Source of the DNA: Bordetella pertussis 18323 | Lineage (GTDB): Bacteria > Pseudomonadota > Gammaproteobacteria > Burkholderiales > Burkholderiaceae_B | Length of the DNA: 64,000 nucleotides | Assembly: GCF_000306945.1 (NCBI RefSeq) | Contig: NC_018518.1 | Span: 248,001-312,000, forward strand | Direction of reading: 5' to 3' | Shown here: positions 1 through 64,000 of the stretch, piece after piece | Layout: the number at the start of each line of letters is the position of its first letter | Numbering within the stretch: position 1 is the first letter of the stretch | Notes under the pieces: model-generated | What the model was told of the DNA's origin: nothing | Databases searched by the model: none | What the model saw: only the letters and a program-made list of their open reading frames with translations | Position numbers and translations under genes: made by a program

Positions 1-253
1 GGTGGAGGAGGAAGTCGGCCTGCGCGTGCGCGACCTGCGCTATTTCGGCAGCCAGTCCTGGCCTTTCCCCCATTCGCTGATGATTGCCTTCACGGCCGAA
101 TACGCGGGCGGCGACCTGCGCGTCCAGGAAGACGAGATCACCGAGGCGCGCTGGTTCGGCCCGGGCGAGCCCTTGCCGGACATCCCCATGCGCGAGTCCA
201 TCGCCGGCCGGCTGGTGCGGGCCAACCTGCCCCCCGGCATGGCGTCCGACTGA
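1..253 (+). CDS. nudC: NADH pyrophosphatase NudC, C-terminal part (cut by window edge)
   Basis: This is the last 83 codons of a Nudix hydrolase that enters from the left edge. The visible protein starts inside the Nudix box (EEEVGL, the end of the REXXEEXGU motif) and is followed by the SQSWPFPHSLM stretch. That stretch matches the SQPWPFPxS signature separating NADH pyrophosphatases from other Nudix enzymes. The family hydrolyses NAD(H), and NAD caps on RNA, to NMN and AMP. The N-terminal zinc-ribbon part lies outside the window. The gene converges on the TetR gene that follows. Confidence 0.85.
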   Translation, partial: VEEEVGLRVRDLRYFGSQSWPFPHSLMIAFTAEYAGGDLRVQEDEITEARWFGPGEPLPDIPMRESIAGRLVRANLPPGMASD

Positions 254-277
254 GCGCGGCCGCCGGCGGCGCCGGCC

Positions 278-982
278 TCAACCGCGCGTATCGGCGCGAG
301 CGATGCCCTGGATGGCCTGGGTGGCCAGCTGCGTGGCGACGCGCTGCCGGAAACCCGGGCTTTCGGTCTCGCGCGGCCGGTACCAGACGGTAATCCAGTT
401 GAGAATGCCCAGGATGCCCTTGGCGGCGATCGAATGGTCGGCCTCGGCGAAGTGCCCGCTGGCCATGCCGTCGCGCACCACCTGGCTGAACAGGCCTTCG
501 TAAACATCGCGCATGGCGATGACCTCGGCGAGCGCCTCGCGCTCCATGGGCGTGGTGCTGACGGACTGGTGCAACTCCACGCCCTGCACCGTCACGCGCT
601 GGTAGTAGAGCGAATCCATCATCAGCATGGCGTGCAGGTACGCCATGCGATACAGCTTGGCGCGCGGATCCAGCGAGGCATCGAAGGCGACCGGCACCTG
701 GGCCTTCAGGTTCATGACCATCGCGCACTTGTGGACCGCGAAGAACAGGTCGGTCTTGCTGCGATAGTGGTAGTAGACGCTGCCCTTGGTGGCGCCGATC
801 TGGCTGGCGATCACATCGATCGATGTCGCGGCGAACCCGTAGGTGGTGAACGCCTTGGCCGCCGCATCCAGCAGCTTGCGTTGGACGGCGGGCATGTCGT
901 CATAGTCGATGCCCACCCAATTTTCGAGTTCGGGGGTAAGGAGCACGGCGTCTGCAGGTAGGGTGGTCCGGACCGGGTGCAC
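278..982 (-). CDS. TetR/AcrR family transcriptional regulator
   Basis: A 234-residue regulator with an N-terminal TetR helix-turn-helix at about residues 33-80 (RKLLDAAAKAFTTYGFAATS, then IGATKGSVYYHYRSKTDLF) and an all-helical ligand domain. About 30 residues precede the HTH, so translation could begin at a later Met. It is transcribed divergently from the CoA-transferase operon across a 290-bp gap holding two identical-format palindromes. That layout suggests it represses both itself and the operon, perhaps released by an acyl-CoA. The ligand is unknown. Confidence 0.85.
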   Translation of the reverse strand: MHPVRTTLPADAVLLTPELENWVGIDYDDMPAVQRKLLDAAAKAFTTYGFAATSIDVIASQIGATKGSVYYHYRSKTDLFFAVHKCAMVMNLKAQVPVAFDASLDPRAKLYRMAYLHAMLMMDSLYYQRVTVQGVELHQSVSTTPMEREALAEVIAMRDVYEGLFSQVVRDGMASGHFAEADHSIAAKGILGILNWITVWYRPRETESPGFRQRVATQLATQAIQGIARADTRG

Positions 983-1047
983 AGTATAGCGGCAAACTAT
1001 CGCCGGGCCGGGACGCGCCGATCCTTCCCCGATTCCATTCTATCAGA

Positions 1048-1061
1048 ATACTACCAAGTAT
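1048..1061. promoter_or_regulatory. Operator-like palindrome ATACT-N4-AGTAT, copy 1
   Basis: A perfect inverted repeat of five-base arms around ACCA, preceded by AGA. It lies in the gap between the TetR gene and the CoA-transferase operon. The same format recurs at 1206-1219, which makes a TetR operator pair the simplest reading. The rest of the 983-1272 gap is AT-rich and holds no gene. Confidence 0.55.
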
Positions 1062-1205
1062 CATCTAACCATCATGACCTATCGATAACCATTAGATGAC
1101 GTACTCGCTTCCATCGATTTTTGTTTTAACTATTTGAATTTAAATATTAATTTTTCACAGGACTGAAACCCGCCAACGCTCTTGCCAAAAATACCCGGAA
1201 CTAGA

Positions 1206-1219
1206 ATACTAAGTAGTAT
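1206..1219. promoter_or_regulatory. Operator-like palindrome ATACT-N4-AGTAT, copy 2
   Basis: A second copy of the palindrome, here ATACTA-AG-TAGTAT with six-base arms, again preceded by AGA. It sits 53 bp upstream of the CoA-transferase start, where a bound repressor would overlap a promoter or the 5' leader. Confidence 0.55.
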
Positions 1220-1272
1220 GTTGATTTTACCCAGGCCGAAACCGGCTCAGGCAACCGGAGAGGGGCAGAGGA

Positions 1273-2466
1273 ATGGACGGACCGTTGAGCGGCGTACGGG
1301 TGCTGGACATGACGGCGGCGCTGTCGGGCCCGGTGGCCACCCAGATCCTGGGGGACATGGGCGCCGAGGTGATCAAGATCGAGCCGCCCGAGGGCGACAG
1401 CATCCGCGACCTGGGCCCGGCCCGGCATCGCGGCATGGGCGCCATGTTCCTGCACACCAACCGCAGCAAGCGCAGCATCATGCTGGACCTCAATCTGGAA
1501 GGCGGACGCGACGCGTTCAGGCGCCTGGCCGGCGCGGCCGACGTATTCGTCTGCAATACCCGCCCCAAGGCCATGGCGCGCCTGGGGCTGGCCTATGCGG
1601 ATATCGCCGCGCTCAACCCCGCGCTGGTGTACCTGAACATCGTCGGCTACGGCAGCGCGGGAACCCATGCCGACAAGCCGGCCTATGACGATCTGATCCA
1701 GGCCGCCGCGGGCATCGCGTCGCTGCGCGCCGACGGCGATCCGGCGCGCTACGCCCCCATCGCCCTGGCCGACCGGGTCACCGGCATCCTGGCGGCCAAC
1801 GCGGTGCTGGGCGCGCTGTACCACCGCGCCCGCACGGGCGCCGGCCAGCACATCGAAGTCCCGATGTTCGAGTCGATCGCCTCGCTGGTGCTGGCCGACC
1901 ATATGGCCGGCCTCAGCTTCGAGCCGCCGATCGGCCCGCCGGTATTCGACCGCTACGCGTCCATACGGCGGCCGTTCCAGACCCGCGACGGCTTTCTCTG
2001 CATGATGGTGCTGACCGACCGGCAGTGGCGCGAATTCTTCCGCGCGGTCGGCCGCCCCGAAGTCATGGACGATGACCGCTTCGGCACCATGGCCCAGCGC
2101 ACCCGCAATCTGGAAGCCCTGTACGCCATCGTCTCGGCAATCATGGCCACGCGCGACACCGACGCCTGGGTGGCGCATCTGGAAGCGGCCGATATCCCGG
2201 TGGCGCGGATCGAGAGCGTGGCGTCGCTCACCGCGCACCCCCATCTGGCGCAGGCTGGCTTCTTCCAGACGGTGGAGCACCCGACCGAAGGGCCGATACG
2301 CAGCATGGCGTGCGCCAGCACCTGGTCGGCCACCCAGCCGGCGCCGACCCGGCCCGCGCCGCGGCTGGGCGAGCACAACCTGGAGATATTGCGGGAAGCC
2401 GGCTTCAGCGAGGAACAGACGCAGGCGATGTTCGCCAGCGGCGCGGCACGAGGATACGAATCATGA
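1273..2466 (+). CDS. Class III CoA-transferase (CaiB/Frc family)
   Basis: A 397-residue family III CoA-transferase, which moves CoA between acyl groups through an aspartyl-CoA anhydride. Visible family marks are the N-terminal GVRVLDMTAALSGPVATQ segment, GAEVIKIEPPEGDS, and PAYDDLIQAAAG, where the catalytic Asp is expected. A purine-rich ribosome site (GAGGGGCAGAGGA) directly precedes the ATG. Its stop overlaps the next gene's start (ATGA). The following oxidoreductase, Bug protein and crotonase suggest uptake and CoA activation of an organic acid. The substrate cannot be told from sequence. Confidence 0.88.
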   Translation: MDGPLSGVRVLDMTAALSGPVATQILGDMGAEVIKIEPPEGDSIRDLGPARHRGMGAMFLHTNRSKRSIMLDLNLEGGRDAFRRLAGAADVFVCNTRPKAMARLGLAYADIAALNPALVYLNIVGYGSAGTHADKPAYDDLIQAAAGIASLRADGDPARYAPIALADRVTGILAANAVLGALYHRARTGAGQHIEVPMFESIASLVLADHMAGLSFEPPIGPPVFDRYASIRRPFQTRDGFLCMMVLTDRQWREFFRAVGRPEVMDDDRFGTMAQRTRNLEALYAIVSAIMATRDTDAWVAHLEAADIPVARIESVASLTAHPHLAQAGFFQTVEHPTEGPIRSMACASTWSATQPAPTRPAPRLGEHNLEILREAGFSEEQTQAMFASGAARGYES

Positions 2467-3467
2467 AGGCAGTCGTGTGCAGGGAGTATGGCGGCCCGGA
2501 CGTCGCCGCGTACGAAGAGGTGCCGGCGCCGGCGCTCGCGCCGGGCGCGGTGCGCATCCAGGTGCAGGCGTGCAGCGCCAGCTTCGCCAGCCTGCTGGTG
2601 ATGGAGGGCAAGCACCAGAACCGCGCGCCGCTGCCCCTGATACCGGGCACCGAGGTCGCCGGCGTGGTCACCGAACTCGGCGCGGGCGCCACGCGCTTTC
2701 GCGTCGGCGACCGGGTGATCGCCGGCGTGCAATCCGGCTGCTACGCCCAGGAAGTGGTGGCCCCCGAGGCCACGGTGTTCGAGCTGCCCGCCGACGTGCC
2801 GTTCGAGACCGGCGCCCAGTTCCCCACCATCTACGGCACGGCCTACGGGGCCCTGCAATGGCGCGCCCAGGTCGAGCCCGGCGAGGTCGTGCTGGTGCAT
2901 GGGGCGGCCGGCGGCAGCGGGCTGGCCGCGGTGGAAGTGGCCAAGGCGCTGGGCGCCACCGTCATCTCCACGGTGGGCTCGGACGCCAAGCAGGCCATCG
3001 TGCGCGAGCATGGCGCCGACCACGCCATCAACTACCGCACGCAGGACTGGCGCGCCGAAGTGCTGCGCCTGACGGGACAGCGCGGCGCCGACGTCATCTA
3101 CGACCCGGTCGGCGGCGAGACCTTCGACGCCTCGCTGCGGTGCATCGCGCCGGACGGACGCATCATCCCGATGGGGTTCGCCAGCGGCGCCATCCCGACC
3201 GTGCCGGCCAACATCGTGCTGGTGAAGAACATCAGCATCCTGGGCGTGTATTGGGGCTACTACTTCGGCTGGGGACGCCACCCGGTCAGGCCCGGCAACG
3301 ACGCCCGGTTGCGGGCCGCCTACGCCCGGCTCTTCGAATGGACCCGCCAGGGCAGGATCCGGCCGCGCGCGCACGCGGTCGTGCCCCTGGCGGACTTCCG
3401 CACCGCACTGCGCATGATCGCCTCCCGCGAAGCGATCGGCAGGATCGTCATGCAACCGCAGCAATAG
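2463..3467 (+). CDS. NADPH:quinone oxidoreductase-like, MDR superfamily
   Basis: A 334-residue zinc-free medium-chain dehydrogenase/reductase of the quinone reductase (QOR) type. It has the GroES-like N-terminal domain (PGTEVAGVVTELG) and a Rossmann NADPH site (VHGAAGGSGLAAVEVAKALG at about residues 142-161). The start at 2463 is chosen because it overlaps the CoA-transferase stop as ATGA; the frame stays open further upstream but has no better start. It probably reduces an enoyl or quinoid intermediate in the same pathway as its neighbours. Confidence 0.85.
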   Translation: MKAVVCREYGGPDVAAYEEVPAPALAPGAVRIQVQACSASFASLLVMEGKHQNRAPLPLIPGTEVAGVVTELGAGATRFRVGDRVIAGVQSGCYAQEVVAPEATVFELPADVPFETGAQFPTIYGTAYGALQWRAQVEPGEVVLVHGAAGGSGLAAVEVAKALGATVISTVGSDAKQAIVREHGADHAINYRTQDWRAEVLRLTGQRGADVIYDPVGGETFDASLRCIAPDGRIIPMGFASGAIPTVPANIVLVKNISILGVYWGYYFGWGRHPVRPGNDARLRAAYARLFEWTRQGRIRPRAHAVVPLADFRTALRMIASREAIGRIVMQPQQ

Positions 3468-3519
3468 CGCCCGCGGCCGCCCGCCCGCCGCGGCATCGAC
3501 AAAACCAGAGGAGACAAAC

Positions 3520-4485
3520 ATGTTCAAACGCATCGCCCTGATGGGCGCGGCCGCCATGCTGGCCGCCGCCCCCGCCGTCCACGCGCAGGACAAGTACCCC
3601 AGCCGGCCGATCACGCTGGTCTCGCCCTACCAGGCAGGCGGCACGACGGAAACCTTCGCGCGGCTGATCATCGACGACGTGGCGGCCATCCTGGGCCAGC
3701 CCATCGTGGTCGAGCAAAAGCCCGGCGCCGCCGGCACCATCGGCGCGCGCTTCGTGGCCACCAGCAAGGGCGACGGCTATACGCTGCTGGCCAACACGTC
3801 GCAGCACGTCATGTACGAAGGCATGTTCAAGAACCTGCCGTTCCGGCCCATGGAGGGCTTCCGCCCGGTCGGCGTGCTGGGGTCGGCGCCCATCATCGTG
3901 GTGACGGGCGAGAACTCGCCGTACAAGACCTTCAAGGACGTGCTCGAGGCCGCCAGGACGCGCAATCTCACCTTCGCCTCCGGCGCCCAGGGCTCGCTGC
4001 CCCACCTGACCGGCGAGCGGGTCGCCGTGCAGGGCAAGCTGAACATGACCCACGTCCCGTTCAGCGGCACCGCTCCCGCGCTGACCAATGTCATGGGCGG
4101 CCATGTGGACCTGCTCTATTCCACCGCGGCGAGCGTGATGTCGCAGATCCGCGCCGACAAGCTGCGGGCGCTGGCCGTCTCGACCAAGGAGCGCATGCCG
4201 GAACTGCCCGACGTGCCCAGCATCGCCGAGATGGGCATGCCCGGCTTCGACGTGACCGCCTGGTATGCCGTGTGGGCGCCCAGGGACACCCGCCCCGAGG
4301 TCGTGGACGCCATCAACCAGGCCATGCGCGAAGCCTCGGCGCGCCCGAAAGCGAAAAAGCGCATGGCCGCGCTCAGCGTCACGCCCAGCACGCTGACCGC
4401 CGCGCAGTTCGCCGCCTTCGCCGAGAGCGAGCGCAAGACCTGGCTCGACGTCATGCGCCGCGCCAACATGCAGCCGGCCAACTGA
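3520..4485 (+). CDS. Bug/TctC family periplasmic solute-binding protein
   Basis: A 321-residue tripartite tricarboxylate receptor-type protein with a Sec signal peptide (cleavage likely after VHAQ) followed by YPSRPITLVSPYQAGGTTE, the usual start of the mature Bug fold, and EQKPGAAGTIGA. Such proteins bind small carboxylates in the periplasm. No tctA or tctB membrane genes are nearby, as is common for Bug paralogues in Bordetella. A GGAG ribosome site lies in the 52-bp gap. The gene ends one base before the next start. Confidence 0.9.
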   Translation: MFKRIALMGAAAMLAAAPAVHAQDKYPSRPITLVSPYQAGGTTETFARLIIDDVAAILGQPIVVEQKPGAAGTIGARFVATSKGDGYTLLANTSQHVMYEGMFKNLPFRPMEGFRPVGVLGSAPIIVVTGENSPYKTFKDVLEAARTRNLTFASGAQGSLPHLTGERVAVQGKLNMTHVPFSGTAPALTNVMGGHVDLLYSTAASVMSQIRADKLRALAVSTKERMPELPDVPSIAEMGMPGFDVTAWYAVWAPRDTRPEVVDAINQAMREASARPKAKKRMAALSVTPSTLTAAQFAAFAESERKTWLDVMRRANMQPAN

Positions 4486-4486
4486 C

Positions 4487-5260
4487 ATGGCGCGGGCGGA
4501 CGACATCGAGGTACGCGTGGCCGACCAGGTGGCCTGGGTCACCATCAACCGGCCGCAGCGCATGAACGCGCTGGCCCGCGCCACCTTCGCGCAACTGGTC
4601 GAGGTCTCGCTCGAACTGGACCAGGACCCTGGCGTCAAGGTGGTGGTCTATACCGGCGCGGGCGAGCGCGCCTTCTCGGCCGGCGTGGACCTCAAGGAGC
4701 TGGACGCGGCCGGCCGCATGACCCATCCCATGGGCGGCCTGGCACGCAATCTCAACGAGGTCGTGCTGGAAATGGCCACGCCGACCATCGCGGCCATCAA
4801 TGGCGTGGCCGCCGGCGGCGGGTGCGAGCTGGCCCTGGCCTGCGACATCCGCGTGGCCGCGTCCACCGCGCGCATCGGCCTGCCGGAAGCCCGGGTCGGC
4901 ATGGGCGCCAATTTCGGCAGCGTGGTGCTGCCCCAGCTGATACCGCGCGGCGTGGCGCTGGAACTGCTTTATACCGGCGAGCTGATCGACATGGCGCTGG
5001 CGCACCGGTTGGGGCTGGTCAACCACGTGTTCGAGCCGGCCGAGCTGATGGCGCAGACCGCCGGCCTGGCGCGCCGCATCGCCGACAACGCCCCGCTGTC
5101 GGTGCAGCGCATGAAGGCCATGGCGTTCAAGAGCATCGGCCTGCCCACCGCGGCGGCCCTGCGGCTGTCGGTCGGCCCCGACCCCTACAACAGCGAAGAC
5201 AGGCTGGAAGGCGCGCGCGCCTTCGTGGAAAAGCGCAAGCCGCGCTTCCAGGGCCGATAG
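4487..5260 (+). CDS. Enoyl-CoA hydratase/isomerase (crotonase) family protein
   Basis: A 257-residue crotonase. Family marks are VTINRPQRMNALA near the N-terminus, FSAGVDLKEL (first oxyanion-hole strand), and AAGGGCELALACDIRVAAS, followed by PEARVGMGANFGSVVLPQLI where the catalytic acid is expected. It is the last gene of the TetR-linked operon. A 586-bp non-coding stretch with tandem repeats follows. Confidence 0.88.
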   Translation: MARADDIEVRVADQVAWVTINRPQRMNALARATFAQLVEVSLELDQDPGVKVVVYTGAGERAFSAGVDLKELDAAGRMTHPMGGLARNLNEVVLEMATPTIAAINGVAAGGGCELALACDIRVAASTARIGLPEARVGMGANFGSVVLPQLIPRGVALELLYTGELIDMALAHRLGLVNHVFEPAELMAQTAGLARRIADNAPLSVQRMKAMAFKSIGLPTAAALRLSVGPDPYNSEDRLEGARAFVEKRKPRFQGR

Positions 5261-5298
5261 CCCCTCGATGCGCGGGTGTCCGTCCCGGCATGGGGACT

Positions 5299-5725
5299 GA
5301 CATCCGCGGCAGAGTGTGCCTGTCCCCGCCGGGACAGGCACACCGCCGTACGCCATGAACGCTGGCCGGCCAGGACGGCATCTTTCCCCGCACGGGACCC
5401 GACATCCTCGGCAGGGTGTGCCTGTCCCCGCCGGGACAGGCACGCCGCCGTACGCCATGGACGCTGGCCGGCCAAGACGGTATGTCTCCCTGCACGGGAC
5501 CCGACATCCGCGGCAGGGTGTGCCTGTCCCCGCCGGGACAGGCACACCGCCGTACGCCATGAACGCTGGCCGGCCAAGACGGCATCTTTCCCCGCACGGG
5601 ACCCGACATCCGCGGCAGGGTGTGCCTGTCCCCGCCGGGACAGGCACGCCGCCGTACGCCATGAACGCTGGCCGGCCAAGACGGCATCTTTCCCCGCACG
5701 GGACCGACATCCGCGGCAGGGCGTG
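5299..5725. repeat. 102-bp tandem repeat, four full units plus a partial fifth, each with a strong hairpin
   Basis: Units start at 5299, 5401, 5503, 5605 and (partial) 5706, each opening with GACATCCKCGGCAG. The first three spacings are 102 bp and the last is 101. Full units carry an inverted repeat, GTGTGCCTGTCCC, a four-base loop, then its complement or near-complement (5314-5343 in unit 1). Because 102 is divisible by three, all frames stay open through the array, creating repetitive ORFs that I regard as artefacts. The array fills most of the 5261-5846 gap, which otherwise holds no gene. A diverged solo unit is at 10632. Confidence 0.9.
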
Positions 5726-5749
5726 CTGGCCCGTTTCTTCGGGTAAATA

Positions 5750-5757
5750 CTATATAG
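5750..5757. promoter_or_regulatory. CTATATAG motif upstream of the ABC importer, copy 1
   Basis: An eight-base palindrome. It is repeated at 5783-5790 and again 13 bp before the Bug gene at 10767. All three lie ahead of genes grouped with the two paralogous GntR regulators, so it is a candidate operator or core promoter element. Confidence 0.4.
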
Positions 5758-5782
5758 GAGCATAGTGTATGCCGGCACTAAA

Positions 5783-5790
5783 CTATATAG
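5783..5790. promoter_or_regulatory. CTATATAG motif upstream of the ABC importer, copy 2
   Basis: Second copy of the palindrome, 33 bp (three helical turns) after the first and 57 bp before the ATG of the ABC ATPase gene. The helical phasing would suit cooperative binding of a dimeric regulator. Confidence 0.4.
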
Positions 5791-5846
5791 GACTAGAGTA
5801 GCACCCGGACAACCCCGCTCGCTTCGGCGTCATCAAGGACGACCCT

Positions 5847-6756
5847 ATGAATGCTCAAGTAAACACCTTCACGCCCTTGCCATGCACGGAACCCGGCAAG
5901 TCCGGCGCTCCGCCCAGGCCAGGCCAGGCCAGGCGCCAGCCAGGACAACCAGGTCAAGATCTCGTTCCAGGGCGTCAGCAAGACGTATGGCGGCCGGGGC
6001 CGCTCGGGCAACCGGACGCTGGCGCTGGACCGCATGGACGTGGACATCAAGGCCGCCGAGATCGTCACGGTGCTCGGCCCCACCGGTTGCGGCAAGTCCT
6101 CCACGCTCAACCTGATCGCGGGCTTCGAACAGACCAGCACCGGCTCGCTGCTCATCGACGGCAAGCCCATCGACGGCCCCGGCCCCGACCGGGCGGTGGT
6201 GTTCCAGCAGCCTTCGCTGTTCCCGTGGCTGACGGTCATGGAAAACATCACGCTGGGCGTGAAGTGCCGCGGCGTCCCCAAGGACACCTACGAGCCGCGC
6301 GCCCAGATGCTGCTGCGCGAAGTCGGCCTGTCGGGCTTCGAGAAACATTACCCCTATCAACTGTCGGGCGGGATGCAGCAACGCGTGCAGATCGCCCGCG
6401 CGCTGATCTCGGAACCGAAGGTGCTGCTGCTGGACGAGCCCTTCGGCGCGCTGGACTACCAGACCCGCATCCTGATGCAGGAACTGCTGCTGCAGCTGTG
6501 GCAGGAGCACAAGCCCACGATTTTCTTCATCACCCACGACGTATCCGAAGCCATCTTCGTGGCCGACCGGGTGCTGGTCATGAGCCATCGCCCGGGACGG
6601 ATCAAGCTGGCGGTCAATGTCGACGCCGACAAGCCGCGCAACGCCGACTTCCTCTCCACGCCCGAGTTCATCAGCCTGCAGCGCGACCTGCTGCACGCCG
6701 TGCAGGAAGAAGTGCACGCCAACAAGAACCGTCCTCCCATGGCCAAGGCCGCCTGA
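5847..6756 (+). pseudogene. ABC importer ATPase (SsuB/TauB-like), out of frame at a CCAGG repeat
   Basis: The only plausible start, ATG at 5847 (MNAQVNTF), is out of frame with the ATPase, which reads from about 5941 to 6756. The ATPase is otherwise complete: GPTGCGKSST (Walker A), LSGGMQQRVQIARAL (signature), VLLLDEPFGALD (Walker B) and FITHD (H-loop). The frame changes at four CCAGG units (5914-5933). Five units, or two, would join ATG 5847 to the ATPase. The internal ATG at 6034 would drop the first strand and the A-loop Tyr (SKTYGG), so it is unlikely to give a working protein. It is either phase-variable in the off state or a pseudogene. Confidence 0.85.
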
Positions 6757-6783
6757 CTTCCCCCCCGCAGAAGGAGTACGACC

Positions 6784-7836
6784 ATGCAATCCTGTCTACG
6801 CCTGGCGGCGTCCCTGCTGTCCGCCGCCCTGCTCTGCCTGCCCGCGCCCGGCGCCGCGCAGACCGCTTCCCCCGCCAAGAAGGAACTGCTCAAGTTCAAC
6901 TGGGGCGCCCCCACGGCGGACTACTACGCCCTGTACGTCGCCAAGGACCAGAAGCTGTTCGAGGAAGTGGGCCTGGAGCCCAACTTCTACTTCTTCCCGT
7001 CCGGCGCCCCCTTGCTGGCCGGCTTGAAGAGCAAGAGCCTGGACGTGATCACGACCGGCCTGGCCACCGTGTTCGCGCTGGGGCAGAACGTACCCCTGAA
7101 GCTGATCTACTGGGAGCTGGACCACGCCGCGGCCGAAGGCCTGGTGGTCGACCCGGCCGCCGGCATCAAGAGCTACAAGGACATCGCCAAGGCCAAGGCG
7201 ATCGGCGCGCCCTCGGGCACCTGCGCCCAGGTTTCGCTGGTGCTGATGGCCAAGGAACTGAATCTCAAGTATTCGGACCTCAACATCATCAATATCGCGC
7301 CGCCGCTGTACGGCAATGCTTTCAAGAGCAAGTCGATCCAGGCCGCGGTGGCATGGTCGCCCTACTCCAGCATTCTCAACGCCGACCAGCTGCCGGTGGT
7401 GAACTGGGCCAGCGACTACACGCCGGACCAGGGCGTGTGCCCCGGCCTGACCGGCGTGCGCACCGAGTTCATGCAGCAGCATCCGGACATCGGCCTGAAA
7501 CTCGTGCAGGTGCAGGCCAAGGCCATGGACATGATCCGCAAGGACCCCGAGCTGGGCATCGGCGTGCTGATGAAGTACCTGTCGGTCTCGCGCGAAGTGG
7601 CCAAGCACATCTACGACCGCGAGTTTTCGCGCATCCCGACCTACGCGCAGCAGATCGATCCCGCCTCGCCCTATTCGCTGGCCGCCAAGGACGCGGGCCT
7701 GGCGCGCAAGCTGCTGATCGCCAGCCAGGCGCTGGCCGAAGTGGGCACCATTCCCGCGCCCCTGACGCCGCAGGCCATCGCAGAGGCGATCGATCCGAGC
7801 GCGATTCAACGCTACATGAAAGGAGAGCGCAAATGA
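6784..7836 (+). CDS. ABC importer periplasmic substrate-binding protein (NMT1/SsuA-like), paralogue 1
   Basis: A 350-residue binding protein with an N-terminal signal peptide (cleavage near GAAQT) and a mature region starting LKFNWGAPTADYYALYVAKD. It continues with GAPLLAGLKSKSLDVITTGL, typical of NMT1/SsuA-type receptors for sulfonates, nitrate or pyrimidines. A GAAGGAG ribosome site precedes the start. Its stop overlaps the permease start (ATGA at 7833), so the two are translationally coupled. It closely resembles the protein at 9537-10586. The ligand is unknown. Confidence 0.88.
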   Translation: MQSCLRLAASLLSAALLCLPAPGAAQTASPAKKELLKFNWGAPTADYYALYVAKDQKLFEEVGLEPNFYFFPSGAPLLAGLKSKSLDVITTGLATVFALGQNVPLKLIYWELDHAAAEGLVVDPAAGIKSYKDIAKAKAIGAPSGTCAQVSLVLMAKELNLKYSDLNIINIAPPLYGNAFKSKSIQAAVAWSPYSSILNADQLPVVNWASDYTPDQGVCPGLTGVRTEFMQQHPDIGLKLVQVQAKAMDMIRKDPELGIGVLMKYLSVSREVAKHIYDREFSRIPTYAQQIDPASPYSLAAKDAGLARKLLIASQALAEVGTIPAPLTPQAIAEAIDPSAIQRYMKGERK

Positions 7837-8630
7837 GCGAGCGCGTTGCCGTGGAAGGCCGCCAGCCGGCCATTTCCCCCACAGTTTTCTCGGTGGCCTC
7901 GGTCGTCGGGCTGCTGGCCATCTGGACCCTGGTCACCAACCTGGGCCTCGTGGGGCCGGGCTACCTGCCCAGTCCGCAGGCCATGTTCGCCCAGCTCGTC
8001 ACCCTGGTCGAGCAGGGCTACGGCGGCAAGCCGCTCTGGGACCACGTCGGCGCCAGCCTGTTCTGCGCCCTGGTCGGATTCGCGATCGGCGTGCTGGCGG
8101 GCGTGCCGTTCGGGCTGTTCAGCGGCTACCACAAGGCCGTCGGCGCCATGATGTCGCCCATCATGGCGTTCATCCGCCCGATTCCGCCGATCGCCTTCAT
8201 TCCCATGGCGGTGCTGTATTTCGGCCTGGGCGAGATGGGCAAGGTGGTGCTGATCGTCTTCACCGCCTTCAACTACTCGTTCGTCAGCGCCCAGGCGGGC
8301 GCCCTGTCGGTGCCCATGTCGTACTACCGGGCTGCCGAGTCCATCGGCATGACCAGGCTGCAGATCTTCTGGCGCGTGGTGTTCCCGTCGTCGATTCCCC
8401 ATATCTTCACCGGGCTGAAGGTGGCCATGGCCCTGAGCTGGGCGGTGGTGGTGGCCGCCGAACTGGTGGGCGCGCAGAAAGGACTGGGTTTCATGATCTC
8501 GGACGCGGCGCAGCTGTTCCAGATTCCGGTGGTGTTCATCGGCATTGCGCTGATCGGCCTGATCGGCCTGGTGCTCAACGTGATGCTGACCGTCGCCGAG
8601 GAAAAGATCGTGCACTGGAAAGGGAGGTGA
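7833..8630 (+). CDS. ABC importer permease (SsuC/TauC-like)
   Basis: A 265-residue inner-membrane permease with about six hydrophobic helices and an EAA-type loop (YYRAAESIGMTRLQIFWRVV) that docks the ATPase. It pairs with the ATPase frame at 5941-6756 and the receptor just upstream. The start at 7833 (MSERVAVE) is set by the ATGA overlap and an AGGAGA ribosome site. The reading frame happens to stay open back to 5847, which is a GC-rich coincidence and not a fusion protein. Confidence 0.9.
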   Translation: MSERVAVEGRQPAISPTVFSVASVVGLLAIWTLVTNLGLVGPGYLPSPQAMFAQLVTLVEQGYGGKPLWDHVGASLFCALVGFAIGVLAGVPFGLFSGYHKAVGAMMSPIMAFIRPIPPIAFIPMAVLYFGLGEMGKVVLIVFTAFNYSFVSAQAGALSVPMSYYRAAESIGMTRLQIFWRVVFPSSIPHIFTGLKVAMALSWAVVVAAELVGAQKGLGFMISDAAQLFQIPVVFIGIALIGLIGLVLNVMLTVAEEKIVHWKGR

Positions 8631-8691
8631 CCGCGCGCATTGCCCGGCATACCCACTGTGTTGTGACGCCATGACAAGGAGCAGCAAGGCC

Positions 8692-9483
8692 ATGGATACG
8701 GACGCCATTCGCAGCGAAATCTTCGGCCAGTTGGCCCGGCCGGACAACAGCGGCATACCCAAGTATCGCCGCCTGTCCAACATCCTGGTGGAAGCCATCA
8801 GGCGCGGCGTCTGGCAGCCGGGCGACCGGCTGCCAGCCGAGGAGCAGCTCACCGAGATGACGCCGTTCAGCCTGGGCACGGTGCAGCGCGCCCTGCGCGC
8901 GCTGACCGACGAGGGATTGGTGATCCGCATGCAGGGGCACGGCAACTTCGTCGCCGACCAGCAACGGCAGATGGCCGACCCCTGGCACTGCCGCTTCCTC
9001 GACGACGAATCCGACGGCATCGTGCCCATCTATTCGAAGGCGGTGCAGCGCGCCGTGGTCACGCCGTCCGAGACCGGCCCCTGGCAACGCTACCTGCACA
9101 GCGGCAGCGTCATGCGATTGGACCGCATCATCAACGTCAACGACGAGTTCCGGATATTCAGCCGCTTCTACGCCGACCGCGAGCTGCTGCAGCCGCTGTG
9201 GCATGTACCGCTCGAAGAGCTGGACGGCGCCAATTTCAAGGACATCATCATGCGGCAGGTCGGCCTGCCGATCACCGAGATCGACCGCAGCGTGCGCATC
9301 CGGCGCATCGATGCGCAGGCTGCGCGGCTGATCGGCGTCGCGCCCGAAGCCACGGTGCTGTTCATGCAGGCCGTCGCCCGCGCCGGCCGCGACGCGTGCA
9401 TCTACTACCAGGAGTTCTACATCCCCGAGACCGGCCGGGCGCTGCAGCTGCCCGAACAACGGCCCCGGGTCCACGGGCGCTGA
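8692..9483 (+). CDS. GntR family regulator with UTRA effector domain, paralogue 1
   Basis: A 263-residue HutC-type GntR regulator: winged helix at about residues 20-90 (WQPGDRLPAEEQLTEMTPFS, VQRALRALTDEGLV) and a C-terminal UTRA ligand domain. The start at 8692 is preferred over 8671 because AAGGAG lies ten bases before it. The gene sits inside the importer cluster between the permease and the second receptor, which implies local control. It resembles the regulator at 11772-12602 throughout. Confidence 0.85.
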   Translation: MDTDAIRSEIFGQLARPDNSGIPKYRRLSNILVEAIRRGVWQPGDRLPAEEQLTEMTPFSLGTVQRALRALTDEGLVIRMQGHGNFVADQQRQMADPWHCRFLDDESDGIVPIYSKAVQRAVVTPSETGPWQRYLHSGSVMRLDRIINVNDEFRIFSRFYADRELLQPLWHVPLEELDGANFKDIIMRQVGLPITEIDRSVRIRRIDAQAARLIGVAPEATVLFMQAVARAGRDACIYYQEFYIPETGRALQLPEQRPRVHGR

Positions 9484-9536
9484 ACCCGGGGCGCCCCCTC
9501 ATTGCAGACAGAGCCCCGAGACGGGCGGAGACAAGC

Positions 9537-10586
9537 ATGACATCGAAGCAAGGCCGACACACCGCTTTCCTCACCAAGGCCGCCGCGACCGCCGTCCTGG
9601 CCGCGGGCAGCGCCGCCAGCCTGGCAGCCGATCCGCCCAAGCCGCTGAAGATCAACTACGGCGCGCCGACGGCCGACTACTACACCCTGTACGTCGCCAA
9701 GGACCACGGCCTGTTCGAGAAACATGGCCTGGAGCCCAACTTCTTCTGGTTCGCCTCGGGCGCCCCCCTGCTGGCCGGCCTCAAGAGCGAAAGCCTGGAT
9801 GTCTTCACCACCGGCCTGGCCTCGGCGTTCGCGCTGGGCCAGAACCTGCCCGTCAAGCTGCTGTTCTGGCAGCTCGACGACGCGCCGGGACAGGGCCTGG
9901 TGGTCTCGAAGGACTCGGGTATCGACAGCTACCGCGACCTGAAGAAGGCCAAGGCCATCGGCACGCCGTCGGGCACCTGCGCCCAGGTGGCGCTGGGCCT
10001 GATGGCGCGCAAGGCGGGCATCGCCATGAAGGAGCTGAACGTCGTCAACATTGCCCCGCCGCTGTACGCCAATGCCTTCACCAGCAACTCCATCGACGCC
10101 GGCGTGACCTGGGCGCCCTACCTGCAGTCGGTGGCCGAGCGCGGCTACAAGATCGTCAACTACGACACCGACTACGACGGGATCTGCCCCGTGATGACGG
10201 GCGCGCGCACCAAGTTCCTGCAGGAGCACCCCGACGTCGGCCTGAAGCTGGTGCAGATCTCGGCCGAGGCGCAACGAATGGTGGCCGACAACCCGCAACT
10301 GGCCATCGACGTGCTGGAGAAATACCTGAAGGTCTCGCCGGCCGTCGCCAAGGCAACCTACGAGCGCCTGTGCTGCGGGAATTTCCCCACCTTCAGGCAG
10401 CAGGCCGACCCCGAATCGCCCTATTCGCTGGTGTCCGACAAGGGCATCGTCGCCAAGCTGCATACTGCCACGCAGATCCTGGCCGAGGCCGGCACCATCC
10501 CGCAAGCCATCTCCCGGGAAACCGTCGCCGCATCGATCGACGCCTCGTACGTGCGCCAGTACCTGGCCACGCAACCCGGGCAATAG
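9537..10586 (+). CDS. ABC importer periplasmic substrate-binding protein (NMT1/SsuA-like), paralogue 2
   Basis: A 349-residue receptor with a signal peptide ending near ASLAA. The mature start LKINYGAPTADYYTLYVAKD nearly matches that of the 6784-7836 protein. The start at 9537 follows a GGCGGAGA ribosome site; the frame is open further upstream only as a shadow. Two receptors beside one permease and one ATPase suggest a duplicated receptor serving the same transporter, possibly with different ligand preference. Confidence 0.87.
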   Translation: MTSKQGRHTAFLTKAAATAVLAAGSAASLAADPPKPLKINYGAPTADYYTLYVAKDHGLFEKHGLEPNFFWFASGAPLLAGLKSESLDVFTTGLASAFALGQNLPVKLLFWQLDDAPGQGLVVSKDSGIDSYRDLKKAKAIGTPSGTCAQVALGLMARKAGIAMKELNVVNIAPPLYANAFTSNSIDAGVTWAPYLQSVAERGYKIVNYDTDYDGICPVMTGARTKFLQEHPDVGLKLVQISAEAQRMVADNPQLAIDVLEKYLKVSPAVAKATYERLCCGNFPTFRQQADPESPYSLVSDKGIVAKLHTATQILAEAGTIPQAISRETVAASIDASYVRQYLATQPGQ

Positions 10587-10631
10587 CCGAGGCCCGCCCT
10601 CGGTGGCGGTGCCCGTCCCCGGACGGGAGCT

Positions 10632-10735
10632 GACATCCGCGGCGAGGTGTGCCTGTCCCCACTGGGACAGGCACACCGCTCTACGCCATGAACGGTTGAC
10701 GGCCAAGACGGTATCTGTCCCCAGGGGGGCAGGCA
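10632..10735. repeat. Solo diverged unit of the 102-bp repeat with hairpin
   Basis: One copy of the unit tandemly arrayed at 5299-5725, opening with GACATCCGCGGCG. It keeps the hairpin arms GTGTGCCTGTCCC and its complement around the loop CACT. It lies in the 180-bp gap 10587-10766 between the second receptor and the next Bug gene, which holds no coding sequence. Confidence 0.8.
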
Positions 10736-10746
10736 CCCCATTCATC

Positions 10747-10754
10747 CTATATAG
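10747..10754. promoter_or_regulatory. CTATATAG motif upstream of Bug gene 10767
   Basis: Third copy of the palindrome seen at 5750 and 5783, here inside CCTATATAGGTATATAT and 13 bp before the ATG. A bound protein would block a promoter or the ribosome site. The GntR paralogue downstream of this Bug gene is the obvious candidate. Confidence 0.4.
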
Positions 10755-10766
10755 GTATATATCACC

Positions 10767-11759
10767 ATGCGATCCATTTCCCTGCACCTGCGGCGTGCCC
10801 TCGCCGTCCTCGGCCTGGCCGGCATCGCCGCCGCCGCGCCACTGCACGCCGCCGAAACCTGGCCCGACCGTCCGGTCCGGCTGATCGTGCCCTACCCCGC
10901 CGGCGGCGGCGTCGACTTCGCCGCCCGGCTGATCGCGTCGGACCTGAGCAAGCAGACCGGACAGAACTTCATCGTGGAAAACCGCACCGGCGCGGCCGGC
11001 ACCATAGGCGCGCAGGCCGTGGTGCAAAGCACCGCCGACGGCAACACCGTGCTGTTCGCCTCGCCCGCCGAAGTCCTGGTCAGCCGCATCGCCGGCCAGA
11101 AAACCTCGTACGACGCCGGCAAAGACCTGCAGCCGGTCACATTGGCCGGCGAAACGCCGCTGGCCGTCGTGGTCAACCCGGCGGTGCCGGCCCGCACGCT
11201 GGCCGAACTGGTCGCGCTGGCCAGGAAAGACCCGTCCGCCATCTCCTACGGCACGCCGGGCACCGGCAGCACCATGCAGTTCGCCGGCGAGGCCCTGAAC
11301 CTCGCGGCCGGCATCAAGATGCTGCACGTCCCGTACCGGGGCGCGGCGCCCGCCATCGCCGACCTGCTGGGCAACCAGATCCCGGTGGCCATCGTCGGCG
11401 TCCCGCCGCTGGTGGCGCACCACAAGAGCGGCAAGCTGAGGATTCTCGCGGTCACCGGCAGCCAGCGCATCGCCGCCTTGCCGGACGTACCCACCGTGGC
11501 CGAGGAGCTGGGCGTGGCGGACTACCGCTACACCAACTGGTTCGGCGTCTATGTGCCCGGCAATACGCCCGCGGCCGTCGGGGACAGGCTCGCGGCGCTG
11601 ATCCACGCGTCGGTGCACCGCGATGCCATCAAGGCCCAGCTGGCCGAGCAGGGCGTGGAGCCGATCGGCAACACCACGCCCGAGTTCGTCCGGTTCCTTG
11701 CCGACGAGAAGGCGCGCTACGAGACCGTGCAGCGCAAGAGCGGGATACAGATGGACTGA
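10767..11759 (+). CDS. Bug/TctC family periplasmic solute-binding protein
   Basis: A 330-residue Bug protein with a signal peptide (cleavage near PLHAA), then TWPDRPVRLIVPYPAGGGVD and ENRTGAAGTIGAQAVVQSTA, both standard for the family. It has no clear ribosome site; the CTATATAG motif and AT-rich leader run almost to the ATG. It converges with the GntR gene at 11772, with 12 bp between the stops. Confidence 0.88.
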   Translation: MRSISLHLRRALAVLGLAGIAAAAPLHAAETWPDRPVRLIVPYPAGGGVDFAARLIASDLSKQTGQNFIVENRTGAAGTIGAQAVVQSTADGNTVLFASPAEVLVSRIAGQKTSYDAGKDLQPVTLAGETPLAVVVNPAVPARTLAELVALARKDPSAISYGTPGTGSTMQFAGEALNLAAGIKMLHVPYRGAAPAIADLLGNQIPVAIVGVPPLVAHHKSGKLRILAVTGSQRIAALPDVPTVAEELGVADYRYTNWFGVYVPGNTPAAVGDRLAALIHASVHRDAIKAQLAEQGVEPIGNTTPEFVRFLADEKARYETVQRKSGIQMD

Positions 11760-11771
11760 GCGCGCCGGCGC

Positions 11772-12602
11772 TCAGTCGGTCAGCTGGTCGGGGATGCTGA
11801 GCACCCGCTTGGTCGGCGGGATGAAGAACTTCTGGTAGTAGATGCAGCGTTCCTGCCCCATGCAGGCCACCACCTGCAGGGCGATGCCCGCCGCGTAGGG
11901 CGGCGTCTTGGTGTAGCCCGCCACGGTGGGGTCGAACGGCTCCATCGCGACGAAGTGGTCGATCTTGGTGACCGGGACGTTCAGTTCCTGCGTGATCTGC
12001 TTCTTGAAGTTCAGGCCGTTGAGCTTCTCCATCGGCGTATCCCACAGCGACGGGAAAACGTTGCGGTCGACATAGAAGCGCGTGAACACCTCGAACTCGT
12101 TGCCGACGTTGATGGTGCGCTCGATCAGGATCACCTGCGCGCCGGCCGCGGTATCGAAATAACGCTGCCATTCGCCCTCGCCGCTGGCGTAGTCGCGGCT
12201 GATGATGGTGGAGTAGACCGGCAGGAAACCGACGCCGTCATCGGCCAGGAAGCGGCAATGCCAGGGATCCTGGATGCGCAGCAGCTGCTGCGCGACGAAG
12301 GTGCCCAGGCCATGCTCGCGCACCACCAGCCCCTGGTCGACCAGGATGCGCAGGGCGCGCTGCACCGTCCCCAGGCTGTAGGAGGTCATCTGGACCAGGT
12401 CGTCCTCGGTGGGCAGGCGCTCGCCCGGCTTCCAGTGCCCGGATTCGATGCCTTCGGCAATCGCATTCAGGACCAGCCGGTACTTGGGTATGCCGCTGTA
12501 GTTGGGGCGGTGCAACTGGTCGAACACCGCGGGCCGCTCGGCATTCACCACGATCTGCCCGCCGGCCGGCGTAGAACGTCGAAGACTCGTATTCATAAGC
12601 AC
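11772..12602 (-). CDS. GntR family regulator with UTRA effector domain, paralogue 2
   Basis: A 276-residue paralogue of the 8692-9483 regulator. Shared stretches include the winged helix (LPTEDDLVQMTSYSLGTVQR) and the linker IQDPWHCRFLADD (ADPWHCRFLDDE in the other). IS481 copy 1 begins 42 bp upstream of the start codon, so the native promoter has been displaced and expression may depend on transcription leaving the IS left end. The short leader holds ATATC-TG-GATAT (12604-12615), a possible autoregulatory site. Confidence 0.85.
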   Translation of the reverse strand: MLMNTSLRRSTPAGGQIVVNAERPAVFDQLHRPNYSGIPKYRLVLNAIAEGIESGHWKPGERLPTEDDLVQMTSYSLGTVQRALRILVDQGLVVREHGLGTFVAQQLLRIQDPWHCRFLADDGVGFLPVYSTIISRDYASGEGEWQRYFDTAAGAQVILIERTINVGNEFEVFTRFYVDRNVFPSLWDTPMEKLNGLNFKKQITQELNVPVTKIDHFVAMEPFDPTVAGYTKTPPYAAGIALQVVACMGQERCIYYQKFFIPPTKRVLSIPDQLTD

Positions 12603-12643
12603 ATATCTGGATATCCCCGACGAAAGGGCGTCGGACGGCTAGG

Positions 12644-13686
12644 TGTGAAGATTCAATAGGTTGTATGCATGGTTCATCCGAACCGGATTTGAGAAACTGG
12701 AAATCGCCGACCCCCCAGTTCACTCAAGGAGCCCGGCCGGATGAACACCCATAAGCATGCCCGATTGACCTTCCTACGTCGACTCGAAATGGTCCAGCAA
12801 TTGATCGCCCATCAAGTTTGTGTGCCTGAAGCGGCCCGCGCCTATGGGGTCACCGCGCCGACTGTGCGCAAATGGCTGGGCCGCTTCCTGGCTCAGGGCC
12901 AGGCGGGCTTGGCCGATGCGTCCTCGCGCCCGACGGTCTCGCCCCGAGCGATTGCGCCGGCCAAGGCGCTGGCTATCGTGGAGCTGCGCCGCAAGCGGCT
13001 GACCCAAGCGCGCATCGCCCAGGCGCTGGGCGTGTCAGCCAGCACCGTCAGCCGCGTCCTGGCCCGCGCCGGTCTGTCGCACCTGGCCGACCTGGAGCCG
13101 GCCGAGCCGGTGGTGCGCTACGAGCATCAGGCCCCCGGCGATCTGCTGCACATCGACATCAAGAAGCTGGGACGTATCCAGCGCCCTGGCCACCGGGTCA
13201 CGGGCAACCGACGCGATACCGTTGAGGGGGCCGGCTGGGACTTCGTCTTCGTGGCCATCGATGACCACGCCCGCGTGGCCTTCACCGACATCCACCCCGA
13301 CGAGCGCTTCCCCAGCGCCGTCCAGTTCCTCAAGGACGCAGTGGCCTACTACCAGCGCCTGGGCGTGACCATCCAGCGCTTGCTCACCGACAATGGCTCG
13401 GCCTTTCGCAGCCGCGCCTTCGCCGCGCTGTGCCATGAGCTGGGCATCAAGCACCGCTTTACCCGACCTTACCGCCCACAGACCAATGGCAAGGCCGAAC
13501 GCTTCATCCAGTCGGCCTTGCGTGAGTGGGCTTACGCTCACACCTACCAGAACTCCCAACACCGAGCCGATGCCATGAAATCCTGGCTACACCACTACAA
13601 CTGGCATCGACCCCACCAAGGCATCGGGCGCGCTGTACCCATCTCCAGACTCAACCTGGACGAATACAACCTATTGACAGTTCACA
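12644..13686 (+). mobile_element. IS481, copy 1 (complete, 1043 bp)
   Basis: The left end opens TGTGAAGATTCAATAGGTTG. The right end read inward is TGTGAACTGTCAATAGGTTG, giving imperfect terminal inverted repeats. Flanks are GCTAGG on the left and ACTAGC on the right. Both fit the IS481 target NCTAGN but they differ, so this copy is not bounded by one simple 6-bp duplication. The internal transposase is intact. Confidence 0.95.
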
Positions 13687-13691
13687 ACTAG
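12741..13691 (+). CDS. IS481 transposase, copy 1
   Basis: A 316-residue DDE transposase of the IS481 family: N-terminal helix-turn-helix modules (TFLRRLEMVQQLIAHQVCVP; ARIAQALGVSASTVSRVLAR), then a retroviral-type catalytic core. The acidic residues are visible at DLLHIDIKKLG, LLTDNGSAF and PQTNGKAERF. A GGAGC ribosome site precedes the ATG. The last codon straddles the IS end and the stop TAG comes from the target CTAG, so the element itself carries no stop codon. Confidence 0.95.
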   Translation: MNTHKHARLTFLRRLEMVQQLIAHQVCVPEAARAYGVTAPTVRKWLGRFLAQGQAGLADASSRPTVSPRAIAPAKALAIVELRRKRLTQARIAQALGVSASTVSRVLARAGLSHLADLEPAEPVVRYEHQAPGDLLHIDIKKLGRIQRPGHRVTGNRRDTVEGAGWDFVFVAIDDHARVAFTDIHPDERFPSAVQFLKDAVAYYQRLGVTIQRLLTDNGSAFRSRAFAALCHELGIKHRFTRPYRPQTNGKAERFIQSALREWAYAHTYQNSQHRADAMKSWLHHYNWHRPHQGIGRAVPISRLNLDEYNLLTVHN

Positions 13692-13787
13692 CCGGTTGAG
13701 GTCGGGATCGAGGAGGTCCATCGCGATAACAAGGAGTTTTCACACGATAAGAAGATATTACTTCAGCAAATCGCCGATGCCTCCTAA
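13692..13787 (+). pseudogene. Possible 3' remnant of a gene cut by IS481 copy 1
   Basis: Directly after the IS flank, an open frame reads PVEVGIEEVHRDNKEFSHDK followed by KILLQQIADAS and TAA. It has no start codon. The residue composition looks like a genuine protein C-terminus, so it may be the tail of a gene whose body was lost in IS481 recombination. I do not recognise the family, and it could be chance. Confidence 0.3.
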
Positions 13788-13822
13788 GATTTGCCCAATC
13801 AATGCACTGCTCAGGAGCTGCA

Positions 13823-14824
13823 ATGCCGCATGCGAAGCGAGTGTTTCCGGCACGGCGGGCGTTTGTTGCCGCGCTGGCCGTTCTGATGCTTTGCGCCGGG
13901 GCTGGCGCGGATGCGCAGGGGGATTGGCCGGCGCGGCCGATCCGGGTGGTGACGCCGTTTCCCGCCGGGGGGATCAACGATACGGTGATCCGCATCGTGT
14001 GCGACAAGATCGCGCCGGCGCTGGGGCAGCCGATCATCGTCGAGGTGAAGGCGGGCGCGGCGGGGGCCATCGGCACGGATTTCGTGGCCAAGAGCGAGCC
14101 GGATGGATATACCTGGCTGGCCTCGTCGGGGCCGGTGTTCACGGCGGCGCCGGCGCTTTTCAGCAGCCTGCCTTTCGATCCGCTCAAGGATTTCCGCGCG
14201 GCGGCGATGCTGGCGACGGCGCCGAACACCCTGGTGGTGCCGCCGCAGCTGCCGGTGTCGAATCTGCGTGAGCTGGTCGCCTATGCCAGGCAGGCGCCGG
14301 GCGGCATTTCGTATGCGACGCCGGGCGCGGGCAGTTCGGCGCACCTGGGGACCGAGGCGTTCATGCGCGACGCGGGTTTCAGCGCCACGCAGGTGGCGTA
14401 CCGGGGCGCGCCGCCGGCCCTGCTGGACCTGATCGGCGGGCGGGTGCAGTTCATGATGGTGAGCGCGAGCCTGGCGGCGGCGCAGATCGGCGCGGGCAAG
14501 CTCAAGGGCTTGGCCGTGATGGACACGCGCCGATTCCCGGGCGCGACGGATATTCCGACGGTTGCCGAGGCAGGGTTCAACGTCGAGCCGGTGGTGCCGT
14601 GGTTTGCGATTCACGTCCCGGCGCGTACGCCCGAGGCGATCGTCGCGCGCATCAATCGCGAGGTCGCCGCGGCGCTGGCGGATCCAGAGGTCCGGGCCAG
14701 GTTGCGCAAGGCCGGCGCGGCGGCGGCCGAGCCGGCGGCGCCGCCGCGGATCGATGCCGCGATGCAGGTCGAGGCGGCGCGTTTCCAGGCGCTGGCGCGC
14801 GAGCAGAATCTAAAGCAGCAATGA
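13823..14824 (+). CDS. Bug/TctC family periplasmic solute-binding protein
   Basis: A 333-residue Bug protein with a signal peptide (cleavage near GADAQ), then WPARPIRVVTPFPAGGINDT and EVKAGAAGAIGTDFVAKSEP. ATG 13823 is chosen because AGGAG lies seven bases before it; ATG 13802 is in frame but has no ribosome site. It heads a run of four genes (Bug, CoA ligase, crotonase, Bug), suggesting capture and CoA activation of a carboxylate. Confidence 0.88.
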   Translation: MPHAKRVFPARRAFVAALAVLMLCAGAGADAQGDWPARPIRVVTPFPAGGINDTVIRIVCDKIAPALGQPIIVEVKAGAAGAIGTDFVAKSEPDGYTWLASSGPVFTAAPALFSSLPFDPLKDFRAAAMLATAPNTLVVPPQLPVSNLRELVAYARQAPGGISYATPGAGSSAHLGTEAFMRDAGFSATQVAYRGAPPALLDLIGGRVQFMMVSASLAAAQIGAGKLKGLAVMDTRRFPGATDIPTVAEAGFNVEPVVPWFAIHVPARTPEAIVARINREVAAALADPEVRARLRKAGAAAAEPAAPPRIDAAMQVEAARFQALAREQNLKQQ

Positions 14825-14842
14825 TGAGGGGGCGATGCAGTC

Positions 14843-16954
14843 ATGGCGTCGATTGAAGGGAAGGCGGGTGGGTCCGCATCGGTTTTCGAGTTGATGAACC
14901 CCGCTTCCGTGGCGGTGGTCGGGGCGTCCGAGGATCGTCGCAAGTTTGGCGGCCGCATCCTGCATTTGTTGAACAACCAGGGGTACCAGGGCCGGATTCT
15001 GCCGGTCAATCCGGTGCGCGCGGAGATACTGGGGCACCAGGCCTACCGTTGCATCATGGACCTGCCGCACGCGCCGGACCTGGTGATCCTGGCGATTCCG
15101 CGGGACCTGGTCGTCCAGGCCGTGTCCGACTGCGGCGATATCGGCGCCAAGGGGGTGATCGTCGTCGCGTCCGGGTTCTCGGAATCGGGCGATGACGGGG
15201 CGCGGCTGGAGCAGCAACTGCTTGCCGTCGCGCGCGAGAAGGCGGTGCGCCTCATCGGGCCGAATTGCGTGGGCGTCGTCAGCCCCGCCAACGGGTTTTC
15301 GTTGGCGACCACGGTGTCCCTGGTGGACCGCGCCCCGGTGAAGGGGCACATCGGTCTGATCAGCCAGAGCGGGGCGGTCATGGGGACGATGATCGATCGC
15401 GGCATCAGCCAGAACGTCGGCTTTTCCCATTGCATTTCCGTGGGCAACCAGGCGGACGTGGATTTCTGCGATTTCGTCGATTTCATGATCGACGATCCGG
15501 GCACGCACGTGATCTGCACTTATGTCGAAGGCATCAGGCGTGCGGATCTGTTCCTGCGCGCGGCCGAGCGCGCCCAGGCGGCGAACAAGCCGTGGCTGCT
15601 GATGAAGTCGGGCAGGACCGAGGCCGGCGCCGCTTCGGCGTTCTCGCATACGGCGAGTCTTGCGTCGAACCAGGCGATCTTCGATGGCGTGTGCCGCCAG
15701 TTCGGCATTGTGCAGGTCGACGACGTCGAGGGCATGCTGGTCGCGGCGTCCGGCTGGAACAAGTATCCGGACATGCGGGTCCGTTCGGTGGCGGTCCTGT
15801 CGCCGTCCGGCGGCGGCTGCACGATTGCCGCGGACCGGCTCAGCGATATCGATGTGCCCCTGGCCTGCTTCTCCGATAGCGCCACGGCGGCGCTCGCGCC
15901 GCTTTTCGATGGCCCGGTGCGCAATCCGGTGGACATCGGCGCGGCCAACGACGGCGCCGCGATGGGCTACGTCGAGACCATCCACCGGGCCGCGCTGCAG
16001 GACGAACAGGCGGACCTTGTGCTGTCCGTCGTGACCAACGCGCCGGTGCTTACCGAGGTCGGGAAAATGATAGGCGATGCGGCCAGGGCGGTGGACCGGC
16101 CGCTGCTGGCGGTCGTCATGCCCGGCGGCTATGCCGAGGGGGCGCGCGAGCATCTGGCCGCGGCGGGCGTGCTTTGCACCGATTCGCTGGACGCGGCGAT
16201 GCGCGCCATCGACGCCTGGCATGCGTGGGCGTAGCGGCCGGCGGCCAGCAGTGCGGTCCGGCCGCAGGGGCTGCCCGTCCCGCAGCCGGGCGGCGCCGGC
16301 CGCCTGGACGAGGCCGGGGTCAAGCGGCTGCTGGGGCGCTACGGCATTCGCGTCAACGAAGGGCGAGTCGCCTCGACGCCCGATGAGGCAGCGGCCGCGG
16401 CCCAGGCGCTGCGCGCGCCGTACGTGGTCAAGGTGATCAGCGACGACATCAGCCACAAGACGGAGGTGGGCGGCGTCAAGCTGGGCCTGGCGGACGGCCC
16501 CGCGGTGCGGGCGGCGGTCGTGGAAATGGCGGCGCAGGTGCGGCGAAAACGGCCCGACGCGCGGGTCGATGGCTTCCTGGTGCAGGAGTTCGTGCGCGGC
16601 GAGCTGGAGTTGCTGCTTGGGCTGAAGCAGGACGCGCAGTTCGGCGTGACCCTGGCCGTCGGCGCCGGCGGCACGCTTGCCGAGATCCTGCGCGACGTGG
16701 TGTTCGCGCCGTGTCCGATCTCCAGGGAGAGCGCCGGGCGGCTGCTGGAGCGGCTCAAGCTGGCGCCGCTGTTCGGCGGCGTGCGCGGGGGGCCGCCGCT
16801 GGATGTGGCGGCGGTGGCGGACGCGATGGTCCGCCTGAGCTGGCTCGGCCACGACCTGCGCGACAGCCTGCAGGAGCTGGACATCAACCCGTTGCTGGTT
16901 CTTGCCGACGGGGCGGGATGCGTCGCGGTGGACGGGCGCGCATTGTCGAGCTGA
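14843..16954 (+). pseudogene. Acyl-CoA synthetase (NDP-forming), split by an in-frame amber codon
   Basis: One reading frame of 704 codons encodes a fused acetate--CoA ligase (ADP-forming) type protein. It has an N-terminal CoA-binding Rossmann domain (SVAVVGASEDRRKFGGRI), a succinyl-CoA-ligase-like domain with the likely phospho-His loop (FSHTASLAS), and a C-terminal ATP-grasp half (VKVISDDISHKTEVGGVKLG). A single TAG at 16232-16234 falls between the two halves, and the frame is unbroken on both sides. The product is cut to 463 residues without ATP-grasp; the 3' part could restart at GTG 16424. Read-through or a sequencing error are alternatives. Confidence 0.88.
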
Positions 16955-17000
16955 GACAGACCGCGCCCGACGCTTTATTCAAGTTCGACAGGGGGAAAAC

Positions 17001-17735
17001 ATGGAAGTCACTTACCAGTCGCTCGACGGGATTGCGCTGATCACGATCAACAGGCCGCAGCGGGGGAATTCGATGAACCCGGCGGTGGTCCGGGAACTGG
17101 CCCGGGCCTGGGAGCGATTCTCCGACGGGGATGAGCTGGTCGCGGTGATCACGGGCGCGGGCGACGATGCGTTCTGCACCGGGGCGGACCTCAAGGAGTT
17201 GCCGGGCGAGGTATGGCGCGCGCTGCCCAACTTCGCCGTGCCCACCGACAAGCCCATCATCGCCGCGGTCAGCGGCCATGCCGTGGGAGGAGGCTGCACC
17301 CTGGCGCTCTACGTGGACATGATCGTCGCCAGCGAGTCGGCGAAGTTCGTCTATCCGGAGGCGAAGCTGGGCATCTTCCAGGGAATCATGGGGGGCTTTC
17401 CCAGAAAGCTGCCTTACGCGGCCGGATTGGAGTGGATCACGACCGGCGACCCCATGTCCGCGCAGCGCGCATACGAACTGGGTTTCGTGAACAAGGTGTG
17501 CAAGGTGGGCGAGCAGGTCGAGGTGGCGCTGGAGATGGCGCGCAAGATCGCCGGCAGCGCGCCGCTGGTCGTGCAGGCCATGAAGCACCTGGCGCTCAAG
17601 ACCTTGCCGGCCAACCCCATGGAAACCTTCTATCCGCAAAAGCGCATGCTCGAGGCGATCGCCAGGAGCCAGGATGCCGAGGAGGGTCTCCAGGCGCTGC
17701 GCGACAAGCGCGCTCCGGTATTCAAGGGCTGCTAG
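17001..17735 (+). CDS. Enoyl-CoA hydratase/isomerase (crotonase) family protein
   Basis: A 244-residue crotonase with ALITINRPQRGNSMN, FCTGADLKEL (first oxyanion strand) and HAVGGGCTLALYVDMIVASE. ATG 17001 is preferred because GGGGGAAA lies just before it; the frame is open further upstream without a ribosome site. It follows the broken CoA ligase in the same direction. It presumably hydrates or isomerises the CoA thioester the ligase once made, but its substrate is unknown. Confidence 0.87.
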   Translation: MEVTYQSLDGIALITINRPQRGNSMNPAVVRELARAWERFSDGDELVAVITGAGDDAFCTGADLKELPGEVWRALPNFAVPTDKPIIAAVSGHAVGGGCTLALYVDMIVASESAKFVYPEAKLGIFQGIMGGFPRKLPYAAGLEWITTGDPMSAQRAYELGFVNKVCKVGEQVEVALEMARKIAGSAPLVVQAMKHLALKTLPANPMETFYPQKRMLEAIARSQDAEEGLQALRDKRAPVFKGC

Positions 17736-17810
17736 GCAGCGGCGGTTCGCGGGACGGCGCGCGCAGACGGGCCTGCCCATTTCGATCAGGATGTGCACAG
17801 GAGACAAATC

Positions 17811-18791
17811 ATGATTCGTTCTTCGTTGGTCCATTGGTCGGCTGCCCTGGCGATGCTGGGCTGCCTGTCGGGCGTCAGCGCCGCGGGTGCGGCCGCCGGG
17901 TTTCCGGCGCAGCCGATCACGCTCGTCGTTCCCTACCCGCCGGGCGGCACGGCCGACAGCCTGGCCCGGGTGCTGGCCAAAAGCATGGGCGCGCGACTGG
18001 GCGTGAACATGATCGTGTTGAACAAGGGCGGGGCGGGCACGGTGGTCGGCACGCAGTTCGTGGCCAATAGCGCCGCGGACGGGTACACGCTGCTGTTTAC
18101 CGCCACGCCGTTCGCGATCAATCCCTCGCTGTTCGAAAAGCTGCCCTATGACACGTTGAAGGATTTCACGGTCGTGTCCGATATCGCCGAGACGCCCCTG
18201 GTCGTGGCGGTCGGTTCCGGCACGTCCATCAATACCCTGGGCGAGCTGGTGGGCCGGCTGAAAACCGGCAAGGACAATTCATATGGCTCCGCGGGGCCGG
18301 GCAGTTCGCCGCACCTGGTCAGCGAATTGCTGCTGCACGAGGTGCAGGGGGAGGCGACGCACATTCCGTATCAGGGCAGCATGCCGGCGGTGATGGACCT
18401 GGTCGCCAATCGCACGACGTTCATGTTCGATACGCCGCTGTTGATGCTGCCGCTGGCCAGGGAGGGCAGGCTGAAGCTGCTTGCGCAAACCTCCACGCAG
18501 CGCTCGCCCCTGCTGCCCTCGGTGCCCACGCTGCAGGAAAGCGGGTATCCGAACCTGAGCGTGACGTCATGGTTCGTGGTTGCCGCGCGCTCGGGCACGC
18601 CGAGGGAGGTGCTCGAAAAGCTGAATTCGGCGATCAATTTCGCGCTGGCCGACCCGGTTGTCGCGGGCGCCTACGAGGCGCAGGGGATGATCAAGACCGG
18701 CGGGACGCTCGACAAGGCGCAGGCCAAGCTGCGGCAGGAAGTGAAGAACTGGGCGCTGGCGGTGCAGGTGTCCGGGGCCAAGGTGCGCTGA
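17811..18791 (+). CDS. Bug/TctC family periplasmic solute-binding protein
   Basis: A 326-residue Bug protein. The signal peptide starts MIRSSLVHWSAALAML; the mature part has FPAQPITLVVPYPPGGTADS and NKGGAGTVVGTQFVANSAAD. The start at 17811 follows AGGAGA; ATG 17793 is in frame but precedes the ribosome site. It ends the first four-gene run of this locus. Confidence 0.88.
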   Translation: MIRSSLVHWSAALAMLGCLSGVSAAGAAAGFPAQPITLVVPYPPGGTADSLARVLAKSMGARLGVNMIVLNKGGAGTVVGTQFVANSAADGYTLLFTATPFAINPSLFEKLPYDTLKDFTVVSDIAETPLVVAVGSGTSINTLGELVGRLKTGKDNSYGSAGPGSSPHLVSELLLHEVQGEATHIPYQGSMPAVMDLVANRTTFMFDTPLLMLPLAREGRLKLLAQTSTQRSPLLPSVPTLQESGYPNLSVTSWFVVAARSGTPREVLEKLNSAINFALADPVVAGAYEAQGMIKTGGTLDKAQAKLRQEVKNWALAVQVSGAKVR

Positions 18792-19251
18792 TCCGGGCGG
18801 GCCATGGCCCGCCCGCAATCCGCGGCGCCGGATGCAATATGGGCCGGGTGCCGCGGATTATGGTTCCAATATTGAATTTAAATATTCATTATTAATATTT
18901 GTGGTGCGATTCCTGAATAAGAAAATTCAATAATAAATAATAAAAAGAAGCAGTTTCTTATTCCTCCAGGCACAGGTTGCGCCGGCAGGCGGCGTTGCGC
19001 CCCATGCATCCCGGCTTGCCGGCAAGGCCGCGCCGGCGCGTGATCTCCAGCGCGCGCGCGGCCGGTTTCCATCGCGTTTCCCCCGCCGCCGCGCGCCTCC
19101 AGGCATGGCCATGATGCATTGATTGCATTATGACTTTATGGAATATCCGGCAGGCAAATCGGAAATTGACAGAATAATTGCCGTGCCCCAACCTAGCCGC
19201 ACGCTGTTTTCGTGATGTTTTGTTTTTTCACTGCGTGTACTGGAGGCATTT
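18792..19251. other. 460-bp intergenic region, AT-rich in the middle, no gene seen
   Basis: A non-coding gap between a Bug gene and the cupin gene. The middle (about 18865-18960) is strongly AT-rich for this genome. It holds TTGAATTTAAATATT at 18872-18886, identical over 15 bases to 1134-1148 upstream of the first CoA-transferase operon. The distal part is GC-rich without a convincing ORF; the small minus-strand frames lack family resemblance. It probably contains the promoter for the cupin operon. Confidence 0.6.
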
Positions 19252-19851
19252 ATGCGTGAGCCCACTCCTGAATTGGTGGCGCGCCGTCGCGAACTGGTCG
19301 AGGCAACGATGACGCGGGTGCGCGCCATCGAAAAGCAGCACGGCCCGACCCGCGAGGCGCTGGAGGCGATCAAGAATGAATTGCTGGCGCTGGCCCGTGA
19401 ACGGGATGTTTTCCTTACCACGGAATTCAAGCCGGCCAAGCGGGGGACCTTCAAGGACTTCGTTGCCTATCGCTTGAACGAAGAGGACGGCACGGGGCGG
19501 GCGATGTATCTGTCGCTGGCGCTGCCCGGCAAGTCGAGCCCGCCGCACAATCACAAGAACTGGGCGGTGCTGGTCGGTCTGGTCGGCGCCGAGGAAAACC
19601 GGCTTTACGAGGTGGACGAGAGCGGCAGCTTTCGCCAGCGCGACGCGATCATGGTCGGCCAGGGCGTGGGCGTGGCATTGATGGGCGACGACATCCACAG
19701 TATCCACGTGCAGGGCGTGGGCGACGAGCCGGTCTGGCAACTGCGCTTCTACGAGCGTCCGCTGGAAGACCAGGTGGACCGCGAGCAATTCGATCCCGGC
19801 ACGGGCAAGCGCGAGATGTTCCCGCCCAATCCCAATGTGAAGCCATCCTGA
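19252..19851 (+). CDS. Cysteine dioxygenase-type cupin (putative thiol dioxygenase)
   Basis: A 199-residue cupin resembling cysteine and 3-mercaptopropionate dioxygenases, iron enzymes that oxidise thiols to sulfinic acids. The metal-ligand pattern is visible as SPPHNHKNW (two His) and DDIHSIHVQG (third His). By eye, the Ser-His-Tyr outer-sphere triad of CDO (SLHLY) aligns with QLRFY, so Ser and His appear replaced. A TGGAGG ribosome site supports the start. The rhodanese protein and CoA enzymes downstream fit sulfur-compound catabolism. It could be another cupin dioxygenase. Confidence 0.75.
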   Translation: MREPTPELVARRRELVEATMTRVRAIEKQHGPTREALEAIKNELLALARERDVFLTTEFKPAKRGTFKDFVAYRLNEEDGTGRAMYLSLALPGKSSPPHNHKNWAVLVGLVGAEENRLYEVDESGSFRQRDAIMVGQGVGVALMGDDIHSIHVQGVGDEPVWQLRFYERPLEDQVDREQFDPGTGKREMFPPNPNVKPS

Positions 19852-19919
19852 AGGGAAGGCGCCGTCCATGGGGCGGGAGCGTAGCGGGTCGTGGTCCTGA
19901 CAATAATCCGGCAGGGGAG

Positions 19920-20912
19920 ATGGCGATGAAGCGACGTGAAATGTTGAGTCTTTGCGGCAAGTCCGTGATCGCGCTGGGCTGTGGCGGTCTTCCGGCGATC
20001 TTGCGGGCCCAGGGGCGTTTCCCCTCCAAGGCGTTGACGTACGTGGTGGCCTACACGCCAGGGTCGGCCAATGACATCCTGGTGCGGATCCTGGCGCCGG
20101 AGCTGGGCACCCAGCTCGGGCAGAGCATCATCGTGGACAACAAGCCCGGGGCGGGCGGCAGCATCGGGATGGCGGCCGTCGCGCAATCGAAGGCGGACGG
20201 CTACACGCTGGGCCTGGGCTCGACGGCGACGATGGCGATCAATCGCGCGCTGTACAAGAACCTGCCTTATGACCCCTTGCGGGACTTCGAGTCGGTGGTG
20301 AAGTTCGCCTCGACGGCCAACGTGCTGGTGGTGCCGGCCGGCGGCCCGGCGAAGACCCTGGCGGACCTCAAGCCGCGCGACGGCAAGTCGCTGATGTTCA
20401 GTTCTCCCGGCAATGGGACGACGCAGCATCTGGCGGGGGTGTTGTTCAGCAGTACGACGAAGCTGCCGACCGAGCATGTGCCGTATCGCGGTCCGGCCGA
20501 ATCGGTGATGGCGGTGGCGTCGGGCGAGGTGGATTTCTCGCTGGCGTCCCTGCCGTCGGCGCTGGCGCAGATCCGCGCCGGCCGGCTGCGGGTGCTGGGC
20601 TGTACCTCGCTCAAGCCGCCGTCCAGCCTGCCGCAGGCGGTGTCGCTGGCGGAGCAGGGCTTGCCGGGCTTCGAGCGTACCGAGGTGTGGTTCGGGCTGG
20701 TGGTGCCGTCGGGTACGCCCGACCAGGCGAGGCTGGCCCTGGAACAGGCGTCGGTCCAGGTGCTGGGCAAGCAGGACGTGCGCGAAAAGCTGGAACAGGC
20801 GGGGTATCAGCCCGCGAATCCGCAGTCGGAGGGCAAGTTCGATCCGTTCGTGCGCGAGCAGGTGGCGTTCTGGGCCGATCTGGTGAAGCAGGCGGGCGCT
20901 TCGATCGATTGA
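19920..20912 (+). CDS. Bug/TctC family periplasmic solute-binding protein
   Basis: A 330-residue Bug protein. The N-terminus MKRREMLSLCGKS has a twin-Arg-like start, then a hydrophobic stretch and FPSKALTYVVAYTPGSANDI and DNKPGAGGSIGMAAVAQSKA. A GGGGAG site precedes ATG 19920, and ATG 19926 is also possible. Sitting between the thiol-dioxygenase-like cupin and the rhodanese protein, it may bind the sulfur compound they act on. That is inference from position only. Confidence 0.87.
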   Translation: MAMKRREMLSLCGKSVIALGCGGLPAILRAQGRFPSKALTYVVAYTPGSANDILVRILAPELGTQLGQSIIVDNKPGAGGSIGMAAVAQSKADGYTLGLGSTATMAINRALYKNLPYDPLRDFESVVKFASTANVLVVPAGGPAKTLADLKPRDGKSLMFSSPGNGTTQHLAGVLFSSTTKLPTEHVPYRGPAESVMAVASGEVDFSLASLPSALAQIRAGRLRVLGCTSLKPPSSLPQAVSLAEQGLPGFERTEVWFGLVVPSGTPDQARLALEQASVQVLGKQDVREKLEQAGYQPANPQSEGKFDPFVREQVAFWADLVKQAGASID

Positions 20913-20961
20913 ACGCTGGCCGGGCCGGATGGGCGGGCGGCATGCATGCATGGGGGTGGGG

Positions 20962-22551
20962 ATGTCCGAGGTCGTGAGCGCGCAATGGTTGAGGCAGCGC
21001 CTGGAAAGCGGGGCGGAGTGCGCGGTGGTGGATCCGCGCGAAGAGGGGGCGCATTCGGTGTCGCCGCACTTGTTCCATGCGGTCAACCTGCCGCTGTCGC
21101 AGTTGGAGCTGCGGGTGGAGCGCCTGTTTCCGCGCCGCGACGTGCCGATCGTGGTGGCGGGCGCGGGCGACGCGCTGGACGAGCGCGCGCGGCGCCGGCT
21201 GCAGGAACTGGGGTACGCGGGCGCCGTGCGGCTGGAGGGCGGCTCGCCCGCCTGGGCCGGCCTGGGGCTGCCGTTGTTCACGGGGTTCAACACGGCCAGC
21301 AAGGCGTTTGGCGAGTATGTGGAGCATGGTTGCGCGACGCCGTCGATTTCGGCCGACGAGTTGCGGGAGATGGTGGCGTCGGGCCGTCCGCTGGTGATCA
21401 TGGACAGCCGTACGCCGGCCGAGCACCGCCGGGCGACGATTCCGGGTTCGGTAAGCGCGCCGGGCGCGGAACTGGTATTGCGCTACGCGGAACTCGCGCC
21501 GGATCCGCACACCACCCTGGTGGTCAACTGCGCGGGCCGTACGCGCAGCATCATCGGGGCGCAGTCGCTGATCAATGCCGGGGTGCCGAATCCGGTGTTC
21601 GCGTTGCGCAACGGCACGATGGGCTGGGCGCTGGCCGGCCACAAGGTCGAAACGCAGTCCGCGCGCCAGGCCCCGGAGCCGGGCGCGGCGACGCTGGCGT
21701 TGGCGCAGCAGCGCGCGGCGGCGGTGCGGCGCCGTTTCGGGATCGGCGCGATCGGCGCGGCCGAATTGCAGCGTCTGCGCGCCGGCGGCGAGCGAACGGT
21801 TTACCTGTTCGATGTGCGCACGCAGCAGGAGTACGAGCGCGGGCACGTGCCCGGCGCCGTGCATGCCCCGGGCGGCCAGCTGGTGCAGGCGACCGATTCT
21901 TATGTGGCGGTGCGCAATGCGCGCATCGTCCTGTATGACCATCATGGGGTGCGCGATGTCATGACCGGATCGTGGTTGCGCCAGATGGGGCATGAGGATG
22001 TGGTGACGTTGCGGGCCGATGCGGTGTCCGCGGCGCAACTAGCCGCGGGCCCGCAGGCGGTGCGGGTGGCCGGGCTCGATGGCGCGCGGGCGCGCCGGCT
22101 GGCGCCGGCCGAGGCGGCCGGGAGCCTGGCGCAATACACGGTGGTGGACGTCGGCGCTTATCGCGATTACCAGGCTGGCCACCTGCCGCAGGCGTATTGG
22201 GTGACGCGGGCGCGCCTGGCCGAGGCGCTGGACGGGTTGCCGGCCGACTGGCCGTTGCTGCTGGTGTCGCCGGACGCCTTGCTCGCGCAACTTGCCTGCG
22301 CCGATGTGACGGCCTCGGCCGCCAGGCCGGTATATGTGCTGGAGGGCGGCATGGCGCGCTGGCGCGCAGAGGGCCGGCCGGTCGAGGAGGGCGACGGGCG
22401 GCCCTTGCACGAGCCCGACGATGCCTTCGTCAAGCCCTTCGAGGCCAGGGATCGCGAGTCGTCGATGCAGGCCTACCTGGATTGGGAGGTGGGCCTGCTT
22501 GACGCGGTGCAGCGCCATCCCGCCATACGCTTCGACTTGTACAAGGAATGA
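20962..22551 (+). CDS. Protein with four tandem rhodanese modules
   Basis: A 529-residue protein built of four rhodanese-like domains of about 125 residues. Rhodaneses carry sulfane sulfur on a loop Cys. Only module 2 has one in the right place (VVNCAGRTRSIIGAQSL). The matching loops of module 1 (VVAGAGDALDERARR), module 3 (VLYDHHGVRDVMTGSW) and module 4 (LLVSPDALLAQLACAD) lack it. Starts at 20929, 20950 and 20962 are in frame; 20962 has the nearest G-rich site. It sits between a Bug gene and a LysR gene in the putative sulfur locus. Confidence 0.85.
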   Translation: MSEVVSAQWLRQRLESGAECAVVDPREEGAHSVSPHLFHAVNLPLSQLELRVERLFPRRDVPIVVAGAGDALDERARRRLQELGYAGAVRLEGGSPAWAGLGLPLFTGFNTASKAFGEYVEHGCATPSISADELREMVASGRPLVIMDSRTPAEHRRATIPGSVSAPGAELVLRYAELAPDPHTTLVVNCAGRTRSIIGAQSLINAGVPNPVFALRNGTMGWALAGHKVETQSARQAPEPGAATLALAQQRAAAVRRRFGIGAIGAAELQRLRAGGERTVYLFDVRTQQEYERGHVPGAVHAPGGQLVQATDSYVAVRNARIVLYDHHGVRDVMTGSWLRQMGHEDVVTLRADAVSAAQLAAGPQAVRVAGLDGARARRLAPAEAAGSLAQYTVVDVGAYRDYQAGHLPQAYWVTRARLAEALDGLPADWPLLLVSPDALLAQLACADVTASAARPVYVLEGGMARWRAEGRPVEEGDGRPLHEPDDAFVKPFEARDRESSMQAYLDWEVGLLDAVQRHPAIRFDLYKE

Positions 22552-22591
22552 GCCTCTGGTAGAGCTTTCTCCATCCAGGGAGGAAGACGAT

Positions 22592-23488
22592 ATGAATCTG
22601 AGGCAAATCGAGGCGTTTCTGGCGGTGGTCGACCTGGGCACCGTGACCCGGGCGGCGGAAACCATGTATGTGACGCAGTCGGCGGTAAGCCGGCTGATCT
22701 CCCGGCTCGAGCGCGAGGTGGGCTTTACGCTGTTCGATCGCCGCCAGGGCCTGATGGCCCCGACGGCCGAGGCCAAGGCGCTGCACGCGGAGGCCATGCG
22801 TTCGTATATCGGGCTGAAGGAGATCCAGTTCGCGGCGCAGCGGATTGCGCAGATCGGCAGCGGCATGCTGAAGGTATGCGTGATGAGTTCGCTGCAGCAG
22901 GGAGCGCTGCCCAGGCTGGTGACGGAGTTCATGCGCAAGCATCCCGGGATTTCGGTGATGTTCGACGTGCAGCGCCACTACGACGTGGTGTACGCGGTGT
23001 CGCGCGGCAGCGCCGAGATCGGTTTCGCGACGCTGCCGGTGGACCATCCCAATATCGAGTCGCTGCCGATCGCGCGCACGCCGGTGGTGTGCCTGCTGCC
23101 GACCGGGCATCCCCTGGCCGAGCTGGAAGCGATACGGCCCATGGATTTGCACGGCGTGGATTTCCTCAGCGTGCCGCGCATGCGTTTCAACGATCGCATT
23201 ACCCGCATTCTCGAAGCGCATGGGGCGAGGCCCCGCACGCGTATCGAGGCGGGCACGATGCTCGCGGCCATGGCGCTGGTGGAGGCCGGGGCCGGGGCCG
23301 GGGCTTTTGTCGTCGATGCCTTTACGTTGGGGGCGGTGCGCGATGCGCAGGTCGTGCTCCGGCCGTTCCATCCGGAAGTCATCGTCGAGGTTGGGGCCTT
23401 GTATTCGAATTCCCAGCCGCTTTCCATCCTGGCATCCAGGTTCCTGGAGCATTGCCGGGCATTCCAACATGAGATGGAGACAACATGA
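22592..23488 (+). CDS. LysR family transcriptional regulator
   Basis: A 298-residue LysR regulator with the N-terminal winged helix (MNLRQIEAFLAVVDLGTVTR, then TQSAVSRLISRLEREVGF) and a periplasmic-binding-like effector domain. AGGGAGGAAG precedes the ATG. It is co-directional with its neighbours and its stop overlaps the ThDP enzyme start (ATGA). It therefore lies inside the operon, unlike most divergently placed LysR genes. Confidence 0.9.
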   Translation: MNLRQIEAFLAVVDLGTVTRAAETMYVTQSAVSRLISRLEREVGFTLFDRRQGLMAPTAEAKALHAEAMRSYIGLKEIQFAAQRIAQIGSGMLKVCVMSSLQQGALPRLVTEFMRKHPGISVMFDVQRHYDVVYAVSRGSAEIGFATLPVDHPNIESLPIARTPVVCLLPTGHPLAELEAIRPMDLHGVDFLSVPRMRFNDRITRILEAHGARPRTRIEAGTMLAAMALVEAGAGAGAFVVDAFTLGAVRDAQVVLRPFHPEVIVEVGALYSNSQPLSILASRFLEHCRAFQHEMETT

Positions 23489-25191
23489 ATGCTTGCCTGC
23501 CCGCCGAGGCGCCCTTGGCCGACCCCGATCCGCTCGACCCCGATCGCAAGGCGGTGGATGAGGTGGCCCGGATACTGAAGGCCGAACACACCGAGCTGCT
23601 GTTCTGCTTTCCGATCAACTCCCTGATCGACGCCGCGACGGCGGCAGGCATCCGGCCCGTGGTGGCGCGGACCGAACGCGCCGTCGTGGGGATGGCCGAC
23701 GGCTATGTGCGCGCCAGCCTGGGCGAGCGGGTAGGGGTATGTGCGGTGCAGTATGGGCCCGGCTGCGAGAACGCGTTCGGCGCGATGGCGCAGGCGTATT
23801 CGGATTCGTCGCCGGTGCTGATGCTGCCGGGCGGCGTGAACGAGTCGCGTACGGACGTGCGGCCGAATTTCGAGACGGCCAAGCACTATGGGAACATCAC
23901 CAAATGGGTGGCGCGCGTCAACCGGCCCGATCGCGTGGGCGAGATGATGCGGCGCGCCTACACCGGGCTGCGCAACGGCCGGCGCGGGCCCGTGGCGCTG
24001 GAGCTGCCCATGGACGTGATGGAGCAGCCGGTCGGCCGCTCGGCGTCGCGCCACGCGCCCAGCCAGGCCATCCGCACGCTGTGCGATCCGGACACGGTGC
24101 GCGCGGCGTGCAGGCTGCTGCTGGCGGCTGAGCGGCCGGTGCTGCACGCGGGGGCGGGGGTATTGCAGTCGGGCGCCACGCCGGAGCTGGTGGAGCTGGC
24201 CGAGTTGCTGTCGATTCCGACAATGACGACGTTGTCCGGCAAGAGCGGTTTCCCCGAGCGGCATCCGCTGGCGCTGGGCAGCGGCGGCATGGCATGGCCG
24301 GCGACGGTGGCGCATGGGCTGCGCACGGCAGACCTGCTGTTCGGCGTCGGCGCGAGCCTGACCAAATCGGTGTTCGCCGCGCCCCTGCCCGCCGGGCGGC
24401 GCGCCATGCAGCTGGCGGTGGACGATTCGGACCTGAACAAGGACTATCCGCTGGACCATGCCTTGCTGGGCGATGCCAGGCTGGTGCTGCGGCAGATGAT
24501 AGACATGCTCAAGAACGAGTTCGGCGTGCAGCCGGATCCGGCCCGCACCGCGCGCACAGGCGGCGAACTCGAGGCAATACGGCAGGCCTGGCTGCGCCAG
24601 TGGCACGACAAGCTGACGTCGGCGTCGCGGCCCATCAATCCGTACCGGGTGGTGCATGACCTGCAGATCGCCTGGGCGGATCGGGACGTGATCATCACGC
24701 ACGATGCCGGCAGCCCGCGCGACCAGCTCAGTCCGTTCTACCGCTGCCGCCGGCCGGGCGAATACCTGGGCTGGGAGCGGTCGACCCATCTGGGCTACAG
24801 CCTGCCCCTGGCGCTGGGCGCCAAGATGGCGCGCCCCGACGCGCTGGTGGCGCACTTGCTGGGCGACGCGGCGTTCGGCGAATGCGCGATGGACCTGGAG
24901 ACGGCAGTGCGCAACCGGATCGGCACCGTGACGGTCCTGATGAACAATGGCTGCATGGGCGGCTACGACAAGCACATGCCTTTGTCGAGCACCACGCATC
25001 GCACGCGCTTTCTGTCCGGCGACTACGAGATGATCGCGCGCGGCCTGGGCGCGTGGACCGAGCGGGTGGAGGATCCGGCCCGCTTGGTCGAGGCCTTGCG
25101 CGAGGCGGCGCGCGTCGCCGATACCGGCCGGCCCGCGGTGCTGGAAATCATGACCGCCGAGGAGAAGGCCTTGTCCCAGGAAGCGCCGTAG
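23485..25191 (+). CDS. Thiamine diphosphate-dependent enzyme (acetolactate synthase-like)
   Basis: A 568-residue ThDP enzyme of the acetolactate synthase/benzoylformate decarboxylase superfamily. The catalytic Glu is in RTERAVVGMADGYVRAS, a central domain follows, and the ThDP/Mg motif is LGDAAFGECAMDLETAVRNR ending at NN. Possible activities include 2-oxoacid decarboxylation or carboligation, sulfoacetaldehyde acetyltransferase, or oxalyl-CoA decarboxylase; sequence by eye does not decide. It overlaps the LysR stop by four bases and is followed by a perfect inverted repeat. Confidence 0.85.
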   Translation: MNACLPAEAPLADPDPLDPDRKAVDEVARILKAEHTELLFCFPINSLIDAATAAGIRPVVARTERAVVGMADGYVRASLGERVGVCAVQYGPGCENAFGAMAQAYSDSSPVLMLPGGVNESRTDVRPNFETAKHYGNITKWVARVNRPDRVGEMMRRAYTGLRNGRRGPVALELPMDVMEQPVGRSASRHAPSQAIRTLCDPDTVRAACRLLLAAERPVLHAGAGVLQSGATPELVELAELLSIPTMTTLSGKSGFPERHPLALGSGGMAWPATVAHGLRTADLLFGVGASLTKSVFAAPLPAGRRAMQLAVDDSDLNKDYPLDHALLGDARLVLRQMIDMLKNEFGVQPDPARTARTGGELEAIRQAWLRQWHDKLTSASRPINPYRVVHDLQIAWADRDVIITHDAGSPRDQLSPFYRCRRPGEYLGWERSTHLGYSLPLALGAKMARPDALVAHLLGDAAFGECAMDLETAVRNRIGTVTVLMNNGCMGGYDKHMPLSSTTHRTRFLSGDYEMIARGLGAWTERVEDPARLVEALREAARVADTGRPAVLEIMTAEEKALSQEAP

Positions 25192-25227
25192 CGGGCGGCA
25201 GGCCGCAAGAAGCCGGCGCCCGTCCCT

Positions 25228-25250
25228 GGGTGTTCACATCGTGAACACCC
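25228..25250. promoter_or_regulatory. Perfect 10-bp inverted repeat between ThDP enzyme and CoA-transferase genes
   Basis: Arms GGGTGTTCAC and its exact complement around ATC. It starts 36 bp after the ThDP enzyme stop and ends about 79 bp before the CoA-transferase start. It could be an operator for the downstream genes or a terminator hairpin. No uniform T-run follows, only TGCTTCTGTTT, so an operator or mRNA-stability hairpin is somewhat more likely. Confidence 0.5.
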
Positions 25251-25328
25251 TGCTTCTGTTTCACGCGTCTCCGATCCTACGATGGCTGCGCACTGATGGG
25301 TGCGTTGCCAAGCATCGGAGACAGACGG

Positions 25329-26537
25329 GTGACATCAACTATTCCTGGCAGCCCTGCGTTGGATGGGCTGGTCGTACTGGACATATCGCGCGTGCTGGCG
25401 GGCCCCCTGGCTGGCCAGATCCTGGGGGACCACGGTGCCAATGTCATCAAGGTCGAATCGTTCAACGGCGACGACACGCGGGGATACGGCCCGCCGTTCG
25501 TCGGCGAGGACGCGGCCTATTTCCTGGGCCTGAATCGAAACAAGCGCAGCATTGCCGTCGACCTGTCCCGGCCGCAGGGCCGGGACCTGTTGCTGGATAT
25601 GGTGCTGGGCGCCGACGTGCTGATCGAGAACTTCAAGCGCAGCACGTGGCGCAAGTGGGGCATCACGGATTTCGGCCAGCTCAGCGCGCGCAACCCGCGG
25701 CTGGTCCATTGCCGCATTTCCGGTTTCGGCGACGATGGCCAGCTCGGCGGCATGCCGGGCTATGACGCGGCGGTCCAGGCGCTGACCGGGTTCATGACGA
25801 TCAACGGGCCCGCCGAGGCGGACCCGACCAAGCTGGGCGTGCCCATCATCGACGTCAGCACGGGCTTGAATGCGGCGATCGCGATTTCGCTGGCGCTGTT
25901 CGAGCGGTCGAAATCCGGCAAGGGGCAGTTGGTGGAGGTCAGCCTGTTCGATACGGCGCTGGCCATCCTGCACCCGCATGCGGCCAATGTGCTGGCCGGC
26001 GGGAAGGCCGAGCGCAGCGGCAACCTGCATCCGAACATCTATCCCTATGACTTGTTCCCGACCCGCACGGCGGATATCTATCTGGCCGTGGGCAACGACG
26101 GCCAGTTCCGCTACCTGTGCAAGTCGCTCGGCTGCCCGCAGCTCGCCGACGACGGCCGCTTCTCGTCCAACCGGCTGCGGGTCGCCAACCGCGCGGCCTT
26201 GCGCGAGATCCTGACGCAGCGCCTGCAGGACGTGGATGGCTCCGAGCTGTTCCAGGGCTTGCTGAACAACGGGGTGCCGTGCGCGCCGGTGCATTCGGTG
26301 CAGGAGGCGCTCGAGCTCGAGCATCTGCGGCAGCGCGACGGCCTGGTGCGGGTGGGGGAATACCAGGGGCTGCGCTCGCCCATCCGGATGCAGCGCACGC
26401 CGCCTTCGGTGCGGGCCCGTCCGCCCGGCATCGGAGAGCATACGGACGAGCTGCTGGGCGAGCTGGGCTTGCCGCCGGGGCAGATCGCCAGGCTGGTGGA
26501 CGAGGGCGTGGTCAAGGTTTCCAAGGAGCGAGCATGA
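25329..26537 (+). CDS. Class III CoA-transferase (CaiB/Frc family)
   Basis: A 402-residue family III CoA-transferase with LDGLVVLDISRVLAGPLAGQ and GANVIKVESFNGDDTRGYGP. The catalytic Asp is likely in MPGYDAAVQALTG. GTG 25329 is preferred because CGGAGACAG lies just before it; ATG 25296 in the same frame is the alternative. Its stop overlaps the crotonase start (ATGA). In related Alcaligenaceae, such an enzyme activates 3-sulfinopropionate in thiol catabolism; a role of that kind here is only suggested by the cupin and rhodanese upstream. Confidence 0.87.
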   Translation: MTSTIPGSPALDGLVVLDISRVLAGPLAGQILGDHGANVIKVESFNGDDTRGYGPPFVGEDAAYFLGLNRNKRSIAVDLSRPQGRDLLLDMVLGADVLIENFKRSTWRKWGITDFGQLSARNPRLVHCRISGFGDDGQLGGMPGYDAAVQALTGFMTINGPAEADPTKLGVPIIDVSTGLNAAIAISLALFERSKSGKGQLVEVSLFDTALAILHPHAANVLAGGKAERSGNLHPNIYPYDLFPTRTADIYLAVGNDGQFRYLCKSLGCPQLADDGRFSSNRLRVANRAALREILTQRLQDVDGSELFQGLLNNGVPCAPVHSVQEALELEHLRQRDGLVRVGEYQGLRSPIRMQRTPPSVRARPPGIGEHTDELLGELGLPPGQIARLVDEGVVKVSKERA

Positions 26538-27302
26538 ACCATATCAGTATCAGGTACGAGGACTCGGTGGCGGTGGTGACTTACGACCGGGGAGAGAAGA
26601 AGAATGCGATGTCGATGCAGATCATCCGGGACCTCACCGCGACGGCCGAGGCGCTGAAGGATCGCCACGACATCACGTGCGTGGTGCTCGGCGGCAGCCG
26701 CGCGGCGTTCAGCGCCGGGGTGGACCTGACCGACCCGGAGCGTTTCGACCTGGCCGGCAAGAGCCTGAGCGAGCAACGCCAGATCCTTACCCTCGGCACG
26801 CGCATGTGCCGGGCCTGGGAGGAACTGCCGCAGATCACCGTCGCGGCCATCGAGGGCATGAATGTGGGCGGCGGCGTGGCGCTGACGCTGTGCTGCGACT
26901 GGCGCGTGATGGCCGACGACGCGTATCTGTTCGTGCCCGAGGCCCAGATCGGGATCAACCTGAGCTGGAACGCGATCCCGCGGCTGGTGAACATGGTCGG
27001 CGCCTCCATGGCCAAGCAGATCGTGCTGCTCGGCGAGAAGATGCCCAGCGCCCAGGCCAGGGAACTGGGCCTGGTCGATTGGGTGGTGCCGGGCGGCAGC
27101 GCCGAGGCGCGCGCCATCGAGGTCGCCGGCCGCGTATCGCAGTGTCCGGCGCATGTGGTGAGAATGAGCAAGCAGAGCATCAACGCCCACGCGAACGCGC
27201 TGAATCATCTCGGCACGTATATGGATGTCGATCAGGCCATGGTGTGCGGCGCCTCGCCCGAGGCGGCGCGCGCGCGGCCAGTTCAACAAGGCGCGGGCCT
27301 AG
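26534..27302 (+). pseudogene. Enoyl-CoA hydratase family protein, frameshifted near its 3' end
   Basis: A crotonase with VAVVTYDRGEKKNAMSM, FSAGVDLTDP and EGMNVGGGVALTLCCDWRVM, complete except for its last dozen codons. At the alternating GC tract 27266-27276 the frame slips: the other frame gives GQFNKARA and TAG at 27300, a fitting C-terminus. The actual frame misses that stop and stays open through the next gene to 28021, adding about 240 unrelated residues. The catalytic domain could still fold, so loss of function is likely but not certain. Confidence 0.75.
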
Positions 27303-27350
27303 CGGCCGCGCGCGGCCGGCTGGACAAGAAAAACGACCAGGAGACAAAAG

Positions 27351-28016
27351 ATGAATACCAATATCGCGAAGTGGCTGGGGCGGCTGGTGGTGGCCGGCGT
27401 GGCGTTCGGATCCGGCGCGCCGGCCGCGCCGGCCGCGACGGCCGCCGATCAGCCATCGTCCTGGCCGCGCAAGTCGGTGACGATCGTGGTTCCCTTCTCG
27501 CCGGGCGGGTCCACCGACCAGATCGCCAGGCTGTTCAGCGCCAAGCTGGCCGAGAAGCTGGGACAGCCGTTCGTGGTCGTCAACCGCCCCGGCGCCGGCA
27601 CGATCGTGGGCATGCAGGAGGTGGTGCGCGCCAGGCCCGACGGCTACACGCTGCTGCTGGCGGTGCCTCCCCTGGTAGTCAACCCGGCCCTGTACCCGCA
27701 GCTCAGCTACCAACCGCTGCGCGATACGCAGGCGGTGGGCCTGGTGGCGCTCAATCCGAACGTGCTGGTGGTGCCGGCCGACTCGCCATGGCGCACGCCG
27801 CAGCAATTGTTCGAAGCCGCCCAGGCCAAGCCGGACACGATCACGATCGGCTCGCCCGGCATCGGCACCGTGCCGCACCTGGTCAGCCTGCTGATCGGAC
27901 AGGAGCTGAACGTGCGCGTGGTGCCGGTGCCCTACAAGGGCAGCGCCGCGCTCATGCCCGACCTGGTCAGCGGCCGGGTCAACGCGGCGATGGACAATCT
28001 GTTCGCGCAAGTGGCT
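27351..28016 (+). pseudogene. Bug/TctC protein, 3' end removed at IS481 copy 2
   Basis: The first 222 codons of a Bug gene: AGGAG ribosome site, signal peptide region, SWPRKSVTIVVPFSPGGSTD and NRPGAGTIVGMQEVVRARPD. Coding stops at the IS481 right end at 28017. About 100 C-terminal residues are missing, and they are not found on the far side of the element, which instead carries an azoreductase gene. This is therefore a rearrangement or deletion end-point, not a simple insertion. Confidence 0.9.
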
Positions 28017-28962
28017 TGTGAACTGTCAATAGGTTGTATTCGTCCAGGTTGAGTCTGGAGATGGGTACAGCGCGCCCGATGCCTTGGTGGGGTCGATGCC
28101 AGTTGTAGTGGTGTAGCCAGGATTTCATGGCATCGGCTCGGTGTTGGGAGTTCTGGTAGGTGTGAGCGTAAGCCCACTCACGCAAGGCCGACTGGATGAA
28201 GCGTTCGGCCTTGCCATTGGTCTGTGGGCGGTAAGGTCGGGTAAAGCGGTGCTTGATGCCCAGCTCATGGCACAGCGCGGCGAAGGCGCGGCTGCGAAAG
28301 GCCGAGCCATTGTCGGTGAGCAAGCGCTGGATGGTCACGCCCAGGCGCTGGTAGTAGGCCACTGCGTCCTTGAGGAACTGGACGGCGCTGGGGAAGCGCT
28401 CGTCGGGGTGGATGTCGGTGAAGGCCACGCGGGCGTGGTCATCGATGGCCACGAAGACGAAGTCCCAGCCGGCCCCCTCAACGGTATCGCGTCGGTTGCC
28501 CGTGACCCGGTGGCCAGGGCGCTGGATACGTCCCAGCTTCTTGATGTCGATGTGCAGCAGATCGCCGGGGGCCTGATGCTCGTAGCGCACCACCGGCTCG
28601 GCCGGCTCCAGGTCGGCCAGGTGCGACAGACCGGCGCGGGCCAGGACGCGGCTGACGGTGCTGGCTGACACGCCCAGCGCCTGGGCGATGCGCGCTTGGG
28701 TCAGCCGCTTGCGGCGCAGCTCCACGATAGCCAGCGCCTTGGCCGGCGCAATCGCTCGGGGCGAGACCGTCGGGCGCGAGGACGCATCGGCCAAGCCCGC
28801 CTGGCCCTGAGCCAGGAAGCGGCCCAGCCATTTGCGCACAGTCGGCGCGGTGACCCCATAGGCGCGGGCCGCTTCAGGCACACAAACTTGATGGGCGATC
28901 AATTGCTGGACCATTTCGAGTCGACGTAGGAAGGTCAATCGGGCATGCTTATGGGTGTTCAT
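27979..28962 (-). CDS. IS481 transposase, copy 2, extended by 11 residues
   Basis: Same transposase as copy 1 up to NLLTVH. The target CTAG that normally supplies the stop is absent at this right end, so translation runs on into the broken Bug gene as KPLARTDCPSPR before stopping at 27979. The protein is 327 instead of 316 residues. The catalytic core is unaffected. Confidence 0.93.
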   Translation of the reverse strand: MNTHKHARLTFLRRLEMVQQLIAHQVCVPEAARAYGVTAPTVRKWLGRFLAQGQAGLADASSRPTVSPRAIAPAKALAIVELRRKRLTQARIAQALGVSASTVSRVLARAGLSHLADLEPAEPVVRYEHQAPGDLLHIDIKKLGRIQRPGHRVTGNRRDTVEGAGWDFVFVAIDDHARVAFTDIHPDERFPSAVQFLKDAVAYYQRLGVTIQRLLTDNGSAFRSRAFAALCHELGIKHRFTRPYRPQTNGKAERFIQSALREWAYAHTYQNSQHRADAMKSWLHHYNWHRPHQGIGRAVPISRLNLDEYNLLTVHKPLARTDCPSPR

Positions 28963-29059
28963 CCGGCCGGGCTCCTTGAGTGAACTGGGGGGGTGGCGAT
29001 TTCCAGTTTCTCAAATCCGGTTCGGATGAACCATGCATACAACCTATTGAATCTTCACA
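28017..29059 (-). mobile_element. IS481, copy 2 (complete, inverted)
   Basis: A full 1043-bp element in reverse orientation, right end at 28017 and left end at 29059. The right-hand flank is ACTAGG, which fits NCTAGN. The left-hand flank GTGGCT has no CTAG at all. The element joins two unrelated broken genes (Bug and azoR), so DNA next to its right end has been deleted or exchanged. Confidence 0.95.
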
Positions 29060-29298
29060 ACTAGGTCATCGCTGAGCGCGGCGATGCGCTGCTGCTGCGC
29101 GTTGCGCGCCTCGGCGGGCGTGAACAGCGCCCCGACCGTCGCGCCGTCGAAATACGGCACGGGATCGGCGGCCAGATCGCGGATCTTGACCATACCGCCG
29201 GGTTCGGACTGCTTCAGGCGGGCCAGCAGATGGTCGGCCAGTTGCTTGGAATTCGAACGATCGCCAAGGATCGAGGACAGGATGACGAGGGTTTTCAT
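29060..29298 (-). pseudogene. azoR: FMN-dependent NADH:quinone/azo reductase, 5' fragment cut by IS481 copy 2
   Basis: The first 79 codons of an AzoR-type flavodoxin-like reductase: MKTLVILSSILGDRSNSKQL carries the N-terminal FMN-phosphate loop, and PVPYFDGATVGALFTPAEAR follows the usual family order. The frame then enters the IS481 left end, so about 120 residues are missing. The gene is divergent from a LysR gene, a common regulatory arrangement for azoR. Confidence 0.8.
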
Positions 29299-29396
29299 AA
29301 GGTGGGCCTCCAGTGGTACGGCGTCGTGCCGTGTAGCCATGGCGTTACTTTAAGAGGCTTCATTGTTTACATAAACCCAGTTAAGATGAACTGTTC

Positions 29397-29412
29397 GTTC
29401 TGAATTTAGAAC
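29397..29412. promoter_or_regulatory. Inverted repeat GTTCT-N6-AGAAC just ahead of the LysR gene
   Basis: A palindrome with five-base perfect arms and centre GAATTT, ending seven bases before the LysR start. The intergenic stretch 29299-29419 is otherwise AT-rich. The position fits an autoregulatory site for the LysR protein controlling the divergent azoR fragment. Confidence 0.4.
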
Positions 29413-29419
29413 AATTTTC

Positions 29420-30343
29420 ATGCAAGATCTCAACGACCTCTACTACTTCGCCCAAGTCGTCGAGCAAGGCGGCTTCAGTGCGGCATCGCGGGTGCTCGAT
29501 GTCCCGAAATCCCGCCTGTCGCGCCGCATCTCGCAACTGGAGGACCGGCTGGGGGTGCGCCTGCTGCAACGCACGACGCGCCGCCTGCGCCTGACCACGG
29601 CCGGCGAACGCTACCTGCACTACTGCCAGGAAATGACGGCGTCCGCGCGTGCGGCCGAGGACGCCATGCGGCAGTTGCAATCCGCGCCCGCGGGCCCGGT
29701 GGTGGTCAGTTGCCCGGTGTCGATTGCCCAGCAGATGCTGGCGCCGCTGCTGCCGGAATTCCTCGACGCCTGGCCGTCGGTATCGGTGCAGCTGCTGGTC
29801 ACCAACCGGCGGGTGGACGTGATCCGGGAGGGGGTGGACCTGGCCTTGCGCGTGCGCACCAAGCTGGATACCGATGCCGAGCTGGTGGTCAAGCATCTGG
29901 GCATAGCCAGCGGCACCCTGGTGGCAAGCCCCGCCTACCTGCAACGCCATGGCACGCCCGAAACGCCGCAGGAACTGGCCTCGCATCGCACGCTCAGCTT
30001 CAACGACCCGCAGAACGAAGTGCGCTGGCCGCTGACCAACCAGCGCGGGGAATCGGTCGAAGTCGCCGTGCAGCCGGTGCTGGCCAGCAATGACTTCATC
30101 GTGCTGACCCAGGCCGCGGTGCGCGGGCGCGGCATCGCGCTGCTGCCGTCGATGGCCAGCGAAGCGGAGCTGCGGCGCGGCGAGCTGGTGCGGGTACTGC
30201 CGGACTGGCGCTCGCCGGAAGGCATCGTGCATTGCATCTACCCGTCGCGGCGCGGCATGATGCCCGCCGTGCGCGCTTTCCTGGACTTTCTTGCCAAGCG
30301 CGTGCCCCCGCTGGTGCGCCAGAGCGACACGGCCCGGCCGTAG
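29420..30343 (+). CDS. LysR family transcriptional regulator
   Basis: A 307-residue LysR protein: winged helix at residues 1-60 (LNDLYYFAQVVEQGGFSAAS, DVPKSRLSRRISQLEDRLGV) and a C-terminal effector domain of the DsdC/AaeR-like subgroup. It is divergent from the azoR fragment, its probable former target. It converges on btcA, with eight bases between the stops. Confidence 0.9.
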   Translation: MQDLNDLYYFAQVVEQGGFSAASRVLDVPKSRLSRRISQLEDRLGVRLLQRTTRRLRLTTAGERYLHYCQEMTASARAAEDAMRQLQSAPAGPVVVSCPVSIAQQMLAPLLPEFLDAWPSVSVQLLVTNRRVDVIREGVDLALRVRTKLDTDAELVVKHLGIASGTLVASPAYLQRHGTPETPQELASHRTLSFNDPQNEVRWPLTNQRGESVEVAVQPVLASNDFIVLTQAAVRGRGIALLPSMASEAELRRGELVRVLPDWRSPEGIVHCIYPSRRGMMPAVRAFLDFLAKRVPPLVRQSDTARP

Positions 30344-30351
30344 GGCCGGCC

Positions 30352-30750
30352 TCAGGCCTTGCGGCCGGCGACCTCGGCCGTGTCCTGCGGCGCCGGCGGC
30401 GCGGCGGCCGGGGCCATGAGGGCCGCGGCGCGCGCCGCGACCCGCACCAGCAACGCGTGCAATTGCTCGGCCGTCAGGCGGCCGACATGCTCGCGCGCCC
30501 ACAGGATGGCCTCGCCCTGCTCGGACAGGTCCAGCAGCACGGGCGGCCACTGCGCCAGGCTGTTGACCAGCGCCGCGCCCGGCAGCGGATCGGGCGCCGG
30601 ACCAAGCGGCAGCAGCACGGTCACCATGTCGTCCTCGCATCCGATATGGACCGCCCATTGCTCATCGATGGCCAGGGAGGTGACCGGCTCGTCGGCGCCA
30701 ACGGGCAGCCCCAGCAGGTGGCGCAGGTTGCGGATGAGCAAAGGGAACAT
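30352..30750 (-). CDS. btcA: Type III secretion chaperone BtcA
   Basis: A 132-residue protein (MFPLLIRNLRHLLGLPVGAD) with the size and acidic middle region of a class I type III chaperone. It is encoded divergently from bteA. In Bordetella, BtcA binds the N-terminal part of the effector BteA and is needed for its secretion. The identification rests on the unmistakable bteA next door plus remembered gene order. The C-terminal tail is Ala/Pro-rich. Confidence 0.8.
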   Translation of the reverse strand: MFPLLIRNLRHLLGLPVGADEPVTSLAIDEQWAVHIGCEDDMVTVLLPLGPAPDPLPGAALVNSLAQWPPVLLDLSEQGEAILWAREHVGRLTAEQLHALLVRVAARAAALMAPAAAPPAPQDTAEVAGRKA

Positions 30751-30991
30751 GGCATCTCCTGAGCATACGTACGGATGGGGTCACATATGCTGACCTCCCC
30801 GGCGCCCGGCCCAAATCAGGCAAACGCTGCCCGCCATGGGGGAAAGCGGCCTAACGAGCACGGACTTCTCCGCGCCACGCGGGACGCGAAGAACGCCGGA
30901 CAGGCCGCGGTTACCAACATGGCATCCGGCGGGCTGGCTGTCGCCCGCGCCGCATCCGGCCATCGCCGCCCCAACCACGGAGGACCCGCAC
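30751..30991. promoter_or_regulatory. Divergent btcA-bteA promoter region
   Basis: A 241-bp gap between the chaperone and effector starts. In Bordetella both genes belong to the type III regulon driven by the ECF sigma factor BtrS. I cannot place its binding site with confidence. GGAGG at 30979-30983 is the bteA ribosome site. No other gene is apparent. Confidence 0.5.
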
Positions 30992-32971
30992 ATGTTGAGC
31001 AACAACGTCAATCCGGTCGTCGGCCTGTCGTACCGCCCCCTGCCCGAGACGCCGCCCAGCGGCCAGGCCGCCGCACACCCCTCCATGCGCCTGCTCGAGC
31101 CGAACAACGACGAATTCGTGCGCAGCGTGGCCAGCCCGCGCCTGCACCACAGCAGCGAGGCGCTGCGCGAAGTCAAGCACGATGTCAGGCAGTTCCAGGC
31201 CAGCGGCGACCGCTCGCTGCAGCAACTGCGCGACCTGGAAGTGGCGCTCAATCACTGGGAGGCCAGCCAGCCCAGGGAGTTCGCCAAGCGCGGCGGCCTG
31301 GTGGCCGAATTGCGCACCGCCATCGACGCCTACAAGCAGCAGCTGCACGAGCAGGCGCCCAGCCATGCCAATCTGGACGTGAAATGGCTGGATGGGCTGC
31401 GCGCCGGGTCGATGGCGCTGCAAGGCGACGTCAAGGTCTGGATGCAGAACCTCGAAGACCTGCATACGCGGCGTCCCGACGAATTCGCCGCCCGCCTGCA
31501 GCAATCCACCGACGCGCTGTACAGCCACCTGGAGGCCCAATGGGCGAAGCAGCACGGAACGCCGCCCACGGCGAGCGACGTCGCGGGCATGCCGCAATGG
31601 CAGGAATACACCGCCATGCTGCGCGAGCGCTTCGCGGGCCTGGACACCATACGCCCCAACCTGACGGCCGAGGAAAACGGCGTCGCCATCCTCAAGACGC
31701 AGACGCAGCTGCTGGCTTTGCAGCGGGCGCAGGAAGCGCTGCAGGCCAGCCTGGCCGACGGCGTGTCGCACCAGGGCGACGTCGGCCTGCTGCGCACCCA
31801 GTTGCTGGCCGGCATGGTCGAAGGATTGATCGCCCTGCAGCAGGCCGACGACGACAGCGCGCTATGGAGCCGCCCTTCCGCCGCCGATAGCGGCGGCCGC
31901 CTGTCCGTCGAAGCCGGTGCCAAGGCCAGCACCGATTTCGAGGCGCCGGCCAGCAAGGGCGAGCTGCTCAGGGGCAAGGGCATCAGCGGCGAAGCCGTGC
32001 TGGAGGCGTTCGCCAACATCGAGATGAGCGTAAGCGGCTCGCGCGCCGGCGCCGCCGGCGAGGCGGAAGGCTCGCTGCGGCTGTACGGCGAGTCCACGGC
32101 ACGCGCCGAGGTGTCCGGGTCGTTCGAGCCTTTCGCCCTGTCGGGCAGCATCGGGCGCGAGGAAGCCGACGGCGACACCGCGGCCAGCGCCAACCCCGTG
32201 CTGTCGCTGAACGTGAGCGCCGAGCTGTCGAGCAAGCTGGGGCTGGAAGCCCAGGGCTCGGTGACGCTGGGCAGTTTGCTCAAGCTGGATGCCGAAGGAC
32301 GCGCGGAAGTCGGCGCCAGCGCCGAGGTCTCGGGCGCGGCGGCGATCGACAAGCGCAGCGACGGCCTCAGCGTGCGCCTGGAGGCCCAGGCCGAGGCCTT
32401 CGCGGGCCTGAAGGCCGAAGGAACGTTGACGGCCAACCTGCTGCACAGCAAATATGCCGACGCGCACGGGCTGACCGCCTCGGTCACCGGTAGCGCCGCC
32501 AATGTCGGACTGGGAGCCACGGCCGAGGGCAAGCTGGTGGCCAGCCCCGGCCAGTTCGAAATGGGCGGCGAGGTCGGCACCACGCTCGGCGTGGGCGGCA
32601 ATATCGGCTGGAACAGCAAGGTCGACGTCAACGCTTCGACCGCCTACGCCTACGAACTGGCCTCGGCGGCCATGGCGCGCTTTGACGCCTTACGCGCCAG
32701 CCAGCTCGACCATGACGCCAAGACCAGCGGCAACGAAAGCCAGCTCAACCGCCTGGCGGCCAACCTGCAATCGCACATCGACGCGACCAGCCAAAAACTG
32801 GATGCACTGAACAGCGCCGGGGTCGAAAGCCGGATCCGCAAGGTGGACGGGTTTGCCGCCGGCGACGGCGCCCAGGCGGCGGCCGGCCTGGCGGCACAAA
32901 TGGCCTTGGTGGAAACGGGCGCGGACCTCAGCCACGACATCAAGATCACGGCGCTGAATCTACGCGCATGA
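30992..32971 (+). CDS. bteA: Type III secretion effector BteA (BopC), B. pertussis-type allele
   Basis: A 659-residue effector starting MLSNNVNPVVGLSYRPLPET, recognised as BteA, the cytotoxin injected by the Bordetella type III system. The first ~130 residues form the lipid-raft targeting helical bundle and chaperone-binding region; the C-terminal half, rich in short Ala/Ser/Gly/Glu strands, carries the cytotoxic activity. Counting from the chosen Met, residues 501-504 read S-A-A-N. The extra Ala at 503 is the published B. pertussis change that lowers cytotoxicity relative to the 658-residue B. bronchiseptica protein. The ATG follows GGAGG by eight bases. Confidence 0.93.
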   Translation: MLSNNVNPVVGLSYRPLPETPPSGQAAAHPSMRLLEPNNDEFVRSVASPRLHHSSEALREVKHDVRQFQASGDRSLQQLRDLEVALNHWEASQPREFAKRGGLVAELRTAIDAYKQQLHEQAPSHANLDVKWLDGLRAGSMALQGDVKVWMQNLEDLHTRRPDEFAARLQQSTDALYSHLEAQWAKQHGTPPTASDVAGMPQWQEYTAMLRERFAGLDTIRPNLTAEENGVAILKTQTQLLALQRAQEALQASLADGVSHQGDVGLLRTQLLAGMVEGLIALQQADDDSALWSRPSAADSGGRLSVEAGAKASTDFEAPASKGELLRGKGISGEAVLEAFANIEMSVSGSRAGAAGEAEGSLRLYGESTARAEVSGSFEPFALSGSIGREEADGDTAASANPVLSLNVSAELSSKLGLEAQGSVTLGSLLKLDAEGRAEVGASAEVSGAAAIDKRSDGLSVRLEAQAEAFAGLKAEGTLTANLLHSKYADAHGLTASVTGSAANVGLGATAEGKLVASPGQFEMGGEVGTTLGVGGNIGWNSKVDVNASTAYAYELASAAMARFDALRASQLDHDAKTSGNESQLNRLAANLQSHIDATSQKLDALNSAGVESRIRKVDGFAAGDGAQAAAGLAAQMALVETGADLSHDIKITALNLRA

Positions 32972-32996
32972 CGGCGAGGCGTTCGAGGCGAGGCGC

Positions 32997-34370
32997 TCAG
33001 CCGCTGCGCCGGAACGCCTCGGCCTCGTCGGCCGGCGCGCTCTGGTCGTACAGGGGAATCCAGAACACGGCGCACAATCCGATCCCGCCCTGGGCGTTGG
33101 GCTCGCCGTCGCGCAATTCGATATCGCCATCGTTGCGCCGCGCATAGGCACGGGCAATCGACAGCCCCAGCCCCGATCCCGACGACGACGCATGGCGGTC
33201 GCCCGCCATGCGGTCGAACCGGGCAAACGCCCGGGCGCGCAATAGCGGCTCGATGCCGGGGCCATCGTCGGCGACCTGCACCTCGGCGCGGCCGGGGTAG
33301 CGCACGACCGATACCGTGATGTGCGCCCCCGCCGGGGCATAGTTGATGGCGTTGTGCACCAGGTTGGACAGGGCCTCGTGCAGTTCGACCTCGCTGCCCC
33401 AGACCGGCACCACGGCGGTGTCGCTGGCGCCTTCGGCCTCGTCGCCGCGCGCGTCGACCCAGCCCAGATCCTGCTGCTTCTCGTGGGCCAGCGGCAGATA
33501 CTGCAGCACGACGTCGCGCGCCACGTCGTTGAGGTCGAGCTCCTGGCGCGGTGGCGCATCGGCCTGGCTGGCATGCGCCAGCGACAGCAGCTGCTCGGTC
33601 AGGCAGCGGGTGCGGCCAAGCTGGTCGACGATGGCGCGCAACCCCTCCTGGGCGCGCACCGGATCGCGCTCGCGCAAGGCGTATTGCGCCTGGGTCAGCA
33701 TGATGGCCAAGGGCGTGCGCAACTGGTGCGACGCGTCGGCCAGGAACTGCGACTGTTCGTCCAGCACGCGGCGATGACGGGCAATGTGGTGATTGACGGC
33801 CTCGACCAGCGGCGCGACCTCGCTGGGCACCCGCGTGGCGTCCAGCGGCGTCAGGTCGTCGGGCCGGCGGGTGCGGATATCGTTGCGCAGGCGCACCAGC
33901 GGCCGCAGGGCCCAGTTCACCCCCCACCAGACCAGCAAGGCCACCAGCGCCAGCATGCGGGTATCGCGCAAGACCTCCTGGCGCTGCGCGCTGGCCTCGG
34001 CCTCGACGCGCTTGCCGATGCTTTCGGCCACCACGACCAACACCTGGCGATGCTGGTTGCGGTAGTAGAGGTCGCGCACCACGGCCACGGCGCGCACCGG
34101 ATCGTTGCGATACACCGCGTCGAAGAAGACCGGCTGCCCGTTGCTGCGCGGCCAGTACGGAGGACGCGGCATCTCCGGCATGCCCGACAGCGCCCGGCCG
34201 GGCTCGCGCGGCATGCCGGGCAGGTTTTCAGGCCAGGGGGGGTCGATTTCCTCGATGCGGTAATACTTTCGCATCCCGGCCTTCGCACCAACCCTTTTCG
34301 GCGCATTTTTGGCGTAACGCCAACAATGCCATACATTACTCAGAAATTCGAGTGCCTGGGGATTTGCCAT
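32997..34370 (-). pseudogene. QseC-like sensor histidine kinase, N-terminus replaced at a prophage junction
   Basis: The kinase reads from about 34271 to 32997. It has part of a periplasmic domain (YYRIEEIDPPWPENLPG), one transmembrane helix (TRMLALVALLVWWGVNWALR), HAMP, the phospho-acceptor His (FLADASHQLRTPLA), N box (LSNLVHNAINYAP) and ATP-lid motifs (VADDGPGIEP, GSGLGLSIA). The first helix and about 100 residues expected for a QseC-type kinase are absent. Upstream codons 34370-34275 lie in the prophage end and read unlike a kinase. No response regulator is adjacent. The remaining protein has no normal membrane topology. Confidence 0.8.
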
Positions 34371-34457
34371 CCCCCACCGCTTTGACTTAGGCCCACAAAA
34401 TCGCCTACTTTTCTACGCCAGATCCACGCCAGGATTTACGCCAAGGGAGAGTAGAGG

Positions 34458-35447
34458 ATGGGGACGTACCGCAAACGCGGGGACACATGGCGGGCTGAAA
34501 TAAATAAGGCCGGCGTCCGAGAGAGCAAGACGTTTCCCACGAAGCGCGAGGCCCAGGAGTGGGCCGCGGCCCGGGAAACGGAGCTGGCGACCATCGCCGT
34601 GGGGGAATCACCCCGAAATCTGTTGCGCAAGTGCTACAGCGGTACTGCGACGAGATATCCCCTCGGAACAAGGGGCACCGCTGGGAGCGGGTCCGGATCG
34701 CGCGCTTCTTGAAAGAAGAGGCGGATCTTTGCGCCAAGCTCATCCACACCATCAGTACCGCGGACCTCGGCGCATGGCGTGATCGCCGGCTGGCGCAGGT
34801 GCAGCCCGTCTCGGTACGGCGTGATATTGCCCTCCTGCGGGCCGCCTGGGGTTACGCCAGGCGCGAATGGAGGAACCTGAAGGATGAACCCCTGGCTGGA
34901 CCTGACGATGCCGCCAGAGGGCCGTCATCGTGAGCGAATTTACACCCAGGACGAAGTAGACCGCCTCGTATTGGCGCTCGGCTGGGAAGAAGGGCAGAAG
35001 GTGGTGACCGCCCGCCAGCAGACAGCCGTTTGTTTCCTGCTATCCCTCGAAACCGCCATGCGGTCAGGCGAGCTGCTGTCGCTGGAGCACTCGCAGGTAG
35101 ACCTGAAAAAGCGGGTAGCGCAACTGGACCAGACGAAGAATGGTGACCGCCGGGCGGTGCCTCTGTCCTCGCGGGCCGTTGCGCTGTTCAAGAGCCTGGC
35201 CGGCCTGAACGATGTCAAGGTCTTCACGATCACGCCGGCGCTGCGTGATGTGTATTTCCGGCAGGGTAAGGCCATCGCTGAAGTCGACGGGGCCACGTTC
35301 CACGACGCCCGCGCTACAGCACTCACGAGGCTATCGAAGAAGCTGTCCATCCTGGAACTGGCCAGGATGGTCGGGCACCGGGATCCGCGCAGCCTCATGA
35401 TCTATTACCGCGAGAGCGCCGCGGATATCGCCAAGAAACTGGATTAA
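34458..35447 (+). pseudogene. int: Phage tyrosine integrase with two frameshifts
   Basis: A tyrosine recombinase of about 330 codons. The N-terminal arm domain (MGTYRKRGDTWRAEINKAG) is in one frame. It shifts near the G5 run at 34602-34606, where a sixth G would restore GITPKSVAQ. It shifts back near 34885, where two bases are missing before NPWLDLTMPPEG. The catalytic part is intact: Arg in ETAMRSGELLSLE, HDAR, GHRDPRS and the Tyr of IYYRES. With both shifts it is almost certainly inactive. Confidence 0.85.
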
Positions 35448-35644
35448 GCCGCGCGCCTGCCATCGGGAGCCTGGCGCCGGCCATCAATCCAGTCCTCGAC
35501 CTCGCTGTACTTCCAGCGGCGCGCGCCGCCGAAAATGAAGGGGCGGGGAAAGTCCTTCCGCTTGGTCAGCCTGTCACGCACATGCGCGGGATTCAGCTGC
35601 AGGAGGCTGGCGATTTCGGTGTGTGTGATAAAGCGGTCTTCCAT
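35444..35644 (-). CDS. AlpA/Cox-type excisionase or small DNA-binding protein
   Basis: A 66-residue MerR-like winged-helix protein: TEIASLLQLNPAHVRDRLTK, then RWKYSEVEDWIDGRR. Such proteins direct excision or control integrase expression in prophages. It converges with the integrase, the stops overlapping by four bases, as is usual for int/xis modules. Confidence 0.75.
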   Translation of the reverse strand: MEDRFITHTEIASLLQLNPAHVRDRLTKRKDFPRPFIFGGARRWKYSEVEDWIDGRRQAPDGRRAA

Positions 35645-35764
35645 CTATTCCTCCCGTTCTTCCTTTTCGATTTCTCGGTTCAGCCAGCGGTGCAGTGCCA
35701 GGGCGAGCACCACTACGGCGCCCACGGCGATTCCCAGCAGGGCGAGGTAGGGCAGGTCAGGCAT
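35645..35764 (-). CDS. Small single-span membrane protein (prophage)
   Basis: A 39-residue protein with one hydrophobic helix (LALLGIAVGAVVVLALAL) and a charged tail REIEKEEREE. The start at 35764 overlaps the end of the upstream phage gene by eight bases, and its stop abuts the AlpA-like gene start. Function unknown. Confidence 0.55.
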   Translation of the reverse strand: MPDLPYLALLGIAVGAVVVLALALHRWLNREIEKEEREE

Positions 35765-36119
35765 GGGCGGCCTCCTGCATCTTGGCGCCGATCTCGGCAG
35801 CGGCACGGACGATGGCGCGGCGGGTGGCGGCCTCAATCCCGCCGTACTTGTGGGCCGCACATCCAAACCAGGTATCGCCGGGGCGCCGTGCAGAGCCACC
35901 ATAGTCATCGACATGGACCCACAGGCGCAGCTTCACAGCCAGCCGCAGCGCATCGCCGTCGTCGGTGAGCGGGTTCCATTCGATGCCCGCCACCTTCCCG
36001 TCTGGGTCGGCCTTGGCCGGCCGCGTGAACAGCATGTGCGCCTGGAAGCCGGTGCCGGGCCATACCCCCATGCCGGCTGCCTTTGCCGCCAGCTCCAACA
36101 GTTCGCGGTCAGTTCGCAT
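35757..36119 (-). CDS. Conserved phage protein of unknown function
   Basis: A 120-residue protein starting [20 protein letters not shown] and containing [17 protein letters not shown]. This layout is common in small phage proteins (DUF2591-like, from memory). ATG 36119 is chosen because it overlaps the stop of the next upstream gene; an earlier in-frame ATG at 36215 would overlap that gene by over 100 bases. Confidence 0.6.
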
Positions 36120-37296
36120 TGCCGTCCCCCTCCTTGCGCGCGGCCAGGACAGCGGTTTCGTCATCGTCGGCCGCTTCGCCAACGGCAATTCGCAGTGCGT
36201 CAAACGCGGCGTCAAACCGGGCGACGTTCTCGGGGAACACCACCAGACCGCCGTCAGTGCGGTCCCAGACGTGCGGATACAGCTTGGTCATGCCCTTGAC
36301 GGCGGCTACCAGTTGAACGAGCGATGCCGGTATATCGGCATCACGCACCGCCTCGCTGGCCTGGCTGTCCTCTGCCGCCGTGGGCGCGGGGGTGGACTTG
36401 AGGGTGCGGACGGCGTTCGCCGCCTGACGGAATTTGGTGTGGTACCGTCGATTCTCATAATGCAGACGATCAAGCACCTGCGCCGCTTCCTCCAGTGCCG
36501 CATTGCGCACGTCCTCGGCGCTGTCCCGGGCCGCCGCTGCCGCGTACACATCAGGATGCAGCCCTGCCGGGTGCAGCGTCCAACGCCATCCAGCAGGGGC
36601 CTGGGGCGCGCTATGTCCAGGGCTTGTGTCCAGAGGCTCAGGCTTATGTCCATAGGCGCTGGCCTGGGGCGCGGCATTCTCGATGGCATCCAGCGCACGC
36701 ATCCAGGGGCAATTGCTGCTGCTGTGTTCGCCGATTTCCACCAGCAGATGGTGAGCAATGGCGTTCGCCAGCTTGTCGGCCATGTCGTGGTACTCGTCGC
36801 GCTCGGTCATTACCTCTTCGAGTTGCTTGTCCAGCGATTCGTTGATAGCCCGCAGTCTCTGGTTGTCGGCCGCGAAGCCGTGCTGGTGAATAACCGGCTG
36901 CGCCTCCCCGGCTACAGGGGCGCTTGCCAGGGCCCGATCGGCGTGGTCCAGAATATCGCCAACGGTGCGCGTTTCACCATCCAGCGTGATCTTGTCAGCT
37001 TCGATATTGAGCGCTTGCAACGCGCCGGCTGACCAGCGTAAGGCAGTGATGGCGGCGTCAAGGGCTGCGAGCTTCGCATCGCCGTCCTCCATGCAGTGCT
37101 GGTCCATTTCTACGCCCAGGCGTAGATCCTGTAGCGCCTTGATGTGGGGCGCCCGCTCATCGGCTACAGGGGCGCGCAACTTCTGCACGAGCGCGCCGCA
37201 TTGCTCGGCCAGTGCCTTGGCTTCGTTCATGGCGTCGATTTCGGCCTGCGACAGATCGCGATAGCCCTTGATCTTCTGGTGCTGGTTTTCCATCAC
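36109..37296 (-). CDS. Phage protein with N-terminal Acb2/Tad1-like hairpin and coiled-coil body
   Basis: A 395-residue protein. Residues about 4-43 ([20 protein letters not shown], then an [17 protein letters not shown] helix) resemble, from memory, the small Acb2/Tad1 hairpin family. Those phage proteins bind cyclic nucleotide signals and blunt CBASS or Thoeris defence. The remainder is different: helical segments rich in Ala and Glu, a heptad-like stretch ([20 protein letters not shown]), and a C-terminal acidic region. It is far longer than the roughly 90-residue sponges. Activity is unproven. Confidence 0.55.
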
Positions 37297-37329
37297 TGCT
37301 CCTATGGGGTACTGCGTTGGGGGGAATCG

Positions 37330-37857
37330 TTACGCCGCTTCCGGCTCCAGGTTCAGGCCCAGCGCGCCCTGCTTTTCGATCGCCGGCGTCACGCTGATGG
37401 TGATTTCGTTGCCCAGCACCTCGTGCAGCTTCTTCACCTGCTCGCCCGTGGGGTGGCACTTCACGCGGAACGTGAGCGTCACGCTGCCGCCTTCGTGCAG
37501 TTCCGCCTGGAAACCGTCGACGTCTACAGGGTCCATCTGGATGTCGGACGAACCGCCCAGGCCGAAGCCGATGAGCACCTTGGCGCCCTTTAGGTCGTGC
37601 TTGAGGCGCACGCGGTCGATCAGGTCGGCGTAGATCCGTTCGGTCAATGCTTCGCCGACGGCCATTTCGGCCTGGTTCGGCGCTTCCTCGGCCTTGTAGA
37701 GGCCATGGCGCAGCCGCGGATGGAACTCCGACAGGATGCCGTTGCCGGTCGTGAAGCTGATCTTCAGGTCGGCGCCGCCGGCCGGCTCGTCGCCGTGGCG
37801 CTCGGTGCGCACATTCAGGTGCGCGAGGATCGCGGTTTGCTCTTGCAGGGAGAACAT
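37330..37857 (-). CDS. Conserved phage protein next to the exonuclease/RecT pair
   Basis: A 175-residue protein starting MFSLQEQTAILAHLNVRTER and containing FGLGGSSDIQMDPVDVDGFQ. Similar proteins commonly accompany exonuclease/RecT modules in siphophages, but I know no function for them. ATG 37857 is preferred over 37872 because it matches the usual N-terminus. No enzyme motifs are seen. Confidence 0.6.
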   Translation of the reverse strand: MFSLQEQTAILAHLNVRTERHGDEPAGGADLKISFTTGNGILSEFHPRLRHGLYKAEEAPNQAEMAVGEALTERIYADLIDRVRLKHDLKGAKVLIGFGLGGSSDIQMDPVDVDGFQAELHEGGSVTLTFRVKCHPTGEQVKKLHEVLGNEITISVTPAIEKQGALGLNLEPEAA

Positions 37858-37914
37858 AGGGCAGGGCTCCAAGTGGTGCTACGTGGGTAATAGGGCGGGC
37901 GCCGCCCAGGGAGA

Positions 37915-38562
37915 TCAGGCGGCCAGGCGCTTCAGCTGAACAACCAGCTCATCGCGCTCGGCCAGAAACTGGAGAACGGCCTTTTCGTGGTCGGCCAGCT
38001 CTTTGGCGGTTGGGATGAAGCGGCAGACGAACAGCTGCAGCTCTTCCGGGAACCGTGGATCGAACGACACGAAGTCGGCGAACTCCGCACCGGTGACCCA
38101 GACGTTGTGCAGGCACTGCGGGCGATATTGGTCCGGCAGCGTGCCCGCTTCCAGATAGCGGATGTGCGTGGTGCTTTTCGGGCACTTCGTCTCGAGCACG
38201 CCGCGCCGGCCGTCTTCCACGAACAGGCCGTCAACGCTGCATCCGGCCGCCACGTCGGGCAGGTACATGAAGCCGCTTTCGATGGCGACATTGCCGGACG
38301 CTTCTTCGTAGGCCATGCGGGCGAACGGCTCCTGATCGATGCCCCACTGCATTTCCTTGCTGGTGTAATCGCTGCCTTGGGGCATGCCCGTCAGTACTTC
38401 GATGGCCAGCTCGAACTTGTAGTCGGCGCGCTTGGTCGACCATTCCTTCTTGGCCGTCATCGCCAGCATGTCGGCGGCGCGCGACCCGGTGACGCGGCCG
38501 CAGCGGTCCGGCAGCCAGCCGTCGCTGCCCTGCTCATGGGGGGAGAGGATGTAGCGGTTCAT
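37915..38562 (-). CDS. YqaJ-type viral recombinase/exonuclease
   Basis: A 215-residue PD-(D/E)XK nuclease of the YqaJ/lambda-exonuclease group. Catalytic elements appear as GCSVDG (Asp) and VLETKCP (E-x-K), preceded by the QWGIDQEPFARMAYEE helix. It would degrade one strand of duplex ends so that the neighbouring RecT can anneal the exposed strand. Its start overlaps the RecT stop (ATGA). Confidence 0.85.
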   Translation of the reverse strand: MNRYILSPHEQGSDGWLPDRCGRVTGSRAADMLAMTAKKEWSTKRADYKFELAIEVLTGMPQGSDYTSKEMQWGIDQEPFARMAYEEASGNVAIESGFMYLPDVAAGCSVDGLFVEDGRRGVLETKCPKSTTHIRYLEAGTLPDQYRPQCLHNVWVTGAEFADFVSFDPRFPEELQLFVCRFIPTAKELADHEKAVLQFLAERDELVVQLKRLAA

Positions 38563-39545
38563 TCCTGGATACCTCCTTGGTCATCGCGGCCGAAGCCGTC
38601 GTCGGACGGGTCGCGGGGCGGCTCGTCGATGGTCTTGCCGCCATCTGGCGGGGGTTCGGTGGGTACCGCCTCGCCGCGCAGCACGGCGCCTCGCGCCGCC
38701 ACCGCGGACTTGAAGGCGTTGTAGATGGCCATGTCCCGCGTGGCGCGCACCTCGGCCAAGCCGTCTTTCCAGACCTTCTCCAGGGCGGCGGCATCCCGGG
38801 CCGCATCCACGGCCTTGCGCAGGCGCGGCAGCAGGTCGGGATCGACCGGCGCGCTGGCGGTGGTGGCCAGGCCTTCGCCGCCGTCTGTGTTCAGGTGGTG
38901 GATCGCCTCCGACAGGCGGTCGTTCTTCGGCCAGTATTTGTAGGCGCGCTTCACCACCGTCTTTTTGGCCATCTCGCCGTAGTCGGTCTTCCAGGGCGAC
39001 GACTTTCCGGACTTCACCGACTGGGACCGGTTCATGATCCCGTCGATTTCGTCCCGGCTCATTGGCGTGGTCAGGTAGTCGCCGTCGGCGGTCTTGACCA
39101 CCACATAGGCCCCGATGATTTCGCCCCGTTCTTTGCTGAAGGGATTGAAGACGTGCGTGGGCGGGGCATCGAAGCCATTCAGGGCGAACGTGTCGGCGGA
39201 ACGCACCAGCTCGGCCTGGGCCCAGCGGATGGAGCCGGTAGCCACGGCCGGGTCGATTAGGCCCATGTAGCTGATGTCCAGGCAGATCCGGCCGTCGCGC
39301 GGCACCAGGTACGCCTGGCGCTTCGCGGGGTTCAGGCTGATGCCAATCGCGGCCACGTTCGTCACCGCGTTGATCACAGACTGGCGGTTGCCCGTCGCGA
39401 CCTTCAGGGTGTAGTCATTGTTCTGCAGCACCTGGATGGCGAAGCCCGCTTCCTTCTCGAAGCTGATGCTCTGATCGGTCAGCACGGCCGCGAAGGACTC
39501 GCGGGCGTTGTAAATGTCCTGGGTGATGACGGCGAGGTTGTTCAA
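38559..39545 (-). CDS. recT: RecT family single-strand annealing protein
   Basis: A 328-residue RecT-like recombinase. Family marks are SVINAVTNVAAIGISLNPAK, AYLVPRDGRICLDISYMGLI and WKTDYGEMAKKTVVKRAYKY. The C-terminal ~70 residues are Pro/Asp-rich and probably disordered. It pairs with the YqaJ-type nuclease encoded just downstream, the usual two-part phage recombination system. Confidence 0.88.
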   Translation of the reverse strand: MNNLAVITQDIYNARESFAAVLTDQSISFEKEAGFAIQVLQNNDYTLKVATGNRQSVINAVTNVAAIGISLNPAKRQAYLVPRDGRICLDISYMGLIDPAVATGSIRWAQAELVRSADTFALNGFDAPPTHVFNPFSKERGEIIGAYVVVKTADGDYLTTPMSRDEIDGIMNRSQSVKSGKSSPWKTDYGEMAKKTVVKRAYKYWPKNDRLSEAIHHLNTDGGEGLATTASAPVDPDLLPRLRKAVDAARDAAALEKVWKDGLAEVRATRDMAIYNAFKSAVAARGAVLRGEAVPTEPPPDGGKTIDEPPRDPSDDGFGRDDQGGIQE

Positions 39546-39548
39546 GGG

Positions 39549-39731
39549 TTATTCCTTCGCGGCGACTGCGGTCTTGCCGCAGCCTTCGCAGGCGGTGAGG
39601 GTGGATCGGGCGTCGAGGGTCGGGCCGATCAGGCCGGTGGCTACCGCCAGCGCGGCGACCATGGCGGCGTATCCGGCCAGGTCCAGGTCAAGGCGCGTGG
39701 CGCGCAGGTAGGCGATGAGGCGGCGGCTCAT
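39549..39731 (-). CDS. Small phage membrane protein with a CxxC tail
   Basis: A 60-residue protein: MSRRLIAYLRATRLDLDLAG, a hydrophobic helix (YAAMVAALAVATGLIG) and a C-terminal CEGCGK. The start overlaps the stop of the upstream gene by four bases. Function unknown. Confidence 0.5.
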   Translation of the reverse strand: MSRRLIAYLRATRLDLDLAGYAAMVAALAVATGLIGPTLDARSTLTACEGCGKTAVAAKE

Positions 39732-40105
39732 TGCCGGCTCCCGAAGGTGACGCGCTGGCCGTCCTCGGTCAGCTCGACCAGCGTGTCCAGCAGTCGGGCG
39801 CGGGCCAGCTTGGTCCACTCGACAAACAGCGTGCCGACCGACACCGCGGACTCTCCGCGCGCCGCGGCACGGACCAGCAGCGAGAACGCCGCTTCGGATT
39901 GCGCATCGCCGATCGTGGCCGCGTACAGCGCTTCGGCGACCAGCTCCGGATCGCCATAGGGCCAGCGCACGCAGCGCTGCGCCACCAGGGCGTAATGCAG
40001 GTCGGCATCGAGGTCGCGCCGCAGCTCGGCCAGCCGCTCGGCGTCGGTCAGCGGGCGCACGACCGCAGCCGTGCCGCACTCGGTGGGGTAGGTGAGGGGA
40101 AGCAT
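39728..40105 (-). CDS. Phage hypothetical protein
   Basis: A 125-residue, mostly helical soluble protein starting MLPLTYPTECGTAAVVRPLT. It is coupled to both neighbours by overlaps or near overlaps of start and stop codons, which supports it as a real gene in the prophage early operon. I do not recognise the family. Confidence 0.6.
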   Translation of the reverse strand: MLPLTYPTECGTAAVVRPLTDAERLAELRRDLDADLHYALVAQRCVRWPYGDPELVAEALYAATIGDAQSEAAFSLLVRAAARGESAVSVGTLFVEWTKLARARLLDTLVELTEDGQRVTFGSRQ

Positions 40106-40107
40106 GG

Positions 40108-40298
40108 TCAGGCCTCGTCCGACCGTGCAGCCATGTCGCGGTAACGGTCGAAGTCGTCGCGGAACGCCTCTTTCAGGCGCGCGCGCGCCGCAGCGGGTCG
40201 GCCGTCATCCAAAGCCGGGCAAGCTGCTTCATGAACGAACCGCCGAGCTGGGCCATTACCTGCACCGCCTGCTCATCGCTGATGTAAGTGGTTTCCAT
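40108..40298 (-). pseudogene. Small phage protein, frameshifted at a GC dinucleotide tract
   Basis: The start METTYISDEQAVQVMAQLGG is clear, and the frame runs to DPLRRARA and a stop at 40173. In the neighbouring frame the sequence continues sensibly as ARLKEAFRDDFDRYRDMAAR to TGA at 40108-40110, just ahead of the next gene's start. The shift maps to the (GC)6 tract 40177-40188. The original product would have been about 63 residues of unknown function. Confidence 0.6.
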
Positions 40299-40338
40299 GG
40301 TGTCTCCTGTCCCCGGCACCCGGGGCGGGTGGGGAAGG

Positions 40339-40818
40339 TCAAGTGGTCTGCTGCCAGGGCGCACGGCCCTCGCACATGGCAATGAACATCTCTTTTTGAG
40401 CGGCCCAGGCAGCGTCCCTGGCAGCGGCCCTGGCAGCGGCCCGCTCTTCCTCGGTGGCTTCGCCGTTGGCGAAACGCTCGGCCACGTCCAGCGCGTCCTT
40501 GCTTCGCTGATCCGTCATCAGATGTTCAACTTGGCGAGCGCACCAGACGGCGAACAGGCGCGCATCGCGATCAACACCGGGCACGCAGCGAAGCGCCCAC
40601 AGCGCGTCATCCAGGCCGTTGCTTGCGAGGATGGCCGTCAACGCGACCGGCTCGGCATGTGAAAACTTGATATAGCTTTCGCGCTCGCTGTCATCGCCGG
40701 AAAACTCACGGCCCTGAACGGCACGGACGACCTTGTTGTAGCCCTCGAAACATGCACCATCGCGGCGCAGATCAGCGAGCGTGACTTCGAATTTGAGGGT
40801 GGCCTTGGTATCGGACAC
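40339..40818 (-). CDS. Phage hypothetical protein with Ala-rich helix
   Basis: A 159-residue protein starting MSDTKATLKFEVTLADLRRD, with a C-terminal helix of A-x-x-A repeats (AAARAAARDAAWAAQKEM). It is the last prophage gene before IS481 copy 3, whose left end lies 41 bp upstream of its start. The phage promoter for this minus-strand operon has therefore probably been removed. Function unknown. Confidence 0.6.
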   Translation of the reverse strand: MSDTKATLKFEVTLADLRRDGACFEGYNKVVRAVQGREFSGDDSERESYIKFSHAEPVALTAILASNGLDDALWALRCVPGVDRDARLFAVWCARQVEHLMTDQRSKDALDVAERFANGEATEEERAAARAAARDAAWAAQKEMFIAMCEGRAPWQQTT

Positions 40819-40858
40819 AGTTATCTCCTAGCCCCTACCGGGGCGGGTGGGGGTTAGG

Positions 40859-41901
40859 TGTGAAGATTCAATAGGTTGTATGCATGGTTCATCCGAACCG
40901 GATTTGAGAAACTGGAAATCGCCAACTCCCCAGTTCACTCAAGGAGCCCGGCCGGATGAACACCCATAAGCATGCCCGATTGACCTTCCTACGTCGACTC
41001 GAAATGGTCCAGCAATTGATCGCCCATCAAGTTTGTGTGCCTGAAGCGGCCCGCGCCTATGGGGTCACCGCGCCGACTGTGCGCAAATGGCTGGGCCGCT
41101 TCCTGGCTCAGGGCCAGGCGGGCTTGGCCGATGCGTCCTCGCGCCCGACGGTCTCGCCCCGAGCGATTGCGCCGGCCAAGGCGCTGGCTATCGTGGAGCT
41201 GCGCCGCAAGCGGCTGACCCAAGCGCGCATCGCCCAGGCGCTGGGCGTGTCAGCCAGCACCGTCAGCCGCGTCCTGGCCCGCGCCGGTCTGTCGCACCTG
41301 GCCGACCTGGAGCCGGCCGAGCCGGTGGTGCGCTACGAGCATCAGGCCCCCGGCGATCTGCTGCACATCGACATCAAGAAGCTGGGACGTATCCAGCGCC
41401 CTGGCCACCGGGTCACGGGCAACCGACGCGATACCGTTGAGGGGGCCGGCTGGGACTTCGTCTTCGTGGCCATCGATGACCACGCCCGCGTGGCCTTCAC
41501 CGACATCCACCCCGACGAGCGCTTCCCCAGCGCCGTCCAGTTCCTCAAGGACGCAGTGGCCTACTACCAGCGCCTGGGCGTGACCATCCAGCGCTTGCTC
41601 ACCGACAATGGCTCGGCCTTTCGCAGCCGCGCCTTCGCCGCGCTGTGCCATGAGCTGGGCATCAAGCACCGCTTTACCCGACCTTACCGCCCACAGACCA
41701 ATGGCAAGGCCGAACGCTTCATCCAGTCGGCCTTGCGTGAGTGGGCTTACGCTCACACCTACCAGAACTCCCAACACCGAGCCGATGCCATGAAATCCTG
41801 GCTACACCACTACAACTGGCATCGACCCCACCAAGGCATCGGGCGCGCTGTACCCATCTCCAGACTCAACCTGGACAAATACAACCTATTGACAGTTCAC
41901 A
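40859..41901 (+). mobile_element. IS481, copy 3 (complete)
   Basis: A 1043-bp element. The left flank GTTAGG does not fit NCTAGN; the right flank GCTAGA does. It joins the prophage remnant to the molybdoenzyme locus and so marks another recombination point. It differs from the other copies near the transposase start (GCCAACTCCCCAG) and by one missense base near the end. Confidence 0.95.
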
Positions 41902-41909
41902 GCTAGATG
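40956..41909 (+). CDS. IS481 transposase, copy 3
   Basis: Same 316-residue DDE transposase as copy 1 except for a Lys in LNLDKYNLLTVHS, where the other copies have Glu. The change lies outside the catalytic motifs. The stop again comes from the flanking CTAG and falls at 41904-41906. Confidence 0.93.
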
Positions 41910-41951
41910 ATTGTTGGGCATGGCAAACTCCTGAGGAAGGCAAGAATAGGA

Positions 41952-44900
41952 TTACCTGCGCAGCGTCAAAGGCGTGATCGGAACCGCCTGGCAGGTCAGG
42001 CAGGTGTCCGCGGAACCATCGAAGTCAATGAGGTGGGCCACCTGCCCGGAAACGATGTGCATGGCGCAGCTCTCGCATTGGCCGACGCGGCACCCGCTCG
42101 GCAGGGACAGGCCGGCGCGCTCGGCGGCGTCGAGCAAGGTGCCGGCCGAGGGGTCCCAGGTGAAGCCGCCCTGCTCTGCCTCGATCTCGATCGGCTGGGG
42201 CGCCAGGGTGGCCGGCACGCGTTTTTCGCTGGTGAACGTTTCCGAGAAAATGTCGAAACGCGGGATGCCGCGCGCCGCCAGCGCGTCGGTGCAGAACGCC
42301 AGGAAACCCGGCGAGCCGCACAGGTAGACCAGCGGCCGCGCCGCCACCGTCGCCGGCGGCAGCCACGCGAAATCCAGCCGGCCGCGCTGCTGGTAATCGC
42401 GGCCCGGCGCGTCGTCGCTTGCCGGCTCGGCATACACGGTCAGCGTGCACACCGAGCCGATGCGCTGCGCCAGCCGCTTGAGCTCGGCCCCGTACGGGTG
42501 CGACGAACCATCGCGGCAGGCGTGCACCAGCAGCACCGACGGGGCAGGCCCGGCATCCTGCGCCAGCGCCTCGAGGTAGCCATGAAAAGGGGTAATGCCG
42601 ATGCCGCTGGCCATCAGTATCACGGGCCGCGCCGTGCGCAAGGGCGGCGTGAAGACGCCCGCCGGCGCGGACAGCAGCACGCGCGCGCCCTCGGCCAGCT
42701 CATGCAGCGCATTGGACATCACCCCGGCGGGGCCATCGCCGTCGCGTACGCGCCGCACGGCGATCGACAGGTGGGCGGGTTCGCGATTGGGGCCGGTAAG
42801 CGAGTACGCGCGCCGGGCAGCGCCGCCGGGCATGGACACGATGACGTGCTGCCCCGGCAGGAAATCGGGCAACGCCTGCGCGTCGCAGGGAAGCAGGCGA
42901 AACTCCGCCACGTCGTGCGCGATGCCGCGCTTTTGCGCCAGCACGAATTCGCGCGCGCCGCTCCAGCTGCCGCGGTTGCGCGCGTCGTCGCGCACGATGT
43001 CGCACACCGTGGCGCGCAGGGGCACCGAGCCGCTGACCGGATCGCGGTGGCGATCCGTCATGATGGCGTTGATATTGCTGGACGCGGGCCCGACGATGGC
43101 GCCGTCGACGCGCCCCAGTCCCTCGCAGCCCTGCCACCAGCCGAATTCGGCGATCGCCACGTTCTCGTGCAGATCGGCGTTGATTTTCGCGCGCAGGGCG
43201 ACTTCGCCGTAGGGCGTGCGCACGCGCACCCAATCCCCGCTGGCTATGCCGCGGGCCCGCGCGGCCTGGACGCTCAGGTACACCTGGGGCTCGGGCGACT
43301 TGCGCCGCAACGAAGCGACGTACCGGTGCGACGAATGCACGAACCAGCCGCTCTTGGCCGTGCTCATGACCAGCGGGTATGCGCCGGCGTGCCGCGCCGG
43401 CGTATCGGCCGGCTCGACATGGACGGGCAGCGCGGGCTGGCCGATGTCGCGCAGGGCCGCGCAGTGGATTTGCACCCTACCGTCCTGCGTGGGAAAGCCG
43501 ACGGGCTGCCCGTCGCGCACGGCCTTGTACTTCTCATGGACAAACGGCTGCGGAAAGCGGATGCCCTCGGGCTGCCTGCGCAAGGCCTGCACATCGATAC
43601 CCAACGGCGCCAGCTGGTGGTTCCAGCACGCATCCATGTCCGCGCCAAAGAACGCATCGCGCAGCCCCAGGCGGCGCGCCAGCTCCAGCACGATCTCGTA
43701 GTCCGCGCGCGACTCGCCGGCGGGCTCCACCATCCTGGGGCGCAGCTGCACGTGCTCCACGGCCGCCTGCGTGATCTCGAAACCCAGCTTCAGCGCTTCG
43801 CGCTCCCAGGGCATGTTGGCCGGCAGGACGATGTCCGCGTTCATGGCGGTCGGGTTCATGCTCATGTCGACGTGCACGTGGAAGTCCAGGGCCTGCAGCG
43901 CCTCCAGATTGCGGGCGGTCTCGGCCTGCGAGACCAGCAGGTTCGACCCGAAGCTGACCAGCGTGCGCACCGGATAGGGGTCCTGTTGCAGGACGGCCCG
44001 GCAGAAGTCGCGCGCCGTGATCCATCCCAGGCTGGGCGGCCCGAGGGGCAGTTCGTCCAGCCCCAGCGCCTTGGCGCGTTGCACCGGCGACAGCAGCTCC
44101 CGATACCCGTTGACGGCGCGATACGGCGGCGCCACGGTCCACAGGTTGCCGCCCTTTCTGTCGCATGCGCCCGTCAAGGCGTATAGCGTGGCGATGGCGC
44201 GGTCGGTCTGGGTGGCGTTGGTATACTGGCCGACGCCGGTCCAGGAGTGATAGGACAGCCGGGGCGCGTTCTCGAAGATGGCGTTGAATTGCGCCAGCTC
44301 GGCCTCGTCCAGCCAGGCCAGCCTGGCGACCTCGTCCGGCGTGTAGCGCTCCACCGCTACCCGCAAGGCGTGCATGACCGTCACGGCCTCGCACGCGCGG
44401 CCGTCGTGCAGGCGCAAGGTCCAGGATCCGAACAGCTCGGCCCGCGCGGTATCCGCGCCGCGGCCGCTGGCGGCCGGGCTGCCGTCCTGCATCACCACCC
44501 GCGCGGCCGGGTCGGCGTCGGGCCACAAATCCACGGCGCGCAGCAAGGCGCCGCTTGCGCCGTCCACCAGGTACGGCCCGTTGCTCCAGCGCGCCACGAA
44601 GTCGTGGTCGAAGCGGCCGGTATGCAGCAGGTGGCGTATGGCGCCCAGCGCGAGCGCGCCATCGGCGCCGGGGCGCACCCGCAGCCACAAGTCCGCCTGC
44701 TGGCTGGATCCCTCCCGATTCGGATCCACCACCACCACCCTTGCCCCGCGCTGGCGCGCCGCCGCGATCCGCGCGGCCTGCGCCAGCCAGGTCCGCGCGG
44801 GGTTGTGGCCCCACAGCAGCATGGTGTCGGTGTGCTCCAGGTCCGGCACGCCGATGCCGCGCCCGAAGGTCAGCGCATGGGCATAGTCCTTGTGCCAGCC

Positions 44901-45323
44901 ACAGACCTCGACCGCGTAGATCAGGTTGGGGCTGCCGAACACCCGCACGAATCGCTCGACCCACTCGAAGCTGTCCACCATGGGCGTGCCGCTGGGCGTG
45001 GTGACGGCGAACGCAACGCTTTCGGCGCCATCGCGCCGGCGCGCGACCGCCAGCCGCGCGGCCACTTCGTCCAGGGCTTCGGACCACTCGATTTCCCGCC
45101 AGCCGGGGTCGGCCGCGCCGCGCGGATTGGTCCGCCTGAGCGGGCGCAGCAGGCGATGGCTTTCGGCCATCATTTCCGGCGCCGCGCGACCCTTGGCGCA
45201 CAGGGCGCCGCCCGTCGGATGGCCGGCAAGCGGCGTCACGGCGACCAGCCGGCCGTTCTCAACGTGGTTGACGGATCCGCAGCGCGACCGGCACAGCGTG
45301 CAGTACCCCGTGACTTGCTTCAT
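41952..45323 (-). CDS. Molybdopterin oxidoreductase fused to a flavin reductase and a 2Fe-2S ferredoxin domain
   Basis: About 1123 residues in three parts. First, an N-terminal 4Fe-4S cluster (CTLCRSRC plus ALCAKG) and a Mo-bisMGD oxidoreductase fold to about residue 700. Next, an FNR-type FAD/NAD domain (RRAYSLTGPNREPAHLSIAV, VILMASGIGITPFHGYL, VYLCGSPGF). Last, a plant-type 2Fe-2S domain (CRVGQCESC, CLTC). One chain could move electrons from NAD(P)H to molybdenum, or the reverse. No signal peptide, so probably cytoplasmic. ATG 45323 (MKQVTGYC) is preferred to 45338, which lies inside an operator-like repeat. Substrate unknown. Confidence 0.85.
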   Translation of the reverse strand: MKQVTGYCTLCRSRCGSVNHVENGRLVAVTPLAGHPTGGALCAKGRAAPEMMAESHRLLRPLRRTNPRGAADPGWREIEWSEALDEVAARLAVARRRDGAESVAFAVTTPSGTPMVDSFEWVERFVRVFGSPNLIYAVEVCGWHKDYAHALTFGRGIGVPDLEHTDTMLLWGHNPARTWLAQAARIAAARQRGARVVVVDPNREGSSQQADLWLRVRPGADGALALGAIRHLLHTGRFDHDFVARWSNGPYLVDGASGALLRAVDLWPDADPAARVVMQDGSPAASGRGADTARAELFGSWTLRLHDGRACEAVTVMHALRVAVERYTPDEVARLAWLDEAELAQFNAIFENAPRLSYHSWTGVGQYTNATQTDRAIATLYALTGACDRKGGNLWTVAPPYRAVNGYRELLSPVQRAKALGLDELPLGPPSLGWITARDFCRAVLQQDPYPVRTLVSFGSNLLVSQAETARNLEALQALDFHVHVDMSMNPTAMNADIVLPANMPWEREALKLGFEITQAAVEHVQLRPRMVEPAGESRADYEIVLELARRLGLRDAFFGADMDACWNHQLAPLGIDVQALRRQPEGIRFPQPFVHEKYKAVRDGQPVGFPTQDGRVQIHCAALRDIGQPALPVHVEPADTPARHAGAYPLVMSTAKSGWFVHSSHRYVASLRRKSPEPQVYLSVQAARARGIASGDWVRVRTPYGEVALRAKINADLHENVAIAEFGWWQGCEGLGRVDGAIVGPASSNINAIMTDRHRDPVSGSVPLRATVCDIVRDDARNRGSWSGAREFVLAQKRGIAHDVAEFRLLPCDAQALPDFLPGQHVIVSMPGGAARRAYSLTGPNREPAHLSIAVRRVRDGDGPAGVMSNALHELAEGARVLLSAPAGVFTPPLRTARPVILMASGIGITPFHGYLEALAQDAGPAPSVLLVHACRDGSSHPYGAELKRLAQRIGSVCTLTVYAEPASDDAPGRDYQQRGRLDFAWLPPATVAARPLVYLCGSPGFLAFCTDALAARGIPRFDIFSETFTSEKRVPATLAPQPIEIEAEQGGFTWDPSAGTLLDAAERAGLSLPSGCRVGQCESCAMHIVSGQVAHLIDFDGSADTCLTCQAVPITPLTLRR

Positions 45324-45336
45324 GTTGCCCTTGCCC

Positions 45337-45394
45337 ATGTAATGCGTGACGCGCTACTTAACTTGGGCGAATAGTAGCGCGTGACGCATTACAT
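45337..45394. promoter_or_regulatory. Tandem palindromic operator-like sites ahead of the molybdoenzyme gene
   Basis: Two 22-base arms (45337-45358 and 45373-45394) form an inverted repeat with one mismatch around a 14-base spacer. Each arm is itself a near-palindrome centred on GCGTGACGC (arm core GTAATGCGTGACGCGCTAC). Two dimer sites 36 bp apart directly over the translation start are typical of a tight local repressor. No regulator gene is adjacent, so the cognate protein is unidentified. Confidence 0.7.
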
Positions 45395-45479
45395 AAGAAT
45401 GAGGGGAAACACGGATATGGGTAAGGGCCGCCAGAGGCAGCGCGGCCGGTCCAGAAAGGCGCTGCCTCCAACGGCCGCC

Positions 45480-45884
45480 TCAGCCCTCGCCGGCCCGCGG
45501 CAGTTTCGCGATCACCTTGATCTCGAAATCGAAGCCATACAGCCAGGTCACGCCCACGGCGGTCAGGGTGGGATGCGGCGCCTGGCCCCAGTACTCGGGC
45601 ACCACTTCCCAGATCTGCTCGAACCGGGATTGGGGGTCGACCATGAACACGGTGACGTCGACGACGTCTTCGAAGCTGCACCCGGCGGCGGCCAGGATGG
45701 CATTGAGGTTGTCGAATGCCTGGCGGACCTGTTCCTGCAGCCCCTGTTTCGGCGAGCCGTCTTCCTGGCTGCCGACCTGGCCGGAAACGAACAGAAAGCC
45801 GTTGGACCGGATGGCCGGCGAATAGCGGTTGCGGTCGTACAAGGCCTGGCGGCCGGCCGGGAAAACCACGTTGCGTGCGGACAT
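45480..45884 (-). CDS. RidA/YjgF family protein
   Basis: A 134-residue RidA-fold protein (Rid family enamine/imine deaminases and relatives): YSPAIRSNGFLFVSGQVGSQ, then QVRQAFDNLNAILAAAGCSF and VDVTVFMVD. The conserved Arg near the C-terminus found in active RidA is not evident, so it may belong to another Rid subgroup. It is divergent from a LysR gene, across a gap holding a clean palindrome. Confidence 0.85.
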   Translation of the reverse strand: MSARNVVFPAGRQALYDRNRYSPAIRSNGFLFVSGQVGSQEDGSPKQGLQEQVRQAFDNLNAILAAAGCSFEDVVDVTVFMVDPQSRFEQIWEVVPEYWGQAPHPTLTAVGVTWLYGFDFEIKVIAKLPRAGEG

Positions 45885-45985
45885 TGAAGCCTCTCCATCA
45901 TGGGTGATTGAAACGTGCCCGTCTGGGCAGTGCGATCCACTTTAATGAGCGCGGCCGGACCGATAAACAAGCGATCGCACCCAAC

Positions 45986-46008
45986 ATTGTTTGTAGAATC
46001 CAAACAAT
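45986..46008. promoter_or_regulatory. Palindrome ATTGTTTG-N7-CAAACAAT between ridA-like and LysR genes
   Basis: A perfect inverted repeat with eight-base arms in the 143-bp divergent gap, 20 bp before the LysR start. It contains the T-N11-A pattern of LysR binding sites. It probably controls both the RidA-family gene and the LysR gene. Confidence 0.55.
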
Positions 46009-46027
46009 CGGACAGCCTGGAACAACG

Positions 46028-47014
46028 ATGGATCGTTTCGATGCAATGCGGGCATTCGCCCGTGTAGTGGAGACCGGCAGCTTTACCAAGGCGGCGGACA
46101 CCCTGCACATGAGCAAGACCAGCGTGACGCAACTGGTGCAGCAACTGGAGGCGCGCCTGCGCGTGCGGCTGCTCAATCGCACCACGCGCAAGGTCAACGC
46201 CACCGCCGACGGCGCCGCCTACTACGAGCGGGTGCAGCAGCTGCTGGCCGACCTGGAGGACGCCGAGACCAGCCTGTCCGGCGCGTCGGCCACGCCAAGG
46301 GGCAGGCTGCGGGTCGATGTGCCCAGCCCGTTCGCCAGCACGATCCTGGTCCCGGCGCTGCCGGCCTTCCAGGCGCGGTATCCGGACATCCTGCTGCATC
46401 TGGGCGTCAGCGACCGGGAGGTGGACCTGATCGACGAGAACGTGGATTGCGTCATCCGGGGCGGCCAGATCAGCAACCTGTCGCTGGCGGCACGCCACGT
46501 GGGCGACCTGCAGCTGGGCGTCTACGCCGCGCCCGGCTATCTGGCGCGCGCCGGCGTGCCCGCCCATCCGGGCGAGCTGCAAGACGCCCGGCACCGCATC
46601 GTCGGCTTCTCGTGGTCGCGCGCGCGCCGTCTGTTTCCCTGCGCCATGCAGCGGGCGGACGAGCGCATCGAGGTGGCGGGCCGCCATGCCCTGCTGCTGG
46701 ACGAAGGCAATGCCTATCTTGCCGCGGGCCTGGCCGGCATGGGGGTGATCGGGGTGCCGACTTACATGGCCGAGGCGCACGTCGAGCGCGGCGCGTTGAT
46801 ACGGCTGTTCGGCGACTGGCGGCTCGACCCCATGCCCCTGTATATCGCGTATCCGCAGAACCGGCATGTCAGCGCGAAGCTGCGGGCGTTCATCGACTGG
46901 ATCGTGGAGCTGATGGCGCGGCATGCGCCCGTGACGGACGCGCCGCCGCCACGCCGGTCCGCCAGGCTGCCAGGCGGACCGGACGCTGCGCCGCCCGATA
47001 TCACTGGGGCGTGA
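46028..47014 (+). CDS. LysR family transcriptional regulator
   Basis: A 328-residue LysR protein: MDRFDAMRAFARVVETGSFT and SKTSVTQLVQQLEARLRV form the winged helix. The start at 46028 is the canonical one; the frame is open to 45908 without family similarity. A Pro/Arg-rich C-terminal extension runs about 25 residues beyond the effector domain. It is divergent from the RidA-family gene and converges on the broken Bug gene. Confidence 0.88.
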   Translation: MDRFDAMRAFARVVETGSFTKAADTLHMSKTSVTQLVQQLEARLRVRLLNRTTRKVNATADGAAYYERVQQLLADLEDAETSLSGASATPRGRLRVDVPSPFASTILVPALPAFQARYPDILLHLGVSDREVDLIDENVDCVIRGGQISNLSLAARHVGDLQLGVYAAPGYLARAGVPAHPGELQDARHRIVGFSWSRARRLFPCAMQRADERIEVAGRHALLLDEGNAYLAAGLAGMGVIGVPTYMAEAHVERGALIRLFGDWRLDPMPLYIAYPQNRHVSAKLRAFIDWIVELMARHAPVTDAPPPRRSARLPGGPDAAPPDITGA

Positions 47015-47964
47015 TGCCGAGGCGCTGGATCATCTCGCTGACGCGCTGGTTTTCGACGGCCAGTACTTTCCTGGCTTCCTGGCGCGATGCGGGATAGGGG
47101 TCGATGCCCAGGGTGACGAACTGGCTGGCGACATCGCTGGCGCGCAAGGACTCGAGCAAGGCCTGGTTGATCCGCTCCAGGCGGTCCTCGGGAGTGCCCT
47201 TGGGCGCCATCAGCCCGACCCAGGCAACCATGTCGAAGCCCTTGATCTCGCTGACTTCGGCCAGCACCGGCGCATCCGGCATGCTGGCCGAGCGCTGGGC
47301 GGAAGAGACGGCGTAGGCGCGCGCGTCCGGATTTCACGTGCGGGGCCACCGACGCGACCGAGTCCCACATGAACGAGACCTGCCCGCTCAGGACATCGGT
47401 AAGCGCCGCGGCGCTGCCCTTGTACGGAATGTGCTGGGCCTTGATGCCCGCGCTGTCCATGAAGACTTCCGCGGTGAGGTGTCCGATGGATCCGTTGCCC
47501 GACGAGGCGAACGTGTACTTTTCCGGACTCTTGCGCAGCAGGTCGATCAATTCCTGCGCGCTCTTGGCCGGGAAGCTGGACGAGGTCACCAGCACATAGG
47601 GCACCTTCGCGACCAGTCCGGCCGGTTCGAGATCGGACGGCGAGAAGCCGCTTTTCATGAGCAGCGGGTTGACCGTCACCGAACCGGACGAGCCGGCCAG
47701 CAAGGTGTATCCGTCCGCCTCCGATTTGGCCACCGCCGTCGCGCCGATGGTGCCGCCGGCCCCTGCCCTGTTTTCCACGATAAACGGCTGGCCCAGCGCC
47801 GCGGCCAGCTTTTCGCCCGCGGCGCGGGCGGCCACGTCGGTGGCCTGGCCGGGCGTCCACGGCACGATGATGCGCACCGGCTTGTCAGGGTAGGACTGGG
47901 TCGCGTGCGCCTGGGGCGCCAGTATGCAAAGTGCCGCGGCCAGCGAAGCAAAGCGCAATGTCAT
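47001..47964 (-). pseudogene. Bug/TctC protein, frameshifted at a GC dinucleotide tract
   Basis: The N-terminal two thirds (signal peptide, then YPDKPVRIIVPWTPGQATDV and ENRAGAGGTIGATAVAKSEA) ends in one frame at APHVKSGRAR. The C-terminal third (MPDAPVLAEVSEIKGFDMVA) continues in another frame to 47001. The shift maps to the alternating GC tract 47317-47325, where two more bases would give GRARAYAV, a normal Bug continuation. It is the last gene of the MaoC/CoA-transferase operon. Confidence 0.85.
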
Positions 47965-48027
47965 GACAGTCTCCTTGTTGTAAAAGCCTTTTTGCTAGCT
48001 GATCCGGGCAAGCGCCCGCCCAGCTGC

Positions 48028-49260
48028 CTAATGGGCGCCCCGTGGGTCGCCGGATGGTCCCGCCACCACGCCGGCGGCATGCAGGTCCGATAGTTGCCGG
48101 GCGCTCAGGCCAAGCAGCTCGCCCAGCACCTGGTCGGTGTGCTGGCCCAGCCGGCTGGCGCCCTGGGTAGGCCGGCGCATGGCGCGCGGCTCGCGCACCG
48201 ACGTGCCGAGCGCCCAGTGTTCGCCGGCGCCGGCCGTCGCGATCCGCTCGAAAAGCGGGTTGGCGCTGCCCGCCCGGCCATCCCGGGCCAGCATCTGGGT
48301 GGCTGTCTGGTAGAGGCCCCAGCAGACGCCGCCCGCGTCGAGCGCGGTTCTGACCTGCGCCAGCATGCGGGCCCGAAACCAGGGCTCGCAGGCGGCGGCG
48401 ATGGCGTCCCGGTGCGCGAAGCGCTGCGCCTCCTCGGCCAGCTTGGCGCCGGTGCGCGCTTCGATGGCGGCCACCGCCTCGGCCAGGCCGCATGTCCGCA
48501 CCAGGCTTTGCCACTGCCCTTTCGAAATGGCCGCGACCATGACCCGGTTTCCGTCGCGGGTGACGAAGTCCCTGCCGAAGGCGCCGTAGAGATGATTGCC
48601 CAAGGGCTCGCGGTCCTCGCCCAGCAGCTCGGCCTGCGCCAGCGTGCCAAGGTGCGACATCAGCGCAAACGCCACGTCCGACAGCGCCAGCCGCAGCTCC
48701 GCGCCCTGGCCTGTCTGGCGCCGCCTGAGCACCACCGACACCACCGCCATCGCGGCCTGATAGCCGCAGCACGCGTCCCAGGCCGGCAGCGGGCTGTTGA
48801 CCGGCTCGCGTCCGTCGCCGGTGGCATGCGGATAGCCGGTGGCGCAATTGACCGTATAGTCGACCGCGCTCGAGCCGTCCGCGTTGCCTTCGATGGTGCA
48901 GGTGATGACGTCCGGGCGGCCCTCGGCCAGCGCGGCGTGGGACAGCCAGGACACGCCGATGTTGGTAAGCAGGATGCCGGCGTCCGGCCCCGGCGCGCAC
49001 ACCAGCTTTCTGGCCAGGTCGCGGCCTTCGGGCTTGCGCAGGTCCAGCGCCACGGAACGCTTCTGCTTGTTCAGGCCCGTCCAGTACAGGCTTGTTCCGC
49101 CGGGCATGCGGGGCATGCGCTCGTAGTCGATGCCTCCGCCTGTCATGTCCAGCCGGATCACCTCGGCGCCGAACTGCGCCAGGGTCAGGCCGGCCAGGGG
49201 GGCGGCGATGAAGGCGGAGCTTTCGATGACCCGCACCCCTTTGAGGAAATCCAGGTTCAC
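48028..49260 (-). CDS. Class III CoA-transferase (CaiB/Frc family)
   Basis: A 410-residue family III CoA-transferase starting at GTG 49260 (VNLDFLKGVRVIESSAFIAA), with GAEVIRLDMTGGGIDYERMP and LNKQKRSVALDLRKPEGRD. The GTG is chosen because it overlaps the MaoC stop (TAGTG), a clear coupling. The open frame continues upstream only as shadow of the MaoC gene. MaoC hydratase plus CoA-transferase suggests CoA-thioester chemistry on a hydroxy or unsaturated dicarboxylate (mesaconyl/citramalyl type), but the substrate is not fixed by sequence. Confidence 0.85.
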   Translation of the reverse strand: MNLDFLKGVRVIESSAFIAAPLAGLTLAQFGAEVIRLDMTGGGIDYERMPRMPGGTSLYWTGLNKQKRSVALDLRKPEGRDLARKLVCAPGPDAGILLTNIGVSWLSHAALAEGRPDVITCTIEGNADGSSAVDYTVNCATGYPHATGDGREPVNSPLPAWDACCGYQAAMAVVSVVLRRRQTGQGAELRLALSDVAFALMSHLGTLAQAELLGEDREPLGNHLYGAFGRDFVTRDGNRVMVAAISKGQWQSLVRTCGLAEAVAAIEARTGAKLAEEAQRFAHRDAIAAACEPWFRARMLAQVRTALDAGGVCWGLYQTATQMLARDGRAGSANPLFERIATAGAGEHWALGTSVREPRAMRRPTQGASRLGQHTDQVLGELLGLSARQLSDLHAAGVVAGPSGDPRGAH

Positions 49261-49754
49261 TACCGCGCCCCTGCGAGCGAGGCCCGCGACGGAACCAGGC
49301 AGCTGCGGACAAAGCGCATGAAGACGACCCCGTCGGCGCGCACGCCTTCGGTGCGCACGGTCACCACACCCTGGCCGGGACGGGACTTGCTCTCGCGGAC
49401 CGACAGCACCTCGGAGCGCGCGTACACGGTGTCGCCGGGATGCACGGGCGCCAGCAATTCGATCTCCTGCCACCCGAGGTTGGCGACGGCGTTGGCGCTG
49501 ATATCGTCGACGCTCATGCCCAGCACGATCGCCAGGGTCAGGCCGCTGTTGACCAGGGGCTTGCCGAATTCCGTCTGCGAGGCGTAGTGATGGTCGCAAT
49601 GGGTCGGGTGGCGGTTCATCGTCAGCAGGCTGAACTGGATATTGTCCGCCTCGGTGATCGTCCGGCCGGGCCAGTGCGCGTACTGATCACCGGTCTTGAA
49701 ATCCTCCAGCAACCGGCCCCGGGCCAGCAGCATACTCTTGGCGTCCATGCTCAT
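49260..49754 (-). CDS. MaoC-like (hot-dog) acyl-CoA hydratase
   Basis: A 164-residue hot-dog-fold protein of the MaoC dehydratase group: RTITEADNIQFSLLTMNRHP, then HCDHHYASQTEFGKPLVNSG, with the hydratase Asp and His expected in the first segment. It leads the operon that continues with the CoA-transferase and the broken Bug gene, and is divergent from its LysR gene. Confidence 0.85.
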   Translation of the reverse strand: MSMDAKSMLLARGRLLEDFKTGDQYAHWPGRTITEADNIQFSLLTMNRHPTHCDHHYASQTEFGKPLVNSGLTLAIVLGMSVDDISANAVANLGWQEIELLAPVHPGDTVYARSEVLSVRESKSRPGQGVVTVRTEGVRADGVVFMRFVRSCLVPSRASLAGAR

Positions 49755-49812
49755 GCTCTCCTGTGATGCACGGAAAGCATCATAGGAGGCTTGCGCAAAG
49801 TTATTATGTGAT

Positions 49813-49827
49813 TAATCTTATCGATTA
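49813..49827. promoter_or_regulatory. TAATC-N5-GATTA palindrome between MaoC and LysR genes
   Basis: An AT-rich interrupted palindrome fitting the LysR T-N11-A rule, in the 131-bp divergent gap. It is the natural candidate for the site used by the LysR protein at 49886 to control the MaoC operon. Confidence 0.4.
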
Positions 49828-49885
49828 TTCATCTATCGAAGTCCGCGGCCGCGCCAGCCGGCGCGCCGCGACCGGAGCTGGCCGC

Positions 49886-50848
49886 ATGGGCAAAGAAAAG
49901 AGTCGACCGTTACCGAACATCAATCTGAAGCTGCTGCATACGTTCATGCTGGTGGCCGAGCATTGCAGCTTCCGGCAGGCCGCCGAGCTGTCGCACCGGT
50001 CCCAGGCCGCGGTGACGGGGCAGATCAAGCAGCTCGAAGCGCAGCTGGGCGTGGACCTTTTCCATCGGACCACGCGGCAGGTCAGGTTGACCGCCGAAGG
50101 CGCGCAATTGCTGGAGAGCGCGCGCCGGGCGGTCCACGAAATGGAAAACGGGCTGCGGCAGATCCAGGAAACGGTGGACCTCAAGCGCGGCCGTATTTTC
50201 CTCTCGTGCTCGACCACCGTGTCATCGACGCGGCTCGCGCCCATCCTGGCGGCGTTCGAGCGCGACTATCCCGGCGTGGAAGTGTTCGTGCGGGAGCTGA
50301 CCTCGGGCGATATGTTCGAGACGGTGCGCCGCGAACAGGCGGACTTCGGCATAGGCCCCATCATGGAGCTGCCGGAATTCGATTTCGAACCCATCCTGAC
50401 CGAGAACCTGTACGCGGTGGTGCCCAGGAATCTTTTCCCCGACACCGCCGAGCAGATCACCCTGGCGCGGCTGGCTTCGATGCCGCTGCTGCTGCTCAAC
50501 CCCGGTACGGCGCTGCGCGCCCTGATCGACAATACGGCGCGCAGCCGCGGCTTGACGATCAACGCCAAGTTCCAGTTTTCGCAGGCGCAGACGCTGATAT
50601 CGATGGCCACCGCCGGACTCGGCGCGGCAGTGCTGCCGGCCATGGTCCTGCCCGCGAAGCCGCACAAGGACGTGCAGGTGCTGCCCATCGCGAGCCCCCG
50701 GATGACCCGGGACGTGGCGATCGTCCGGTTGCGGCATAGAAAGCTGACGCCCGCGGCCGCCAGGCTGGCGCAGCTGGTGCGCGACCTGATCCACGGGCCG
50801 CTCGGGCGGCGAACCGCCCGGGCGACTACACGACGCCCGTCTGCCTGA
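49886..50848 (+). CDS. LysR family transcriptional regulator
   Basis: A 320-residue LysR protein: NINLKLLHTFMLVAEHCSFR and RSQAAVTGQIKQLEAQLGV form the winged helix. The start at 49886 (MGKEKSRPLPN) is preferred; the in-frame ATGs at 49763-49766 would run through the operator. It is divergent from the MaoC operon. Its last 23 bases overlap the end of the convergent CoA-transferase gene. Confidence 0.87.
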   Translation: MGKEKSRPLPNINLKLLHTFMLVAEHCSFRQAAELSHRSQAAVTGQIKQLEAQLGVDLFHRTTRQVRLTAEGAQLLESARRAVHEMENGLRQIQETVDLKRGRIFLSCSTTVSSTRLAPILAAFERDYPGVEVFVRELTSGDMFETVRREQADFGIGPIMELPEFDFEPILTENLYAVVPRNLFPDTAEQITLARLASMPLLLLNPGTALRALIDNTARSRGLTINAKFQFSQAQTLISMATAGLGAAVLPAMVLPAKPHKDVQVLPIASPRMTRDVAIVRLRHRKLTPAAARLAQLVRDLIHGPLGRRTARATTRRPSA

Positions 50849-52079
50849 GCGCCGCGAGCCGCTCGCCGCACACGCCCAGCAGCTCTTCGTACACCCCGGC
50901 GTTGTCCTGCCCCAGCGCGCCGCCGGCCCGCAGGAACCGGGCCGGCGTGCCGGACAGCCTGGGGACGGACGCCGGCAGCACCGTCTTGCCGATGCGCGGA
51001 TCATCGACTTCCATCAGGTTCCCGCGCGCCCGGTATTGCTCGTCCTGGAAGATGTCCTCGATCGAGTACACCTTCGAACACGGCACGCCCTCGTTGCGGC
51101 AAAGATCGAGCAAGGCTTGCAGATCGAAGCGCGCGCTCCACGCCGCCACCAGCGCATTGATGGCCTGCCGGTTTTCCGCCCGGGCCGCGGCGGTGGCGAA
51201 TCTGGCGTCGCCGGCCAGCCCGGGCGCGCCCATCGCGCTGGCCAGGCGCTCGAACATCCGGTCGTTGCTGCACGCAATCGCCACCCATTGGCCGCAGCGG
51301 GTCTGGTAATGGCTGTGCGGCGCGACGTTCGGAACGTCCGCGCCCAACCGGCGCCGCACGAAGCCGGTGGCCGCGTACACGGGCGCGAGTTCGTCCAGCA
51401 GGCGGAACACGGACTCGTACAGGCCGATATCGACGACCTGGCCCAGGCCGGTGTGGTTGCGCGCCTGCAGCGCCATCAGCACGCCGATGGCGCCCCACAG
51501 CCCCGAGATATAGTCCGCCAGCGAGGTCGAGCCCGGCACGACTGGCGGGCCGTCCGGCTCGCCGGCCAGGTGCGCCAGGCCGCCGAAGGCATGCGCGATG
51601 CGGGCGAACCCCGGCTCTTCGCGCTTGGGCCCATCCTGCCCATAGGCGCTTACGCGCAGCAGGATCAGGCCGGGGTTCAGTTCGGACAGGACGTCGTAGC
51701 CCAGCCCCCATTTCTCCAGGGTGCCGGGCCGGAAGTTCTCCAGCACCACATCGGACTCGCGCACCAGCTCCTTGAACAGCGCCGCGCCCTCCGGGGTGCG
51801 CAGGTCCAGCGTGACGAAGCGCTTGTTGCGCGCCTCGCTCATCCACATATACGTATCGCCGCACGGCGAGGGCGTGCCGAACTTGCGCAGCGAATCGCCG
51901 CCCCTGGGCTGCTCGATCTTGATGACGTCGGCGCCGAAGTCGGCCATGATGGTTCCGCAAAACGGCGCGGCGAGAAAGGTTGCGATATCCAATACCCGCA
52001 ACCCCGACAAGGCCTTGGGCGGGTGCGGGGCTTCTTTGAGATCTGCTGCCACTGCTGGCTCCTGGTAGAACGACTGCAT
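50826..52079 (-). CDS. Class III CoA-transferase (CaiB/Frc family)
   Basis: A 417-residue family III CoA-transferase: LSGLRVLDIATFLAAPFCGT, GADVIKIEQPRGGDSLRKFG, RNKRFVTLDLRTPEGAALFK. IS481 copy 4 lies 24 bp upstream of the start codon, so the native promoter and probably the ribosome site region have been changed. Any expression may start from the IS left end. No partner genes remain upstream. Confidence 0.87.
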   Translation of the reverse strand: MQSFYQEPAVAADLKEAPHPPKALSGLRVLDIATFLAAPFCGTIMADFGADVIKIEQPRGGDSLRKFGTPSPCGDTYMWMSEARNKRFVTLDLRTPEGAALFKELVRESDVVLENFRPGTLEKWGLGYDVLSELNPGLILLRVSAYGQDGPKREEPGFARIAHAFGGLAHLAGEPDGPPVVPGSTSLADYISGLWGAIGVLMALQARNHTGLGQVVDIGLYESVFRLLDELAPVYAATGFVRRRLGADVPNVAPHSHYQTRCGQWVAIACSNDRMFERLASAMGAPGLAGDARFATAAARAENRQAINALVAAWSARFDLQALLDLCRNEGVPCSKVYSIEDIFQDEQYRARGNLMEVDDPRIGKTVLPASVPRLSGTPARFLRAGGALGQDNAGVYEELLGVCGERLAALRQTGVV

Positions 52080-52103
52080 CTGCTGTCACTCTCGCAGGCT
52101 AGC

Positions 52104-53146
52104 TGTGAAGATTCAATAGGTTGTATGCATGGTTCATCCGAACCGGATTTGAGAAACTGGAAATCGCCACCCCCCCAGTTCACTCAAGGAGCCCGGCCGG
52201 ATGAACACCCATAAGCATGCCCGATTGACCTTCCTACGTCGACTCGAAATGGTCCAGCAATTGATCGCCCATCAAGTTTGTGTGCCTGAAGCGGCCCGCG
52301 CCTATGGGGTCACCGCGCCGACTGTGCGCAAATGGCTGGGCCGCTTCCTGGCTCAGGGCCAGGCGGGCTTGGCCGATGCGTCCTCGCGCCCGACGGTCTC
52401 GCCCCGAGCGATTGCGCCGGCCAAGGCGCTGGCTATCGTGGAGCTGCGCCGCAAGCGGCTGACCCAAGCGCGCATCGCCCAGGCGCTGGGCGTGTCAGCC
52501 AGCACCGTCAGCCGCGTCCTGGCCCGCGCCGGTCTGTCGCACCTGGCCGACCTGGAGCCGGCCGAGCCGGTGGTGCGCTACGAGCATCAGGCCCCCGGCG
52601 ATCTGCTGCACATCGACATCAAGAAGCTGGGACGTATCCAGCGCCCTGGCCACCGGGTCACGGGCAACCGACGCGATACCGTTGAGGGGGCCGGCTGGGA
52701 CTTCGTCTTCGTGGCCATCGATGACCACGCCCGCGTGGCCTTCACCGACATCCACCCCGACGAGCGCTTCCCCAGCGCCGTCCAGTTCCTCAAGGACGCA
52801 GTGGCCTACTACCAGCGCCTGGGCGTGACCATCCAGCGCTTGCTCACCGACAATGGCTCGGCCTTTCGCAGCCGCGCCTTCGCCGCGCTGTGCCATGAGC
52901 TGGGCATCAAGCACCGCTTTACCCGACCTTACCGCCCACAGACCAATGGTAAGGCCGAACGCTTCATCCAGTCGGCCTTGCGTGAGTGGGCTTACGCTCA
53001 CACCTACCAGAACTCCCAACACCGAGCCGATGCCATGAAATCCTGGCTACACCACTACAACTGGCATCGACCCCACCAAGGCATCGGGCGCGCTGTACCC
53101 ATCTCCAGACTCAACCTGGACGAATACAACCTATTGACAGTTCACA
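52104..53146 (+). mobile_element. IS481, copy 4 (complete)
   Basis: A 1043-bp element with left flank GCTAGC and right flank GCTAGG. Both fit NCTAGN but differ. The right flank is identical to the left flank of copy 1 (GCTAGG), consistent with exchange between these two direct copies. One silent change (AATGGT) separates its transposase from copy 1. Confidence 0.95.
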
Positions 53147-53151
53147 GCTAG
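52201..53151 (+). CDS. IS481 transposase, copy 4
   Basis: A 316-residue DDE transposase identical to copy 1 apart from the final residue (Ser instead of Asn), which is set by the flanking base. The stop TAG is supplied by the target CTAG. Confidence 0.94.
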   Translation: MNTHKHARLTFLRRLEMVQQLIAHQVCVPEAARAYGVTAPTVRKWLGRFLAQGQAGLADASSRPTVSPRAIAPAKALAIVELRRKRLTQARIAQALGVSASTVSRVLARAGLSHLADLEPAEPVVRYEHQAPGDLLHIDIKKLGRIQRPGHRVTGNRRDTVEGAGWDFVFVAIDDHARVAFTDIHPDERFPSAVQFLKDAVAYYQRLGVTIQRLLTDNGSAFRSRAFAALCHELGIKHRFTRPYRPQTNGKAERFIQSALREWAYAHTYQNSQHRADAMKSWLHHYNWHRPHQGIGRAVPISRLNLDEYNLLTVHS

Positions 53152-53163
53152 GGCGCCAGGGGC

Positions 53164-54131
53164 TCAGCCCCGGGCGCCGCCCAGCACGTGTACCGGCGCG
53201 CCCGCGGCCCAGGCGCGCACGGCCTCGAGCGCATTGGCATAGAACGCCTGGAAGTTCTCCGCGTTCACATAACCCAGGTGCGGCGTAAGCAGCACGTTGT
53301 CCAGCGTGCGCCAGACATCGGTGGGGGGCAGCGGCTCGCTCTCGTAGACGTCCAGCCCGGCGCCGGCCAGCCGGCCCTTGCGCAGCGCGTCCAGCAGCGC
53401 GTCCTGGTCGACCAGGCCGGCGCGCGAGGTGTTGACCAGGTAGGCGCTGGGCTTCATGGCCGACAGCGCGGCCGCGTCGACGATGTGGCGGGTGCTCTCG
53501 CCGAGGATCAGATGCAGGCTGACCACGTCGGCGGTGGAAAACAGGGTGTGCTTGTCCACCCGCGTCACGCCGGCCTGGGCGGCGCGCTCGTCGGTGAGGT
53601 TGGGACTCCAGGCCACCACCTCCATGCCGAACGCGCGCCCCACCTGCGCCACCGCGCTGCCCAGCTTGCCCAGGCCCAGCACGCCCAGCCGCCTGCGTGC
53701 CAGCGGCTGCGGCATGCCGGTCTGCCACAGGCCGCGGCGCATGGCGGCATCTTCCTGCGGCAGGCGCTTGAACAGCGCCAGGATGTGGGCCCAGGCCAGC
53801 TCGGCCGTGGCGGCGCCGGCCTCGGCGCTGCCGGGCGCGCCGCACACCAGGATGCCGCCCGCGGCGCAGGCCTGCATGTCGATGGCGTTGTTGCGCATGC
53901 CGGTCGTCACCAGCAGCCGCAGCGCGGGCAGCGCCTGGATCAGTTCGGCCGGAAACGGCGTGCGCTCGCGCATCGCCACGATGACATCGAAAGGCTGCAA
54001 GGCCACGGCGCGCGCGGGCCCCGAAGGCAGCGCGTCGCGAAATACCTGCACGCGCGCCTGCGCGCCCAGCGTGGTCCAGTCGGCATAGCGCTCGGCCACG
54101 CCGTGGTAGTCACCAGTATCGCAATATGCAT
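53164..54131 (-). pseudogene. D-isomer-specific 2-hydroxyacid dehydrogenase, 1-bp deletion near the start
   Basis: The body is a normal NAD-dependent dehydrogenase: LGVLGLGKLGSAVAQVGRAF (NAD-binding Gly motif), NTSRAGLVDQDALLDAL and TPHLGYVNAENFQAFY (catalytic His region). The ATG at 54131 opens MHIAIL, but one base is missing at about 54112-54113; restoring it gives MHIAILDDYHGVAERYADW in the main frame. The only in-frame alternative, a GTG at VAERY, would drop the first strand. Probably inactive. IS481 copy 4 lies 17 bp past its stop. Confidence 0.8.
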
Positions 54132-54158
54132 CCCAGCCTCCTTGGGGCCGCCGGCGGG

Positions 54159-54968
54159 CTACAGACGCGCTTCGAGTTCGTCGCGCGGCAGCGCGCCGCT
54201 GACGCGGCCGCCGCTCTTGAAGAAAATCGCGGGCGTGCCGCGCACCATCAGCTGGCGGCCCAGCGCCAGCCATTGGTCGACCGGCGCATCGCACTCGGCG
54301 GTGGGCGGACGCTGGCCGCGCACCATCCAGTCTTTCCAGACCTTGGCAGGATCCGAAGCGCACCAGATGTCGCGCACCTTGGTCGTCGAGTCCGGCGAGA
54401 GGATCGGATACAGGAAGGTGTAGACCGTGATGTTGTCCATGTCCTCCAGCGTGCGGTGCAGTTGCTTGCAATAGCCGCAGTTCGGATCCTCGAATACGGC
54501 CATGACGCGCGAACCGTCGCCCTTGACCTGCTTGACCGCCAGGTCCAGCGGCAGCTCCTCGAACGGGACGCTGGACAGTTTTTCCTGGCGTTCGCGGGTG
54601 ACATCGCGCCGGGTCAGGGCGTCGATGAGCGGCCCCTCCATGACCCAGGTGACCTTTTCATCGGTGTACAGCAAATCCGTTCCGATCTGCACCTCGAACA
54701 GCCCGTACGGGGTGCGTCGCACCGCCGTCACGTCGAACCCCTCGAAACGCTGCGCGAACCGCTCCTTGACGGCATCGGCCTGCGGATCGGGCGCCTGCGC
54801 CGAACGGGTGGAATACACCTTGTCGCCCGGCTTGGCGGGCGCGCTCCCGGTGGTCGAGTAGACCTTGTCCGGCGTGCCCGGGGCGGCCTGGCCGGCACCA
54901 TCCTGCGCCAGGGCGCCCGAGCTCCACACCGCGGCGGCGGCGCACCAGACTGTGATCCGGAAATTCAT
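54159..54968 (-). CDS. dsbC: Periplasmic thiol:disulfide interchange protein DsbC
   Basis: A 269-residue DsbC/G-type disulfide isomerase with a signal peptide (cleavage after ALAQ), an N-terminal dimerisation part and a thioredoxin domain with active site CGYC at residues 164-167 and the cis-Pro loop RGTPAIFF. It reshuffles wrong disulfides in secreted proteins. An unusual linker just after the signal peptide contains KVYST twice. The ATG at 54968 gives a standard signal sequence; the frame stays open far upstream as shadow. Confidence 0.88.
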   Translation of the reverse strand: MNFRITVWCAAAAVWSSGALAQDGAGQAAPGTPDKVYSTTGSAPAKPGDKVYSTRSAQAPDPQADAVKERFAQRFEGFDVTAVRRTPYGLFEVQIGTDLLYTDEKVTWVMEGPLIDALTRRDVTRERQEKLSSVPFEELPLDLAVKQVKGDGSRVMAVFEDPNCGYCKQLHRTLEDMDNITVYTFLYPILSPDSTTKVRDIWCASDPAKVWKDWMVRGQRPPTAECDAPVDQWLALGRQLMVRGTPAIFFKSGGRVSGALPRDELEARL

Positions 54969-54994
54969 ACCTGCTCCTGAAAACGACGGCCCGC

Positions 54995-56164
54995 TCAATT
55001 GCGCGAGGCCCCTTCGATGAGTTGCCGCTTGATGAACGGCACGGCATCCACCCATTGCATGCCCGCGTTGCGCAGCCAGGCCAGCGGCGCGCCGCGCGCC
55101 CCGAACAGGCGATGCAGGCCGTCGGTGGCCATGCGCATGGCCAGCACGGGCTCGGCGCGGGCGCGCTGGTAGCGCCGCAATACCCGTAGATCGCCGGGAC
55201 CGCGAAAGGGTTCCCGGTCGCCGACCGCGCAGGCCAGCGCCTCGACGTCGCCCAGGCCCAGGTTCAGCCCCTGGCCGGCCAGCGGGTGCAGCCGGTGCGC
55301 GGCGTCGCCGGCCAGCGCGATGCCCGGCGCCACCATCTGGGCGCGCTCCAGCGTAAGCGGGAAACCCAGCACCGGGCTGCGTACGCGCAGCCGCCCCAGC
55401 CGCCCCTGCGAGGCGCAAGCCAGCAGGCGCTCCAGCTCGGCCGCGCGGACGGCCGGCTCCATGGCCTGCAAGGCCTGCGCCTGCGGGGTGCGCATCGACC
55501 ACACCATGAAAACCTGCGGCCCGTCGGCGGTATCCGGCATGGGCAGCAAGGCCAGCACGCCGTCGTCGCGAAACCATTGGAACGCCGTGCCGTGGTGGGC
55601 GCGCTCGGCGTCCAGGTGCGTCACCAGGCCGGTGTCGTCATACGGGGTGGCGTCGTGGCGCAGGCCGGCGGCCTTTCGCAGCGGCGAGGCGGCGCCGTCG
55701 GCGCCGACGAACAGCTCGGCGCGCAGGCGCTGGCCGCCATCGGTCTCGACCTCGCCGGCACGCCAGCCGACGCAGCGCTCGGCGATCCAGGGGATGCCGA
55801 ACATCTGCACCGCCTGCATCAGCACCCGTTCGATCTCGCCGGATTCGACGATCCAGGCCAATTGCGGCTGCGCCGCCTGCCAGGCGTTCAGGCGTACCAG
55901 GCCGTCGCCGTCGCCATGGATTTCCATGGCCTGCACCGGCGTCAGGCGGGCCGCCGGCATGGCGTCCCACACGCCCAGCCCGGCCAGGAATTGCTGGCTG
56001 GCGGGCGAAATCGCGTAGACGCGCGGATGATAGCGATCGGGCTCGGCCGCCGGCACCGGCGCGCGCGGCGCCAGCACCGCCACCCGTTGCCCGCGGCGCG
56101 CCAGCGCCAGGGCGCTGGCCAGGCCGACGATGCCGGCGCCGCAAATCACGATCTGGGGTTTCAT
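54995..56164 (-). CDS. UbiH/COQ6-type FAD-dependent hydroxylase
   Basis: A 389-residue flavoprotein hydroxylase: MKPQIVICGAGIVGLASALA (FAD-binding GxGxxG), VGADGAASPLRKAAG (DG motif) and GDAAHRLHPLAGQGLNLGLG (GD motif, typical UbiH/UbiF sequence). Members hydroxylate the ubiquinone ring. Which position this one serves is not decided. ATG 56164 overlaps the mltA stop (ATGA), so the two are coupled. Confidence 0.88.
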   Translation of the reverse strand: MKPQIVICGAGIVGLASALALARRGQRVAVLAPRAPVPAAEPDRYHPRVYAISPASQQFLAGLGVWDAMPAARLTPVQAMEIHGDGDGLVRLNAWQAAQPQLAWIVESGEIERVLMQAVQMFGIPWIAERCVGWRAGEVETDGGQRLRAELFVGADGAASPLRKAAGLRHDATPYDDTGLVTHLDAERAHHGTAFQWFRDDGVLALLPMPDTADGPQVFMVWSMRTPQAQALQAMEPAVRAAELERLLACASQGRLGRLRVRSPVLGFPLTLERAQMVAPGIALAGDAAHRLHPLAGQGLNLGLGDVEALACAVGDREPFRGPGDLRVLRRYQRARAEPVLAMRMATDGLHRLFGARGAPLAWLRNAGMQWVDAVPFIKRQLIEGASRN

Positions 56165-57450
56165 CGCGCCGACGGCTCCCCGGCCTGCTTGGGCCACAGC
56201 AGCCACATCTGGCCGCGCTGCTTCATGCGCCCGGCCTGCTGGCCGGCTTCCTCGCCGTAGCCCCAATAGAAGTCGGCGCGCGCCGCGCCGCGAATGGCCG
56301 TGCCGGTGTCCTGCGCGAACACGGTGCGCTGCAGGGGCCGGTCGGAGGCCGGCAGCGTGGTCGACAGGTAGACCGGCGTGCCCAGCGGCACGAAACCGGC
56401 GTCGACCGCGATCGAGCGCTGCGGCGCCAACGGGATGCCATAGGCCCCCTTGGGCCCTTGCTCCGGATCGACCACCGCCTCTTCGCGGAAGAAGACCACC
56501 GCCGGGTTGGCGTTGAGCATTTCCTGCACGCGCGAGGGATTGCGTTGGGCCCAGGCACGGATGTTCTGCATCGATGCCTGGTCGGCGCGCAGCTCGCCCT
56601 TGTCGATGAGCCAGCGGCCGATGGAGGCATAGGGCTGGCCGTTATGGTCGGCGTACGCGACGCGGATCGTGGTGCCGCGGTCGGGGCCATCGGTCAGCTG
56701 CACCCGGCCCGACCCCTGGACCTGCAGGAAGAAATTGTCGACCGGATCGTCCACCCAGACGATGGCCGGCGGCTTGCGGTCGCCCGCCTCGATCGCGGCG
56801 CGCGTGTCGTAGGGCACGACCCGGCGGCCGTCGAGCCGGCCGCGCACGCGCTTGCCGGTCAGGTCGGGATAGACCGAGCCCAGGTCGACGACGAGCAGGT
56901 CGGCCGGCACGGCATACAGCGGCCACTGGTAGCGGCCGCCCTGGCGGCGCGAGCCGCGCACCAGCGGCTCGTAGTAGCCGGTGACGGTATTGGTGGCGGG
57001 ACGGCCGTCGGCGCCGGCGATGCGCCAGGGCTGCAGCCAGGTCTGCAGGAAGCGCCGCACCGCCGCGCTGTCGCCGGCGGCCGGCGCCTTGGACGGGTCG
57101 ACCGCCGCCGCGCACACGGGCTGCCAGGCGCGCGGCGTGGCGCGTGCCGGCGCCGCCAGGTTACCGCTGGTCGGCCGCATCAGGCCTTTGCAATTGCGCA
57201 GGAACAGCGGCCACCAGCGCGACAGGTCGTCGCTCTCCCAGTTGGGCAGCTCGGTCCAGGCAACGCGCTGGTAGCGCCCGGCCAGCGCGCGCGGCGGGGT
57301 GTCGGACAGCGCCGACAGCGGCGGCACGACCAGCGGACCTTCGGCCGCCGGCGGCACGCCGCCGGGCGCCGTCTCGGGCGGAATCTGCGATGGGGTCGTG
57401 CACGCCGCCAGCAATACGGACAGCAGGGACAGACAGAGAAGTCGCTTCAT
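56161..57450 (-). CDS. mltA: Membrane-bound lytic murein transglycosylase A
   Basis: A 429-residue outer-membrane lipoprotein with lipobox LLAAC at residues 13-17, the MltA domain (ITNTVTGYYEP-like segment ATNTVTGYYEPLVRGSRR) and a C-terminal 3D domain with the catalytic Asp region FAQDTGTAIRGAARADFYWG. It cleaves glycan strands of peptidoglycan, leaving 1,6-anhydro ends. Its length is somewhat longer than E. coli MltA. Confidence 0.92.
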   Translation of the reverse strand: MKRLLCLSLLSVLLAACTTPSQIPPETAPGGVPPAAEGPLVVPPLSALSDTPPRALAGRYQRVAWTELPNWESDDLSRWWPLFLRNCKGLMRPTSGNLAAPARATPRAWQPVCAAAVDPSKAPAAGDSAAVRRFLQTWLQPWRIAGADGRPATNTVTGYYEPLVRGSRRQGGRYQWPLYAVPADLLVVDLGSVYPDLTGKRVRGRLDGRRVVPYDTRAAIEAGDRKPPAIVWVDDPVDNFFLQVQGSGRVQLTDGPDRGTTIRVAYADHNGQPYASIGRWLIDKGELRADQASMQNIRAWAQRNPSRVQEMLNANPAVVFFREEAVVDPEQGPKGAYGIPLAPQRSIAVDAGFVPLGTPVYLSTTLPASDRPLQRTVFAQDTGTAIRGAARADFYWGYGEEAGQQAGRMKQRGQMWLLWPKQAGEPSAR

Positions 57451-57492
57451 GGAATGCGGATCGGAAAATCACCGTGCCGGGAGGAGCCCGGC

Positions 57493-57867
57493 TCAGTGCA
57501 GTGTACGCGGCATGGCCAGCAGGAACTCCGCAATCGGCACCTCGAACGGAATGCCGTTTTCGCCCACGCAATGGTAGGTGCCCCGCATCGTGCCGATGGG
57601 AGTCGGAAGCGGACAGCCGCTGGTGTATTCGAAGGTTTCGCCCGGCGCCAGCAGCGGTTGCTGGCCCACCACGCCAAGGCCGCGCACTTCCTGCACGCGC
57701 TCCTCGCCGTCGGTGATGATCCAGTGGCGACTGATGACCTGGGCCGGGTGCGAACCGGTATTGGTGATGCGCACCGTGTAGGCAAACACGTATTGCTGCT
57801 GACTGGGATCGGACTGCTCCGGCACATAACGCGGGGTCACGGATACGGTCAGATCATAGGGTTTCAC
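57493..57867 (-). CDS. apaG: ApaG domain protein (Co2+/Mg2+ efflux protein ApaG)
   Basis: A 124-residue ApaG with a beta-sandwich fold: YVFAYTVRITNTGSHPAQVI, SRHWIITDGEERVQEVRGLG, TMRGTYHC. GTG 57867 (VKPYDLTVSVTPRY) gives the usual length and N-terminus; the frame upstream is unrelated. It lies between mltA and the divergent rpe gene. Confidence 0.92.
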   Translation of the reverse strand: MKPYDLTVSVTPRYVPEQSDPSQQQYVFAYTVRITNTGSHPAQVISRHWIITDGEERVQEVRGLGVVGQQPLLAPGETFEYTSGCPLPTPIGTMRGTYHCVGENGIPFEVPIAEFLLAMPRTLH

Positions 57868-58005
57868 AGGCCTTTCCCGGTTCGACACATGGAAGGCGCC
57901 CGCAGGCGCGCACGAGGTTGACGCGGCTGGCCGGCGCCGAAAAAACCGGTTCGCCGCGCCAAGCTGCAATAATTGCACATTATGCCCCCGGAAATCGCGA
58001 ACACC

Positions 58006-58710
58006 ATGTCCACCCAGCCGGCCTCCACCCGCATCGCCCCCAGCATTCTATCCGCCGACTTCGCCCGCCTGGGCGAAGAGGTGCGCAACGTCGTCGCCGC
58101 GGGCGCCGACTGGATTCACTTCGACGTGATGGACAACCATTACGTGCCCAACCTGACCATCGGACCGATGGTCTGTGCCGCGATCCGTCCCCATGTGCAG
58201 GTGCCGATCGACGTGCACCTGATGGTCGAGCCGGTCGACGAAATCGTGCCGCAATTCGCCAAGGCCGGCGCCAACGTCATCACTTTCCATCCGGAAGCCT
58301 CGCGCCACGTCGACCGCACGCTGGCGCTGATCCGCGACCACGGCTGCAAGGCCGGCCTGGTGTTCAACCCGGCCACGCCGCTGCACTACATGGACTATGT
58401 GATGGACAAGCTGGACGTGGTGCTGCTGATGTCGGTGAACCCCGGCTTCGGCGGGCAGGCGTTCATCCCGGCCACGCTGGCCAAGCTGCGCGATGCGCGC
58501 GCCCGCATCGACCGCTGGCGCGCGGCCGGCGGCCAGCCCATCCTGCTGGAGGTGGACGGCGGGGTCAAGGTCGACAACATCGCCGAGATCCGCGCCGCCG
58601 GCGCCGACACCTTCGTGGCGGGCTCGGCCATTTTCGGCAAGCCCGACTACGCCCAGGTCATCGGCCAGCTGCGCGCCGAGATCGCGCGCGGCGAAACCAT
58701 CGCCGTGTGA
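58006..58710 (+). CDS. rpe: Ribulose-phosphate 3-epimerase
   Basis: A 234-residue TIM-barrel epimerase: [60 protein letters not shown] and [12 protein letters not shown], with the metal-binding His and Asp residues in place. It interconverts ribulose 5-phosphate and xylulose 5-phosphate. ATG 58006 is used; ATG 57982 is in frame and possible. It is followed seven bases later by gph, a common pairing in proteobacteria. Confidence 0.95.
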
Positions 58711-58717
58711 GGCCGCC

Positions 58718-59422
58718 ATGCATACCATCAACGCCGTACTGCTCGACCTCGACGGCACCCTGCTCGATTCGGTGCCCGACCTGGCCATCGCCGCCAATGC
58801 CATACGCCGCGACCTGGGCATGGCCCAGTTGCCCGAAGCGCTGGTCGCGACGTTCGTCGGCAAGGGCGTGGACAATCTGGTGCGCCGCGCCCTGGCCGGC
58901 AGCCTGGATGGCGCAGCGCCCGACGAAGCGCTGTTCGCACGCGGACGCCTGTCGTTCTTCAAGCACTACCACGCGGTCAATGGCGCGCACGCCACCGTGT
59001 TCGACGGGGTGAAGGCCGGCCTGGCGGCGATGCGCGAACAGGGCCTGCCGCTGGCGGTGGTCACCAACAAACCGACCGAGTTCACCCTGCCGCTGCTCGA
59101 GCGCACCGGCCTGGCGGGGTTTTTCCGCCTGGTGGTGTGCGGCGACACCTGCGCGCGGCGCAAGCCCGATCCCGACCAGGTGCTGCATGCCTGCGACCGG
59201 CTCGGTGTCGCGCCGGCCCAGGCGGTCACCATCGGCGATTCGGTCAACGACGCCCTGGCCGGCCGCAGGGCCGGCACCGCGGTGCTGGCGGTGCCTTATG
59301 GCTACAACGAAGGAATGGACGTGCGTTCCCTGGATGTCGATGGTATAGTTGACACGCTTGTCGATGCGGCCCACTGGATTTCCCAGCGCAACGCCAAGCC
59401 GCAGCGCACCACCGCGGCCTGA
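58718..59422 (+). CDS. gph: Phosphoglycolate phosphatase
   Basis: A 234-residue HAD-family phosphatase: LLDLDGTLLDSVPDLA (motif I, nucleophile Asp), VVTNKPTEF (motif II) and TIGDSVNDALAGRRAG (motif IV). It removes phosphate from 2-phosphoglycolate arising from DNA repair or oxygenation. It lies between rpe and the trp operon; rpe-gph-trpE order is widespread in proteobacteria. Confidence 0.93.
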   Translation: MHTINAVLLDLDGTLLDSVPDLAIAANAIRRDLGMAQLPEALVATFVGKGVDNLVRRALAGSLDGAAPDEALFARGRLSFFKHYHAVNGAHATVFDGVKAGLAAMREQGLPLAVVTNKPTEFTLPLLERTGLAGFFRLVVCGDTCARRKPDPDQVLHACDRLGVAPAQAVTIGDSVNDALAGRRAGTAVLAVPYGYNEGMDVRSLDVDGIVDTLVDAAHWISQRNAKPQRTTAA

Positions 59423-59471
59423 AAGCCCGCCCGGTACGCCCGTCGTCACCCAACCAGACACTGCCAGCTAC

Positions 59472-59546
59472 ATGAACGCTCGCCCCTCGAACCAAATGCG
59501 CAACGCCTCGTGGCGTTGGTGGCGTTTGTCTTCCGGGTGGCGATGA
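59472..59546 (+). CDS. trpL: trp operon leader peptide
   Basis: A 24-codon ORF starting MNARPSNQ and ending ASWRWWRLSSGWR before TGA. It has four Trp codons, three of them within four codons, far above the roughly 1% expected. It lies 140 bp upstream of trpE and is followed by a terminator hairpin with a T-run. This is the layout of a ribosome-mediated attenuator: charged tRNA-Trp lets the ribosome finish and the terminator form, while starvation stalls it at the Trp codons. Confidence 0.82.
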   Translation: MNARPSNQMRNASWRWWRLSSGWR

Positions 59547-59614
59547 TTCCCTTCCCGGCCCTGGACGTATCTGTCGCCTAGAGCCGGAGCTGTGAAGTGC
59601 AGCGCCAAGCCCGG
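59533..59614 (+). promoter_or_regulatory. Predicted trp antiterminator pairing
   Basis: CCGGGTGGCG (59533-59542, overlapping the last Trp codon and stop of the leader ORF) can pair with CGCCA and CCCGG at 59603-59614, ten base pairs with a two-base bulge. This uses the 5' arm of the terminator and so excludes it. A further perfect hairpin, CAACGCC/GGCGTTG around TCGT (59501-59518), covers the first Trp codons. Confidence 0.65.
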
Positions 59615-59640
59615 AACCCGTAACTGGACCGGGCTTTTTG
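59607..59640 (+). terminator. trp attenuator (Rho-independent terminator in the leader)
   Basis: An eight-pair stem, AAGCCCGG at 59607-59614 with CCGGGCTT at 59629-59636 and a 14-base loop, followed by TTTTT ending at 59639. It ends 46 bp upstream of the trpE start and after the leader ORF, as required for attenuation. Confidence 0.8.
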
Positions 59641-59685
59641 CTGCATGCCCGGTCCGTACCAGAAAAACGCCGTACGAGACCCGAC

Positions 59686-61206
59686 ATGACTGAACTTGAA
59701 TTCAAAGCGCTGGCCGCCCAAGGCTACAACCGCATTCCCCTGGTCGCGGAAACCTACGCCGACCTCGACACGCCGCTGGCGATCTACCTCAAGCTGGCCC
59801 ACAGCGGCCCGCAAGGCGGCCGCATGAGCTGCCTGATGGAGTCGGTGGTGGGCGGCGAGCGCTTTGGCCGCTACTCGTTCATCGGCCTGCCGGCGCGCAC
59901 CGTCATCCGCGCCAGCGGCTCGACCACCGAAGTGCTGCAGGACGGCCACGTCGCCGAAACCCACGAAGGCGACCCGCTGGCGTTCATCGAGTCGTACCAG
60001 GCCCGCTTCAAGGTGGCGCTGCGCCCCGGCATGCCGCGCTTTTGCGGCGGCCTGGCCGGGTACTTCGGCTACGACACCGTGCGCCACATCGAACAGCGCC
60101 TGGGCCCGGCGGTCAAGCCGTTTCCCGACGGCATGGAAGAAGGCACGCCCGACATCATGCTGCTGCACGTCGACGAACTGGTCATCGTCGACAACCTGGC
60201 CGGCCGCACCTACCTGATGGTGTATGCCGACCCGGCCCAGCCCGAAGCCTACAGCCGCGCCCAGCAGCGCCTGCTGGAGTTGCGCGCGCGGCTGCGCCGC
60301 CCGGTCGAGATCCCGTACAGCTACGCCAGCATGCAGACCGAAGAGCGGCGCGACTTCCAGAAGGCCGACTACCTGGCCGCGGTGGCGCGCGCCAAGGAAT
60401 ACATCGCCGCCGGCGACGTCATGCAGGTGCAGGTCGGCCAGGTCATCGCCAAGCCGTTTCGCGACGCGCCGCTGTCGCTGTACCGCGCGCTGCGTTCGCT
60501 GAACCCCTCGCCCTATATGTATTTCTGGAACTTCGGCGATTTCCAGGTGGTCGGCGCCTCGCCGGAAATCCTGGTGCGCCAGGAGCAGATCGACGACCAG
60601 GGCGAAACCCGCTCGCAGATCACCATCCGGCCGCTGGCCGGCACCCGCAAGCGCGGCGGCACGCCCGAAGAAGACCTGGCGCTGGCCGCCGAACTGCAGG
60701 CCGACCCCAAGGAGCGCGCCGAACACGTGATGCTGATCGACCTGGCGCGCAACGACGTGGGCCGGGTGGCGGAAATCGGCTCGGTGCGCGTCAGCGACAC
60801 CATGGTCATCGAGCGCTACTCGCATGTCATGCACCTGGTCTCCAACGTGGCGGGCAAGCTGCTGCCCGGCATGAGCAGCATGGACGTGCTGCGCGCCGCC
60901 TTCCCGGCCGGCACGCTGACCGGCGCCCCCAAGGTACGGGCCATGGAAATCATCGACGAACTCGAGCCGGTGCGCCGCGGCATCTACGGCGGCGCCGCCG
61001 GCTACCTGAGCTACGGCGGCGAGATGGACGTGGCCATCGCGATCCGCACCGGGGTGATCAAGAACGGCACGCTGTACGTGCAGGCGGCCGCGGGCATCGT
61101 GGCCGACTCCAGCCCCGAAGCCGAATGGGCCGAGACCGAGGCCAAGGCGCGCGCCGTGCTGCGCGCGGCCGAGCAGGTCCAGCACGGCCTGGACGAACCC
61201 ATCTGA
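59686..61206 (+). CDS. trpE: Anthranilate synthase component I
   Basis: A 506-residue chorismate-using enzyme. The N-terminal feedback region has [20 protein letters not shown] (the Trp-binding LLES-type motif, here LMES). The catalytic domain has [26 protein letters not shown] and [20 protein letters not shown]. It makes anthranilate from chorismate with ammonia from TrpG. The start at 59686 ([10 protein letters not shown]) fits the family; the frame is open a little further up. Confidence 0.96.
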
Positions 61207-61261
61207 GCCCCCCCATTGCGCAGACCTACGCCGGGCCGCGCGCCCGGCCGGAGAACCGAAC

Positions 61262-61825
61262 ATGCTATTGATGATCGACAACTACGATTCCTTCACCTAC
61301 AACCTGGTGCAATATTTCGGCGAGCTGGGCGAAGAAGTGCGCGTGGCGCGCAACGACCAGATCACGCTGGACGAAATCGCCGCGATGCGGCCGGACCGCA
61401 TCTGCGTCTCGCCCGGCCCCTGCTCGCCGGCCGAGGCGGGCATCTCGGTGCCGGTGATCCAGGCCTTCGCCGGCAAGCTGCCCATCCTGGGCGTGTGCCT
61501 GGGCCACCAGGCCATCGGCGCGGCCTATGGCGGCGACATCGTGCGGGCGCAGCAGATCATGCACGGCAAGACCATCGCCATCACGCATACGGGCACGGAC
61601 ATCTTCACCGGACTGCCCTCGCCCTGCACCGTCATCCGCTACAACTCGCTGACCATAGACCCGGCCACCCTGCCGGACTGCCTGGAAGTGACCGCGACCG
61701 CGCCCGACGGCGACATCATGGGCGTGCGCCACAAGACCCTGCCGCTGTACGGAGTACAGTTCCATCCCGAGTCCGTGCTGAGCGAGCACGGCCATGCGCT
61801 GATGCGCAACTTCCTGACCCGCTGA
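61262..61825 (+). CDS. trpG: Anthranilate synthase component II (glutamine amidotransferase)
   Basis: A 187-residue class I amidotransferase: [19 protein letters not shown], the nucleophile Cys in [16 protein letters not shown], and the His/Glu of [11 protein letters not shown]. It provides ammonia to TrpE and may also serve aminodeoxychorismate synthase. It lies 55 bp after trpE. Confidence 0.95.
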
Positions 61826-61843
61826 ACCCCTAGGAGCATCGCC

Positions 61844-62875
61844 ATGACCATTGCCGCCACCGAAGCACTGACCCGCTGCATCGAACACCGCGAGATCTTC
61901 CACGACGAAATGCTGCATCTAATGCGCCTGCTGATGCGCGGCGAGCTGTCGCCGCAGATCGCCAGCGCGCTGCTGATGGGACTGCGCGTCAAGAAGGAAA
62001 CCGTGGGCGAGATCACCGCCGCCGCGCAAGTGATGCGCGAATTCGCCACCCCCGTCGTCACGCCCAACCCGCAGGACCTGCTGGACATGTGCGGCACGGG
62101 CGGCGACGGCAGCCATACCTTCAACATCTCCACCACCGCCATGTTCGTGGCCGCCGCGGCCGGCGTGCCGATCGCCAAGCATGGCAACCGCAGCGCATCC
62201 TCGTCGTCGGGCAGCGCCGACGTGCTGGAAGCCCTGGGCGCGAACCTGCAGCTCACGCCCGAGGAAGTGGCCGAGTGCGTGGCCGCCACCGGCATCGGCT
62301 TCATGTTCGCGCCGGCCCACCATGGGGCCATGAAGAACGTTGCCGCGGTGCGCAAGGAGTTGGGGGTGCGCACCATCTTCAACATCCTGGGGCCGCTGAC
62401 CAACCCCGCCGGCGCCGCCAACCAGCTGATGGGCGTGTTCCACCCGGACCTGGTGGGCATCCAGGTGCGCGTGCTGGAGCGCCTGGGCTCGCGCCACGTG
62501 CTGGTGGTGCACGGCAAGGACGGCATGGACGAAGCCTCGCTCGGCGCGGCGACCATGGTGGGCGAACTCAAAGATGGGGTCGTACGCGAGTATGAGATCC
62601 ATCCAGAGGATTACGGGCTATCCATGATGTCCAACCGCGGCATCAAGGTGTCCAATCGCGAGGAGTCTCGCGCACTTGTCATCGAAGCGTTGGATAATGT
62701 CGATGGCGTGGCCCGCGACATCGTGGCCCTGAATGCGGGCCTGGCCATCTACGCCGGCAACAAGGCGGATTCCATCCCCGAAGCGTTGGCCCTGGCATTT
62801 GAAACGATTTCTAACGGCTCGGCCCGTGCCAAGCTGGAAGAATTCTGCGCATATACCCGGAAATTCCAGAAATGA
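61844..62875 (+). CDS. trpD: Anthranilate phosphoribosyltransferase
   Basis: A 343-residue enzyme with the PRPP/Mg loop [38 protein letters not shown] and [13 protein letters not shown]. It transfers a phosphoribosyl group to anthranilate. It is 18 bp after trpG, and its stop overlaps the trpC start (ATGA). Confidence 0.96.
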
Positions 62876-63660
62876 ACGATATTCTTGCGAAAATCCTCGC
62901 CGTCAAGGCCGAGGAAGTGGCTACCGCACGGCAGATGCGCAGCGAGGCCGAATTGCTGCGCGAAGCCCAGGCGCGCCAGGATGTACGCGGCTTCGCCCAG
63001 GCCATCGAGGACAAGATCAGCCAGGGCAAGGCGGGCGTCATCGCGGAAATCAAGAAAGCCTCGCCTTCCAAGGGCGTGCTGCGCGAAAACTTCGACCCGG
63101 CCGAGATCGCGGCGTCCTATGCCATGCATGGCGCGGCCTGCCTGTCGGTGCTGACCGACGTGCAGTTCTTCCAGGGCTCGCACGACAACCTGCGCCGTGC
63201 GCGCGCGGCCTGCTCGCTGCCCGTGCTGCGCAAGGACTTCATCATCGATCCCTACCAGATCATTTCGGCGCGCGCCATGGGCGCGGACTGCGTCCTGCTC
63301 ATCGTCGCGACGCTGGCGCCGGCGCAGTTGCGCGACCTGGAAACCCTGGCCATCGACCTGGGCATGGACGTGCTGGTGGAAGTACACGACGCCAAGGAAC
63401 TGGACGCCGCGCTGGCGCTGCGCACCCCGCTCATCGGCATCAACAACCGCAACCTGCGCACCTTCGAGACCACGCTGCAGACGACGCTGGACCTGCTGCC
63501 GATGATTCCGGCCGGCAAGCGCGTGGTCACCGAAAGCGGCATCCTCAAGCCCGAGGATGTCAGGCTGATGCGCGAGCACGACGTACAGGCCTTCCTCGTC
63601 GGCGAGGCCTTCATGCGCGCCAACGACCCGGGCGTCGAACTGGCGCGGCTGGTGGCCTGA
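62872..63660 (+). CDS. trpC: Indole-3-glycerol phosphate synthase
   Basis: A 262-residue TIM-barrel enzyme: [19 protein letters not shown] (catalytic Lys), [37 protein letters not shown] and VTESGI. It closes the indole ring from the carboxyphenylamino deoxyribulose phosphate intermediate. It is the last gene of the trpEGDC cluster; trpF, trpB and trpA are not here, as is usual for beta-proteobacteria. Confidence 0.96.
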
Positions 63661-63680
63661 GCCGCCGCGCCAACCCGGCC

Positions 63681-63839
63681 TCAGCGGCCGCTGCCGCGCG
63701 CCGGCGCCGGCGCGCCGCCCGCTTCTTCCTTGCGATGCCAGTGAAACGCGACGCGCCGGATGCGCGTGGCGCGAAACTGCACTTGCGAACGGCCGCCCGG
63801 CATGGGCGTGCCGCGCTGGGCGCTGCTGCTGTTTTTCAT
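63681..63839 (-). CDS. Possible small protein of 52 residues, overlapping the SDR fragment
   Basis: A short frame starting MKNSSSAQRGTPMPGGRSQV, basic in the middle and Ala/Pro/Gly-rich at the end. Its ATG overlaps the stop of the upstream SDR fragment as ATGA, which is what suggests a real coupled gene. No family is recognised. It converges with trpC, and the original promoter is gone because of IS481 copy 5. Confidence 0.35.
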   Translation of the reverse strand: MKNSSSAQRGTPMPGGRSQVQFRATRIRRVAFHWHRKEEAGGAPAPARGSGR

Positions 63840-63877
63840 TTGCCGCCTGAAACCTCGATGAACGACCCGGTCGTGTA
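63836..63877 (-). pseudogene. C-terminal remnant of a probable short-chain dehydrogenase
   Basis: The last 13 codons, YTTGSFIEVSGGK and TGA, match the typical C-terminus of SDR enzymes (TG-x-x-I-x-V-x-GG). The rest is replaced by IS481 copy 5, whose transposase frame happens to run straight into these codons. With so few residues, the family call is tentative. Confidence 0.4.
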
Positions 63878-64000
63878 GCTGTGAACTGTCAATAGGTTGT
63901 ATTCGTCCAGGTTGAGTCTGGAGATGGGTACAGCGCGCCCGATGCCTTGGTGGGGTCGATGCCAGTTGTAGTGGTGTAGCCAGGATTTCATGGCATCGGC
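63836..64000 (-). CDS. IS481 transposase, copy 5, C-terminal part with a 13-residue extension
   Basis: The visible codons match the last part of the transposase (KSWLHHYNWHRPHQGIGRAV to LLTVHS). Because the flank is CTAC instead of CTAG, translation continues as YTTGSFIEVSGGK through the SDR remnant to TGA at 63836. Confidence 0.85.
   Translation of the reverse strand, partial: ADAMKSWLHHYNWHRPHQGIGRAVPISRLNLDEYNLLTVHSYTTGSFIEVSGGK
63880..64000 (-). mobile_element. IS481, copy 5 (right end only, cut by the window edge)
   Basis: The first 121 bases match the right end of the other copies, in reverse orientation. The flank in element orientation is GCTACA, one base off NCTAGN, so the usual TAG stop for the transposase is missing here as well. 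The left end lies outside the window. Confidence 0.93.

What the first reader, a model, noticed from the sequence alone, without database searches (positions are those of the whole stretch)
59472..59640. trp leader peptide and attenuator upstream of trpE
A 24-codon ORF with four Trp codons (W-R-W-W, then W three codons before the stop) is followed by a stem of AAGCCCGG/CCGGGCTT and TTTTT, all within 140 bp of trpE. A competing pairing (59533-59542 with 59603-59614) overlaps the last Trp codon and uses the 5' arm of the terminator. These parts fit classical ribosome-mediated attenuation of trpEGDC. The alternative structure is drawn by hand.
Basis: partly seen in the sequence, partly recalled or inferred. 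Interest (0 to 1): 0.72.

Follow-up and report, generated by a model that had tools for sequence, protein, structure and literature searches.

The report
Conserved tryptophan attenuator upstream of trpE
Just before the tryptophan-making genes lies a short reading frame with clustered tryptophan codons and a predicted transcription-stop hairpin, kept in most family relatives examined, which is predicted to raise copying of these genes when tryptophan runs short: a new case of a well-known kind of switch.

Summary
The 24-codon ORF (59472-59546), the terminator (59607-59636 plus T-run) and the competing pairing are present. A W-x-W-W leader precedes trpE in 118 of 128 family loci. A script found a terminator in 112 of 119 loci with the motif. 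The antiterminator's GGG sits 24 nt after the first control Trp codon in 103 of 104 loci, and the helices show paired changes. Two refinements. The fourth Trp codon is probably not a control codon: it lies in the antiterminator strand and is a stop codon in 37 of 106 loci. The antiterminator is a long-range helix closing a junction over two hairpins. Added: an extended -10 element (59341-59349) inside gph, kept in 95 of 106 loci; 8 of its 13 genome copies precede rRNA or tRNA genes. Against: on the complete leader, equilibrium folding favours the terminator in most species, so the switch would have to be kinetic. No expression data were available. A new member of a known kind.

The parts
58493..59422 (+). 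gph, phosphoglycolate phosphatase, the gene upstream; its 3' end holds the predicted leader promoter (true start probably further in, as the family match begins at residue 76)
   Evidence: NCBIfam PRK13222.1-2, 248 bits, cut-off 225
59341..59349 (+). predicted extended -10 element TGGTATAGT of the leader promoter; start site expected near 59356 (inferred)
   Evidence: TGNTATAGT in 95 of 106 loci, 0 in 43,990 nt of the rest of their upstream DNA; in 91 of the 95 inside a frame open for 60 codons upstream; Ile codon ATA in 58 of 63 loci where it could be placed; 13 copies in the genome, 6 before 16S rRNA genes and 2 before tRNA genes
59472..59546 (+). leader peptide ORF, 24 codons, four Trp
   Evidence: in-frame ATG 13 or 14 codons before the first Trp in 84 of 94 loci counted
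59511..59522 (+). control codons Trp-Arg-Trp-Trp
   Evidence: W-x-W-W in 118 of 128 family loci
59502..59517 (+). hairpin P1 inside the coding region (59502-59507 with 59512-59517), likely a pause hairpin (inferred)
   Evidence: MFE -8.9, z -3.0; 2 of 6 pairs change on both sides
59531..59542 (+). antiterminator 5' arm, within codons S-S-G-W-R; includes the fourth Trp codon 59538-59540
   Evidence: GGG at +24 from the first Trp codon in 103 of 104; folds
59555..59587 (+). middle hairpin enclosed by the antiterminator
   Evidence: predicted folds
59589..59603 (+). second hairpin enclosed by the antiterminator (missing in some relatives, e.g. L083)
   Evidence: predicted folds; alignment
59604..59616 (+). 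antiterminator 3' arm, overlapping the terminator 5' arm
59607..59639 (+). intrinsic terminator: arms 59607-59614 and 59629-59636, T-run 59635-59639
   Evidence: found by script in 112 of the 119 motif-bearing family loci
59686..61206 (+). trpE, first gene of the controlled operon
   Evidence: NCBIfam trpE_most TIGR00564, 521.6 bits, cut-off 517.7
61262..63660 (+). trpG (61262-61825), trpD (61844-62875), trpC (62872-63660)

Best explanation
This is a tryptophan-codon leader followed by a predicted terminator and a predicted competing antiterminator in front of trpEGDC, and it very likely controls the operon by ribosome-mediated transcription attenuation. Transcription likely starts near 59356 from an extended -10 promoter inside gph (predicted). 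RNA polymerase makes the leader, P1 may pause it (inferred), and a ribosome begins the leader ORF. With little charged tRNA-Trp the ribosome would stall at W16/W17 (59517-59522); its front edge would lie near 59532 (textbook ribosome footprint, recalled), leaving 59533-59542 free. That strand would pair with 59604-59616 before the terminator's 3' arm is made, closing a junction over two hairpins, so transcription would continue into trpE. With enough tryptophan the ribosome would reach the stop codon and cover the strand, the 59607-59636 terminator would form and transcription would end. The fourth Trp codon is probably there because the RNA strand needs those bases, not as a sensor.
For: W-x-W-W leader upstream of trpE in 118 of 128 family loci. 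Terminator in 112 of 119 by script. The antiterminator GGG lies at +24 nt from the first Trp codon in 103 of 104 (searched from +21 to +33), although the gap to the terminator varies. The pairs flanking the anchored GGG/CCC core form in 103, 95, 89, 81 and 102 of 104. Changes on both sides: antiterminator helix 3 of 8 pairs, terminator 2 of 8, P1 2 of 6; the two structures pair in 91-92% of cells, partners slid by 1-3 columns in at most 54%. Own antiterminator arms fit better than exchanged ones: 129 of 160 pairs against 115.7 +/- 3.0, none of 5000 permutations. Before the terminator 3' arm is made, P(antiterminator) averages 0.93 and exceeds 0.5 in 97 of 104 with the first free base at +19 to +21 (96 at +22), and in at most 1 of 104 from +25 on. 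The last drop follows by construction, because the GGG begins at +24.
Against: On the complete leader at equilibrium the antiterminator beats the terminator in only 13 of 104 at +19 and 8 of 104 at +22 (window: 0.71 at +19, 0.05 at +22). So the scheme works only if pairing is kinetically ordered. Before the terminator arm exists the antiterminator also forms in many loci with no ribosome drawn at all (over 0.5 in 92 of 104 from -30, 51 of 104 from -60), so an untranslated leader is not shown to terminate; it fails in 6 of 104 at every stall position tried. With the RNA behind the ribosome included, 7 of 9 species tried form it, L166 and L122 do not. The shuffle control is weaker for the terminator: 111 of 500 shuffles reach its number of pair types. 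Three genus members (L093, L095, L096) have lost the usual stop; with a ribosome at the late stop P(antiterminator) is 0.03, 0.44 and 0.97. Five family loci (L120, L123, L124, L125, L202) keep the leader but no U-tract terminator was found, and downstream complementarity of the strand is not significant there (z -1.3 to 1.6). Four loci (L142-L145) have no leader. No leader ATG has a Shine-Dalgarno-like run (0 of 105), but trpE also mostly lacks one (12 of 122 have it). No expression data.
Confidence: 0.92

Rival explanations
1. The hairpin is only an intergenic terminator for gph and the Trp-rich ORF is a by-product of GC-rich out-of-frame sequence; trpE is controlled elsewhere.
For: Trp-rich short ORF ends occur by chance here, 2 in 64 kb; full-length RNA favours the terminator in most species.
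Against: W-x-W-W kept in 118 of 128 loci, fixed spacing to the antiterminator arm in 103 of 104, changes on both sides in the antiterminator, conserved in-frame ATG.
Confidence: 0.03
2. The attenuator works in cis, and in addition the terminated leader RNA or the leader peptide acts in trans on other genes, as reported for rnTrpL and peTrpL of Sinorhizobium meliloti.
For: The terminated leader would be a free RNA of about 285 nt (inferred); precedent in PMC7298713 (passages seen).
Against: Leader residues between the start and the Trp cluster vary widely; no target was sought. Term searches of the main texts of two B. pertussis small-RNA papers, PMC12235514 and PMC3110155, found no mention of trp or tryptophan.
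Confidence: 0.1
3. A known ligand- or tRNA-binding leader (T-box, riboswitch) rather than translation controls the terminator.
For: A terminator/antiterminator pair would serve these as well.
Against: No Rfam family reaches its cut-off in the window; the best sub-threshold match on this stretch is Trp_leader itself, 15.3 bits; conservation centres on Trp codons in frame.
Confidence: 0.02

Closest known systems
E. coli trpL attenuator (Rfam RF00513 Trp_leader)
   Same: Short leader ORF with adjacent Trp codons, terminator before trpE, competing antiterminator, coding-region hairpin (E. coli details recalled).
   Different: Sub-threshold to the Rfam model (15.3 bits, cut-off 41). The antiterminator 5' arm lies inside the leader ORF and about 70 nt from its partner, enclosing two hairpins, instead of a compact 2:3 hairpin after the stop (E. 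coli side recalled).
Sinorhizobium meliloti trpL / rnTrpL
   Same: Trp-codon leader with a terminator upstream of trpE.
   Different: S. meliloti RNA starts at the leader ATG (PMC7298713, passages); here the predicted start is about 115 nt upstream of the ATG.
Comamonadaceae and related trp leaders (seen here among L007-L079)
   Same: Trp-Arg codons in a short ORF upstream of trpE in the same order of bacteria.
   Different: Different peptide (MFIHH...RGAWPWR), predicted leaderless start in 33 of 44, and no run of four T between leader and trpE in 31 of 44 (44 of 72 loci had the motif by script).

Membership tests
Ribosome-mediated trp attenuator (functional class) | Short ORF with clustered Trp codons upstream of a trp operon | tested here: met
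Ribosome-mediated trp attenuator (functional class) | Intrinsic terminator between leader and first gene | tested here: met
   predicted
Ribosome-mediated trp attenuator (functional class) | Mutually exclusive antiterminator using the terminator 5' arm | tested here: met
   predicted fold and paired changes; it is mostly not the favoured fold of the complete RNA
Ribosome-mediated trp attenuator (functional class) | Stalled ribosome leaves the antiterminator free, terminating ribosome masks it | tested here: inconclusive
   spacing and masking calculations agree for the window but rest on an assumed ribosome footprint; three species with a late stop and two of nine with upstream RNA included do not fit cleanly
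Ribosome-mediated trp attenuator (functional class) | trpE transcription rises on tryptophan limitation and needs leader translation | not testable with these tools
   no expression data
Rfam RF00513 Trp_leader | Score at or above the gathering score of 41 bits | tested here: not met
   15.3 bits at 59511-59642
S. meliloti-type leaderless trpL | Transcript starts at the leader ATG | tested here: inconclusive
   the conserved -10 ends 42-165 nt upstream of the ATG, which speaks against it; start site not mapped

The most novel reading that the evidence does not exclude
A family-wide attenuator design distinct from E. coli trpL: an rRNA-type extended -10 promoter buried in gph drives the leader, and the switch strand is written inside the leader ORF itself, so the same bases (GGGTRGCG) serve as Trp or stop codon, as ribosome-masked switch strand and as the closing helix of a multi-hairpin junction; because the complete RNA prefers the terminator, the decision is made purely by the order of folding.
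Probability: 0.55. Interest if true: 0.5.

Novelty: new member of a known kind. Interest (0 to 1): 0.35.

Why it matters
It places tryptophan attenuation, on comparative evidence, in the Bordetella/Achromobacter family, gives a covariance model that finds it, and points to the bases that seem to matter: the Trp-Arg-Trp-Trp codons, the fixed 24-nt ruler to the switch strand, and a promoter hidden in the neighbouring gene. The natural variants (stop or Trp at codon 23, lost stop, lost U-tract, the Comamonadaceae version) are a ready series for testing how attenuators evolve.

Tried and rejected
Chance ORF: Trp richness alone proved weak evidence (2 ORF ends in the window), so it was not used as proof. 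Full-length equilibrium folding as a test of the switch: it mostly fails and is reported as such. Long-range pairing of Comamonadaceae leaders with the trpE ribosome-binding site: rejected, mean z -0.23, below -2 in 3 of 44. Retained antiterminator pairing in the U-tract-less loci looked convincing by eye but was not significant. Count of TGNTATAGT as evidence: 13 copies in the genome is no excess (18 for the reversed control pattern); only its places are informative. Order-wide covariance search: 155 of 399 genomes pass E 0.01, but nearly all are weak and probably chance under the short calibration; no listed match outside the window's family exceeds 34.1 bits. Of the 27 loci fetched hold trpE and are all in that family, and the other 16 show no TrpE match within their flanks of about 1.5 kb. 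Other copies in the genome: none convincing.

Rows dropped: of 106 non-identical loci with motif and terminator, L203 (terminator mis-called) and L136 (terminator core not found by the script) were left out of the 104-locus counts; these rows were anchored on GGG and CCCG, so the core pairs are matched by construction. The script called no terminator in 7 of 119 motif-bearing loci, of which L137 and L205 do show one by eye. One of the 119, L137, is W-R-W-C, so the strict count is 118. Alignment A1 held 98 of the 105 candidate rows; A2, used for the paired-change counts, held 49, chosen at under 90% similarity after leaving out ten loci of unusual spacing or terminator. Upstream DNA was taken from 122 of the 239 family genomes with a TrpE match, plus 6 named loci of 80.

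Literature: in ten searches no listed title or abstract start describes this attenuator in Bordetella or its family; the library lacks most subscription papers. Older comparative surveys of attenuators could not be read (Vitreschak 2004, seen only as a reference entry; a 2010 survey by Lopatovskaya and colleagues, recalled).

Full report
What is there. Between gph (stop at 59422) and trpE (ATG 59686) lies a 24-codon ORF, 59472-59546, MNARPSNQMRNASWRWWRLSSGWR. It is followed by a hairpin with arms 59607-59614 and 59629-59636 that runs into five T (59635-59639); it folds at -15.4 kcal/mol, z -3.7. Downstream are trpE, trpG, trpD and trpC, and upstream rpe and gph. The genome is a single 4,043,846-base contig. 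The family is called Alcaligenaceae here by inference from named members such as L001, L003 and L006.

Is it more than chance? A Trp-rich ORF alone is not: two ORF ends in the 64-kb window satisfy the same count. Conservation decides. Of the 128, 118 carry a W-x-W-W leader and one (L137) W-R-W-C. The nine others are L003 and L180 (one contig, W-R-G-W), L131 and L176 (altered clusters), L138 (one Trp) and L142-L145 (none; trpE appears to follow gph directly). A script found a terminator in 112 of the 119. The in-frame ATG lies 13 or 14 codons before the first Trp in 84 of 94 loci counted. A covariance model built from 49 leaders scores this place at 110.9 bits and nothing else in the genome above 26.4. 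In 399 genomes of the order, every listed match of 36 bits or more is in the window's own family, and all 11 fetched matches beside trpE are in that family.

The switch. The strand 59531-59538 (UUCCGGGU) pairs with 59609-59616, extended by 59539-59541 with 59604-59606; the second strand overlaps the terminator 5' arm. In 104 loci, anchored on the GGG/CCC core (which is therefore matched by construction), the neighbouring pairs form in 103, 95, 89 and 81 of 104 on one side and 102 on the other. The GGG starts exactly 24 nt after the first control Trp codon in 103 of 104, in a search from +21 to +33, while the distance on to the terminator varies. On 49 diverse sequences the antiterminator helix has 3 of 8 pairs, the terminator 2 of 8 and the coding-region hairpin P1 2 of 6 with changes on both sides. 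P1 plus antiterminator pairs in 91.3% of cells and P1 plus terminator in 92.1%; slid controls reach at most 49.9% and 53.8%. Of the five shuffle measures, the two weakest are reached by 7 of 500 shuffles for the antiterminator structure, and one (number of pair types) by 111 of 500 for the terminator structure. Own arms fit better than permuted arms: 129 of 160 against 115.7 +/- 3.0, none of 5000, on 32 distinct arm combinations. Relatedness between species is not removed by these controls, so they support the pairing without proving it.

Ribosome positions. Taking the textbook footprint (recalled), a ribosome waiting for tRNA-Trp at W16 or W17 leaves bases from about +19 or +22 free. With the RNA ending just before the terminator 3' arm, the antiterminator forms with mean probability 0.93 and exceeds 0.5 in 97 of 104 loci at +19 to +21, and in 96 at +22; from +25 on it is absent in all but at most one. 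The latter is built in, because the GGG starts at +24. The window's predicted structure is a helix closing a junction with two hairpins, 59555-59587 and 59589-59603. RNAalifold also pairs the same GGG with a CCC that in the window is 59554-59556, a possible third partner.

Results against. On the complete leader, equilibrium folding prefers the terminator: the antiterminator wins in only 13 of 104 at +19 and 8 of 104 at +22; in the window it is 0.71 at +19 and 0.05 at +22. The switch must therefore depend on folding order, which was not simulated. Before the terminator arm exists, the antiterminator also forms in 92 of 104 loci with RNA free from -30 and in 51 of 104 from -60, so an untranslated leader is not shown to terminate, and six loci (L005, L155, L186, L190, L196, L200) do not form it at any stall position tried. 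With a masked ribosome and the RNA behind it included, 7 of 9 species tried form it and L166 and L122 do not. L093, L095 and L096 have lost the usual stop codon, and with the ribosome at the late stop P(antiterminator) before the terminator arm is 0.03, 0.44 and 0.97, so the simple scheme does not fit all three.

Codon 23 is TGG in 51, TAG in 31 and another codon in 24 of 106 loci; counting TAA and TGA, it is a stop in 37. The commonest stretches there, GGGTGGCGA, GGGTAGCGG and GGGTGGCGG, keep the RNA letters while the meaning changes, so the bases rather than the amino acid seem to be kept. A ribosome stalled at W23 would cover the antiterminator strand. W23 is therefore probably not a sensor.

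Promoter. In gph, 59341-59349 reads TGGTATAGT, an extended -10 element. TGNTATAGT is found in 95 of 106 loci, with N = G in 52, A in 28 and C in 15, and never in the remaining 43,990 nt of the same upstream sequences. In 91 of the 95 it lies in a frame open for at least 60 codons upstream, and where the script could place the gph codon, Ile is the codon ATA in 58 of 63, behind either Gly or Ala. In this genome the motif occurs 13 times; a reversed control pattern occurs 18 times, so the number is no excess. The places are telling: six copies lie in front of the three 16S rRNA genes (about 420 and 665 nt upstream), one 10 nt before a tRNA-Pro gene, one about 160 nt before a tRNA-Gly gene, one here, and four without an RNA gene found nearby. 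No promoter-like match with a -35 was found by the consensus scan. The start site near 59356 and a roughly 115-nt untranslated stretch before the leader are predictions. No leader ATG has a Shine-Dalgarno-like run (0 of 105), which is also true of most trpE starts in this family (12 of 122 have one).

What is known. Rfam finds no family at its cut-off in the window; the best sub-threshold hit on this stretch is Trp_leader, 15.3 bits against 41. The S. meliloti leader and its trans-acting products (PMC7298713, passages) and the modelling of trp attenuation (PMC1183508, passages) are the nearest held literature that was opened. A genome-wide attenuator survey (PMC2965389, passages) has no occurrence of Bordetella in its main text. 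Ten paper searches listed no title or abstract describing this element, but the library is partial.

Verdict. A trp attenuator of the classical kind, conserved through most of its family as sampled, with its own architecture; a new member of a known kind.

Noticed in passing
44 of the 72 named loci L007-L079 with upstream DNA, 120-250 nt upstream of trpE: Comamonadaceae and relatives carry a different, strongly conserved leader (MFIHH...TGCSDRGAWPWR). An extended -10 (mostly TGCTACACT) sits 6-10 nt before the ATG in 33 of 44 loci, so the mRNA is predicted to be leaderless; 31 of 44 have no run of four T between leader and trpE, so how it would attenuate is unclear.
   Followed up: partly
L120, L123, L124, L125, L202: Sampled members of genera g12 and g43 of the same family keep the W-R-W-W leader, but no U-tract terminator was found before trpE.
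   Followed up: partly
L093, L095, L096: Three members of the window's genus have lost the leader stop codon; the leader reads on and ends 11 codons later, in the region of the middle hairpin.
   Followed up: partly
window 59341-59349 and 12 other places in G000:C1: TGNTATAGT occurs 13 times in the genome: six before 16S rRNA genes, two before tRNA genes, one here; four (in L244, L247, L248, L249) have no RNA gene nearby by Rfam or ARAGORN and remain unassigned.
   Followed up: partly
L142-L145: Genera g13 and g35 have a more distant TrpE (60-66% identity to the window's) that appears to follow gph directly, with no leader.
   Followed up: no
G000:C1:3926831-3927718 (L082): A second chorismate-binding gene, 38% identical to TrpE over residues 189-491; perhaps pabB.
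   Followed up: no
L136 (genome G021, 0.8 Mb): A reduced genome of the family keeps a W-R-W-W leader, while the match to its trpE contains one in-frame TAA.
   Followed up: no
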